Shown here in pieces: positions 1 to 34,579 of a stretch of 34,579 nucleotides of DNA; within the stretch, counting starts at the first letter, position 1, and each line of letters begins with the position of its first letter. The notes under the pieces were generated by a model that did not search any database, was not told the DNA's origin, and saw nothing but the letters and a program-made list of their open reading frames with translations. Source of the DNA: a virus; IMG/VR virus record IMGVR_UViG_3300029952_000086, positions 1 to 34,579 of that record; one strand, 5' to 3'. The translations under genes were made by a program, and so were the position numbers.

Positions 1-547
1 CCCCTTGAGTAAACAAGGCCAACATCAGGGCATCAGGAGTGGTTTGCCCGATAAGTCCCATCTGCATGGTCAAGTTCGCGGGGTCTTGAATAAATACTGT
101 GAACCCCAGGGGAGTAAAAAGTATCTCCGCTATTTCATAAGCTTGGGGTAAACTACCGTCCCATTGGTTATTCAGGATTTTGGCGTAGACTACCAAACGA
201 TAGTGGTCATCGGGAAGATTCACGAGACCAGAGGTGGGGTCTGTAGGTCCTTGCCAAACCCCCTGATCAAATCCTAACCCCGGAGTATCAAAAGCAAAAT
301 AGACTCCAGTAATGGGTTCCTCTAATTGTCTGCTTACTCCCACCCATTGACCAACCACATCCAGTTGACTCCCCACAGCAACATCCACATCATACAAACC
401 GTTCATCACCTGGTAGAGTGCAATCATGTCAGCGAAAGGCTGACAGGTAGCAGAGACCATTGAGGTGAAGTTAGGCTTATTGGAATGCTCAGAGGTGATT
501 AGATTTGTATATGGGTAACTGAGGCCCGTAACGTTAGTTATGGACAT
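1..547 (-). CDS. DUF2612-type baseplate protein, 3' end outside the window
   Basis: The gene starts with ATG at 547 and stays open for 182 codons to the left edge, so its C-terminus is missing. The protein has the pattern of the phage DUF2612 family: an N-terminal segment that reads through LYQVMNGLYDVDVAVGSQLD, then VVGQWVGVSRQL, and a later LPDDHYRLVVYAKIL stretch. These proteins lie directly after the J-like baseplate protein in many contractile-tailed phages and probably form the distal part of the baseplate wedge that carries fibres. The J-like gene stops at 548, one base before this start codon, so the two are consecutive members of one operon. Family assignment is by sequence memory; the wedge role is inferred from gene order. 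Confidence 0.8.
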   Translation of the reverse strand, partial: MSITNVTGLSYPYTNLITSEHSNKPNFTSMVSATCQPFADMIALYQVMNGLYDVDVAVGSQLDVVGQWVGVSRQLEEPITGVYFAFDTPGLGFDQGVWQGPTDPTSGLVNLPDDHYRLVVYAKILNNQWDGSLPQAYEIAEILFTPLGFTVFIQDPANLTMQMGLIGQTTPDALMLALFTQG

Positions 548-1729
548 TTAAGCCACCGACAATTGGATATTAGCTGCCGTACAGCTAGCTGCAGCGTTAT
601 AGGCAATGGTAACATTCCCCGTTCCTGTGGGACTAGCGCTCGTTCCTAAATAGAAGGTAGAGATGTAGAAGGTAGCTCCTAAGGACCCCCCGAGAGAGGC
701 CACTGCGGAGGCCTGTGAGGCATAAACATCCTCTCCAATCCCCAGAGCTGCGGTGAATGCGGCTAGGGCATTCATCAAGGCGACTCCCGTAGTCGATACA
801 TAGCCATTTAATGGCTGAATGGTCACCGCATAATAGATCGGAACTTCCATTAGTTCAAAGAAGTTAATAGTAGTGGGAAGCCCCACCTGGTCCACACTGA
901 TATACTGAGTGGTTCCGTAGGTCTGAATACCGGGGGGCTTCTCAAGAGCGATAGCCTGACCGATCAATGTTACTGAGCCGCCCTCCACAATGGGGGCAAT
1001 ACTATGGGCCGGAACTCCATTACTATCGGTGGCCCCCGTGGCATTCTCATATATGTAAGACCTTCCCACCCCAGGGACATTGGCTACGTTTGCTGCGATA
1101 GCGTCAATGATTGACCGGGCCGGTATTGCAGTCGAGTTACTTTGGCGAATTCGAAGAGCCCCATCCGTTTCAAGTGGGTTTCCCACAGTGGCCGCAGCAG
1201 TATTCGTAAATGTCTGCCAACCCGACTGGGGGTTATAGATGGTGTTAATCTGTCCAATGCCTGCGGCAATCGATCCAGGGGCCTGGGCCGTAACGGTAAC
1301 GGTGGTGGACCCGGAAATCCCTATGGTTACTGAGGGAGGAAGCCCCCACATATTCCCATTGACGTCTTCCACCACTCCGTTAAGTATGACGGTTCCGACT
1401 GTTCCTCCGACATTACCAACGGCCTGAGAGTTAGTAGGAGCTAGTCTCTGCATTCCATTGATCTTCACCAGGGAAGATAGATTCGTTCCTTGAGAATAAG
1501 AGGGTGAGAAAGATTGAAAGACTGAAATGGCAGCCTGGTTACAATCATTAATGGCCGAAGCGATAGCCGCTATCCACTGTCCATCCTGAGAATCAGGGTC
1601 GACATAAATGTCCGATCCGTAGATACCCTGGAAGGTAGCAATTAAGCTATTGTAAATGTCATTAAACAGGGGAGCCGAGATACCCGTAGAAGAGATAGTC
1701 GGTCCAAGTGTCGCAAGAGGGTAGGTCAT
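548..1729 (-). CDS. Baseplate J-like wedge protein
   Basis: This 393-residue protein matches the Baseplate_J family (P2 gpJ, Mu gp47, T4 gp6 type). The N-terminus has the usual helical opening with FNDIYNSLIATFQGIYG and DPDSQDGQWIAAIASAIND. A glycine-rich beta region (about residues 105-165) follows, then the diagnostic ETDGALRIRQSNS segment at about 187-199 and the IDAIAANVANVPGVG segment. Such proteins form the baseplate ring that triggers sheath contraction. The start codon overlaps the stop of the gp25-like gene by one base, and the DUF2612 gene follows with no gap. Length and domain order look complete. Confidence 0.93.
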   Translation of the reverse strand: MTYPLATLGPTISSTGISAPLFNDIYNSLIATFQGIYGSDIYVDPDSQDGQWIAAIASAINDCNQAAISVFQSFSPSYSQGTNLSSLVKINGMQRLAPTNSQAVGNVGGTVGTVILNGVVEDVNGNMWGLPPSVTIGISGSTTVTVTAQAPGSIAAGIGQINTIYNPQSGWQTFTNTAAATVGNPLETDGALRIRQSNSTAIPARSIIDAIAANVANVPGVGRSYIYENATGATDSNGVPAHSIAPIVEGGSVTLIGQAIALEKPPGIQTYGTTQYISVDQVGLPTTINFFELMEVPIYYAVTIQPLNGYVSTTGVALMNALAAFTAALGIGEDVYASQASAVASLGGSLGATFYISTFYLGTSASPTGTGNVTIAYNAAASCTAANIQLSVA

Positions 1730-2142
1730 TAGGTCACCGAAGAAATTCCAAGGGTATAAGTATATCCAATTGAGTCCCCGATATTCGAGACATTCAGGTT
1801 GGACAGGATAACTTGTCCATAGACAGTATCTACCGTGCAGGCTACAAAAGCCCGACGAGTCTCTGTGTTGACTCCGCTAACATAATCAACGATTTCGTTG
1901 ACTCCCTGCGTATCCAGAATTGCCCCCTGGATAGCCTGATCATAAGAGGCCATTCGATCCATCCCCAGGATTTTGGTGTCATAGGGGACTCCCACAGTGG
2001 GGTCAAGGAACCATTCCCCCTGAACAAGTCCGAGCCGGGTCTGGATAGCCTGAGCCACCGCTTCCGGCTGATTGACCCAAAAATTCCCAGACTGTTGCCC
2101 GAAGGTATAATCACCACGAGAATCAAGTTTTCTGTAGATCAT
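1729..2142 (-). CDS. gp25-like baseplate wedge protein
   Basis: The 137-residue product resembles the T4 gp25 / P2 gpW family of small baseplate wedge proteins. It shows the family pattern of an N-terminal strand, a helix with AVAQAIQTRLGLVQGEWFLD, the GVPYDTKILG turn, a second helix (QAIQGAILDTQGV) and C-terminal strands. The conserved E-W-F-L-D segment is where these proteins contact the sheath and the J-like ring. The gene lies between the spike and the J-like gene and overlaps the spike stop by four bases. An older family name calls it lysozyme-like, but no catalytic pattern is seen. Confidence 0.88.
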   Translation of the reverse strand: MIYRKLDSRGDYTFGQQSGNFWVNQPEAVAQAIQTRLGLVQGEWFLDPTVGVPYDTKILGMDRMASYDQAIQGAILDTQGVNEIVDYVSGVNTETRRAFVACTVDTVYGQVILSNLNVSNIGDSIGYTYTLGISSVT

Positions 2143-2831
2143 GTTGGAGGCCCACTGTTATTGCTTCCACTCTGTACCCCACTATGTTCATGGGTACTTC
2201 CAATGGAGTGGCCATTGTTAGTAAAGGTTCCTGTAGAAGCCACATTGCCATTTAAGGCGATAGTTCCAGAGGAGTTTATTGTAGTGTTCGTGGTATTTAG
2301 TACCACATTGGCTGAGGTGACTGTAACGGTTCCCGTGCCACTGGTTTCTTTCAAATCGATCAGGGTGTTACCCGTCTCTGACCTAAGCTGAGTTGAGGTA
2401 GCGCTGACATTAGTTAAGAGCCGGGTCTGCGACCGGATACCAACAAAAGCAAATCCATCCGATAGGTCATGCATCCTGAGCTCTGTGGGGTTCACGTTTC
2501 TTCCATAGTACCACCAAGAGTCAATACACCGAGAGGCGAATATTACTAAGGCTTCATCCCCCTTCGCTATGGGGAAGGTTAGTGTATAACCCCCACCATT
2601 CGGGAAATAAACAGGAACATCAATTAATAGGGGGAGATTCACCCAGTTATTGGCCCCCGTTTGAGGATCCTCTACAGGAACGGGTATCTGGGGCAATGCC
2701 GTGCACGTTAGGGCCGTTGTATTGAAGCTCTGGATGATACAGGGGAGGGCCGTCCATAACTCTCTCTGGCGCCCATCCAGGGCCGCTATGAACAGCTCTT
2801 GGAGATTCTCAAATCTTTCTCTACGGTCCAT
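2139..2831 (-). CDS. Gp138-like membrane-puncturing spike protein
   Basis: The 230-residue product has an N-terminal OB-fold-like part (about 20-140) with the typical IPVPVEDPQTG, NGGGYTLTFPIAKGDEALV and SRCIDSWWYYG stretches of the Gp138/gpV spike family. A repetitive strand-forming segment rich in T, N and G (about 165-205) should form the triple-stranded beta-helix. The C-terminus contains His214-Glu-His216, the H-x-H pair that coordinates an iron ion at the needle tip in P2 gpV and phi92 gp138. The protein should sit under the hub and pierce the outer membrane on contraction. It lies between the hub and gp25-like genes, as expected. Confidence 0.9.
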   Translation of the reverse strand: MDRRERFENLQELFIAALDGRQRELWTALPCIIQSFNTTALTCTALPQIPVPVEDPQTGANNWVNLPLLIDVPVYFPNGGGYTLTFPIAKGDEALVIFASRCIDSWWYYGRNVNPTELRMHDLSDGFAFVGIRSQTRLLTNVSATSTQLRSETGNTLIDLKETSGTGTVTVTSANVVLNTTNTTINSSGTIALNGNVASTGTFTNNGHSIGSTHEHSGVQSGSNNSGPPT

Positions 2832-2832
2832 T

Positions 2833-3786
2833 TTAGGTTCCGGTTACCACAGCTTGGTTTATGGGGGCCGAGGTATCAATGGCCAGGCAAACAAGCTCAG
2901 TATACCAAGCATTCCCCCGTGTGTCACCTTCATGTTCTGCTACATAAATTCGATAGGTCCCATCTTTTGATAAGGCCGTGTTGTGTTGAAAAGCCGTCCA
3001 GGAATTATAGGAAATGGGAGCCCCGGTAGCATCTTTGAACATAGTCTGAGTAATATCATTATTGTTCAGCTTTACTAGCCCACCGATCTTCAGTTTACTA
3101 TTGAGTAAACACTTAACCTTAATCCCGCCATCCGTTTGTTCTGGTATCCCTACCATCCCCGTTAGTCGATTAATCTCGACGGCTTGACCAGGAAGATACC
3201 CTCGATCAAGTAGGATGTTAACCTGTCCGTTTTGAATTGACCAAGAGGTATTCATTGTATTCATTGAATTCCGCATTTGAGTCCTGGCCATACCAAACAT
3301 CACCTTGCCACGGAGATTAGGAACATGCTGGGCGTCCCCGAAGTCGGGCATATATCCAGCCTGAGTCTGGGGCATACTCTTGATGACCTCGTTCACTCGA
3401 TCCACATTACTGGCCGAGGCCCCTATGGAGGTGTTTATGAACCCCTGATTGTATCCGATATCCCCATCAGAGGCTAGGATATCTAGAAAGGTATCCGTGG
3501 CATTTTCTCGACCTACTCTAAACTGTTTGATGGTTCCTTGGAAGATTACCCCATAGGACCCATTTTGATATCCGGCATTCAGTACTACCTGATCGAATTC
3601 CCCGCGAGTAACCACAGAGGTAATGGTGTCTCCACTGACGTTATAAACTCGAATAGCCGCTGAGTTAGGGCTTTCTACATCAGCCGCCTGGATCTCGAAT
3701 CGAATTCTCATTTGAGATAGATCTAAGCCTTTGGCCCCCGTATAGAGAACCAGTCCTACCTTCCTAACCCATTGGTCTGGTGTCAT
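2833..3786 (-). CDS. Baseplate hub protein (gp27/gpD-like)
   Basis: This 317-residue protein reads like the hub proteins of small myoviruses related to Pam3 and phiTE. Visible features are an early strand set with LSQMRIRFEIQAADVESPNS and IRVYNVS, followed by GEFDQVVLNAGYQNG and IFQGTIKQ, a pattern shared with gpD-type hubs. The middle part has a helix with VNEVIKSMPQTQ and the end returns to beta structure. The hub normally forms a trimer that links the tail tube to the spike. It lies directly before the spike gene and overlaps the plug gene by four bases. The role rests on gene order and on the N-terminal pattern. Confidence 0.8.
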   Translation of the reverse strand: MTPDQWVRKVGLVLYTGAKGLDLSQMRIRFEIQAADVESPNSAAIRVYNVSGDTITSVVTRGEFDQVVLNAGYQNGSYGVIFQGTIKQFRVGRENATDTFLDILASDGDIGYNQGFINTSIGASASNVDRVNEVIKSMPQTQAGYMPDFGDAQHVPNLRGKVMFGMARTQMRNSMNTMNTSWSIQNGQVNILLDRGYLPGQAVEINRLTGMVGIPEQTDGGIKVKCLLNSKLKIGGLVKLNNNDITQTMFKDATGAPISYNSWTAFQHNTALSKDGTYRIYVAEHEGDTRGNAWYTELVCLAIDTSAPINQAVVTGT

Positions 3787-4097
3787 GGCGTAGTTACAAA
3801 ATAAAGATGTCCGGTAGACCCAAGATTGTTAATGGTCGGGGGAATGTAGACATCCCCATCGGTTTGAGCAATTAGTTGACCCCCCCAGTTCATGTACCCA
3901 TATTGACCCAATAAATCACACCCTGTCACTAGGGGAATAGCGGTCAATTGAGGAATAGTACCAGTCACGTCATAGATGTCTATATTCCAGCAGTCGGACG
4001 GGTCACACCAATAAACCGTGACCTGGTACTCAGTTCCCCCCAGAGAGATATTAAATATCTGTGGGTTGGGGCTAAGGGGGATTTCATAAGGGGTCAT
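3783..4097 (-). CDS. Baseplate plug protein (Pam3 gp18-like)
   Basis: The 104-residue product starts MTPYEIPLSPNPQIFNISLG and carries a strand-rich body with YQVTVYWCDPSDCWNIDIYD, which matches the phage baseplate plug family described in cyanophage Pam3. In that structure the plug closes the lumen of the hub. The gene is placed between the Dit-like and hub genes and overlaps both by four bases, the same order as in related baseplates. Two cysteines in a W-C-x5-C pattern are part of the family. It appears full length. Confidence 0.8.
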   Translation of the reverse strand: MTPYEIPLSPNPQIFNISLGGTEYQVTVYWCDPSDCWNIDIYDVTGTIPQLTAIPLVTGCDLLGQYGYMNWGGQLIAQTDGDVYIPPTINNLGSTGHLYFVTTP

Positions 4098-4786
4098 GGC
4101 AATGGGCTATATGTCGGAGTACTGGATGATAAACTACTCACCCCACTGGGAGTGGGAGCATTCAAAGCCGGGTTAGCGGCATTGTTAATGGTTACCACTG
4201 AGGTATTCACTAGGATGACCGCTCGCATCGTAATGGTTAGGTAGAGGGCATTTTCAGTCTTGTTATCATTCTCCAGAGAGACGGATTTAATCAGCATGTT
4301 TTGGTAGACTCGGCGACCCGTATAAACACTACAGAGTACCCCATTGGCCTGAGTGGCTATTAGCTTATTGTAGATAGCATTCATCTGGGAAGTTCCCTGC
4401 CCAGAAATGGAAGACAGAATGGAGCCAGCGGCCCCGATAGCCCCGGATACTTGCTGATACAGGTTGACCGCTTGTCCTACCACAGGGCTCACTGAGGCAG
4501 CCGCTGCCACTGCAGAGTTCACCAGACTACTAGAACCCGATGGGCTGTTTGACCAAGCCGCCTTAATAATCACTTCAGCTGGTCGTTTAATGAAATGGTC
4601 CGAGATTACGGCTCCCTGCTCTATGGGGTGATCCGTAATCTCGATATCGTCAGTCTGTCTTTCTTCGATAGTGGCTTGAGGAATGAAACTACTCCCATCG
4701 GCCCCCATTATCCCTCTTTTGGGTTTCACAATAAGGGAACCCAATCCCATCTGGACACCGGCACTTACGAATCCGCTGAGGCTCAT
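4094..4786 (-). CDS. Dit-like tail tip protein
   Basis: The 230-residue protein begins with an amphipathic, glycine-rich leader. It is followed by IPQATIEERQTDDIEITDHP and a QGAVISDHFIKRPAEVIIKA stretch, which marks the Dit-like phage tail protein N-terminal domain. An alanine/serine-rich helical part (about 85-135) and a second strand pair with YTGRRVYQNMLIKSVSLEN follow. The C-terminus is a low-complexity tail rich in P, S and T. Proteins of this kind form a ring at the junction between tube and hub. The gene overlaps the tape measure and the plug by four bases each. Confidence 0.78.
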   Translation of the reverse strand: MSLSGFVSAGVQMGLGSLIVKPKRGIMGADGSSFIPQATIEERQTDDIEITDHPIEQGAVISDHFIKRPAEVIIKAAWSNSPSGSSSLVNSAVAAAASVSPVVGQAVNLYQQVSGAIGAAGSILSSISGQGTSQMNAIYNKLIATQANGVLCSVYTGRRVYQNMLIKSVSLENDNKTENALYLTITMRAVILVNTSVVTINNAANPALNAPTPSGVSSLSSSTPTYSPLP

Positions 4787-6519
4787 CCTTTTACTGCTCC
4801 GCTTAGGTCACGAATGGCATTCCCGTATATTCTCGACTGAGAAGAGGCCACCTGATCTGCGATGGCCTTTGATTCAGTTCCAGTGACGTTGATGACTGTG
4901 GAGTTGGTAAAAGTCACCGACTTACTCCCCGAATTATCCCCCAGCTTAGCCTGATCCATCATGGAGAGAAGCTTCGACGCATACAGGGGGTCTGTGGCGT
5001 AGGTTCCCTGAAGGGACTTAGCGAAAGCCCTTGGATCGTCCTCATGTTTTCTGGCTTCAGAATAGGCGGGATGCGTGGCTAAAAGTTTAGCGTGGGCCTC
5101 AAAGGCCTCTTCGATAGAATCGAACTTCTTGAACTTTTGAGCTACCTTAACATCCACACCATTGGGGTGTTCAGTGGTCATCGCCTCTACAAAATTACCT
5201 GCCTTGATGTCCGCTTTACTGGCTTTGATACCAAATGGGTTGTTGCTCCCTACCGGCATCTTCCTACCGTTTCCACTCTCAAGTTTCCACTGAGCCAAGG
5301 TCACCTCGGCTGGGATGTTGTATTTAGACTGACCAGCTAAGGCCAAATCGGTAATCTGTTGGGGAACGCTCCCGGATGGTGTGGTCGGAATAGGCGGGGC
5401 TTTAGTTTGAGTACTAAGCAGATCAGGACCTTGAGAAACTCCAGACGGCAACCCTGAGGGTTGAATGGTTAGGCGTTTGGCCAGACGATCATTAAAGGCC
5501 TGGTTATTCTCTGCTTCTCCCTGTAACAGGGAGTTGGATGTGGGTTTCTTCAGGGCTAATCGTTTAGCCAGCTTATCATTGAAGGCCTTCTGAGCTTCTG
5601 CTTCTCCAGGAAGCAGGGTTCCGGTAGGGGCCTTTTGATCCATCGCGTCCAACTGAGCCTGAGCCTCGGGGGTCAATTTCCCATCAGGACCCAAACGAGA
5701 GTCCTTAGTCGACTTTACTTTGTCTCTGGTAAGGTCATCCACTAATCCCTTGAAGGGGTTTTTTCCCTTTTTCTCGATATTCATGAAGTAATGAGTCCAC
5801 CAGCCCATAGCTTCCAGTAACTGACCGTTCAACCATTTAAAGCTGGGTTCGAGGCCAATCATCATAGCCGATCCCAAAACTTTAAAATGAGCCTCAAGAT
5901 TATCCAGACCTGAGGTGTATTCCAACATCGTGCTCTTTTGCTTGTCGATGTCAACACCAAATTGAGAGTAGAGATCTAGGTTTTCTTTTTTCTTCTTGGT
6001 TAGCTCGTCCAGATGGTCACGCATCTGATGGTATGTATCCGCATCGATACCGAACATCGATGCATATTGCGCACCGATATACTCAGGCATCTGTTTTGTG
6101 GCCCCCACCAGGTCCAGCATGACGTCAGAAACGTCTCGGCCAGTGACTTTAACCCCCATAGCCTCTAACATTCCCTTGAGACCCGGATTCAGCCGCAGCG
6201 CTTGGGCCACTCCGTGGATAGCGCTACCCATTGCCTCGCCTTCGATACCGACTTGCTTGCCAGCATAGGCCATAGCAGTTAGGTTCTTAACTGTGCTACC
6301 CGAAAGCTCAGCTTGAAAATACATCTTTCTCATGCTGTAAGCGAATTCGGTTACTGCAGCATCCACAGCTGCAACAGCAGAAGCCGCAACGGTTCCCACC
6401 TTCATTACTTTGGCGCCAGTAGTTTCCAAACCGGCGAACATCTTTTTGAAGGAGACCTGGTCGACTACATAGCCCAGCTTGACCATGTACTCCTGCATCA
6501 CCTCTGTGGTACCGGACAT
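4783..6519 (-). CDS. Tape measure protein with C-terminal GH73-like glucosaminidase domain
   Basis: This 578-residue protein is the tail-length ruler, judged from its place between chaperones and baseplate and from its helical body with a hydrophobic segment near residues 41-57 (VGTVAASAVAAVDAAV). Residues about 383-526 form a FlgJ/GH73-like peptidoglycan hydrolase: YNIPAEVTLAQWKLESGNG carries the likely catalytic Glu414, and SNNPFGIKA and FDSIEEAFEAHAKLL are further family landmarks. This domain should help the tail cross the cell wall at infection. Between the two parts lies a linker with two near-identical 28-residue units (298-325 and 326-353), each containing AFND-K/R-LAKRL. The protein is short for a tape measure, implying a short tail. 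The start ATG overlaps the stop of the preceding small gene as TAATG. Confidence 0.88.
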   Translation of the reverse strand: MSGTTEVMQEYMVKLGYVVDQVSFKKMFAGLETTGAKVMKVGTVAASAVAAVDAAVTEFAYSMRKMYFQAELSGSTVKNLTAMAYAGKQVGIEGEAMGSAIHGVAQALRLNPGLKGMLEAMGVKVTGRDVSDVMLDLVGATKQMPEYIGAQYASMFGIDADTYHQMRDHLDELTKKKKENLDLYSQFGVDIDKQKSTMLEYTSGLDNLEAHFKVLGSAMMIGLEPSFKWLNGQLLEAMGWWTHYFMNIEKKGKNPFKGLVDDLTRDKVKSTKDSRLGPDGKLTPEAQAQLDAMDQKAPTGTLLPGEAEAQKAFNDKLAKRLALKKPTSNSLLQGEAENNQAFNDRLAKRLTIQPSGLPSGVSQGPDLLSTQTKAPPIPTTPSGSVPQQITDLALAGQSKYNIPAEVTLAQWKLESGNGRKMPVGSNNPFGIKASKADIKAGNFVEAMTTEHPNGVDVKVAQKFKKFDSIEEAFEAHAKLLATHPAYSEARKHEDDPRAFAKSLQGTYATDPLYASKLLSMMDQAKLGDNSGSKSVTFTNSTVINVTGTESKAIADQVASSQSRIYGNAIRDLSGAVKG

Positions 6520-6680
6520 TATTGGTCTCGCTTCAAAAGATTAACATTATGTGCTTCTACATCTAAGGCTTCATTCAACTTCACGACATCCAATAGGCTA
6601 AGTGACCCATTCTTCAGGGACTCGTAGGAACAAAGATGTCGGAGAACCGGCCTCATCAGCCAGTCCTCCTTACTGGCCAT
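6519..6680 (-). CDS. DUF6889-like tail chaperone part, probably made by -1 frameshift
   Basis: A 53-codon frame from ATG 6680 encodes a product with the landmarks EDWLMRPVLRHLC, YESL, SLLDVVKLNEALDVEA; this resembles the small DUF6889 family found between tail chaperone and tape measure genes of myoviruses. No Shine-Dalgarno site precedes the ATG. The frame is open upstream without a stop into the slippery site at 6740-6734, so the natural product is probably a 190-residue fusion: 119 residues of the upstream chaperone plus 71 residues in the -1 frame, with a GGGG linker. This mirrors lambda gpG and gpGT. Independent translation from ATG 6680 remains possible. Confidence 0.8.
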   Translation of the reverse strand: MASKEDWLMRPVLRHLCSYESLKNGSLSLLDVVKLNEALDVEAHNVNLLKRDQ

Positions 6681-6691
6681 CGACACCAGGC

Positions 6692-7090
6692 TTACTGAGC
6701 CGCCCCCTCCGCTACTGCAGAAAGGGCGGTACGAAAAAAATCACCCAGGTTCTCCAGGATTACCTCAGTCACGATATTGACCATCGTCTTCATGGTGATA
6801 TCCTGGAACATCATGACTCCGTCGGATGTTTGGAGTTTGGCCCAATCCTTTCCCTGGGATCGAAGAACCACAGATAAACATTTGTGAGTGACATAATCAC
6901 TGTCTTCATCCGATAGTTTGGACAACAGGAGGATCACCATGATCGTGTGATCTTTCTCCACGTTCTTGGGGTCCATCATTCCCTGGATGGCAAAGGAGAA
7001 TGGGGTTAGCCGCCGAGCCAGATTCAGCTGATCGAAGACGCTCAGTTCCCCGATCCTGAAGCTCTCCCCATTAATGGTGGAGATTCTCAT
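6692..7090 (-). CDS. Tail assembly chaperone (gpG-like)
   Basis: The 132-residue protein starts MRISTINGESFRIGELSVFD and is mostly helical, as tail assembly chaperones are; it lies between the tail tube and the tape measure gene. The ATG at 7090 overlaps the tube stop codon as ATGA, which fixes this start over a longer frame upstream. The gene contains a T-TTT-TTT heptamer in the correct phase at residues 118-119, after which the zero frame runs only 13 more residues to TAA at 6692. Translation therefore likely yields a short form and a longer frameshifted form. Chaperones of this type coat the tape measure during tube assembly and are not in the virion. Confidence 0.82.
   Translation of the reverse strand: MRISTINGESFRIGELSVFDQLNLARRLTPFSFAIQGMMDPKNVEKDHTIMVILLLSKLSDEDSDYVTHKCLSVVLRSQGKDWAKLQTSDGVMMFQDITMKTMVNIVTEVILENLGDFFRTALSAVAEGAAQ
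6700..6740 (-). promoter_or_regulatory. Candidate programmed -1 ribosomal frameshift site
   Basis: Reading the minus strand, positions 6740-6734 are T TTT TTT with codons GAT TTT TTT, exactly the X XXY YYZ phase for -1 slippage. Four bases downstream, CCGCCC (6729-6724) can pair with GGGCGG (6705-6700) to give a six-pair all-GC stem, extendable by two T-G wobbles. The -1 frame is open from the heptamer through the next gene to its stop at 6519. All three elements expected of a tail-chaperone frameshift are thus present. Efficiency cannot be judged from sequence. Confidence 0.75.
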
Positions 7091-7530
7091 GCTCCGTTGC
7101 CCAGAGTACGGTCGATGATGCCACAGTCGAATTCCCAAACATTCGTTCCTCCGTCCATCGCATATTTGATCTCCGGAGCTTTCTTGAAGGCCACGATCTG
7201 AGCAGTGATTGCGTCACCCGTAAGGGTGTTGGAGAGGCTGACGGTGTTCTGACCGTGACTCGCACCGGAGGATGTTTGGAGGGCATACATCAACGACAGC
7301 TGTTGGTTGACTGGAGAGGTCTTTAGCAGGGTCACGGTCAGGTGACCCGATTTATTGGCATGCAAGGAATGCATGACCGCACCATCCGCACCCACAGTCA
7401 TCGTATTGATGTCCGTAGTTGGGGTGATCGTGATGCCCTCTTCAGCGGTTGCTGCACCAGCCGCCAGATTGACTGATCCGCCAGGACCGACAATGGAGGC
7501 GTTTGTATCTAGAAACGAGTAGGTTGCCAT
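7087..7530 (-). CDS. Tail tube protein (DUF3277 / PhiTE-type)
   Basis: The 147-residue protein is of the DUF3277 type, the tail tube of phiTE-like myoviruses. Characteristic are the opening MATYSFLDTNASIVGPGGSV, an EEGITITPTTDINTMTVGAD stretch, the SGHLTVTLLKTSPVNQQLS strand-helix pair and the C-terminal WEFDCGIIDRTLG. The tube forms the inner conduit within the sheath. It is coded directly after the sheath gene with a nine-base gap and a good AAGGA site, and its stop overlaps the chaperone start. The protein appears complete. Confidence 0.92.
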   Translation of the reverse strand: MATYSFLDTNASIVGPGGSVNLAAGAATAEEGITITPTTDINTMTVGADGAVMHSLHANKSGHLTVTLLKTSPVNQQLSLMYALQTSSGASHGQNTVSLSNTLTGDAITAQIVAFKKAPEIKYAMDGGTNVWEFDCGIIDRTLGNGA

Positions 7531-7539
7531 TTCTTATCC

Positions 7540-9357
7540 TTAGCGATTAACATTTATCACAACGCCAATCGTATGAATGGCGCCAGCGAGTTTTGCAGCA
7601 ATCTGGAACACCACCGATTGTCGAGCGGCCCGATTCGTTGGATTCTGTGACGAAATCGGGGGGGCATAGACGTAGAAGCCCTTCGGTAGGAAGTCGCCTT
7701 GGTTCAACGTGCCAAATCCTGCAGTGTTCCAGACTCCCGGAGCCAGCAGACCATTCTGAACACCCTGAGACAGTACTGCCTCGATGGTGTTCACGATGAT
7801 GTGGTTTCCGTTGTCAGTCTGTGGAATCTTCGTAGGACTGGTGTACAGCAGGTTGTAGCAGGATGTCTGGATGTCCAATGCCAACCAATCGGTGCCCGTC
7901 ACTGTATCCAAGAAGTTACCCGAAACAACTACACCAGGCTCGAAGATTGCGGTGTTGTTATTGTAGGCCAAGAACACGTTGCAGTTGAACCCTTCGAGTG
8001 CGGTCACCTGAGTGGCCGACAAAGACTCTGGTACGATCCCCGGCTCTTGCTTATACATCAGGGTGATCGTGGTGTTATTGCCATTATAGTTCGTGGTCAG
8101 AATACGAGCCAAAGCAGAGGCCACCGCATGGGGATTGGAACTGGAATACTGAACCATCGTTCGATTGTATCCCAGCTGTTGCAACTTATAAGCCAGGTTA
8201 GTGGTATCGGCTGCAACCAGTACCGCAGCCTCCTGGGTGGTAGTACCGAAGATGTGTTTATTCGTTGCTCCTTCGATATACCCGGCCACTGCGATACGGT
8301 CAGTGTCTACTCCAGTGACCAGTTGGCAGGCATACCAAGCCTGACCAAACATGTTATCGAATAGTGCGACCATCGAGGCAGCGGTTTCTGCGGCAATACC
8401 TACAGCGGCATAGGAACCCGACGAAGCCAGGGTCATTCCCGTAATCGTGGATGAATCGGTGCCTGTACCACCTGCGAGGGTAGCACCGGACAGGGTAATA
8501 GCCGTGGAAACCTTTGTCAGGGTCAGGGAATTGCCAGCAGTACCCGTAGCGACCGAAGCAAAATACAATGTGGTTCCTACCACGTAGTAGGTAAACTTAA
8601 CCAGATTGGTATCGGCAGACCCAGATAGGAAAGTCAGGGCATTCTGCAGGGTTGCTGCAAGACTCGACCCGATCAGGGTCTGATTGCCCGAGGTAAGGGC
8701 TGAGACGAATGTAACCGCAGAACCCCCGATAGTAATGGTATCAGCTGCAGTGGGTTGACCACTGAAGGCAGCCGAACCCGTAGCTGTTGGGGGGTTCAAG
8801 AATCCCGCAGTTGAGGCAATTCCTGTGCTGCCCGCTGTCTCGATTTCAAACCGTTGGAAGACTGAATTCCATACACAGGTGGTGCCAGTTACCGCAGCCG
8901 CTAAGGCAGTTTGAATAATTGCCGCCACCCCGTTCAATGTTGTGGCCGATGAGAAATTAAGGCCAGTAATTGAGGTTGGGATTCCGTTCAATAATAGTTC
9001 AAAGGCCCCGGATACGATACCCGTAAAATTGGTAAGTGCCTGTTGGGCAGTTGATAGCGTACCACCCAGCAGTTTACCCGAGGTAGCTGTTTGAGCCCAA
9101 CGACCTATGGACAACGTAGTGGGCTGAGGGGACTGTTCAAACCACAGGGCTGCAGCAAGGTATTCTGGGGCCGAGGTTCCGAAGTCAGAAGCTACCGCTC
9201 CCAGGGTTAGGTAGTTGCGAAGCCGCTCGGTGGTGTTGATGACATCCGAGTTTCCCAACAGGAGCAATGTGCTCAGGTTCTGCATCTGGGCCGGGAGGGG
9301 TGCCAAGTTAACCGAGACGCTAATGAGTCGGCTAATAGGCAAAGAGTTATTGCTCAT
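7540..9357 (-). CDS. Tail sheath protein (DUF3383) with an inserted domain
   Basis: The 605-residue protein has the DUF3383 sheath features. The N-terminus reads ISRLISVSVNLAPLPAQ with LLLLGNSDVI; a domain with LLNGIPTSITGLNFSSATT follows at about 122-141, and the C-terminal attachment region contains IVNTIEAVLSQGVQNGLL and FYVYAPPIS. Between residues about 197 and 300 lies an extra strand-rich domain (ADTITIGGSAVTFVS, LIGSSLAATLQNAL, TAGNSLTLTK, ITLSGATLAGG). It interrupts the sheath body and makes the protein longer than simple family members. That insert resembles a repeat-type domain found in other phage structural proteins and probably decorates the outside of the sheath. The gene is preceded by an AAGGAG site. 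Confidence 0.92.
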   Translation of the reverse strand: MSNNSLPISRLISVSVNLAPLPAQMQNLSTLLLLGNSDVINTTERLRNYLTLGAVASDFGTSAPEYLAAALWFEQSPQPTTLSIGRWAQTATSGKLLGGTLSTAQQALTNFTGIVSGAFELLLNGIPTSITGLNFSSATTLNGVAAIIQTALAAAVTGTTCVWNSVFQRFEIETAGSTGIASTAGFLNPPTATGSAAFSGQPTAADTITIGGSAVTFVSALTSGNQTLIGSSLAATLQNALTFLSGSADTNLVKFTYYVVGTTLYFASVATGTAGNSLTLTKVSTAITLSGATLAGGTGTDSSTITGMTLASSGSYAAVGIAAETAASMVALFDNMFGQAWYACQLVTGVDTDRIAVAGYIEGATNKHIFGTTTQEAAVLVAADTTNLAYKLQQLGYNRTMVQYSSSNPHAVASALARILTTNYNGNNTTITLMYKQEPGIVPESLSATQVTALEGFNCNVFLAYNNNTAIFEPGVVVSGNFLDTVTGTDWLALDIQTSCYNLLYTSPTKIPQTDNGNHIIVNTIEAVLSQGVQNGLLAPGVWNTAGFGTLNQGDFLPKGFYVYAPPISSQNPTNRAARQSVVFQIAAKLAGAIHTIGVVINVNR

Positions 9358-9369
9358 TGATTTCTCCTT

Positions 9370-9948
9370 CTAGGAAGCTGTTACGATGGTAGTACGAACA
9401 GGTTGATCTGTTATGATTTCTGCCTCTGCAGCGAGCAGATTCAGTACGTTGTAGGTTCCGACAAGCTGTCGCTTAACTAGGAACTCCACGTCAAAGCGAT
9501 ATAGCCATCTCTCCTTCATCAGGGTGGGGATAGCCTTCACCGTTCCACTCTTGACCAGGCCCATGTTACTGAGGCTGAATACTTCTCGATTCTGAGCTAC
9601 CTGCAGCCCCATACTAAACTGGGTTGCCCATTGGTTCCCGTTAGGTCCATAGAAAGAGGCCAGGATCGTAAGGACCTCATGCCGTCGAATCTCTGTGGAT
9701 CCGTCCCCATTGGGGTGGTGAATCTCAGCCGCGTAGGTGTCCGGGTCTTGATCCGTGATTCCGATACCACACCAATCTATCCCGAAGGCCGGGATATCGG
9801 GGGCCTCAGGCTGCCAACGAGGCCTCACCATATTAGCCGGCAGGTTAGTGATGCCGACTACGAGAGCAGAAAAAAAGTCCGTTAGCGGATCACCGACTAA
9901 CGGACTAGAAGCGGGTAGGAGGTACCCACCCGTGGAGGAATCGGTCAT
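9370..9948 (-). CDS. Neck or tail terminator protein (gp12-like)
   Basis: The 192-residue protein matches the phage neck terminator family seen next to DUF3383 sheath genes. It has an N-terminal helix (DPLTDFFSALVVGITNLP), then MVRPRWQPEAPDIP, a W-C-G-I-G-I segment, RRHEVLTILASFYGPNG, and late strands including LYRFDVEFLVKRQLV. It should cap the finished tube and sheath and join the tail to the head. It lies directly before the sheath gene and overlaps the preceding gene by four bases. The terminator role is from family and position. Confidence 0.8.
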   Translation of the reverse strand: MTDSSTGGYLLPASSPLVGDPLTDFFSALVVGITNLPANMVRPRWQPEAPDIPAFGIDWCGIGITDQDPDTYAAEIHHPNGDGSTEIRRHEVLTILASFYGPNGNQWATQFSMGLQVAQNREVFSLSNMGLVKSGTVKAIPTLMKERWLYRFDVEFLVKRQLVGTYNVLNLLAAEAEIITDQPVRTTIVTAS

Positions 9949-10334
9949 GGAGAAGCATCCGTGAGATCAATACTGCTGCATGTGGCTTGGTAGAACCCTG
10001 ATCCAAACTGTGGATAAGGGCTGCACCTTTGAACAACGTAATTGTCGCCTCTCCACACTACGAGGTCTGGTTGGAACCCGGTCACGGCTGTTTGAAGTTT
10101 CTTCTTGCAGACGATGCTGATGACGTTCGTGGCATACTGCATTTCAGGGAACTGCTCACGAATCAACTCACGGTCGGAGAACATGTCGACCACACCACAG
10201 ACGTTGTTCGTCGTGACATTCGTGGTCGAAGAGCGACCGTTGACAGAGCTAACTGTCTCAGTGCGTCGAATGATATTGAACTTGTCACTGATCAACGGAT
10301 CAAGGACAACGTCCATCGCAAGTTCCATGGCCAT
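9945..10334 (-). CDS. Probable head-tail connector or head completion protein
   Basis: The 129-residue product is not recognised with certainty. It shows strand-rich structure with DKFNIIRRTETVSSVNG, a VSIVCKKKLQ-like stretch and PDLVVWRGDNYVVQRCSPYP, a pattern typical of head-closure or stopper proteins that carry an SPP1 gp16-like barrel. It lies between the gp10-like neck gene and the terminator gene, where the stopper normally is. Three Met codons occur near the start (10334, 10328, 10316). The first is preceded by an AGGTG site and is used here. Confidence 0.55.
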   Translation of the reverse strand: MAMELAMDVVLDPLISDKFNIIRRTETVSSVNGRSSTTNVTTNNVCGVVDMFSDRELIREQFPEMQYATNVISIVCKKKLQTAVTGFQPDLVVWRGDNYVVQRCSPYPQFGSGFYQATCSSIDLTDASP

Positions 10335-10337
10335 GGC

Positions 10338-10547
10338 CTATTCACCTCGTTTGGCGTTCTTCGCCCAGATACCCAAAGAGGTTTCAGCTGAGGTGAAGTA
10401 ACGAGCCGCGAGATCGAAATCTTTTTTCTTAGCCGCTCCCTGACCATCTTTGATGGTTCTAATAATCGCTTCAGTAGCTCTTTGAATGTCCCCTGAGAGG
10501 TCGACATCAGCAGTATGAACGTGTACCACGATTTTCTTAGCCATCAT
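10338..10547 (-). CDS. Small conserved-looking protein in the neck cluster
   Basis: This 69-residue protein is basic at the N-terminus, has a VVHVHTADVDLSGD strand, then two helices with IQRATEAIIRTIKDGQG and FDLAARYFTSAETSLGIW. I do not recognise a family. Two adjacent ATG codons (10547 and 10544) are possible starts; the first overlaps the upstream stop as ATGA. An AAGGAAG site lies just upstream. A minor connector role is possible from its place only. Confidence 0.65.
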   Translation of the reverse strand: MMAKKIVVHVHTADVDLSGDIQRATEAIIRTIKDGQGAAKKKDFDLAARYFTSAETSLGIWAKNAKRGE

Positions 10548-11029
10548 TTCTTCCTTATAACGTAAGTTACTGAATTCCTGAATTGTCCGGTGTCGACTAA
10601 GGGCTTCGTACCAGCCCGACCCCTGCGTTGACGAGCTACGAGAGTTGAGTCGGACAGCAAAGGACTAATGCCAGCGTTGATGTATGCACGAACCGCGTTT
10701 TGGCCCACTAGACCGGCGCGATTCAATGCTTGGTCTGGTCCTTCCATGTTCCCTGCTAGCGCCTGCTGGGCACCCCATTCCAGCTGTTTAATGATCTTCG
10801 GCTGAGCACCAGCGATAGCAGGCCGGAGCCACTCACGAGCCGGGATATTCTGCTCAGGAGCACCATGGTCCATGATATAGCCGATTGTTGCATTGTTGAT
10901 CGGAGCATCATCGTCACGAGCATCCTTGTCCTGTGGGATGCCAACAAAAGCGGCCTGTGAAGTCAAGGCCTGATTTGATGCGAGGAGCTTACCAATGTTG
11001 TTCTTGAGGAGCTTGGCAGCGTTAGCCAT
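10544..11029 (-). CDS. HK97 gp10-like neck or tail completion protein
   Basis: The 161-residue protein has the hallmark of gp10-like neck proteins: FVGIPQDKDAR, then NATIGYIMDHGAPEQNIPAR and EWLRP, followed by a helix and a C-terminal VDTGQFRNSVTYVI strand. Family members use the I-G-Y-I-x-E/D-x-G and I-P-A/P-R motifs in the fold core. The protein probably joins the connector to the tail terminator. It overlaps the following small gene by four bases and the preceding gene by eight bases. Confidence 0.78.
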   Translation of the reverse strand: MANAAKLLKNNIGKLLASNQALTSQAAFVGIPQDKDARDDDAPINNATIGYIMDHGAPEQNIPAREWLRPAIAGAQPKIIKQLEWGAQQALAGNMEGPDQALNRAGLVGQNAVRAYINAGISPLLSDSTLVARQRRGRAGTKPLVDTGQFRNSVTYVIRKK

Positions 11030-11579
11030 TCATCTTCTCGAGCTCAGCCTTGCACTCAGCCGGGGTATACTCGAAGAACTTCGCCTTCTGGAACTCGTTG
11101 TAAACATCCTTGGGCAACTTACCCTTATCGGGGCCGACAAAGATGGGCTCGTTGTTGAACTCATTCACGTTCTTCTGAGCAGAGGCCTTCGTGTAATAGG
11201 CAGTGTGTGACCCCGCCTGTTCGTAAAGGAAGATACCGGAACCTTTGGCCCCGCGTTCAAGTGCCTGCTTCTGGAAGAGACCGTGGATGTTCGGTTTTGA
11301 TGAATCCTTCGTTCCGATCATTTTCTCATATCGAGAAATTCCCCAATCAATCCCCTTCTTTGCTAACTCTAGAGTGGGGTAATAGGAATTGGTAGGACGG
11401 AAACGGTCACTCTTAGTAAAGAACCGCTCTTTTGGGGTACGAGTGGGGTCCTCGGTAATTTTAAAACCCCTATAGGTTTCTACTAAACGAGAGGTTGATC
11501 CATAAGTCCAACCTTTCTCCTTTTTCTCCTTAACATTCTTTTCAAAATCGGAGTCCAGATGAATGTGAATATGTGCCAT
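11022..11579 (-). CDS. Unknown protein in the connector cluster
   Basis: The 185-residue product is not recognised. It begins with MAHIHIHLDSDFEKN, a His-alternating strand that recurs in the scaffold part of the protease-scaffold gene. A basic region rich in K, R, Y and T follows, with LVETYRGFKITEDPTR and LELAKKGIDWGISRYEK. The second half has GIFLYEQAGSHTAYY and ends in an acidic helix. A GGAG site six bases before ATG 11579 supports the start. The stem-loop region 11596-11641 lies just upstream. Possible roles include a minor connector or a protein acting during head assembly; none can be shown. Confidence 0.65.
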   Translation of the reverse strand: MAHIHIHLDSDFEKNVKEKKEKGWTYGSTSRLVETYRGFKITEDPTRTPKERFFTKSDRFRPTNSYYPTLELAKKGIDWGISRYEKMIGTKDSSKPNIHGLFQKQALERGAKGSGIFLYEQAGSHTAYYTKASAQKNVNEFNNEPIFVGPDKGKLPKDVYNEFQKAKFFEYTPAECKAELEKMNG

Positions 11580-11595
11580 GTTTCGCTCCAGTAAA

Positions 11596-11641
11596 TTAAT
11601 GGTTTATTTTATGAGTTCTGCAGTCGAATGTAAACCATTAA
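11596..11641. repeat. 11-bp perfect inverted repeat between two connector genes
   Basis: TTAATGGTTTA at 11596-11606 is the exact reverse complement of TAAACCATTAA at 11631-11641, with a 24-base loop. The right arm contains the stop codon of the DUF4054 gene. No T-run follows on either strand, so a standard terminator is unlikely. It may act as an RNA processing or stability element, or as a protein binding site, on the minus-strand transcript. Confidence 0.6.
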
Positions 11642-12108
11642 CACGAGGGGTTCGGGTAGTTCGCAAACCAAGGGCCGGCATAGGGAGTTCCATCTGAGTT
11701 CAGAGGAGCACACCCGATACCGATCTGCACAGGACCAGCGCCGATCATACGAGCCATGCGGATGTAGCGAGTGCCGTAGATCGTTGTATTCCAGTGTCCG
11801 CCTTTTTCCTCTGTCGAGTTGGCTGTATCGAATCCCACAGACACCTTGTCGGCAGACTTGCTGTTAATGGCACCTGTCGTTATACCAGGGGTTGCGCCAT
11901 TCGTGGCTTCCATAATAGCTCGAGACTCAAGGACCAGGTTGTGGGCCATCCACAGCTCAGTTCCCATGTCTAACCAGGTACCCCAACGACCCGCATCTAG
12001 ACTCAACCCGGCGTAGTTCAGCCAGTAATTGATTTGCGGATCAGGGAAGGCAGTGATATCAGCAAATTCTGGGTAGTCGCCTCGAAAGGAAGCGTTAGTA
12101 ACCGTCAT
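11638..12108 (-). CDS. DUF4054 head-tail adaptor protein
   Basis: The 156-residue protein begins [18 protein letters not shown] and continues with [18 protein letters not shown] and [20 protein letters not shown]. This is the DUF4054 head-tail connector pattern (adaptor of the gp6/gp15 type). A later [18 protein letters not shown] stretch is also typical. The adaptor ring should sit below the portal. ATG 12108 is chosen because it overlaps the upstream stop as ATGA; an in-frame ATG four codons earlier would overlap more deeply. Confidence 0.88.
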
Positions 12109-12290
12109 GGGTTTCTCCACCGACTGTTCATCAGTTCAATCTCATTCAAAACTTGTGATGCAGCATCAGAAGCATGCCGTTGAATCGAATAAGCAATAGC
12201 TTCAGCCTGCTTGGGGTCCTTCCCGGCCTTGATCTCGGTGGCGATGTTTTCAGACTTCGCTTCCTCAGACTTGCTTTGATTCAACGGCAT
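12105..12290 (-). CDS. Small phage protein of the connector cluster
   Basis: The 61-residue, charged, helical protein starts [20 protein letters not shown] and has [20 protein letters not shown]. Short proteins with the same M-P-L-x-x-S-K-S opening and the K-Q-A-x-A-I-A-Y-S core are common near head genes of phages, but I know of no assigned function. An AGGAG site lies six bases before the ATG, and the upstream stop codon is part of that site. The stop overlaps the DUF4054 start. Confidence 0.75.
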
Positions 12291-12299
12291 GTTATTCTC

Positions 12300-12524
12300 C
12301 TAACGGCGTTTCTTGCGCGACACAGGGGCAGAGGGCTCGCCTTCCTCACTGGATTCCTCCGTCTCGATGACGTTACCTTCATCATCTACGGGTTTGGCTC
12401 CGCAGGCATCGAAGTACCAGTGGTTTTCAAACTCTTCAGCTACCTCGTGAACACCCGGCTCGAAGTGGATGACCGCATGTTCAGCATTGAAGATGCTGAC
12501 CTTCTTGGTGAAAAGATATCTCAT
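12300..12524 (-). CDS. Small protein after the capsid gene (possibly STY1053-like)
   Basis: The 74-residue product starts MRYLFTKKVSIFNAEHAVIH at ATG 12524, which has a GGAG site six bases upstream. The N-terminal half is a small mixed domain (GVHEVAEEFENHWYFDACG). The C-terminal third is acidic, then ends in a basic R-K-K-R-R tail. Similar short proteins occur beside major capsid genes, sometimes named STY1053-like; the match here is by general pattern. It is the first gene after the capsid terminator and depends on read-through or its own signal. Confidence 0.65.
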   Translation of the reverse strand: MRYLFTKKVSIFNAEHAVIHFEPGVHEVAEEFENHWYFDACGAKPVDDEGNVIETEESSEEGEPSAPVSRKKRR

Positions 12525-12534
12525 AACACACTCC

Positions 12535-12560
12535 AAAAATCGAGGAGCCTAGACCCCTCG
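12535..12560 (-). terminator. Rho-independent terminator after the major capsid gene
   Basis: On the minus strand CGAGGGG (12560-12554), loop TCTAGG and CTCCTCG (12547-12541) form a seven-pair stem, with one G-T pair, followed directly by ATTTTT. It lies seven bases beyond the capsid stop codon. It should reduce transcription into the connector genes, giving more capsid than tail message. Confidence 0.8.
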
Positions 12561-12567
12561 GGTTTGA

Positions 12568-13638
12568 TTACAGACCGTCGTAGTACCCGACTGTTTCCGG
12601 GTAGACGATTTCAGTGCGACCCAGGCGGCAGTAGTACGTCGTCTTGTGGTAGATCGAGTCGTATTGAATCGGAGTGCGTTGCAGGAGAGTCATCGGGAAG
12701 CGCAGCCGTTGATACTCCTTGAGATAGACCACAGCACGGTCCACAGTACCAGCAGTACCGACTGTGCCACCTGAACCCGCGCCGAGTAGCCACTTGACCG
12801 GGAAGATCACCAACTTGCCTTGGCCTGAAGTGGAGAGAATGTTGTTCTCCAAAATATACTTCAGGATGGAGACGTTGCCGGCATTCGACACCTTCGCAGT
12901 AGCGATGAAGCCGAACTGTGACGGTGGCAGCAGCAGACGATCTGGCATTACGGCCAAGGCCGAATTGTTCCAGTTGGTCACCAGCATGTTGTTGACGTCT
13001 GCCAGGATCTCATCCGGGGTTTTCTTAGCCCAGGTTGTGGAACCGGAAGCACCGGCAGGCAGGGCAACCGGAGTCACCAGGGTGCTGTTGACCAGGCCGT
13101 AGCACGCTGTCTTGCTGGTATCACCGATGTAGACCTGCTCATCGATGTCCATCTGGTGCTTGAGCTGCAGACCTTCGTATTTCTGTTGGTCCACAGGACG
13201 ACCAAGGCGAGCAGCCGATTCGAGCTCAGGAATGGTGTATTTCAATTCCATACCCCAGAGTTCCAACGGGTTGGCCAGCTTGGCGATATCCACACCCATG
13301 CCGCCGATTTGATCGGATGCTTTGCCGATCCAAGCCTTACCGTTGCCGATACCGTTGCCGGCACCCAGGCCACCCGCCGAAGCGAACGTGGACAGTGTAT
13401 AGCTGGTAGCTTCATCGGCGATTGTGGCATCTCCACGCAGGTCGATATCGCGAGGATATGTCACCGCTGCCAGAGGCATGTGAAGGGTTTGATCGAGGCG
13501 TTCTAGCTCACCGACCAAGAAGGCGCCAGTGGAGTCGACGAACTTTCCGTCTCGGGTTTGTACCGCGTGAGGCAGCTTCTTACCAGCCTGAGTCCCGTTG
13601 GCGTCGATGGTTTGGAAACCATTGTCAAATGTCATCAC
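12568..13638 (-). CDS. Major capsid protein (DUF2184 type)
   Basis: The 356-residue protein fits the DUF2184 major capsid family of contractile-tailed phages. Seen are an N-terminal arm with GELERLDQTLHMPLAAVTYP and RDIDLRGDATIADE, a glycine-rich G-A-G-N-G-I-G-N-G loop, ELWGMELKYTIPELESAARL, and IDEQVYIGDTSKTACYGLVN. The end has LLQRTPIQYDSIYHKTTYYC and RLGRTEIVYPETVGYYDGL. It forms the icosahedral shell with an HK97-like fold. Start is GTG 13638 (AAGGA seven bases upstream) or the directly following ATG 13635. A terminator follows the gene and the cement protein precedes it. Confidence 0.93.
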   Translation of the reverse strand: MMTFDNGFQTIDANGTQAGKKLPHAVQTRDGKFVDSTGAFLVGELERLDQTLHMPLAAVTYPRDIDLRGDATIADEATSYTLSTFASAGGLGAGNGIGNGKAWIGKASDQIGGMGVDIAKLANPLELWGMELKYTIPELESAARLGRPVDQQKYEGLQLKHQMDIDEQVYIGDTSKTACYGLVNSTLVTPVALPAGASGSTTWAKKTPDEILADVNNMLVTNWNNSALAVMPDRLLLPPSQFGFIATAKVSNAGNVSILKYILENNILSTSGQGKLVIFPVKWLLGAGSGGTVGTAGTVDRAVVYLKEYQRLRFPMTLLQRTPIQYDSIYHKTTYYCRLGRTEIVYPETVGYYDGL

Positions 13639-13652
13639 GATTCTGTCCTTTC

Positions 13653-14183
13653 TTAGTTGTTGAACCGGATTTCAACGTTGCCTGAAGCATCCGGCGAACC
13701 ATTGAAGAAAGCGTTTGCTACGACAGAAGTGTTGCCAGCGGAGTAGCTGGTTTCAAATCCACCCAATACGTGTGAGCCAGTCGATGCAGCAGCCCAGACA
13801 TAGACAGTACCACCCTTGACCGGCGCCTGACCAGCAGGAACCGTGGTCATGATGTAACCCGCAGTCAGGACGTCAATGACGCCAGAGACCGGAGGAGCAA
13901 CAGAACCGAACGGAGCCGCACCGAAGTTCTGGTTGGTCTGATTCTGTTGGGTCGGGTAGGCACGAACCGTGATGCCCCAGGTGACCACAGGGACGGTGTT
14001 GCTCTGGTCGCCAGCTGCGAAGGGACGAACCCCTTGCGTAGTGGCATCGACCAGGACTGCTTGGCCATATGCAGTCGGTGGGGAGTTAACATCGATGAGG
14101 TCGGCCTCGATTGATGCCGGATGGGTGCGATTCACATCACCGGGAAACCCGGCATTCATCCGATATAGGATTGCGGTAGACAT
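13653..14183 (-). CDS. Capsid cement or decoration protein (gp24-like)
   Basis: The 176-residue protein shows the phage structural cement pattern: MSTAILYRMNAGFPGDVNRT, then ASIEADLIDVNSPPTAYGQ and VLVDATTQGVRPFAAGD, followed by GITVRAYPTQQNQ. In E217-like capsids such proteins bind the shell from outside. It lies directly between the protease-scaffold and the capsid gene, where decoration proteins are usually coded, and has an AAGGA site. It looks complete. Confidence 0.85.
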   Translation of the reverse strand: MSTAILYRMNAGFPGDVNRTHPASIEADLIDVNSPPTAYGQAVLVDATTQGVRPFAAGDQSNTVPVVTWGITVRAYPTQQNQTNQNFGAAPFGSVAPPVSGVIDVLTAGYIMTTVPAGQAPVKGGTVYVWAAASTGSHVLGGFETSYSAGNTSVVANAFFNGSPDASGNVEIRFNN

Positions 14184-14197
14184 GTGGATTTCCTTTC

Positions 14198-14968
14198 TTA
14201 GTTAAACTTCTTGGCGTTATCTTCAGCCCAGACCTTGCCGATGTCAGCGACGGACTGGATTCGGGAGGTACGGATTTCTTGACTGTGGCCCATATGATCT
14301 TGGCCGCGTGTGGCATCCGTATTGATGGCCTTCTTCATGGCACCGACTGCTTTGAAGATTGTGCGGATGGCATCGCAGGACATTTTCTTGGTATCCAGCT
14401 GTTTGCCCCCCATAACTTCCTCGACCAGGCTACGAGTAGCCGGTTGAACGAAGGCCAGGTCCAGAGCTTGGCGACGTAGGCCGCAGATGTTCTTGAACGA
14501 GACCTTTGGAGCGGCCTTGTGATCGAACGTAGGGACTTTGATACCGGGTGCAATGATTTCGGCCAGGGCGATGGTGTCGCGGTAGCTGTCAGCTAAGTAA
14601 GCGGAGTCAGTGGCTTTACGGGCACGGTCACCAGTGCCGACTGGAGCTTCTTCTTCCAGTTGACCTTCAGTTTCCTTATCATCATTCGCCGAAGGAGTTT
14701 CTCCCTCGCCAAGCTTGGCTTCGATTGCATCCAGGCGATCACGGAACTCCTGATGTTCCTGGGAGTTCTGAGCGATATGCTCCTGAAGTGCAGTATCATC
14801 GTCCATCGCAGGAGCGGGAGTCTCTCCTTGGCCGTGGATATGGATGTGGGTAGCTTCTTCGTTGCCCTCGTCCTTTGTTTCCCCTTCCTTCAGGGCTTCC
14901 TTAAGGCCTTCTTCGTCCTGTGACTTGAAGGCGGCCATCGCCCGATCAATCCAGCTTCTCTTTGCCAT
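14198..14968 (-). CDS. Scaffold protein from an internal in-frame start
   Basis: Inside the protease gene, codon 191 is an ATG (14968) preceded by GAGGAG (14980-14975) with a six-base spacer, an ideal Shine-Dalgarno arrangement. Translation here would give a 256-residue protein starting MAKRSWIDRAMAAFKSQDEE, covering exactly the charged helical part and none of the protease. Separate production of excess scaffold from a nested start is known from lambda Nu3. The site and its match to the domain boundary are directly visible; use in vivo is inferred. Confidence 0.72.
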   Translation of the reverse strand: MAKRSWIDRAMAAFKSQDEEGLKEALKEGETKDEGNEEATHIHIHGQGETPAPAMDDDTALQEHIAQNSQEHQEFRDRLDAIEAKLGEGETPSANDDKETEGQLEEEAPVGTGDRARKATDSAYLADSYRDTIALAEIIAPGIKVPTFDHKAAPKVSFKNICGLRRQALDLAFVQPATRSLVEEVMGGKQLDTKKMSCDAIRTIFKAVGAMKKAINTDATRGQDHMGHSQEIRTSRIQSVADIGKVWAEDNAKKFN

Positions 14969-15538
14969 TTCTTTCTCCTCAAATTTACGGTCACCGATAG
15001 CACAGCGCCATCCACATCGACCAGACTCAACTAATGCTACGTGGTTACCAACAATATTCTCTTGCTCTCCGACTCCTGGGCTAGTTTCCTTATAGTCAGC
15101 TTCGTAACCACAGCTAACCTCCCGTTTTCCTGCTCGAACCGCTTCGATGGCTTCTGGGGTTGTAATCAGCAAGTCCGCCAGCATCAGGTCATCCTGCGCA
15201 CCCGACCCCCGGCGAACGTTCAACACCAGCCCGACTGTCAGCTCTTTCCAAGTGACTGGAGTGACTGAGCCGGCTACTGGATGGTCGTCAGTTACTGACT
15301 TGCCGTTGAAACTAGCCAGCGTCTCAGGACGGAACACCTCTCTCGGAGACCTTACGATCCTGACTAATCCATCGGGGTCAGGGGTAATGACTGGAGTTCC
15401 GTCCTCGTTCTGAAGCTCAACACCCCCATACACCATGTCGCCGGTTCTGGCGATGGGCACCTCTTCGCAAAGCAGGTAACCCTCAGGAGTGAGGCTCTGC
15501 TTATTGCTGAGTTGCGCTATGGTGTAAAACTGTTTCAT
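14198..15538 (-). CDS. Prohead protease (DUF2213) fused to scaffold
   Basis: The 446-residue protein has an N-terminal DUF2213 protease domain (about 1-185). The likely catalytic residues are His86 in VTDDHPVAG and Ser142 in EVSCGYEADY; the conserved VGNHVALVESGRCG follows. From residue 191 a different, charged and largely helical part begins, with acidic and Q/E-rich stretches and a predicted coiled segment (LQEHIAQNSQEHQEFRDRLD). This is typical of an internal scaffold that is digested after assembly. The fusion recalls the lambda C/Nu3 layout. The gene is coupled to the secreted-protein gene upstream by ATGA. Confidence 0.88.
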   Translation of the reverse strand: MKQFYTIAQLSNKQSLTPEGYLLCEEVPIARTGDMVYGGVELQNEDGTPVITPDPDGLVRIVRSPREVFRPETLASFNGKSVTDDHPVAGSVTPVTWKELTVGLVLNVRRGSGAQDDLMLADLLITTPEAIEAVRAGKREVSCGYEADYKETSPGVGEQENIVGNHVALVESGRCGWRCAIGDRKFEEKEMAKRSWIDRAMAAFKSQDEEGLKEALKEGETKDEGNEEATHIHIHGQGETPAPAMDDDTALQEHIAQNSQEHQEFRDRLDAIEAKLGEGETPSANDDKETEGQLEEEAPVGTGDRARKATDSAYLADSYRDTIALAEIIAPGIKVPTFDHKAAPKVSFKNICGLRRQALDLAFVQPATRSLVEEVMGGKQLDTKKMSCDAIRTIFKAVGAMKKAINTDATRGQDHMGHSQEIRTSRIQSVADIGKVWAEDNAKKFN

Positions 15539-16308
15539 TGCTGGACGTATGTCATCACGCCTTGAACGCTGGTGGTAGCAGCAGTAGTCAGGCAGACTTG
15601 ATACCCCGCAGCTGCCGACATGATCGTGCCGCCATACTCACCGAGACTGATGACCCCGATGGTAGCCGATGGAATCATTGCACCAGTCAGTGTGGCAGCA
15701 GTGGTGTCGCAGTCCGCAGATGTGCGGGTTCCAGAAGTCACCGTGACTGTCGGATTGGTACCCGCAGCTGTCAGAACCAGGCCACAGACATACACCGAGG
15801 TAGTGCCGGAGGTGTCCACGACCTTGGTGGTAGCCGATGAGCTTTGGTTGATGACCTTGCTCAACTTCTGAACTGCCGGGTCTGCGCAGGGGTCAGTCTT
15901 AACCACCCCAGTCGGTGTAGCAGCCATCGTCACGGTACAGGAAGCGGTCAATGCCGTGATGTTCAGACGCACTTGGCTGAAGCCTCCGATATCCGAACGC
16001 CAGAAGCCTGGAGCCGAGACCGACATCGAACTAGTACCGGCAGGGATAGCCGCCAAGTTCAGGTTGGACCAGTTGGTGCCGTCATTCGATCCCTGCAGTG
16101 TACCGGCCAGCGAAGTACAGGTGCCGGTAATCCGGGTGCTGAGAACCGCTTGACCCTGACTGACGAAAGAGTAGACCGCTGGAGCAGAGTAGGTCTTCGT
16201 CGGGCCAATGGCCGAGGGGATGTAGGTCGGATTGGTGTAGGGATAGGTCTGAGCAAAGGACAGAGCTGCCACAACCGACAGCATCAGACCGAGGAGTATT
16301 TTCTTCAT
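15535..16308 (-). CDS. Exported beta-sandwich protein with signal peptide, six cysteines
   Basis: From ATG 16308 (AAGGAA upstream) the 257-residue product begins MKKILLGLMLSVVAALSFAQ, a clean Sec signal peptide with a likely cut after Ala19 (S-F-A/Q). The mature part reads like phage decoration or binding domains: LQGSNDGTNWSNLNL and GFWRSDIGGFSQVRLNITAL in the first half, then a second strand-rich domain with VYVCGLVLTAAGTN and GYQVCLTTAATTS. Six cysteines fit disulfide formation in the periplasm. It lies between a second secreted gene and the protease-scaffold gene, overlapping the latter by four bases. Function unknown; export of a protein from the head cluster is unusual. Confidence 0.82.
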   Translation of the reverse strand: MKKILLGLMLSVVAALSFAQTYPYTNPTYIPSAIGPTKTYSAPAVYSFVSQGQAVLSTRITGTCTSLAGTLQGSNDGTNWSNLNLAAIPAGTSSMSVSAPGFWRSDIGGFSQVRLNITALTASCTVTMAATPTGVVKTDPCADPAVQKLSKVINQSSSATTKVVDTSGTTSVYVCGLVLTAAGTNPTVTVTSGTRTSADCDTTAATLTGAMIPSATIGVISLGEYGGTIMSAAAGYQVCLTTAATTSVQGVMTYVQQ

Positions 16309-16332
16309 GATTGTTTCCTTATCTTGGGGGGC

Positions 16333-16356
16333 TCTGGATTTTGACGGCAATCCAGA
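16333..16356. repeat. Hairpin between the two secreted-protein genes
   Basis: TCTGGATT at 16333-16340 is the exact reverse complement of AATCCAGA at 16349-16356, giving an eight-pair stem with an eight-base loop in the 58-base gap. No T-run follows on the minus strand, so it is probably not a plain terminator. It could modulate translation or stability of the downstream secreted gene, whose ribosome binding site starts about 20 bases later. Confidence 0.55.
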
Positions 16357-16366
16357 ATGGCCGAAT

Positions 16367-16792
16367 TCAATAAACTAGAAGTGCGTCAACGGAGAAGGTC
16401 ATGCTGGGAGTCGAGGCCCCGGCCAGAGTTACTCGCCAAGCGGGTGGGAGCATATCGGATACGGCCACGTTAGCTGCTGGGGTGATCGATGGACAGACCT
16501 TAAGCACCGTGGTACCGGTGCCAGCGATTGCAGCCCCAGTCAGGAGCGTGTAGTAGACGTTGGCCACAGCATCATAGCCCTGCACTGTGGGGGTATAAGT
16601 GCCACTGGTGAACGAGGTCACGTTGACGACCACATGAACGCACTTGCGAGCCCCGTTGAGCTGAACTGGAGTATTGACGGTAGTCGCAGTCTGTGCGGCA
16701 GAGGCCAAGATATTAACTGTGGCGTTCGATACCTGCGCGAATGCTTGCATTGAACAGGCCAGAAGCAGCAGGGAAAGTAGAATTTTCTTCAT
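16367..16792 (-). CDS. Small exported protein with signal peptide
   Basis: The 141-residue product begins MKKILLSLLLLACSMQAFAQ; a Sec signal peptide with a likely cut after Ala19 (A-F-A/Q), the same position as in its neighbour. Cys13 within L-L-A-C could alternatively be a lipobox, though it would be a short one. The mature part is strand-rich (LNGARKCVHVVVNVTSF, TYTPTVQGYDAVANVYY, PPAWRVTLAG) with two cysteines that could pair. It overlaps the minor head gene by four bases, so it is made with capsid proteins. Function unknown. A periplasmic or outer-membrane role against superinfection is one possibility, a virion role another. Confidence 0.82.
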   Translation of the reverse strand: MKKILLSLLLLACSMQAFAQVSNATVNILASAAQTATTVNTPVQLNGARKCVHVVVNVTSFTSGTYTPTVQGYDAVANVYYTLLTGAAIAGTGTTVLKVCPSITPAANVAVSDMLPPAWRVTLAGASTPSMTFSVDALLVY

Positions 16793-17538
16793 TTATAATC
16801 CTCAGGGATAATAGGTTCGCAATAACAACGACAGTTGGGGAAAGATCCGGCGTGATAGTGTTTGCCAGGGTCGACTTCAGGAGCCTCGTTGAAGGCGATA
16901 ACTTTTCCGTTCATCTTGCGATGACTCTTGCGTACATCCGAGTCCATAGAGGTGCGCCAGATGTAATGGGTGATGCCGGCAGACTCAGCCCTGACCTTTG
17001 TCAGTTCAGTAGCGGTACGTCCTACCTCAGTGCGAGCGATCATTGTTGCTCGGCTCTTGGTAACGTTGCCAGTGTCGAAAATCTCTTTCGCTATCTCAGA
17101 GGCCCGTGTAGAATCAGAGAGGCCAAGGATAGTGAGATCATGAACTCGCTGAGCGGCTTCCAAGGGTAAGGACTGAATAAGCTTGACCTGATCGTTGAGG
17201 GCCTGTGCCATCGCGCGACCAATTGGGGCGTTCTCGATGAGGGCCTGTAGGTCACGTCCCATTTCATTACTAAACTGCTTCCACATGTCAGCATCGCGTC
17301 TCGCAATATCTTGGAGCATTCGTTTGGCCACAGACTCGGCCCAGGGGGTTATGGTTTCCGCATACCTGTGTAACGACCGGGTTAGCTCCCCTAGGTCCCC
17401 TACGACCCCGTTTGGGGCCAATCCCCGTACAATATGGTCGATTTGTTTAGCAACAGAGCGCAGCTTGCGGGCATAATCCAGCTCAGCCTTCCGGCTCTTT
17501 ATGAATTTCTGCTGAGCGTTACGATCCGGCTTCTTCAT
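16789..17538 (-). CDS. Minor head protein (Mu gpF / SPP1 gp7 family)
   Basis: The 249-residue protein carries the phage head morphogenesis signature in its C-terminal half: ATMIARTEVGRTATELTKVR, AGITHYIWRTSMDSDVRKSH, MNGKVIAFNEAP, and the closing HAGSFPNCRCYCEPIIP with three cysteines. The N-terminal half is helical and charged. Members are packaged in few copies, bind portal and DNA, and may enter the cell. It lies after the portal and before the secreted-protein genes and overlaps a small zinc-binding gene by 20 bases. Confidence 0.92.
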   Translation of the reverse strand: MKKPDRNAQQKFIKSRKAELDYARKLRSVAKQIDHIVRGLAPNGVVGDLGELTRSLHRYAETITPWAESVAKRMLQDIARRDADMWKQFSNEMGRDLQALIENAPIGRAMAQALNDQVKLIQSLPLEAAQRVHDLTILGLSDSTRASEIAKEIFDTGNVTKSRATMIARTEVGRTATELTKVRAESAGITHYIWRTSMDSDVRKSHRKMNGKVIAFNEAPEVDPGKHYHAGSFPNCRCYCEPIIPEDYK

Positions 17539-17716
17539 ATTCTAGCCTCTTGACGCCATCACCTATTACTCTATCCACACAGTCATGATGAACACGATGT
17601 TGGCGATGATCCTGATCAATCACGATTACAAAATGAAAGCCTCCACGCTTGCGCATGAGCTGCTTCGAACAGTGCCAACAGAAAGGAACTCCACCATCTT
17701 TAAAAGTCCGGCTCAT
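17519..17716 (-). CDS. Small putative zinc-binding protein
   Basis: The 65-residue basic product contains FCWHCSKQLMRKRGG and, later, HRQHRVHHDCVDR, giving a C-x2-C plus H/C pattern that could bind zinc. It sits between portal (one base gap) and minor head gene (20-base overlap). I do not recognise a family. The overlap is longer than the usual ATGA in this genome, but the cysteine-histidine pattern and tight packing support a real gene. Confidence 0.62.
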   Translation of the reverse strand: MSRTFKDGGVPFCWHCSKQLMRKRGGFHFVIVIDQDHRQHRVHHDCVDRVIGDGVKRLEYEEAGS

Positions 17717-17717
17717 T

Positions 17718-19280
17718 CTATTCTCCGTGGTTTATGGATCGGTCTATCTTTTTGATAGCCTCTTCATACTCCTTTTTAGCTAATTCTATCTCTGCCTCAG
17801 TGTTAGCCGAATTCCGGGCCGCGAAGTATTTTTCTAAAGCATCTTGTTTTCTTCGTGAACGGTTGATCTTAGGAGCGGCATCTTCCACCTCCTTTGTATC
17901 AGAGTTTTCAGTCTCGCCGGGAGCAGGGGCCATCTCTCCTTCTGCGTCTTCAACCATTTCATCGGTGATGTTGCTGAAGATGCCCGTGATGCGGCTGGAC
18001 TGCTTGAGTTCTCGTAGAGCAGTGGCCCGGTCGATGATGTCAGCGACTCCAGAGATAGCAGTTCCGACTTTGCCAGCGATATCAGCTTTCTGCTCGTCGG
18101 TCAGCTGCCACAGAGACCTGAAGTCGACTTCGAAGTCATCAGGTAGATCAATCCCTTGCGATGCAGCCTCACAGCGATAGACCAGATCGACTCCGTCGCC
18201 TAGCTCTCTTTGCTGTTGCTGTTTAATACCGTCATAATAATTCCTAAGGTCACTGTCACCAGTATTGAAACCAGCAGGAGACTGCCCAAACAGACGAACA
18301 AGAGGAATCTGAAGAGCACCAGCAATCTGTTGGCCAAACTGTACCAGAGCATCCGACAGCCCAGAGAAAGAAGTGTGCGAGTGTCCCTCGAACTCATCTT
18401 CTTTGTCCATGAGCGTAATACCCTCAGCATTCTGGAACCTCCGCATTATTTCGACATACTGAGCCACGCCGTTCATGGCGGGGCCACCCGCAGCAATCAG
18501 CTCACGCAGGCCGTCAATCTTGTAAGTACGGATGTAGGCCTTGTAGACCAGCTGAGCGGCTCCCGTGGTCGCTGAGTCGAAAGCAACCATGCGGTCATAA
18601 ACTCGCTCGAGTACCGAGATTCCCCACAGGTTCTCCATCACTCGCTGCCAGTATGGAAGCCGGATACCTTCGAGCCGTATGCAACGGCTGTAGTGAATCT
18701 TCATTGCCGGTAATGCTGGGGCATCTGTCCGAATCATGTAGAACTTGGGCAGACCCAAATTAGGGCCAAGCTCAGTTACCAGGTTATTGAGCGACGGCTC
18801 AACCATCCAACGATCCAGAACCAGCAGTCCCTTGAATGCGTTCTTGCCCACAGTCTCGAGCCGCAGGGGAGTCGATGGATCTTGACCTTCGATCAGGACC
18901 ATGGCCAAGCAACCACCATAGAGACGAGCCCAAGCCACTGTGTCACGCAGCTTCGACCAGATTTGCTTCTTCGCAGCTCCCTTGTGTAGTCTGCCAATAT
19001 CGTCAGGCTCGATGGATCCTTGAAACTCCACACCTTCACGAGTCATGTCGTCAGCGACAACGTCTACTGCGACGCCACCGAGCCAGGAACCGCGGTGAAT
19101 CCATTCGAGCAGCGTGCGAACACGGGTGATGGGGTTGAAACCGTAAGAAGCGGTAGACAGAGCGTTGTCTGCCCCTACCCCCATCTTCTGAGCAAAGTTG
19201 GTGAAACTATCCTGGGATTTGAGTGCCGTCTTCTCTTCCTTCTGAGCGGTCTTCACTACTGATTTGATTGAGCGTGTCAT
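17718..19280 (-). CDS. Portal protein (DUF1073 family)
   Basis: The 520-residue protein matches the DUF1073 portal family: DSFTNFAQKMGVGADN, STASYGFNPITRVRTLLEW, GSWLGGVAVDVVADDMTREG, ARLYGGCLAMVLIEGQDP, then LSDALVQFGQQIAGALQIP and FGQSPAGFNTGDSDLRNYYD. The C-terminus is acidic then basic and helical, as expected for the part reaching into the capsid. It forms the dodecameric DNA gate. The ATG at 19280 lacks a clear Shine-Dalgarno site and lies inside the small gene upstream, so translation may be coupled to it. Some databases name this family after the anti-CBASS nuclease Acb1; here the protein reads as a portal. Confidence 0.92.
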   Translation of the reverse strand: MTRSIKSVVKTAQKEEKTALKSQDSFTNFAQKMGVGADNALSTASYGFNPITRVRTLLEWIHRGSWLGGVAVDVVADDMTREGVEFQGSIEPDDIGRLHKGAAKKQIWSKLRDTVAWARLYGGCLAMVLIEGQDPSTPLRLETVGKNAFKGLLVLDRWMVEPSLNNLVTELGPNLGLPKFYMIRTDAPALPAMKIHYSRCIRLEGIRLPYWQRVMENLWGISVLERVYDRMVAFDSATTGAAQLVYKAYIRTYKIDGLRELIAAGGPAMNGVAQYVEIMRRFQNAEGITLMDKEDEFEGHSHTSFSGLSDALVQFGQQIAGALQIPLVRLFGQSPAGFNTGDSDLRNYYDGIKQQQQRELGDGVDLVYRCEAASQGIDLPDDFEVDFRSLWQLTDEQKADIAGKVGTAISGVADIIDRATALRELKQSSRITGIFSNITDEMVEDAEGEMAPAPGETENSDTKEVEDAAPKINRSRRKQDALEKYFAARNSANTEAEIELAKKEYEEAIKKIDRSINHGE

Positions 19281-19389
19281 GTTGTATTAGGTCCCAGCCA
19301 AGTTGTCGTCTGATTTCTTGGATTGTTGGTGGAGGAGTATGCTCAGCTACCCGGTTCTTAACGTATTTGCGGACATCCTCTTTAGTCAT
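19207..19389 (-). CDS. Small gene overlapping the portal start
   Basis: From ATG 19389, five bases after a strong GGGAGG site, a 60-residue product is coded that starts MTKEDVRKYVKNRVAEHTPP and continues TIQEIRRQLGWDLI before ending 74 bases inside the portal gene. The first half looks like a helical DNA- or protein-binding segment; the last part, where it shares DNA with the portal, is low in pattern. The strong ribosome site has no other gene to serve. It may couple translation from the terminase to the portal. Confidence 0.6.
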   Translation of the reverse strand: MTKEDVRKYVKNRVAEHTPPPTIQEIRRQLGWDLIQHDTLNQISSEDRSEGREDGTQIPG

Positions 19390-19391
19390 GG

Positions 19392-20888
19392 TCACCTCCC
19401 AAGCTTAGCCCACATTGCAGCTTTGTCTGGCTGCCCTAACATATCCGCGATAGCGTCCATTGTCGGGTCTACCTGGTCATCATGGGCATGTGAATCGTTC
19501 GAAGTGAAGGACTCGTGCTCGGTGACGTAATCGGCAGTGAACGGAGCGTTCTCAGGTATCCACACTAGGCCCGCTTCGATGTGTGGGAGACCATCGAGTA
19601 CGCGGAGATACTTATCACGATCCCTCTGGATTGCGAAGACAGGAATGGACCCTTTCTCTTTGATTCCTTGGATCAATCCGGTTCCGCTAGATTTGTCCTC
19701 GACTTGCATCTGCCTCAGAGAGCCCGTAGTTGCTAGGTCAGTCAACTCCTTATGTTTGTTCCAGAAGTCGATGGCTCGACGCTGCAGCTCAGGGGCTTCC
19801 CATTTGCCGCGTATCTGATCGATAAGATAGATCCTACCGTCTCCGTATCCCCAGCACTGGAAGACGGAGTAGTCGTTGGCTTCTTTGGTTTTCTGTGCAG
19901 TGTCAGCGTAAATCTTACGGAACGAGAGCTTGGGCAAAACGATATATCGCTTAAACTGCTCTCCATGAATGATAGTTCCGCCGCGTTTGTTTGGTCGTTG
20001 CTGAAGCTGAGCCGCAGTGTGGTATGACCCAAGCGTAACCTCCATCTTCGAGACGGTATCTTCATTCAATCGCTGGGGGCAGAGCAGTTCGCCTTCCACA
20101 GTTCTGGGGTCCTTGAACCCAATCGATGTTGTGACCGTGTGTTTAGGTTCGTACCGCATGGGCAGAACTAGGTGTTCCCATCCTTTCTCTTCGGCGAGAA
20201 GATATCCTGTAAGGTCTCCCTCGTTGAGGCGCTGATGGGTAAGGACAATAACGTCCTCTTGGGCATCGTTGAGTCGGGTGGCAACGGTGCCTCGGTAAAA
20301 TTCGATACTGGTGGCACGAGCAACCTCGCTGTCTGCTTCTTTGGCGGAGATGGGGTCATCGAGTAAGATCCGATTGCCCCCGAAGCCCGTAGCCGCCCCA
20401 TCAGTAGACGAAATTGTTCTTGTGCCACCCTTGTCATTATCATAGCGTGTTTTAACGTTCTGGTCTGAGGTCATCCGGTATTTATGGCCCCATGCCTCCT
20501 GGTAGGCCTCTGACTCGATAATGCGACGAGAAGCCACAGCGTCACGAGTAGCAACGTCTTTAGCATACGAGGCCGTCAGGTACTGCAAGTGGGGTAGGTT
20601 GATCCACTCCCAAGCGGGGTAAGCCTGCGAGATCAACGAACTCTTTAACATACGAAATGGCATGTTAATAATCAGTCGCTTGATTTGCCCTTTCGATACT
20701 GCCTCAAGGTGCTCCGCAATAGCGTGTACGTGCCAATTGTCAATGAACTTGGTAGCTGGCTGCAGAACAGGCCATGCAAAGTCCCTGAAGAACGCATGGA
20801 AGGACCTACGAGCCATCTCAGCCTTCAAGCTATCCATCGAAGGGATCAGTCCAGGCGGGGTTGCTTGTGGACCGAACTGTATTCTCAT
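19392..20888 (-). CDS. terL: Terminase large subunit
   Basis: The 498-residue protein is a two-domain DNA packaging motor. The ATPase half shows a Walker A-like NMPFRMLKSSL (75-85, Lys82) and a Walker B ILLDDP (174-179) and the adjacent AQEDVIVLTHQRLNEGDL segment. The nuclease half shows the acidic residues Asp329 (KIYADTAQ), Glu397/Asp398 (VEDKSSGTG) and Asp470/Asp471 (HAHDDQVD). The P-F-R-M-L-K-S loop is a variant of the more common P-P-R-x-x-K-S. It packages DNA through the portal coded next. The stop overlaps an in-frame GTG of the small gene that follows. The small subunit is coded about 4.5 kb upstream, not next to it. Confidence 0.95.
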   Translation of the reverse strand: MRIQFGPQATPPGLIPSMDSLKAEMARRSFHAFFRDFAWPVLQPATKFIDNWHVHAIAEHLEAVSKGQIKRLIINMPFRMLKSSLISQAYPAWEWINLPHLQYLTASYAKDVATRDAVASRRIIESEAYQEAWGHKYRMTSDQNVKTRYDNDKGGTRTISSTDGAATGFGGNRILLDDPISAKEADSEVARATSIEFYRGTVATRLNDAQEDVIVLTHQRLNEGDLTGYLLAEEKGWEHLVLPMRYEPKHTVTTSIGFKDPRTVEGELLCPQRLNEDTVSKMEVTLGSYHTAAQLQQRPNKRGGTIIHGEQFKRYIVLPKLSFRKIYADTAQKTKEANDYSVFQCWGYGDGRIYLIDQIRGKWEAPELQRRAIDFWNKHKELTDLATTGSLRQMQVEDKSSGTGLIQGIKEKGSIPVFAIQRDRDKYLRVLDGLPHIEAGLVWIPENAPFTADYVTEHESFTSNDSHAHDDQVDPTMDAIADMLGQPDKAAMWAKLGR

Positions 20889-20889
20889 T

Positions 20890-21165
20890 TTAAAAAGTTC
20901 CTGGACTCACCATAAATTGCCCGATAGCCGCTACTTGTGCAGCACCGGTTGCAATCCACTCATATCTATGGGGGCCGACTTGGACGGCCAAGAAAGTGTT
21001 GGTGTATTGTCCGGTAGAAGGGTTAGCGATTGTACTACTGTAGTCCGTTACCACACCATCCGGGGTTTGTACCCGAAAGACCATTGTGGCATTAATGGCA
21101 GCCCCTATATTCGTGAATACCGAGCATGATACGGCAATTAGGGTATTGCTAGTGTAAATGTTCAT
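20890..21165 (-). CDS. Small strand-rich structural-type protein
   Basis: The 91-residue product has the look of a single Ig-like or carbohydrate-binding beta-sandwich: LIAVSCSVFTNIGAAINA, MVFRVQTPDGVVTDYSS, TGQYTNTFLA and VGPHRYEWIATGAAQ. Proteins of this size and pattern occur beside fibre genes. The ATG overlaps the stop of the repeat-fibre gene, and TerL starts two bases after its stop. A role as a fibre or head-surface accessory is a guess. Confidence 0.65.
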   Translation of the reverse strand: MNIYTSNTLIAVSCSVFTNIGAAINATMVFRVQTPDGVVTDYSSTIANPSTGQYTNTFLAVQVGPHRYEWIATGAAQVAAIGQFMVSPGTF

Positions 21166-22934
21166 GCCGCGTCCATAATCTGCATACCGTACAAGGAGTA
21201 GTCCGATAATGACATCAGGTAGGCCGATTCATCATTAGCCGCCATGATAGCCGGTTGCTCAGAGACTGCTGTTGTCGTAATCGTTCCAGCATAGCTGGTC
21301 GCTTTAACTCCGGCCAAGGATAATACTTCTGGCAGGATCCCCCCAACTGCCGTAATTGCTTGAACACCCGTAAGCGTAGTCTGAGCATTGACCGGGACTG
21401 TAACTGAGCCCGCAGTACTGGTGATCTGTACCCCGGCCAAGAAAGCAGAAACTCGACTGGACAGAGTCCCTACACCCGAAGTAGCCGATACTCCCGCCAT
21501 TGTTTGGATAACCGCAGGAGTTACCATACCCGAGCCTGATACGGCTTGGGCTCCAGATAAGGTATAGCTACTACCTGCTGAGACGCTAATGATGCCTGCC
21601 GACGAGGATGCCTGCACCCCAGTCAGCGTGTAACTTGCGCTACCGCCCGCTTGAGTGGACACCGCCCCTGCAGAGCTATTCGCTTGGGCTCCAGAGAGAG
21701 TTACAGACACGCTCGGGATAATCGACCCCGAAGCCGAGTTTCCTTGTGCGCCGATCAATGATGCCGAAACCTTGGCCGTCAATGCGCCTGCCGAACTCGT
21801 TCCTTGCACACCAGTCAGGGTATAGCTTGCGCTCCCGCTTGACGAGGTCGTTACCGATCCGGCTGCGCTTGTTGCCACTGCTCCAGACAAAGCGACCGAT
21901 ACCGAGGAAGTGATAGCGCCAGCAGCAGAAGTGCCGGCCACCCCGGTCATATTCTGGCTTACTGCGGGGACTACGACCCCAGGCGAACTCGTTGCTTGGG
22001 CGCCTGTGAGGGTAACTGATACCTTATCCGCTATCGCACCAGCGGCTGAGTTCCCGGCGACTCCAGTTAATACCGGACTATCAGAATCTGCCACAGTACC
22101 GGCAGCGCTAGTTCCCTGCGCACCCGAGATACCGCCCCAGACCTGCGGGATAATACTTCCTACAGCAGTCGTTCCTTGAACGCCAGTGAGAGTGGGATAA
22201 CCAGCGACTGTTGGTTGCTTTAGAAACGGCTTGCGGGGTGCCCTGAATACTTGCCAGGGGTTATCAAGCAGTTCGGCGTATTTGGACAGCGCAACGTCGC
22301 CGCGCAATACCGCATAGCCGAAATTCTGGTCAGAGGTTCCAGTCCCCTGATCATATGTCGTGTAGCCCCCGCCCGAAGCAACAAAGGTCACTGGTTGCGG
22401 AGTGCCGGTATTCGTTCCACTTGCCGACTGCAGCCCGCTAACACTTCCGATGGACTTGAACCACAGATACATGCTGTTGCCAATTGCAATGGCCAGCACT
22501 GTACCCCTGCGCCCTATAGACGTGGGCGTCGTAATCGTCAGGATATCCGAAACGGTTGTATCGAACCGGATGAATTCTACCTGGCTAGCGACGTTGAACC
22601 GTAATTGAAACTGACGGTTCCCAGTAGTATCGCCACCGAATATCGCCGAGTACGCCCCAGGTGACGCTGAGAAGTCTACTTGAGCAAGCAGGGCAAAGTT
22701 GGTCGTCGACTGTATCGCCGTGACGTTTGGCGTGCTGCCGAAGCATTTGGCCAGCCCATACAACCCGGAGACATTTGACGCTGTCGCCGTCTGAAGACTA
22801 GGTGCAGCGCCGTTGACTGCGTTCCAATTCCCGAATGCCGGATTGACCAGCAGTTGCGTTCCGGGGAATGCTGTGCTCGGGAGCGCAAAACCTTTCGGCT
22901 GCTGCGTCCAAACAGATTTTGTAATTGGCTTCAT
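21162..22934 (-). CDS. Repeat-rich tail fibre or surface appendage protein
   Basis: The 590-residue protein has three parts. Residues about 60-235 resemble a LamG/concanavalin-type jelly roll (FALLAQVDFSASPGAYSAIF, GRRGTVLAIAIGNSMYLWFK, then YAELLDNPWQVFRAP). Residues about 248-565 hold 15 copies of a 19-24-residue unit of the type L-T-G-V-Q-x-T-S-x-A-G. The last 25 residues are a non-repetitive, acidic tip. The whole suggests a fibrous appendage with a glycan-binding head. It is placed between terminase subunits rather than after the baseplate. Host-recognition is inferred. Confidence 0.7.
   Translation of the reverse strand: MKPITKSVWTQQPKGFALPSTAFPGTQLLVNPAFGNWNAVNGAAPSLQTATASNVSGLYGLAKCFGSTPNVTAIQSTTNFALLAQVDFSASPGAYSAIFGGDTTGNRQFQLRFNVASQVEFIRFDTTVSDILTITTPTSIGRRGTVLAIAIGNSMYLWFKSIGSVSGLQSASGTNTGTPQPVTFVASGGGYTTYDQGTGTSDQNFGYAVLRGDVALSKYAELLDNPWQVFRAPRKPFLKQPTVAGYPTLTGVQGTTAVGSIIPQVWGGISGAQGTSAAGTVADSDSPVLTGVAGNSAAGAIADKVSVTLTGAQATSSPGVVVPAVSQNMTGVAGTSAAGAITSSVSVALSGAVATSAAGSVTTSSSGSASYTLTGVQGTSSAGALTAKVSASLIGAQGNSASGSIIPSVSVTLSGAQANSSAGAVSTQAGGSASYTLTGVQASSSAGIISVSAGSSYTLSGAQAVSGSGMVTPAVIQTMAGVSATSGVGTLSSRVSAFLAGVQITSTAGSVTVPVNAQTTLTGVQAITAVGGILPEVLSLAGVKATSYAGTITTTAVSEQPAIMAANDESAYLMSLSDYSLYGMQIMDAA
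21240..22193 (-). repeat. Coding tandem repeat, 15 degenerate units in the fibre gene
   Basis: The DNA encodes 15 successive units with the core [L/I/M]-x-G-[V/A]-x-x-x-[S/T/I]-x-x-G, spaced 19-24 residues apart. DNA copies are diverged, with different codons, so the array is old rather than a fresh duplication. Several units are separated by extra serine-rich spacers (for example S-S-S-G-S-A-S-Y). Confidence 0.8.
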
Positions 22935-22943
22935 GTGAAGCCT

Positions 22944-23405
22944 TTAGGTGTATTGACCTTGGTCCACTACCACAGTGAGCGACCAGCTGGAGGACATCGT
23001 CTGCCCTGACTGGTTGATGATGTATGCCTTGTATAGACGCGGCAGCAGGTCCACTTCGGGCGACACGAACAGCATGTTGGTACTCGCGGTAGGCGCGAGT
23101 TCACAAATGAACGAACCAACGTAATGGTTCGGAGATATAACGCCAGTACCTATCGCCGGGAAGTTCGTGCCGTCGATTGAGGGGACAAGATACAGGTCGG
23201 CAACATCAGTGCCAGCCGCGATGCCGGTTACCGTCGCCCACTGGCATGTGAGTGCAAATTGACCTGTGAACGCCTCGGCGCAGTTGCCACCGCTCACGCA
23301 GCTCATGTTGACGCCCGCAGCCGCAGCGGTTGCTGTAGCAAGCGAGCCTTGCGACGAGGAGAGCGTTACGAGCGATCCTTCCTTCCAAAATATGTTCCCG
23401 GCCAT
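22944..23405 (-). CDS. Beta-sandwich protein of the appendage cluster
   Basis: The 153-residue product is strand-rich: FWKEGSLVTLSSSQGSLATA, FTGQFALTCQWATVTGIAAG, ADLYLVPSIDGTNFPAIGTG and LYKAYIINQSGQTMSSSWSL. This resembles small phage head or fibre decoration domains and also the mature part of the exported protein at 16367-16792. It has four cysteines but no signal peptide. It lies between the repeat fibre and a helical protein; one-base overlap with the upstream gene supports coupling. Function not known. Confidence 0.65.
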   Translation of the reverse strand: MAGNIFWKEGSLVTLSSSQGSLATATAAAAGVNMSCVSGGNCAEAFTGQFALTCQWATVTGIAAGTDVADLYLVPSIDGTNFPAIGTGVISPNHYVGSFICELAPTASTNMLFVSPEVDLLPRLYKAYIINQSGQTMSSSWSLTVVVDQGQYT

Positions 23406-23854
23406 TAGAACCCCGCCTGTGCTAAATCACTACCGCCCACAACGGGCAACCCCAGCACGGTCGCACGACTAGCCGGGACAGTACCGAGCGCGATCAATGC
23501 GTCATGCTGCGCCTGCGTGATTACTCCGGCTGTGACCCATGCGCTGAAAAGTGGCTGCAAACCTGGCAGGTTGATTTGATTATTCCCGGCAAGCGCAACC
23601 TGCACCGCCAAGCATGACGACTGCACCGGGCTTGTAGAGTTGCTCGCGTTGGCTACTATTGCTGCGTAAGGCCCTGCTGCGGCCCACGCCTCGGCAGTCG
23701 CAGCGGATACAGGACCGAGCGTCGTGTAATTCAACTCGTTCAACAAAGGCAATACTGCCTGCCACTCGCCAGCAGTTAGTAGAGCCTTGTACCCGAGAGC
23801 GAGCGGATCGTTGTTGATCTCGCTAGCGAGTGCTGTCAGTTGTTCCGGTGTCAT
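23405..23854 (-). CDS. Helical phage protein of the appendage cluster
   Basis: The start ATG 23854 lies three bases after the upstream gene's stop; a longer frame extends upstream but would cover that gene. The 149-residue product begins MTPEQLTALASEINNDPLAL and contains a variable middle part, then FSAWVTAGVITQAQHDALIA and ALGTVPASRATVLGLPVVGG. Proteins with this MT-x-E-Q-L...NDPLALGY opening and late A-L-G-x-x-P-A-S-R-A segment are frequent in tail-fibre regions of phages. The molecular role is unassigned as far as I know. Confidence 0.72.
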   Translation of the reverse strand: MTPEQLTALASEINNDPLALGYKALLTAGEWQAVLPLLNELNYTTLGPVSAATAEAWAAAGPYAAIVANASNSTSPVQSSCLAVQVALAGNNQINLPGLQPLFSAWVTAGVITQAQHDALIALGTVPASRATVLGLPVVGGSDLAQAGF

Positions 23855-23856
23855 AA

Positions 23857-24570
23857 TTAAGCGATGCGAATCAAAGCAGTAGAGCTGGTATTGGAAGGCA
23901 TCAGGATGGTGAACGTACCCGCCGCCACAGTCTGCGTGCCGCCGAAGCCAGATACATACAGGCATCGGGTCTGTTTGCTGCTGTTGTAGATCATGCAGCC
24001 AGATGTGGAGAACGTCGCAGAGGTCCAGCTGGGGTTCGTGCTGGGCTGAGTGATGGCCACAGCAGAAGAGAGAGCAGGGGTAGACCAGCCAGCTACTCCG
24101 ATCGCCAGGCCGCCTTGTGTATATCCGCCAGAGCCAGCTAGTTCATCGGTGCCCATGTTCGACACGGTCGGCGAGCCGGAGCTGGAACCCCAGTTGGTAT
24201 TGCTTGCGTTGTAGGTGCCGGTCGGTGTTGCAATGCCCAGCGCTACATAGCAGGCATCACCCGTGAATGTGATAGTTTCCGAACCAGGAGATGAGGTTGC
24301 ATTGGCTACCGCCCCGGTGTTGGTCGACATGTAGAACGAGGTCGTTGAGTCGATGAAACCCACATAACTACTGGCGGGAATTGCGGTGCCGCTGACTCCC
24401 ATACCAGGAACCACATTCAACGTGGCCATGTTGGTGCCAAGCGAGGTTACGTGGTTGCTGCTGTTGGTAGGGGTGCCGGTAGAGGTGACAGTTCCACAGA
24501 GGACGTGGATTCCTTGGAGGACCTCTTGCTTGAACGAGGAGGCCAGGAAGGCTGTGGAGAAACCGCTCAT
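23857..24570 (-). CDS. Minor structural protein with nested domain
   Basis: The 237-residue protein begins MSGFSTAFLASSFKQEVLQG, the opening of a common phage surface-protein family, and ends with PSWTSATFSTSGCMIYNSS and a G-G-T-Q-T-V-A-A-G-T-F-T-I segment, as family members do. Between about residues 25 and 104 an additional strand-rich unit is inserted (VTSLGTNMATLNVVPGMGVS, GTAIPASSYVGFIDSTTSFY). This unit resembles domains seen in other phage fibre proteins. After it the family sequence resumes with CYVALGIATPTGTY. An AGGAG site precedes the ATG. It is probably part of an appendage or capsid surface. Confidence 0.7.
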   Translation of the reverse strand: MSGFSTAFLASSFKQEVLQGIHVLCGTVTSTGTPTNSSNHVTSLGTNMATLNVVPGMGVSGTAIPASSYVGFIDSTTSFYMSTNTGAVANATSSPGSETITFTGDACYVALGIATPTGTYNASNTNWGSSSGSPTVSNMGTDELAGSGGYTQGGLAIGVAGWSTPALSSAVAITQPSTNPSWTSATFSTSGCMIYNSSKQTRCLYVSGFGGTQTVAAGTFTILMPSNTSSTALIRIA

Positions 24571-25040
24571 GCTGGGCTCCTAACTTGACGAGCACGGAAA
24601 GCTATCGCTTCTGGCGCTGTTGGATTGCGGTCGGCATGCCATGACCGTTCGATATGCATGGATGTGTGGAAGTGTTGGGTGAGTAGCTGGGTCAGCCCAG
24701 TCTTGAATTCTGGTTTGGCGAAGTCGCCTTCCCACGGAGTACCAGCTGCGCAGGCGATGATTTCATCTGCGGTGTCGTCGATGTCGAGATGGTCGTTGGC
24801 ATCGATGGTATCGCCTAAGCGAATATGGCCTTCCTCAACCAAGAGAGCGCGTTCGCCGTCCTGCACTGTCGTGTGGTGCTTTTCCAGTGCATCCACAATC
24901 GCAGCCTGCAGCTTGATGGCCGCACCGCGTCGGGTGCCAGCTACGTGATCCGCAATGTCAACGATGCAGGAAGCAGTAGCCTCGGCCCATTTCTCAACGG
25001 GGTGGGGGCCACCGTCAGTAATCATTACACCTTTAATCAT
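24567..25040 (-). CDS. Unknown acidic helical protein
   Basis: ATG 25040 is preceded by AAGGAG at six bases and is preferred over an upstream in-frame ATG. The 157-residue product starts MIKGVMITDGGPHPVEKWAE and has ATASCIVDIADHVAG, VDALEKHHTTVQDGERALL and a late helix. The residues TDGGPHP and the many His, Asp and Glu hint at metal binding, but I do not recognise a family. It overlaps the appendage gene by four bases and a micro-gene by eight. Confidence 0.7.
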   Translation of the reverse strand: MIKGVMITDGGPHPVEKWAEATASCIVDIADHVAGTRRGAAIKLQAAIVDALEKHHTTVQDGERALLVEEGHIRLGDTIDANDHLDIDDTADEIIACAAGTPWEGDFAKPEFKTGLTQLLTQHFHTSMHIERSWHADRNPTAPEAIAFRARQVRSPA

Positions 25041-25113
25041 TGGAGGCTCCTTGGACCATGTGTCCGAATATGGTTGAAACGATAAGTGCAACAATAAACC
25101 AGATGAGTAACAT
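25033..25113 (-). CDS. 26-residue single-pass membrane micropeptide
   Basis: From ATG 25113, one base after the stop of the preceding gene, 26 codons encode one hydrophobic helix beginning MLLIWFIVALIVSTIFG and ending in a short polar tail (GASND). An AAAGG site is six bases upstream. The stop overlaps the next gene by eight bases. Size and hydrophobicity fit a membrane micropeptide; a holin-like or accessory role is possible but unproven. Conservation in relatives would decide if it is real. Confidence 0.5.
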   Translation of the reverse strand: MLLIWFIVALIVSTIFGHMVQGASND

Positions 25114-25114
25114 A

Positions 25115-25273
25115 TCAGGCCTTTGTAATCGTGAATTGCTTGGGGGGATTGATTCTAAACGATTCGATGAGTTCTTTGGTGACCTGTCCCGTAACCGCTG
25201 CTCTGTGGGTTTCCACACCTTCCACGAAGCGGGTAACTGTTTTAGCTTCGCAATCGAATAGAACCAGTAACAT
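25115..25273 (-). CDS. Small unknown protein upstream of the membrane micropeptide
   Basis: ATG 25273 has AGGAG five bases upstream and opens a 52-codon frame with MLLVLFDCEAKTVTRFVEGV at the start and an I-N-P-P-K-Q-F-T-I-T-K end. It fits a small one-domain alpha/beta protein. It follows the small terminase gene after a 69-base gap in which I see no promoter or terminator. Its ribosome site (AGGAGCC) resembles those of the genes starting at 25040 and 24570. Confidence 0.65.
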   Translation of the reverse strand: MLLVLFDCEAKTVTRFVEGVETHRAAVTGQVTKELIESFRINPPKQFTITKA

Positions 25274-25342
25274 AGAGGCTCCTAGGAGATCACGAATGGT
25301 ACCACAGAGGAACGAGAACGAGTAGCCTGGTAGGGTATCTAG

Positions 25343-25894
25343 TTACGAGGAAATCTTGGCTCTGAGAGCCATAAATTGAGCCAGCTCGGCATCAGTCAGT
25401 TTGGACAGGTCAGCAGGAGGAGTCAATGGCTGGTCAGGGTCTCCCGTAAGCATCTGGCGATCCCCGTATTTCTTGGAGTCCAGTTTGGTCATCATCCACT
25501 GACGAGTGCGAGCACGCAGTTCCTTGTGCTTGATATCCCCTCCGTCTATATTACCGAGATGAGTTGACGATGGGTCACTATCCACAATCTCGAGTAGCTG
25601 ACTCTCCAGGAACTCGGCCTGGAGCCGTTTGGCTCGACCGTACCGTTGGGCGATCCCCAGAGCATCATGGTTCAGCGTGTCTCGGTCTAGCCATTTCCAG
25701 AACTGTACAGCGGTGGGGAGATGCGGGTTCTCGTTGAGGATAGTATGCAATCCCTTATCCGAGGTAGAGAGTTTATCGAAGATCTCACTCAGACAGGCCT
25801 CTTGATCATGGGGCACTTGACCTTCGTGTCCAGGAGTCCCCCCCGCTTTCTTAGTTCGCGGTACTGCGTTCCTTCTGGTTGACGAGGTGGCCAT
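25343..25894 (-). CDS. terS: Terminase small subunit
   Basis: The 183-residue protein has the pattern of a phage small terminase: a basic N-terminus, then FDKLSTSDKGLHTILNENPH and FWKWLDRD as a helix-turn-helix-like DNA-binding part. Central helices follow with YGRAKRLQAEFLESQLLEIV and ARTRQWMMTKLDSKKYGDRQ, a signature of this group. The C-terminal tail with DLSKLTDAELAQFMAL likely contacts the large subunit. It should recognise the packaging start. It is separated from the large subunit by the appendage cluster. The start overlaps the previous gene by 44 bases. Confidence 0.88.
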   Translation of the reverse strand: MATSSTRRNAVPRTKKAGGTPGHEGQVPHDQEACLSEIFDKLSTSDKGLHTILNENPHLPTAVQFWKWLDRDTLNHDALGIAQRYGRAKRLQAEFLESQLLEIVDSDPSSTHLGNIDGGDIKHKELRARTRQWMMTKLDSKKYGDRQMLTGDPDQPLTPPADLSKLTDAELAQFMALRAKISS

Positions 25895-26132
25895 GTTTGA
25901 ACCTTTGGTAAGAGTCCTTATCGAAACGGTATCGTTTATCAGAACAGAGCTGAATCACTCCGGCATCGATGAGTCGTTGAAAACTGGATTTCGCAGTGAG
26001 GCTGCGAGTTTGAAGAATGTAGTTGCGAGTAAAAAGAGTTGGAGCCTTGGAACAGACCTCAGCGTAGAACAGGTCTAAATCTCGGTTGAGTTTATCAACC
26101 CGGCTGAGGATTGTTCCGATTGAAATCTGCAT
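25851..26132 (-). CDS. Small winged-helix-like protein
   Basis: The 93-residue product starts MQISIGTILSRVDKLNRDLD and contains FTRNYILQTRSLTAKSSFQR then LIDAGVIQLCSDKRYRFDKD, which reads as a helix-turn-helix followed by a wing. It may be a regulator or a DNA-binding partner of the small terminase, whose start it overlaps by 44 bases. No clear ribosome site precedes the ATG. Confidence 0.6.
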   Translation of the reverse strand: MQISIGTILSRVDKLNRDLDLFYAEVCSKAPTLFTRNYILQTRSLTAKSSFQRLIDAGVIQLCSDKRYRFDKDSYQRFKHGHLVNQKERSTAN

Positions 26133-26200
26133 AGTGGGGAGTCAACTCGATTGATTGCTGCAATTCTATCATAAAGTTGCACCTTCCCAAGTGTGGAAAA

Positions 26201-26410
26201 TTAAATATTTTTACGTCTCTCCTCAAACTCCTTCATAGCGGCCTCCAGTGCTTCCTTCGAGAACTTGTTCTGAGACTCGAAACGTTCCACATCCTTGCGA
26301 CGAGCCATCTCTACGATAAACATACCATCTCGGACTTTCTTGGGCATCAGGCCCCGCATACCGATGGTTACCGAGTTCTGGCTCCTCAGTGATTTAAGTT
26401 TGGGAGGCAC
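26201..26410 (-). CDS. Small charged helical protein with GTG start
   Basis: Choosing GTG 26410 (AAGGA seven bases upstream) gives a 69-residue product, with LKSLRSQNSVTIGMRGLMPK, then VRDGMFIVEMARRKDVERFE and a helical end. It overlaps the preceding zinc-ribbon gene by 17 bases. The frame is open further upstream, but that part lacks sensible sequence and runs across the other gene. I do not recognise the family. Confidence 0.6.
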   Translation of the reverse strand: MPPKLKSLRSQNSVTIGMRGLMPKKVRDGMFIVEMARRKDVERFESQNKFSKEALEAAMKEFEERRKNI

Positions 26411-26561
26411 GTTTCTTTCCTTCGGGTCGGTACAGCTTAGCGTTGATCGGATTCTTCTTTTCGAAGTAGAGATGGCACTCTGGATTACCACAGACACGGA
26501 GGGCCTTATGCTTAAACCATCCGGTAGCTGGGGCTCCACAACAGTCGCAGATCGGCTCCAT
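26394..26561 (-). CDS. Small zinc-ribbon protein
   Basis: ATG 26561 has a perfect AAGGAG six bases upstream and lies one base after the previous stop. The 55-residue product starts MEPICDCCGAPATGWFKHKA and has VCGNPECHLYFEKKN, so four cysteines in two C-x2-C / C-x4-C type knuckles and a His are present. A treble-clef or zinc-ribbon fold is likely. The C-terminus is basic. It may bind nucleic acid. Confidence 0.72.
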   Translation of the reverse strand: MEPICDCCGAPATGWFKHKALRVCGNPECHLYFEKKNPINAKLYRPEGKKRASQT

Positions 26562-26562
26562 C

Positions 26563-26943
26563 TCAAGCTCCTTCAAGGTCAGTTGGATAGACGAACTCAA
26601 CTACTCTATTCCTTAATCTCTCTAAAGCATGATACACACTCCGAAGGCCCATCGAAAGCCTTGTAGCCTTCTCCTCAACGCTCAGATGATCTTCGATATA
26701 CCACACCTTCAATATCTTCTTCTCCTTACCTGAGAGGCCTTCAATAAACTTGCCAACCTTGACTGCGGTGGGATCTACCTCGGTCTTCTTGCGTCCTCCA
26801 CACTTAGGAGCACCAGGTAGGATGGTGCCCTTGCCTTCCAGTACCCGAGCCGTTACCGTCCCCCCGTATCCAAGATCAAAGTTCTGGACATAGGACCGAG
26901 TATCCCGTGCCCACAGTTGAAAGAGTTCCTGCCCATTCTTCAT
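26563..26943 (-). CDS. Sigma-70 region 4-like or antiterminator-like regulator
   Basis: The 126-residue protein has a C-terminal helix-turn-helix: LSGKEKKILKVWYIEDHLSV, then EEKATRLSMGLRSVYHALER and LRNRV, a pattern shared by sigma factor region 4, ArpU-like and Q-like late regulators. The N-terminal part has WARDTRSYVQNFDLGYGG and a basic CGGRKKTE stretch. It is coded upstream of the late genes and in the same direction, which suits a late gene activator. The exact family is uncertain. Confidence 0.72.
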   Translation of the reverse strand: MKNGQELFQLWARDTRSYVQNFDLGYGGTVTARVLEGKGTILPGAPKCGGRKKTEVDPTAVKVGKFIEGLSGKEKKILKVWYIEDHLSVEEKATRLSMGLRSVYHALERLRNRVVEFVYPTDLEGA

Positions 26944-27185
26944 TCTAACTCCATAGTGATTCCTCCAAGTTCCATAATCCTCTCGACTCCAATCCCTGTT
27001 ACCAGATGAATGGATAGAATCAAGAAAGGGCCTAGCCCTCGACGCCCATTTCGAGCGTGTATGAGCGTGGACCTCCCGATCATCAGTCGCTCAGCTAGTA
27101 TGGCATCAGACTCGGTGTCGAAGTGCTCAAGAAGATGATTGAGCAATCGATTCGGCTGCGAACACTTGAACAAGGCCCGCTTCAT
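26940..27185 (-). CDS. Cro/XRE-like helix-turn-helix protein
   Basis: The 81-residue protein reads NRLLNHLLEHFDTESDAILA, then ERLMIGRSTLIHARNGRRGL and a C-terminal helix with SIHLVTGIGVERIMELGG. This is the five-helix pattern of small Cro/XRE-type DNA-binding proteins. Both ends overlap neighbouring genes as ATGA. It could bind the divergent region at 28245-28573 or another operator. Confidence 0.7.
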   Translation of the reverse strand: MKRALFKCSQPNRLLNHLLEHFDTESDAILAERLMIGRSTLIHARNGRRGLGPFLILSIHLVTGIGVERIMELGGITMELE

Positions 27186-27559
27186 GTCAATCCATAGAGA
27201 TGGTCTTTGTAATACAGAATTCCATCCGCCACTAAGTCTTTAGCAGTAGAATGAACATCGCTACGGGATAGCCCAAGACGAGCCGCCATGTAGGCCGAGC
27301 TCTGTGGACCATCCCCCAGCGTATCAATGATTCTATTAACCAAAGACTCCTTAGGAAGGATTGGGATATGGTAATACCTGACCCCCATAGCAGAATGGTG
27401 TACTTCAATTCGACCATCTTCAATTAAGTCCCTCAATCCCCGGTAAGCCTCTTCTTCCTCTTCAAGAGACTCTAATCCCAAAACAAGGACTAAGTTATTA
27501 AAGTCTACCGCCCCTCTTCGTTCAATAATCTTGAACACTGATTTAAAATCAATTATCAT
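27182..27559 (-). CDS. Two-winged-helix DNA-binding protein
   Basis: The 125-residue product appears to hold two winged-helix units. The first (about 1-68) has FKIIERRGAVDFNNLVLVLG, EAYRGLRDLIEDGRIEVHHS and a wing Y-Y-H-I-P. The second (about 70-125) has NRIIDTLGDGPQSSAYMAAR, LGLSRSDVHSTAKDLVADGI and a wing L-Y-Y-K-D-H-L-Y. An AAGGA site precedes ATG 27559. It looks like a phage regulator or replication-linked DNA binder, related in style to its upstream neighbour. Confidence 0.7.
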   Translation of the reverse strand: MIIDFKSVFKIIERRGAVDFNNLVLVLGLESLEEEEEAYRGLRDLIEDGRIEVHHSAMGVRYYHIPILPKESLVNRIIDTLGDGPQSSAYMAARLGLSRSDVHSTAKDLVADGILYYKDHLYGLT

Positions 27560-27560
27560 T

Positions 27561-28244
27561 TCATTCCTTCACAATAAACTCACCACCCATCATTTCCAAC
27601 CTTCCTTCATCTAACCATTTCCCAATTTGTTCATGCACTTCGCTAATGGTCATCTTGAACTTCTTAGCAATCAAGTCACGGTCTCCACCTTTTCGTTTCA
27701 AATTGAGAGTCTTAGCAAACTCCCACTTCGGTCCCCCGAGTTTACGAGGTTTCTTTTTGACTTCACCAACAATCTTATAATAGTTGAAGGTGTTCTTGAA
27801 ATGCTTAGCCGACCGAGTAGCCTTGATTTTACCTGCGGCTTCAAGCTCTAACACTAAGTCCCTGACTTTATTCTGAGAGAACTTATCTGGATTATCGCTG
27901 GCATGTTGAGCTTTCTTAACCAGGTTAATGGTGAACTCATCCCGACTGATTCCAGAGATGACATCGTCAAGTAGCTTCTGCGCCCCTTCTGGGTCGGATA
28001 CCAGCGACATTCGCTTCACGGGTTCTTCTCGATGCGTTTCAACAAAATCCCGATAATAAACCAATCCACTCTTAATCCGGTATCGAGTAACCCGTTGGGA
28101 CTCAACAAGGGAGTCAAGCGCATTTCGAACTTCACTTTCTTTCCCTCCCCACTGGTGCCGGTAAAGAAAAGTCAGTACTTCATCGAAAGTAACTACTCCC
28201 CGATTCTGTATGGCTTCAAAAATATTTTCCTTAATCTCCAGCAT
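27561..28244 (-). CDS. Triple-winged-helix DNA-binding protein
   Basis: ATG 28244, with AGGGG five bases upstream, gives a 227-residue product; an earlier in-frame ATG at 28268 lacks such a site. Three winged-helix-like units are visible: about 1-65 (FEAIQNRGVVTFDEVLTFLY, wing G-L-V-Y-Y-R-D), about 85-160 (VRDLVLELEAAGKIKAT, wing F-N-Y-Y-K-I-V) and about 175-227 (LIAKKFKMTISEVHEQIGKW, wing G-G-E-F-I-V-K-E). It is the first gene of the leftward transcript, behind a good promoter. No family is recognised. A regulator or origin-binding role is possible. Confidence 0.72.
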   Translation of the reverse strand: MLEIKENIFEAIQNRGVVTFDEVLTFLYRHQWGGKESEVRNALDSLVESQRVTRYRIKSGLVYYRDFVETHREEPVKRMSLVSDPEGAQKLLDDVISGISRDEFTINLVKKAQHASDNPDKFSQNKVRDLVLELEAAGKIKATRSAKHFKNTFNYYKIVGEVKKKPRKLGGPKWEFAKTLNLKRKGGDRDLIAKKFKMTISEVHEQIGKWLDEGRLEMMGGEFIVKE

Positions 28245-28301
28245 GCTAGCCCCTATATGTATACCCATTATTATGGAATAAAATGAAATAATAATAGGGC
28301 T

Positions 28302-28330
28302 AGTATACCCTAGGGACGCTCGCATGTAAA
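28302..28330 (-). promoter_or_regulatory. Leftward sigma-70-like promoter
   Basis: On the minus strand TTTACA (28330-28325) and TATACT (28307-28302) are separated by 17 bases, each one mismatch from consensus. The first gene starts 58 bases beyond the -10 box. The -10 box is flanked by TAGGG (28295-28299) and CCCTA (28308-28312) as 5-bp inverted arms, which might be a regulator site. Confidence 0.7.
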
Positions 28331-28514
28331 TGTGGGTGATCGCAAAATAATATACAGTATAGGATCGGTGCAGTCGCTATATCCCACTTTATCGTTTAAA
28401 ATCAAGCAGTTATACCTAGCCTACTCAACGCTATACAAACTACTGCACAGAAAATAGACCCTATATCCAACATTGTCAGCATAGGCTTGTTACAAATTAA
28501 TGCCTTAGACCCCA

Positions 28515-28543
28515 TATACAAGCGCTTGTTCTCTCCTTATAAT
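28515..28543 (+). promoter_or_regulatory. Rightward sigma-70-like promoter overlapped by a palindrome
   Basis: TATACA (28515-28520) and a perfect TATAAT (28538-28543) are 17 bases apart. Between them, starting within the -35 box, lies ACAAGCGCTTGT (28518-28529), a perfect 12-bp palindrome. A dimeric repressor bound there would block the polymerase. The first rightward gene starts 31 bases beyond the -10 box. Confidence 0.72.
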
Positions 28544-28573
28544 TAACACATCAACTAACCAGGAGCAACAAAA

Positions 28574-28918
28574 ATGACAACTACCGAACAACTCAAAGCT
28601 GAACGCAAAGCCCGTCGCCTGGCTCGGAAAGCAAAGGGATTTAAAATGGACACGATTACTAGAGAACGGAATGCAGCTAAGCAAAAACTGGCAGCCGAAG
28701 CGTGTGACCACAGTGATGAGGGAATTTATCAAGTTGCCTTACAAGCTGCGGACAATGCGGGTAGTACAGTAGGGGCACAAGATCCAGTTAAAGCAACCGA
28801 GGAATGGCTAAATGCTTGGGAAGGTACGGTTAGCCTTATTCTCGGTTCACGAACTGACTTTAAATTCGTGACTGATGCGAGTATTGAATGGTTCGCTGCA
28901 CGCGGGATAAAAGCATGA
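28574..28918 (+). CDS. Unknown first gene of the rightward operon
   Basis: The 114-residue product has a very basic N-terminal helix (LKAERKARRLARKAKGFK), a central region with EGIYQVALQAADNAGST and an acidic, aromatic end (EEWLNAWEGTVSLILGSR). It follows the promoter at 28515-28543 and has an AGGAG site eight bases before the ATG within a GGAGCAA leader. I do not recognise a family. Being first in the operon it is likely made early. Confidence 0.7.
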   Translation: MTTTEQLKAERKARRLARKAKGFKMDTITRERNAAKQKLAAEACDHSDEGIYQVALQAADNAGSTVGAQDPVKATEEWLNAWEGTVSLILGSRTDFKFVTDASIEWFAARGIKA

Positions 28919-29130
28919 GCAATTCAAAAATGGATACTTTTGTGAAAGACAAGTTAAGCACTAGGGGATTCAACAATGCCATAGACGTTTGGAATAGAAC
29001 GCTAAGGCACACCCCTGTATCTTCTGAAAATTTTGAGCGTGATTACACTGCGAGCGCGAAGCTTATGTATAACGCGACACATGGCACTTGTAAGGAAATG
29101 CTTCGCGTCGCCCGTAAAGCACATTCATAG
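28915..29130 (+). CDS. Unknown small gene coupled to the first rightward gene
   Basis: ATG 28915 overlaps the previous stop as ATGA, fixing the start. The 71-residue product has FVKDKLSTRGFNNAIDVWNR and TASAKLMYNATHGTCKEML, and is probably helical. It ends eight bases before the transposase gene. No family is recognised. Confidence 0.65.
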   Translation: MSNSKMDTFVKDKLSTRGFNNAIDVWNRTLRHTPVSSENFERDYTASAKLMYNATHGTCKEMLRVARKAHS

Positions 29131-29138
29131 GGATCAGC

Positions 29139-30080
29139 GTGAACGACAAACTAACAATCAGTACTTTCGAGTTATTCAAGATGTTCCCCGATCAAGAATC
29201 GGCTCGCGTCTATCTCGAAAAGCGTCTCTGGCCGGATGGTTGCCGCTGCCCTGTCTGCGGCATTGGCGACCGAGTGACGGCGCGCAAAAACGGTTTCTAT
29301 CGCTGCAACCAGTGTAAGGAAGATTTCACGGTGCGCACTGGCACTATCTTTGAGCGCTCCCATGTACCGCTGAACAAATGGCTCTACGCGATGTATATGC
29401 TCGTCACGGCGCGCAAGGACATTTCATCCCTGCAATTGAGCAAGGAAATCGATGTTACACAAAAATCCGCGTGGTTCATGTTGCAAAGACTCCGCGAAGC
29501 CTGCGGTAACGATCCGACAATTCTAAGCGGCGTTGTCGAAGTCGATGAAACCTACATCGGCGGCAAAGAATCGGCCAAACACGAATCGAAAAAGCTAAAT
29601 GCTGGGCGCGGCGCAGTCGGCAAGACTGCCGTTATGGGCATGCGTCAACGTGGCGGCAAAGTCAATGCTGTTGTTCTGGCAGGCACAACGTCAATCGAAA
29701 TGATCGGTCACATTTTCAACAACGTGCAATCAGGTTCGATAGTTTGCACAGACGAACATTCATCTTACCAAGCGTTGCCGCCTCTCGGCCTACCGCTCGA
29801 TATTCCGGTCTACGATCACCGGACGGTCAATCATAGCGCCAAGGAGTATGTCAACGGAATGGCGCACACAAACGGCATCGAGAGCGTATGGGCGGTTCTG
29901 AAGCGTGGATTGCACGGTGTTTATCATCACGCCAGCGCAAAGCATATTGGCCGCTACGTTAATGAGTTCGCATTCCGTCTGAACGATGGCAACGTGAAGC
30001 GGTTGACGCTTGCGCGCATGGACAGCTTCATCAAGGCATGTTCAGGTTGCCGTATCACTTACAAGGAGTTGATAGCATGA
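29139..30080 (+). CDS. IS1595/ISXO2-type transposase
   Basis: The intact 313-residue protein starts with GTG 29139. It has an N-terminal zinc ribbon (C37-x2-C40 and C56-x2-C59), a helical DNA-binding part with SSLQLSKEIDVTQKSAWFML, and a DDE-type catalytic domain: Asp136 in VVEVDETYIGGK, Asp205 in IVCTDEHSSY, and H-T-N-G-I-E-S with Asn245 or Glu248. These are the marks of the IS1595 family. The gene lies eight bases after an upstream gene and overlaps a small basic gene as ATGA. I found no matching terminal inverted repeats around it. It is richer in CG steps than the genes on either side, which suggests later arrival. Confidence 0.93.
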   Translation: MNDKLTISTFELFKMFPDQESARVYLEKRLWPDGCRCPVCGIGDRVTARKNGFYRCNQCKEDFTVRTGTIFERSHVPLNKWLYAMYMLVTARKDISSLQLSKEIDVTQKSAWFMLQRLREACGNDPTILSGVVEVDETYIGGKESAKHESKKLNAGRGAVGKTAVMGMRQRGGKVNAVVLAGTTSIEMIGHIFNNVQSGSIVCTDEHSSYQALPPLGLPLDIPVYDHRTVNHSAKEYVNGMAHTNGIESVWAVLKRGLHGVYHHASAKHIGRYVNEFAFRLNDGNVKRLTLARMDSFIKACSGCRITYKELIA

Positions 30081-30214
30081 AAGAACAGAAAGCCCCGTCA
30101 GTGCTTGATCTGATTGCAGATAAGGTACTGGCATTTCGTCCGAAACCAAAGAGCGCCCCAGCCAAAAAACGTGCAAAAACACGCAAGAAACTGGCTAGGG
30201 AATCAAAGATATAA
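30077..30214 (+). CDS. Small basic protein partnered with the transposase
   Basis: ATG 30077 overlaps the transposase stop as ATGA and has AAGGAG nine bases upstream. The 45-residue product has one amphipathic segment (VLDLIADKVLAFRPKPK) followed by a strongly basic tail with repeated K-K, K-R and R-K pairs. It probably binds DNA or the transposase. The tight coupling suggests that the two form one functional module. Confidence 0.72.
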   Translation: MKEQKAPSVLDLIADKVLAFRPKPKSAPAKKRAKTRKKLARESKI

Positions 30215-30261
30215 TTCCCAAAGCAAAGGCCACTCAACCCCTGACTGCCGGAGCAAACATC

Positions 30262-30477
30262 ATGAACAACTATGACATGCCAGCCATTCGCAAAGCGCTG
30301 ATTACCTTGCTTTCTAAGTCTTTGAGGAAAGATTCTAAGTGGTATGTTGATGACTACGAGTCTATTGTTAAGAGTGTCAATAGTAAAACCCGCAAAGAAT
30401 TGCTAGAGTCTTATGCGCGGCAAAGCGCAGTGGCTCTCGTATCGCAATCGGAAATTGACCGCAACTGTCAATTCTAG
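30262..30477 (+). CDS. Unknown small early protein
   Basis: The 71-residue product begins MNNYDMPAIRKALITLLSKS and contains WYVDDYESIVKSVNSKTRKE. It is helical and basic, with GGAGCAA (30250-30256) before the ATG. It follows the transposase module after a 47-base gap that includes a TATAAT without a -35 box. No family is recognised. Confidence 0.65.
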   Translation: MNNYDMPAIRKALITLLSKSLRKDSKWYVDDYESIVKSVNSKTRKELLESYARQSAVALVSQSEIDRNCQF

Positions 30478-30486
30478 GAGCAAACG

Positions 30487-30678
30487 ATGATCACTCGTCA
30501 AACTATTAAAACCCTTTCGGGCTTCCGCACTTATGGATCCTTTTCGGCTATCATGGACACGGACCAACATGGGAATATTACTTACTCTAACCTTCATGAA
30601 TCGTCCCCCGAGTTTCAAAAAATGAAGAACAATTCCTCGAAATTCCGCATCCAGTATTACTTGACCCATAAGGCTTAA
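30487..30678 (+). CDS. Unknown small early protein
   Basis: The 63-residue product starts MITRQTIKTLSGFRTYGSFS and has IMDTDQHGNITYSNLHES, a short strand-turn-strand pattern, and ends with a basic segment. GGAGCAA (30477-30483) stands before the ATG and shares a base with the previous stop. No family is recognised. Confidence 0.65.
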   Translation: MITRQTIKTLSGFRTYGSFSAIMDTDQHGNITYSNLHESSPEFQKMKNNSSKFRIQYYLTHKA

Positions 30679-30680
30679 TC

Positions 30681-31007
30681 ATGCGGATGTGGATGACCGA
30701 TGTAACCAAGATGTGCAGGAGGCATCTCCTCGGCGAGCATGTGGAACATCATATGTTCGTCGGTTCCCTGCACAAAGACCTCACTGGATACGTAGCGAAC
30801 GGTCTCCTGCAGGCGTCCAGCCTCACACAACGGCATGACGCAATCGCAGCGGAGATGGTACGCCGGGGGTATAACCACAGGAGCCCACTGCCGTCGCACA
30901 GTATACCACTGGAGCTCCAGTCATCGACTGTGGATCCAGCTCGTAGCACTACTGACCTTACAACCCGCTGCCCAGAGTGCGCAGCATTACATTGGAGCAA
31001 AACATGA
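30681..31007 (+). CDS. Pyrimidine-dimer DNA glycosylase-like protein (Pyr_excise family)
   Basis: The 108-residue protein begins MRMWMTDVTKMCRRHLLGEH and continues VEHHMFVGSL, RHDAIAAEMVRRGYNHRSPL and RCPECAALH, the pattern of phage relatives of T4 endonuclease V. T4 DenV cuts UV-induced dimers, using the amino group of Thr2 and Glu23. In this protein Glu22 matches the Glu by alignment of the H-L-x-x-E motif, but residue 2 is Arg, so the N-terminal nucleophile is not conserved. It may repair phage DNA in sunlit water by another mechanism, or have another activity. It ends as ATGA with the next gene. Confidence 0.78.
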   Translation: MRMWMTDVTKMCRRHLLGEHVEHHMFVGSLHKDLTGYVANGLLQASSLTQRHDAIAAEMVRRGYNHRSPLPSHSIPLELQSSTVDPARSTTDLTTRCPECAALHWSKT

Positions 31008-31702
31008 ACGAAGACCTCCTCCGCCGCATCAAGAAGCTACTGGCGATAGCAGAAGACCATCGTGCAGACCCGAACGAGGCCGCAGCGGCTGCCGGAATGG
31101 CCCAGCGCCTCATGGCCAAGTATCAGCTGGAGCACCAGGACATCGTCATCGCGGCCCTCAAGGAAGACCTCGACACCCAGGAATTCATGGGAGCCGCCAG
31201 GAAAGGGAAGACATACTTTACCGAGGTACCTATCTGGATCTCCACATTAGCCGTCGCAGTAGCTCGGCTGAATTCTGTGGAAGTCCGTACTGGCTGGAAT
31301 GAGAAAGGAGCTTGCATCAAGTTCTACGGGTACAAAGACGATACCCTTCTCGCCAGCTGGACGATGACCTACCTCGTAGGAGTTATTAACGCGCTCTGCA
31401 AGGCGTTTAGAGGCAATGGTATGGAATCCGGTATCAGCTACCGGCGAGGGGTCTCACAGGGCATCTGCTCAGCGATTAAGGAGCTCGTCGAGGCTCGGAA
31501 AGGAGAATCCACAGGACGAGAACTAGTTGTCGCCAAAGAGGCAGCGATTAGCGATAAATATGGAAGCTTCTCATACTCCAAAGCCGTTATCAAGGCTTCA
31601 GATGCAACAGCGAACTCCCTCGGATACCAGGATGGCCGCAAGGTAGACCTGAATGTTCGAGGTATTACCACAGAGGGTCAACTTCAACTAGGAAAATCAT
31701 GA
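31004..31702 (+). CDS. DUF2786 domain protein
   Basis: From ATG 31004, with GGAGCAA before it, the 232-residue product begins MNEDLLRRIKKLLAIAEDHR and has NEAAAAAGMAQRLMAKYQLE, which is the N-terminal DUF2786 domain (about 1-45). The rest, with WISTLAVAVARLNSVEVRTG, FYGYKDDTLLASWTMTYLVG and SYRRGVSQGICSAIKELVEA, matches the downstream partner domain common in phages (DUF7168 type). Biochemical role unknown. Overlap with both neighbours as ATGA shows one operon. Confidence 0.83.
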   Translation: MNEDLLRRIKKLLAIAEDHRADPNEAAAAAGMAQRLMAKYQLEHQDIVIAALKEDLDTQEFMGAARKGKTYFTEVPIWISTLAVAVARLNSVEVRTGWNEKGACIKFYGYKDDTLLASWTMTYLVGVINALCKAFRGNGMESGISYRRGVSQGICSAIKELVEARKGESTGRELVVAKEAAISDKYGSFSYSKAVIKASDATANSLGYQDGRKVDLNVRGITTEGQLQLGKS

Positions 31703-31944
31703 GAAACGTCATTACGAACTATCGCCTCAACAAACACATTGTCAAGACGAATCGCGCCATACACCCAGAGTCAGCCGTCCTGCGGTGTGTGGATCACATG
31801 CAACAGAATGACTACGGTGCAAATATCGCTGAAGTCTACTCGGATGATACCGGGGAAGTATTCGCCCAAGTCGTTCGTCGGACAGGTCAACGGCGTATAG
31901 AGATCATCTACCGGGGGGCTAACGGTCTCGGTGTGAACATCTGA
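31699..31944 (+). CDS. Unknown small protein
   Basis: The 81-residue product has a basic N-terminal helix (MRNVITNYRLNKHIVKTNRA) and a strand-rich end (ANIAEVYSDDTGEVFAQVVR, RRIEIIYRG). Its ATG overlaps the DUF2786 stop. The stop lies in the -35 region of an internal promoter. No family is recognised. Confidence 0.68.
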   Translation: MRNVITNYRLNKHIVKTNRAIHPESAVLRCVDHMQQNDYGANIAEVYSDDTGEVFAQVVRRTGQRRIEIIYRGANGLGVNI

Positions 31945-31970
31945 CAAGTGACCCCCCTCTCGCATATAAT
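31941..31970 (+). promoter_or_regulatory. Internal rightward promoter
   Basis: CTGACA (31941-31946), 18 bases, then TATAAT (31965-31970), which is one mismatch from the -35 consensus and a perfect -10. It lies 21 bases before the ATG of the Imm5-like gene and could drive the downstream genes separately. Confidence 0.6.
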
Positions 31971-31991
31971 ATGTTTGGAAGGAGCAACGAC

Positions 31992-32579
31992 ATGAAGCTA
32001 ACAACGACATTGAATCAGCTGAAACTCAAAGGCGCCTGCGGCCAAGCGGTCGGCTGTAATAGAGGATACGACAAGCTCTCTCAGTTCCTCGGCCCTGAGT
32101 ACGGGAAGACCACGCCTATCAACATCCTAACAATCTTGGAATCCAATGGATTTGATGATGCTGTCTGGTGTCTCCGGGCTGCGTTGGAACCATCAGAATC
32201 GGTCAAACGGCTGATTGCAGCGGACTTCGCAGAGACGGTTCTGCACATCTTCGAGTCGAACCGACCCGGCGACAGTCGTCCCCGTCAAGCCATTCAGGCT
32301 GCACGAGACTTCGCTAACGGGCTCATTACTGCAGAACAAATGGAAACAGCAAGATATGCTTATGCTGCTGCTGCTGATGCTTATGCTGCTGATGCTTATG
32401 CTGCTGATGCTGATGCTTATGCTGCTTATGCTGCTTATGATGCTGCTGATGCTGCTGCTGATGCTTATGCTGCTGATGCTGATGCTTATGCTGCTTATGC
32501 TGCTGCTGATGCTGCTGCTCCTCGCAGGGAACACAAAGATGGAATCCTCACCAAAATTCTCAAAAGGCATCTGTCATGA
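31992..32579 (+). CDS. Imm5-like protein with Ala/Asp/Tyr repeat tail
   Basis: The 195-residue product begins MKLTTTLNQLKLKGACGQAV after AAGGAGCAA (SD). Residues 1-120 match a widespread phage and bacterial family, sometimes named Imm5-like, with GYDKLSQFLG, ILTILESNGFDDAVWCLRAA, FAETVLHIFESNRPGDSRPR and QAIQAARDFANG. Residues 122-176 use only Ala, Asp and Tyr, coded almost solely by GCT, GAT and TAT. The C-terminus is basic. Family members often carry Ala-rich helical tails. A role in immunity is only a family name here; true function is not known. Confidence 0.75.
   Translation: MKLTTTLNQLKLKGACGQAVGCNRGYDKLSQFLGPEYGKTTPINILTILESNGFDDAVWCLRAALEPSESVKRLIAADFAETVLHIFESNRPGDSRPRQAIQAARDFANGLITAEQMETARYAYAAAADAYAADAYAADADAYAAYAAYDAADAAADAYAADADAYAAYAAADAAAPRREHKDGILTKILKRHLS
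32355..32519 (+). repeat. GCT/GAT/TAT coding microsatellite with a nested duplication
   Basis: The 165 bases consist of GCT, GAT and TAT codons only. Within it two long copies stand in tandem: 32391-32459 (23 codons) and 32460-32519 (20 codons); they share the same 15-codon beginning and differ by three codons near the end. It is a trinucleotide array with a secondary larger duplication, all in frame, so length changes keep the protein open. Confidence 0.88.
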
Positions 32580-32743
32580 AAACAAACATGCAACAGGTCC
32601 AGGCAGAGCTTAAGGCTACCCAGGATATACTGGGGGCAGTAACACCAGGGTCGCAAATGTCTGTAATCGTTGTGGCTCGACTGACGGCCCTGGTGGATCG
32701 TAAAAACCTGTTACAAACCCTGTTACCCGCGAGAACACAATGA
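32576..32743 (+). CDS. Unknown small helical protein
   Basis: ATG 32576 overlaps the previous stop as ATGA, and the stop overlaps the next ATG at 32740 the same way. The 55-residue product has MQQVQAELKATQDILGAVTP and VIVVARLTALVDRKNLLQTL, so two helices. No family is recognised. The double coupling supports a real gene. Confidence 0.68.
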   Translation: MKTNMQQVQAELKATQDILGAVTPGSQMSVIVVARLTALVDRKNLLQTLLPARTQ

Positions 32744-32961
32744 ATTATGATAAAGTCACACAGGGAATCATGGCCAATGCTGTGAATCGCAATGAAGTTC
32801 CAGAGGCGATTATGTCCATGATCAAAGCTATTGCGAAGCTGACCCTGTTCTACCGGGGTACGCGGAAGTCTACAGCAGCGAAAGTGGCCCAGACGATTGT
32901 CGACCTAAGTGAGGCGTATGCTACAGACATGAACGCCACACGGGAGCGGACAGGTGAATAA
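32740..32961 (+). CDS. Unknown small helical protein
   Basis: The 73-residue product begins MNYDKVTQGIMANAVNRNEV and contains AIMSMIKAIAKLTLFYRGTR and KVAQTIVDLSEAYATDMNA. It is helical with a basic middle. It overlaps the previous stop by ATGA and the next gene by eight bases. No family is recognised. Confidence 0.66.
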   Translation: MNYDKVTQGIMANAVNRNEVPEAIMSMIKAIAKLTLFYRGTRKSTAAKVAQTIVDLSEAYATDMNATRERTGE

Positions 32962-33211
32962 GACTATGCTCGAGTGGGGAGAGGCTAAGAGGGCTAGACA
33001 AATGGCCACAAGGTCGATGACCCGGTGTTCCTGTGGGAATATAGCTAGGAACGGGTCTACCCTTTGTGGAACCTGTCAGTCTGCAGTCGAAGAGGAGGAC
33101 CGGAGAAGGGAGGATAAGGACAATTTCAACTCGGAAACTACTACCCTAACCCTAGAACAGCGTATCGAGCGGATTGAACAAATCCTGATGGTTAAAGGAG
33201 TATTACCATGA
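32954..33211 (+). CDS. Small zinc-ribbon and coiled-coil protein
   Basis: Starting at GTG 32954 (GGAG eight bases upstream) or ATG 32966, the 85-residue product has MTRCSCGNIARNGSTLCGTC, a C-x-C and C-x2-C zinc-ribbon, then a charged region and a helical end, LTLEQRIERIEQILMVKG. The shape suggests a nucleic-acid or protein binder that dimerises by its C-terminus. No named family is recognised. Confidence 0.68.
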   Translation: MNKTMLEWGEAKRARQMATRSMTRCSCGNIARNGSTLCGTCQSAVEEEDRRREDKDNFNSETTTLTLEQRIERIEQILMVKGVLP

Positions 33212-33393
33212 CCCTGCGCAATAGAACAATCACTAAACCGATGAGCAAACCGAATGTTCGGAAGGCTCTTCAAAGGATTGAGGATGAGTTGAATGTGATC
33301 GTTGATTCGGTCTTCCAAAACTTCAACTATACTAAATCCCATATACATGACCTTATTACTGAGATCCAACGAGAAAGTGAGAGCCGGAAATGA
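33208..33393 (+). CDS. Unknown small protein
   Basis: The 61-residue product has MTLRNRTITKPMSKPNVRKA and a helical end with LQRIEDELNVIVDSVFQNFN. The ATG overlaps the preceding stop and AAAGGAG is about nine bases upstream. An in-frame ATG at codon 12 is an alternative start. No family is recognised. Confidence 0.65.
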   Translation: MTLRNRTITKPMSKPNVRKALQRIEDELNVIVDSVFQNFNYTKSHIHDLITEIQRESESRK

Positions 33394-33746
33394 ACGAAGA
33401 AAACGGAATGCAGCAAGAGGTTCCTGTTGCACAACCAGTAGATCAAGCTTGGCGTCTGTATGGGCCTGCTGCGGTTATCGAGAAAGTTCCTTGTGGTCTT
33501 TTCAGAGAGCAGCGCCTTTTGGGCGAGGAAGAACTGTTTTATTTTCACCCTTCCCCGCAACCGCTGGACGAGGAACAGGAGCGCCAGTTATTTGAAGCCG
33601 CGTTTATGAAGAAAAACGGTCTCGCCTTTAATTTGAACAGAAAAATGACACTTGGCGGATTTCTGCAAGACGAATATAAATCGACAGCGGCGCAAGTTTG
33701 TTGGGAAATGTGGCAAGCCGCCCGCGCAGGGAGGGGTGGGAAATGA
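33390..33746 (+). CDS. Phage accessory protein with W-E-M-W-Q-A-A-R ending
   Basis: The 118-residue product has a middle part with GLFREQRLLGEEELFYFHPS and ends YKSTAAQVCWEMWQAAR plus a basic tail. Short C-terminal motifs of the type V-x-x-x-W-E-x-W-Q-A-A are frequent in phage accessory proteins. Its function is not known. The base use from here rightward is richer in GC and CG steps than in the genes before. ATGA coupling on both sides. Confidence 0.7.
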   Translation: MNEENGMQQEVPVAQPVDQAWRLYGPAAVIEKVPCGLFREQRLLGEEELFYFHPSPQPLDEEQERQLFEAAFMKKNGLAFNLNRKMTLGGFLQDEYKSTAAQVCWEMWQAARAGRGGK

Positions 33747-34120
33747 GCAAAGCACAATTCTTGAAGGAAAACCTTCGGCCCGGAGAAGTCTACGCCGGGT
33801 TGATCCTCGACCCAGCGGGTGACTATCACCTGTTCGCATTGCCAGGCGAAGCAGAAAGAGTGAACTGGGAGAAAGCAAAGGAATTTGCGAGGAAGGCTGG
33901 TGGTGAACTTCCTGACCCCCGCGAAGCGCGGCTGCTTGCGATCAATATCCCGCAGCATTTCAATAAAGGCTCGTGGTACTGGACGTCGGGGCAGGGCGCG
34001 GGCTACGGCGACTATGCCTGGGTTCAGGATTTCTCCGATGGTATCCAGGTCACCAGCCGCAAGTCGAATGAGTCCCGCGCTCGGGCCGTCCGCAGAGTGC
34101 TGATAGGAGAGGCGGAATGA
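33743..34120 (+). CDS. DUF1566-type lectin-like protein
   Basis: ATG 33743 overlaps the previous stop. The 125-residue protein starts MSKAQFLKENLRPGEVYAGL and carries DYHLFALPGEAERVNWEKAK, GGELPDPREARLLAI, a GSWYWTSGQG strand, then YAWVQDFSDGIQVTS and SRARAVRRVL. This is the DUF1566 pattern, a C-type-lectin-related fold used in phages in several copies. Its partner is not known. No signal peptide is seen. It is not accompanied by a reverse transcriptase here. Confidence 0.8.
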   Translation: MSKAQFLKENLRPGEVYAGLILDPAGDYHLFALPGEAERVNWEKAKEFARKAGGELPDPREARLLAINIPQHFNKGSWYWTSGQGAGYGDYAWVQDFSDGIQVTSRKSNESRARAVRRVLIGEAE

Positions 34121-34221
34121 CCGAATATACTGAGGCTGTAATTTCCGGCTTTGCATTTGGAGTTATTTTTTGCGAAGTCATCGTCCCGTTGATAAATAGA
34201 ATATTTTGGAGATCGAAATGA
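34117..34221 (+). CDS. 34-residue single-pass membrane protein
   Basis: ATG 34117 and the stop at 34221 both overlap neighbours in ATGA fashion. The 34-residue product has one hydrophobic helix (AVISGFAFGVIFCEVIVPLI) and a basic C-terminus (R, W, R, S, K). This suits a small inner-membrane peptide with cytoplasmic tail. Its role is not known. Confidence 0.6.
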   Translation: MTEYTEAVISGFAFGVIFCEVIVPLINRIFWRSK

Positions 34222-34579
34222 CCGACGCACTGAAGCGGATGGAAGAGGCGTTGATACGCATTAGCAGTAGAAACCCGTGGCCAGAAATTTACGAACTGAC
34301 TAGACTACTATCCGACCTCAAAGCCGAGCAAAGCATTCCAATGCGACATGGAGTTGAATACGTAAAACATGAAGATTACGCAAAGCTGGAGGGTGAATTG
34401 CGCAGGCTCAAAGCCGAGCGCGAGGCGGATAAGGAACGACTGGCTTTTGTGCTGGCGGAGGGAATTCCTTATCGGCACGCCAGGAGTGGCTGCATCCCGG
34501 TCGTGTATGAATATTATTACGATGCAGCATTTAATCTCGTTCCGCATGCTTCTGCGCTCGAAGCAATCGATGCCGCCAT
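34218..34579 (+). CDS. Unknown phage protein, 3' end outside the window
   Basis: From ATG 34218 the frame stays open for 120 codons to the right edge. The visible part begins MTDALKRMEEALIRISSRNP and has LEGELRRLKAEREADKERL, a coiled-coil-like stretch, then VVYEYYYDAAFNLVPHAS. It resembles variable phage accessory proteins with a helical middle and aromatic end. It overlaps the membrane micro-gene by four bases. Confidence 0.68.
   Translation, partial: MTDALKRMEEALIRISSRNPWPEIYELTRLLSDLKAEQSIPMRHGVEYVKHEDYAKLEGELRRLKAEREADKERLAFVLAEGIPYRHARSGCIPVVYEYYYDAAFNLVPHASALEAIDAA

Follow-up and report, generated by a model that had tools for sequence, protein, structure and literature searches.

How does a phage come to carry an intact insertion-sequence transposase, coupled to a small basic gene, inside its early operon? 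Phage genomes are generally held to contain few transposons. The locus that raises the question occupies positions 29139–30214 of a 34.6-kb virus contig (34,579 nucleotides; IMG/VR record IMGVR_UViG_3300029952_000086), the whole of which is called the window here. A minus-strand cluster encoding baseplate wedge, tail sheath, major head protein, head protease, portal and terminase identifies a contractile-tailed phage, and the locus lies in the plus-strand early operon. Elsewhere in the window, the second half of an ORF at 31971–32579 contains a low-complexity Ala/Asp/Tyr repeat (AYAADADAYAAYAA...); this ORF matches PHROG 18326. An earlier note on this DNA offered two readings of the locus, an element whose ends lie further out or a transposase that the phage has retained for some other purpose. 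The analysis favours the first: with a probability of about 0.86, the feature is a 1,584-bp cargo transposon of the IS1595 family (28636–30219), co-directional with the genes of the myophage early operon.

The transposase and the borders of the element

The transposase gene (29139–30080, plus strand; 313 codons, GTG start) encodes a zinc ribbon followed by a DDE/N domain. The product matches Pfam DDE_Tnp_IS1595 (PF12762; 1.3e-38), Zn_ribbon_IS1595 (PF12760; 9e-8, 32.4 bits against a cut-off of 25.4) and the NCBIfam model NF033547 'IS1595 family transposase' (1.5e-55, 188 bits against a cut-off of 75); no solved structure resembles it at the sequence level. In an alignment of 48 relatives, D136, D205 and N245 are invariant, and E248, K255 and the zinc cysteines C37, C40, C56 and C59 nearly so; the window protein has all of them, as expected from the earlier claim that its catalytic and zinc-binding residues are intact. 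The ORF coordinates likewise agree with what had been read from the DNA: the GTG lies 8 nt past the end of the upstream ORF, and the stop overlaps the ATG of the small basic gene.

The closest relative found, L002, is a 64.9-kb viral contig with a 95%-identical transposase. Its element (4522–6081, 1560 bp) has both terminal repeats, a target-site duplication (TTTGTTAT) and two small cargo ORFs upstream of the transposase and basic genes. About 3 kb away, at 9162–9897, L002 carries a second, 736-bp element flanked by CAATTTAA, which keeps the cargo, the start of the transposase gene and the end of the basic gene and has lost the rest; it reads as the product of an internal deletion and has a duplication of its own.

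The right terminal repeat of the window element, GGGAATCAAAGATATAATTCCC (30198–30219, plus strand), is 22 bp long, identical to that of the L002 element and differs from the family consensus by one mismatch. It runs across the final codons of the small gene to a point 5 bp past the end of that gene. Directly outside lies the octamer AAAGCAAA (30220–30227), an exact copy of which is found at 28628–28635 and is taken as the left target-site duplication. Adjoining the latter is a degenerate left repeat, GGGATTTAAAATGGACACGATT (28636–28657, plus strand), which matches 8/10 bases of the outer end of the repeat and only 9/22 of its own right-hand partner. The implied empty-site join is ...CGGAAAGCAAA|GGCCACTC... 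The earlier note had seen neither inverted repeats nor a target duplication at the edges of the module. From the positions of the repeats and duplications it follows that those edges, 29139 and 30214, are not the edges of the element: one repeat sits over the end of the small gene, and the left end and its duplication lie about 500 bp upstream. A search for 8-bp duplications and terminal repeats across 28574–30487, which the note had proposed, yields the AAAGCAAA pair with a near-consensus right repeat and a degenerate left one.

Given such degeneracy, the case for the left end is made by the 8-bp duplication together with the 8/10 outer bases. The 1.5 kb that precede the transposase contain a single exact AAAGCAAA, that at 28628–28635, and the sole match there of at least 8/10 to the outer end of the repeat is the one adjoining it at 28636. 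An exact 8-mer alone arose in 9.5% of simulations, and 0.77 repeat matches of at least 8/10 are expected by chance. The two side by side arose in none of 20,000 simulated sequences (probability below 5e-5), in a test framed after the 8-bp match had been seen. The element is placed at 28636–30219 because duplication and adjacent repeat match never co-occurred in the simulations. A search of the window for an intact left repeat, allowing up to 7 mismatches, gave no credible site except 28636. Across 106 complete relatives the two repeats of an element share at least 16/22 positions (median 20), a contrast with the 9/22 of the window that is exaggerated by the choice of relatives for their recognisable repeats.

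The same transposon might instead have lost its true left end by deletion, the ORFs of 28574–29130 being native to the phage and AAAGCAAA at 28628 a coincidence. The restriction of the left repeat match to the outer 10 bases would fit such a history, as would the lack of an element promoter to the left of the transposase and the fact that similarity between the window and L002 begins exactly at the transposase start codon. The last point loses its force across the family, where similarity from the transposase start is the rule because the cargo differs. The coincidence itself would have to be of the kind never met in the simulations, and two small ORFs occupying some 500 bp before the transposase reproduce the layout and size seen in L002 and many other relatives. 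A deleted left end is thus unlikely, and the duplication-bounded transposon of 28636–30219 is the reading followed below.

With the left end at 28636, two small ORFs (28646–29130) fall inside the element, which accordingly has passenger genes between its ends in the manner of a transporter IS. Cargo ORF 1 (28646–28918, plus strand) encodes 90 aa from an internal ATG and continues the reading frame of a phage ORF beginning at 28574, which the element interrupts and to whose 5′ end the cargo ORF is fused; cargo ORF 2 (28915–29130, plus strand; 71 aa) begins within the stop of ORF 1 (ATGA). No match was found in Pfam, PHROG or PADLOC for the 90-aa form of ORF 1, in Pfam for the 114-aa ORF from 28574, or in Pfam or PHROG for the 80-aa ORF call (28888–29130) that contains ORF 2, and neither cargo ORF had relatives among the loci fetched at the time of comparison. 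The 5′ part of the interrupted ORF (28574–28635, plus strand), when joined to 30228–30477, stays in frame to give 103 aa. Since the frames would agree by chance one time in three, and since the downstream ORF is equipped with an RBS-like sequence, an origin from a single gene is uncertain.

The empty site of this copy was sought in several ways. Relatives of the upstream and downstream flanking genes did not reveal it, those of the protein encoded at 21162–22934 gave nothing usable, and a degenerate pattern for the junction matched only an unrelated contig. Relatives of TerL led to L083 (identical, too short) and L084, neither with an empty site. In L084, whose TerL is 87% identical, the early region is rearranged and homologues of the genes flanking the insertion are absent.

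The window retains no recognisable inner half of the left repeat, and with it has gone the −35 box found there in relatives. The earlier statement that the module has no promoter of its own stands, there being no promoter-like site inside it. The nearest is TATACA-17-TATAAT at 28515–28543 (plus strand), before the interrupted ORF; it matches the consensus, in a search where the number of sites found was not above that in shuffled sequence, and is a candidate source of read-through transcription. As the left repeat is degenerate and without its −35 box, the window copy is probably immobile at present and is probably transcribed from the phage early operon.

A lineage of mobile elements in phages

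More than 100 relatives with complete ends place the window copy in a family of ordinary elements; all counts of relatives and elements given here are lower bounds. A transposase scan of IMG/VR found at least 128 related stretches. Among close relatives similarity ends sharply at GGGAGTCATCTATATAATTCCC, with the inverse, GGGAATTATATACTTGACTCCC, upstream, and about 35 complete elements, with both repeats and an 8-bp direct repeat outside them, surround related transposases. The fetched loci as a whole, among them bacterial contigs and the loci from an exact repeat scan, hold at least 150 elements in which both terminal repeats (GGGAATTATATACTTGACTCCC) are accompanied by an exact 8-bp duplication, whereas no element was obtained with 20 scrambled repeats. 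The elements are 253–4114 bp long (median 1664), and a near-full transposase is present in 106 of the 133 distinct ones. The targets that they duplicate have an AT-rich composition (15% G+C, against 56% in the flanks). A promoter-like sequence stands in the left end of 66 of the 106 complete relatives, compared with 2.9% in shuffles, and its −35 box (TTGACT) is part of the left repeat.

Evidence of movement comes from near-identical elements at different targets: L006 and L007 (96%), L094 and L179 (94%), L128 and L176 (99.7%), and likewise the transposase-free pair L149 and L158 (91%). In a single gammaproteobacterial MAG there are more than 20 copies, about 1457 bp in length, flanked by different target duplications; these copies (L252–L290, contigs CATOTD...) are nearly identical and share a cargo ORF of about 113 aa. 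Removal in silico of the element and one duplication restores a Dam-like methylase gene in L004 and, in L026, a Dcm-like gene that matches an uninterrupted homologue in L027 (both named from motifs), while in L246 an uninterrupted paralogue on the same contig aligns across the junction. The genes beside viral elements encode terminases, portals, capsids and replicative helicases; many elements are therefore hosted by phages, with the reservation that a contig may be wrongly assigned to a virus or to a MAG. From their sequences the relatives are best described as 'transporter IS' elements of the IS1595 family, many of them in phage genomes.

The second reading in the earlier note, that the phage has domesticated the transposase for DNA handling, gene exchange or interference with other elements, would account for the integration of the gene into the early operon, for the apparent loss of a functional left end and for the strong purifying selection on it (dN/dS 0.03 against the L002 transposase). 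Purifying selection is also expected in a lineage of active elements, and a duplication that is still exact points to an insertion not yet eroded. A domesticated gene should occupy one site without functional ends, whereas the relatives have ends, duplications and different sites and are mobile by all three. Domestication is very improbable, and no phage task needs to be invoked to explain relatives that are ordinary mobile elements. The window transposase may nevertheless be able to act on other elements in trans.

The basic partner and the cargo

The small gene behind the transposase (30077–30214, plus strand) encodes a basic protein of 45 aa with the motif LDLIADKVLAFRPKPK. The earlier note had put forward transposase and small protein as a candidate two-gene module and suggested looking for the latter beside IS1595-like transposases elsewhere. 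Such a small basic ORF was found behind most of the related transposases, with LDxIADxVLAYRPKPK as its core. A search with a profile of the 18-residue core recovered at least 107 distinct stand-alone proteins of 32–57 aa (median 44 aa, median net charge +11); all of the sequence searched came from element-bearing loci, and the strong matches inspected adjoin elements. Most of the ORFs overlap the transposase stop by ATGA or come after an intervening cargo gene. The same core forms the N-terminus of longer cargo proteins, namely C5-methylase-like proteins (L161, L011 and L016), another methyltransferase (L222), P63C-type proteins (L246 and L044) and others. That the 45-residue ORF is merely a chance reading frame over the right repeat, as its shortness and overlapping last codons might suggest, is least credible of all in view of the many distinct versions with a conserved core, size and charge, their coupling or placement behind the transposase, a dN/dS of 0.17 against the L002 counterpart and the recurrence of the core in full-length cargo proteins. 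The conserved core and coupling of so many versions bear out the two-gene module, and the basic protein is, on this comparative evidence, a true partner of the transposase. Its position, coupling and charge suggest an accessory protein that binds DNA or the transposase.

In L058, L074 (=L192), L076 and L160 a deletion in the transposase gene has joined its N-terminal DNA-binding part, in frame, to the basic motif, and the products are possibly repressor-like. About 15 truncated N-terminal transposase ORFs were seen, with four distinct in-frame fusions to the small gene. Selection for in-frame truncation is not claimed, since the search favoured N-terminal sequence and in-frame cases do not clearly exceed the proportion expected by chance. 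A bolder proposal, which we consider doubtful, is that the partner is a transposition adaptor: a motif of about 20 residues (LDxIxDxVLxYRPKxK), alone or at the N-terminus of passengers such as methyltransferases and P63C-domain proteins, would tether passenger products to the transposase or the element DNA, and the truncated transposases fused to it in frame would be repressors.

The cargo of the relatives is extremely varied and, judged by domain matches, rich in DNA methyltransferases. At least 172 clusters of cargo ORFs were obtained, 155 of them singletons. The 129 cargo ORFs scanned include 11 N6/N4 DNA methylases, four C5, two D12 and one EcoRI methylase, and two matches to Mom; P63C, RhuM, HNH, PAPS reductase, GmrSD, Mrr and SfiI account for other matches. 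Methylases make up at least 15 of 58 cargo proteins of 150 aa or more, on the assumption that all cargo methylases belong to these longer proteins, against about 4 of 80 flanking proteins. At least 28 elements without a transposase keep their repeats and duplications, several with a methyltransferase-like gene. Five of the transposase-free elements (L097, L120, L125, L126 and L169) are 736–903 bp long and each carry a single methyltransferase-like gene between repeats with exact duplications.

A mechanism can be sketched, mainly by analogy with the family. The N-terminal zinc-ribbon/HTH part of the transposase would recognise the 22-bp repeats, and the DDE/N domain would join the element to AT-rich 8-bp targets; the co-translated basic protein may help the transposase or bind DNA. 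Passenger ORFs between the ends would ride along and be swapped between elements. In most relatives the left repeat would supply the −35 box of the element's own promoter; in the window copy, with cargo ORF 1 fused to the interrupted phage ORF, expression would be by read-through from the phage operon.

Known relatives and a possible route of gene exchange between phages

The IS1595 family was described by Siguier, Gagnevin and Chandler in 2009, as cited in PMC3129680 and PMC5704250, and its passenger-bearing members go by the name of transporter IS (PMC3129680). The present lineage has the DDE_Tnp_IS1595 and zinc-ribbon domains, terminal inverted repeats, 8-bp duplications and passenger-bearing members of that family, but differs in its abundance in uncultured phages, in having its own 22-bp repeat with a −35 box, in the conserved second small basic gene and in a cargo that is different in nearly every copy. 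Two IS1595-type elements with repeats of about 25 bp and 8-bp duplications are tISCpe8, which carries lincomycin resistance on a clostridial plasmid, and the mobilizable MTnSag1 of Streptococcus agalactiae (PMC5704250). They too hold passengers inside one repeat pair with an IS1595 transposase, whereas the elements described here are phage-borne and carry mostly small genes of no assigned function and DNA-modification enzymes. Non-autonomous IS derivatives with cargo are known as mobile insertion cassettes, or MICs (PMC3129680). The transposase-free elements resemble them in keeping repeats and duplications but are found here in viral contigs, and in L002 together with an autonomous element.

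Plasmid matches to the transposase reach at most 47% identity among the matches listed, and no paper on phage-borne IS1595 transposons was found in the literature searched. The lineage is apparently large and uncharted: a single lineage is present in more than 100 uncultured viral contigs, whereas 50,697 phage records yielded only five matches to the transposase, all below 40% identity. Its conserved partner gene offers a handle on the mechanism of IS1595-type transposition, and the terminal-repeat signature makes the cargo findable by anyone. As the lineage appears to move orphan methyltransferases, Mom-like modifiers and many genes of no assigned function, also by means of transposase-free cassettes, it would provide a testable route by which counter-restriction genes may be exchanged between phages.
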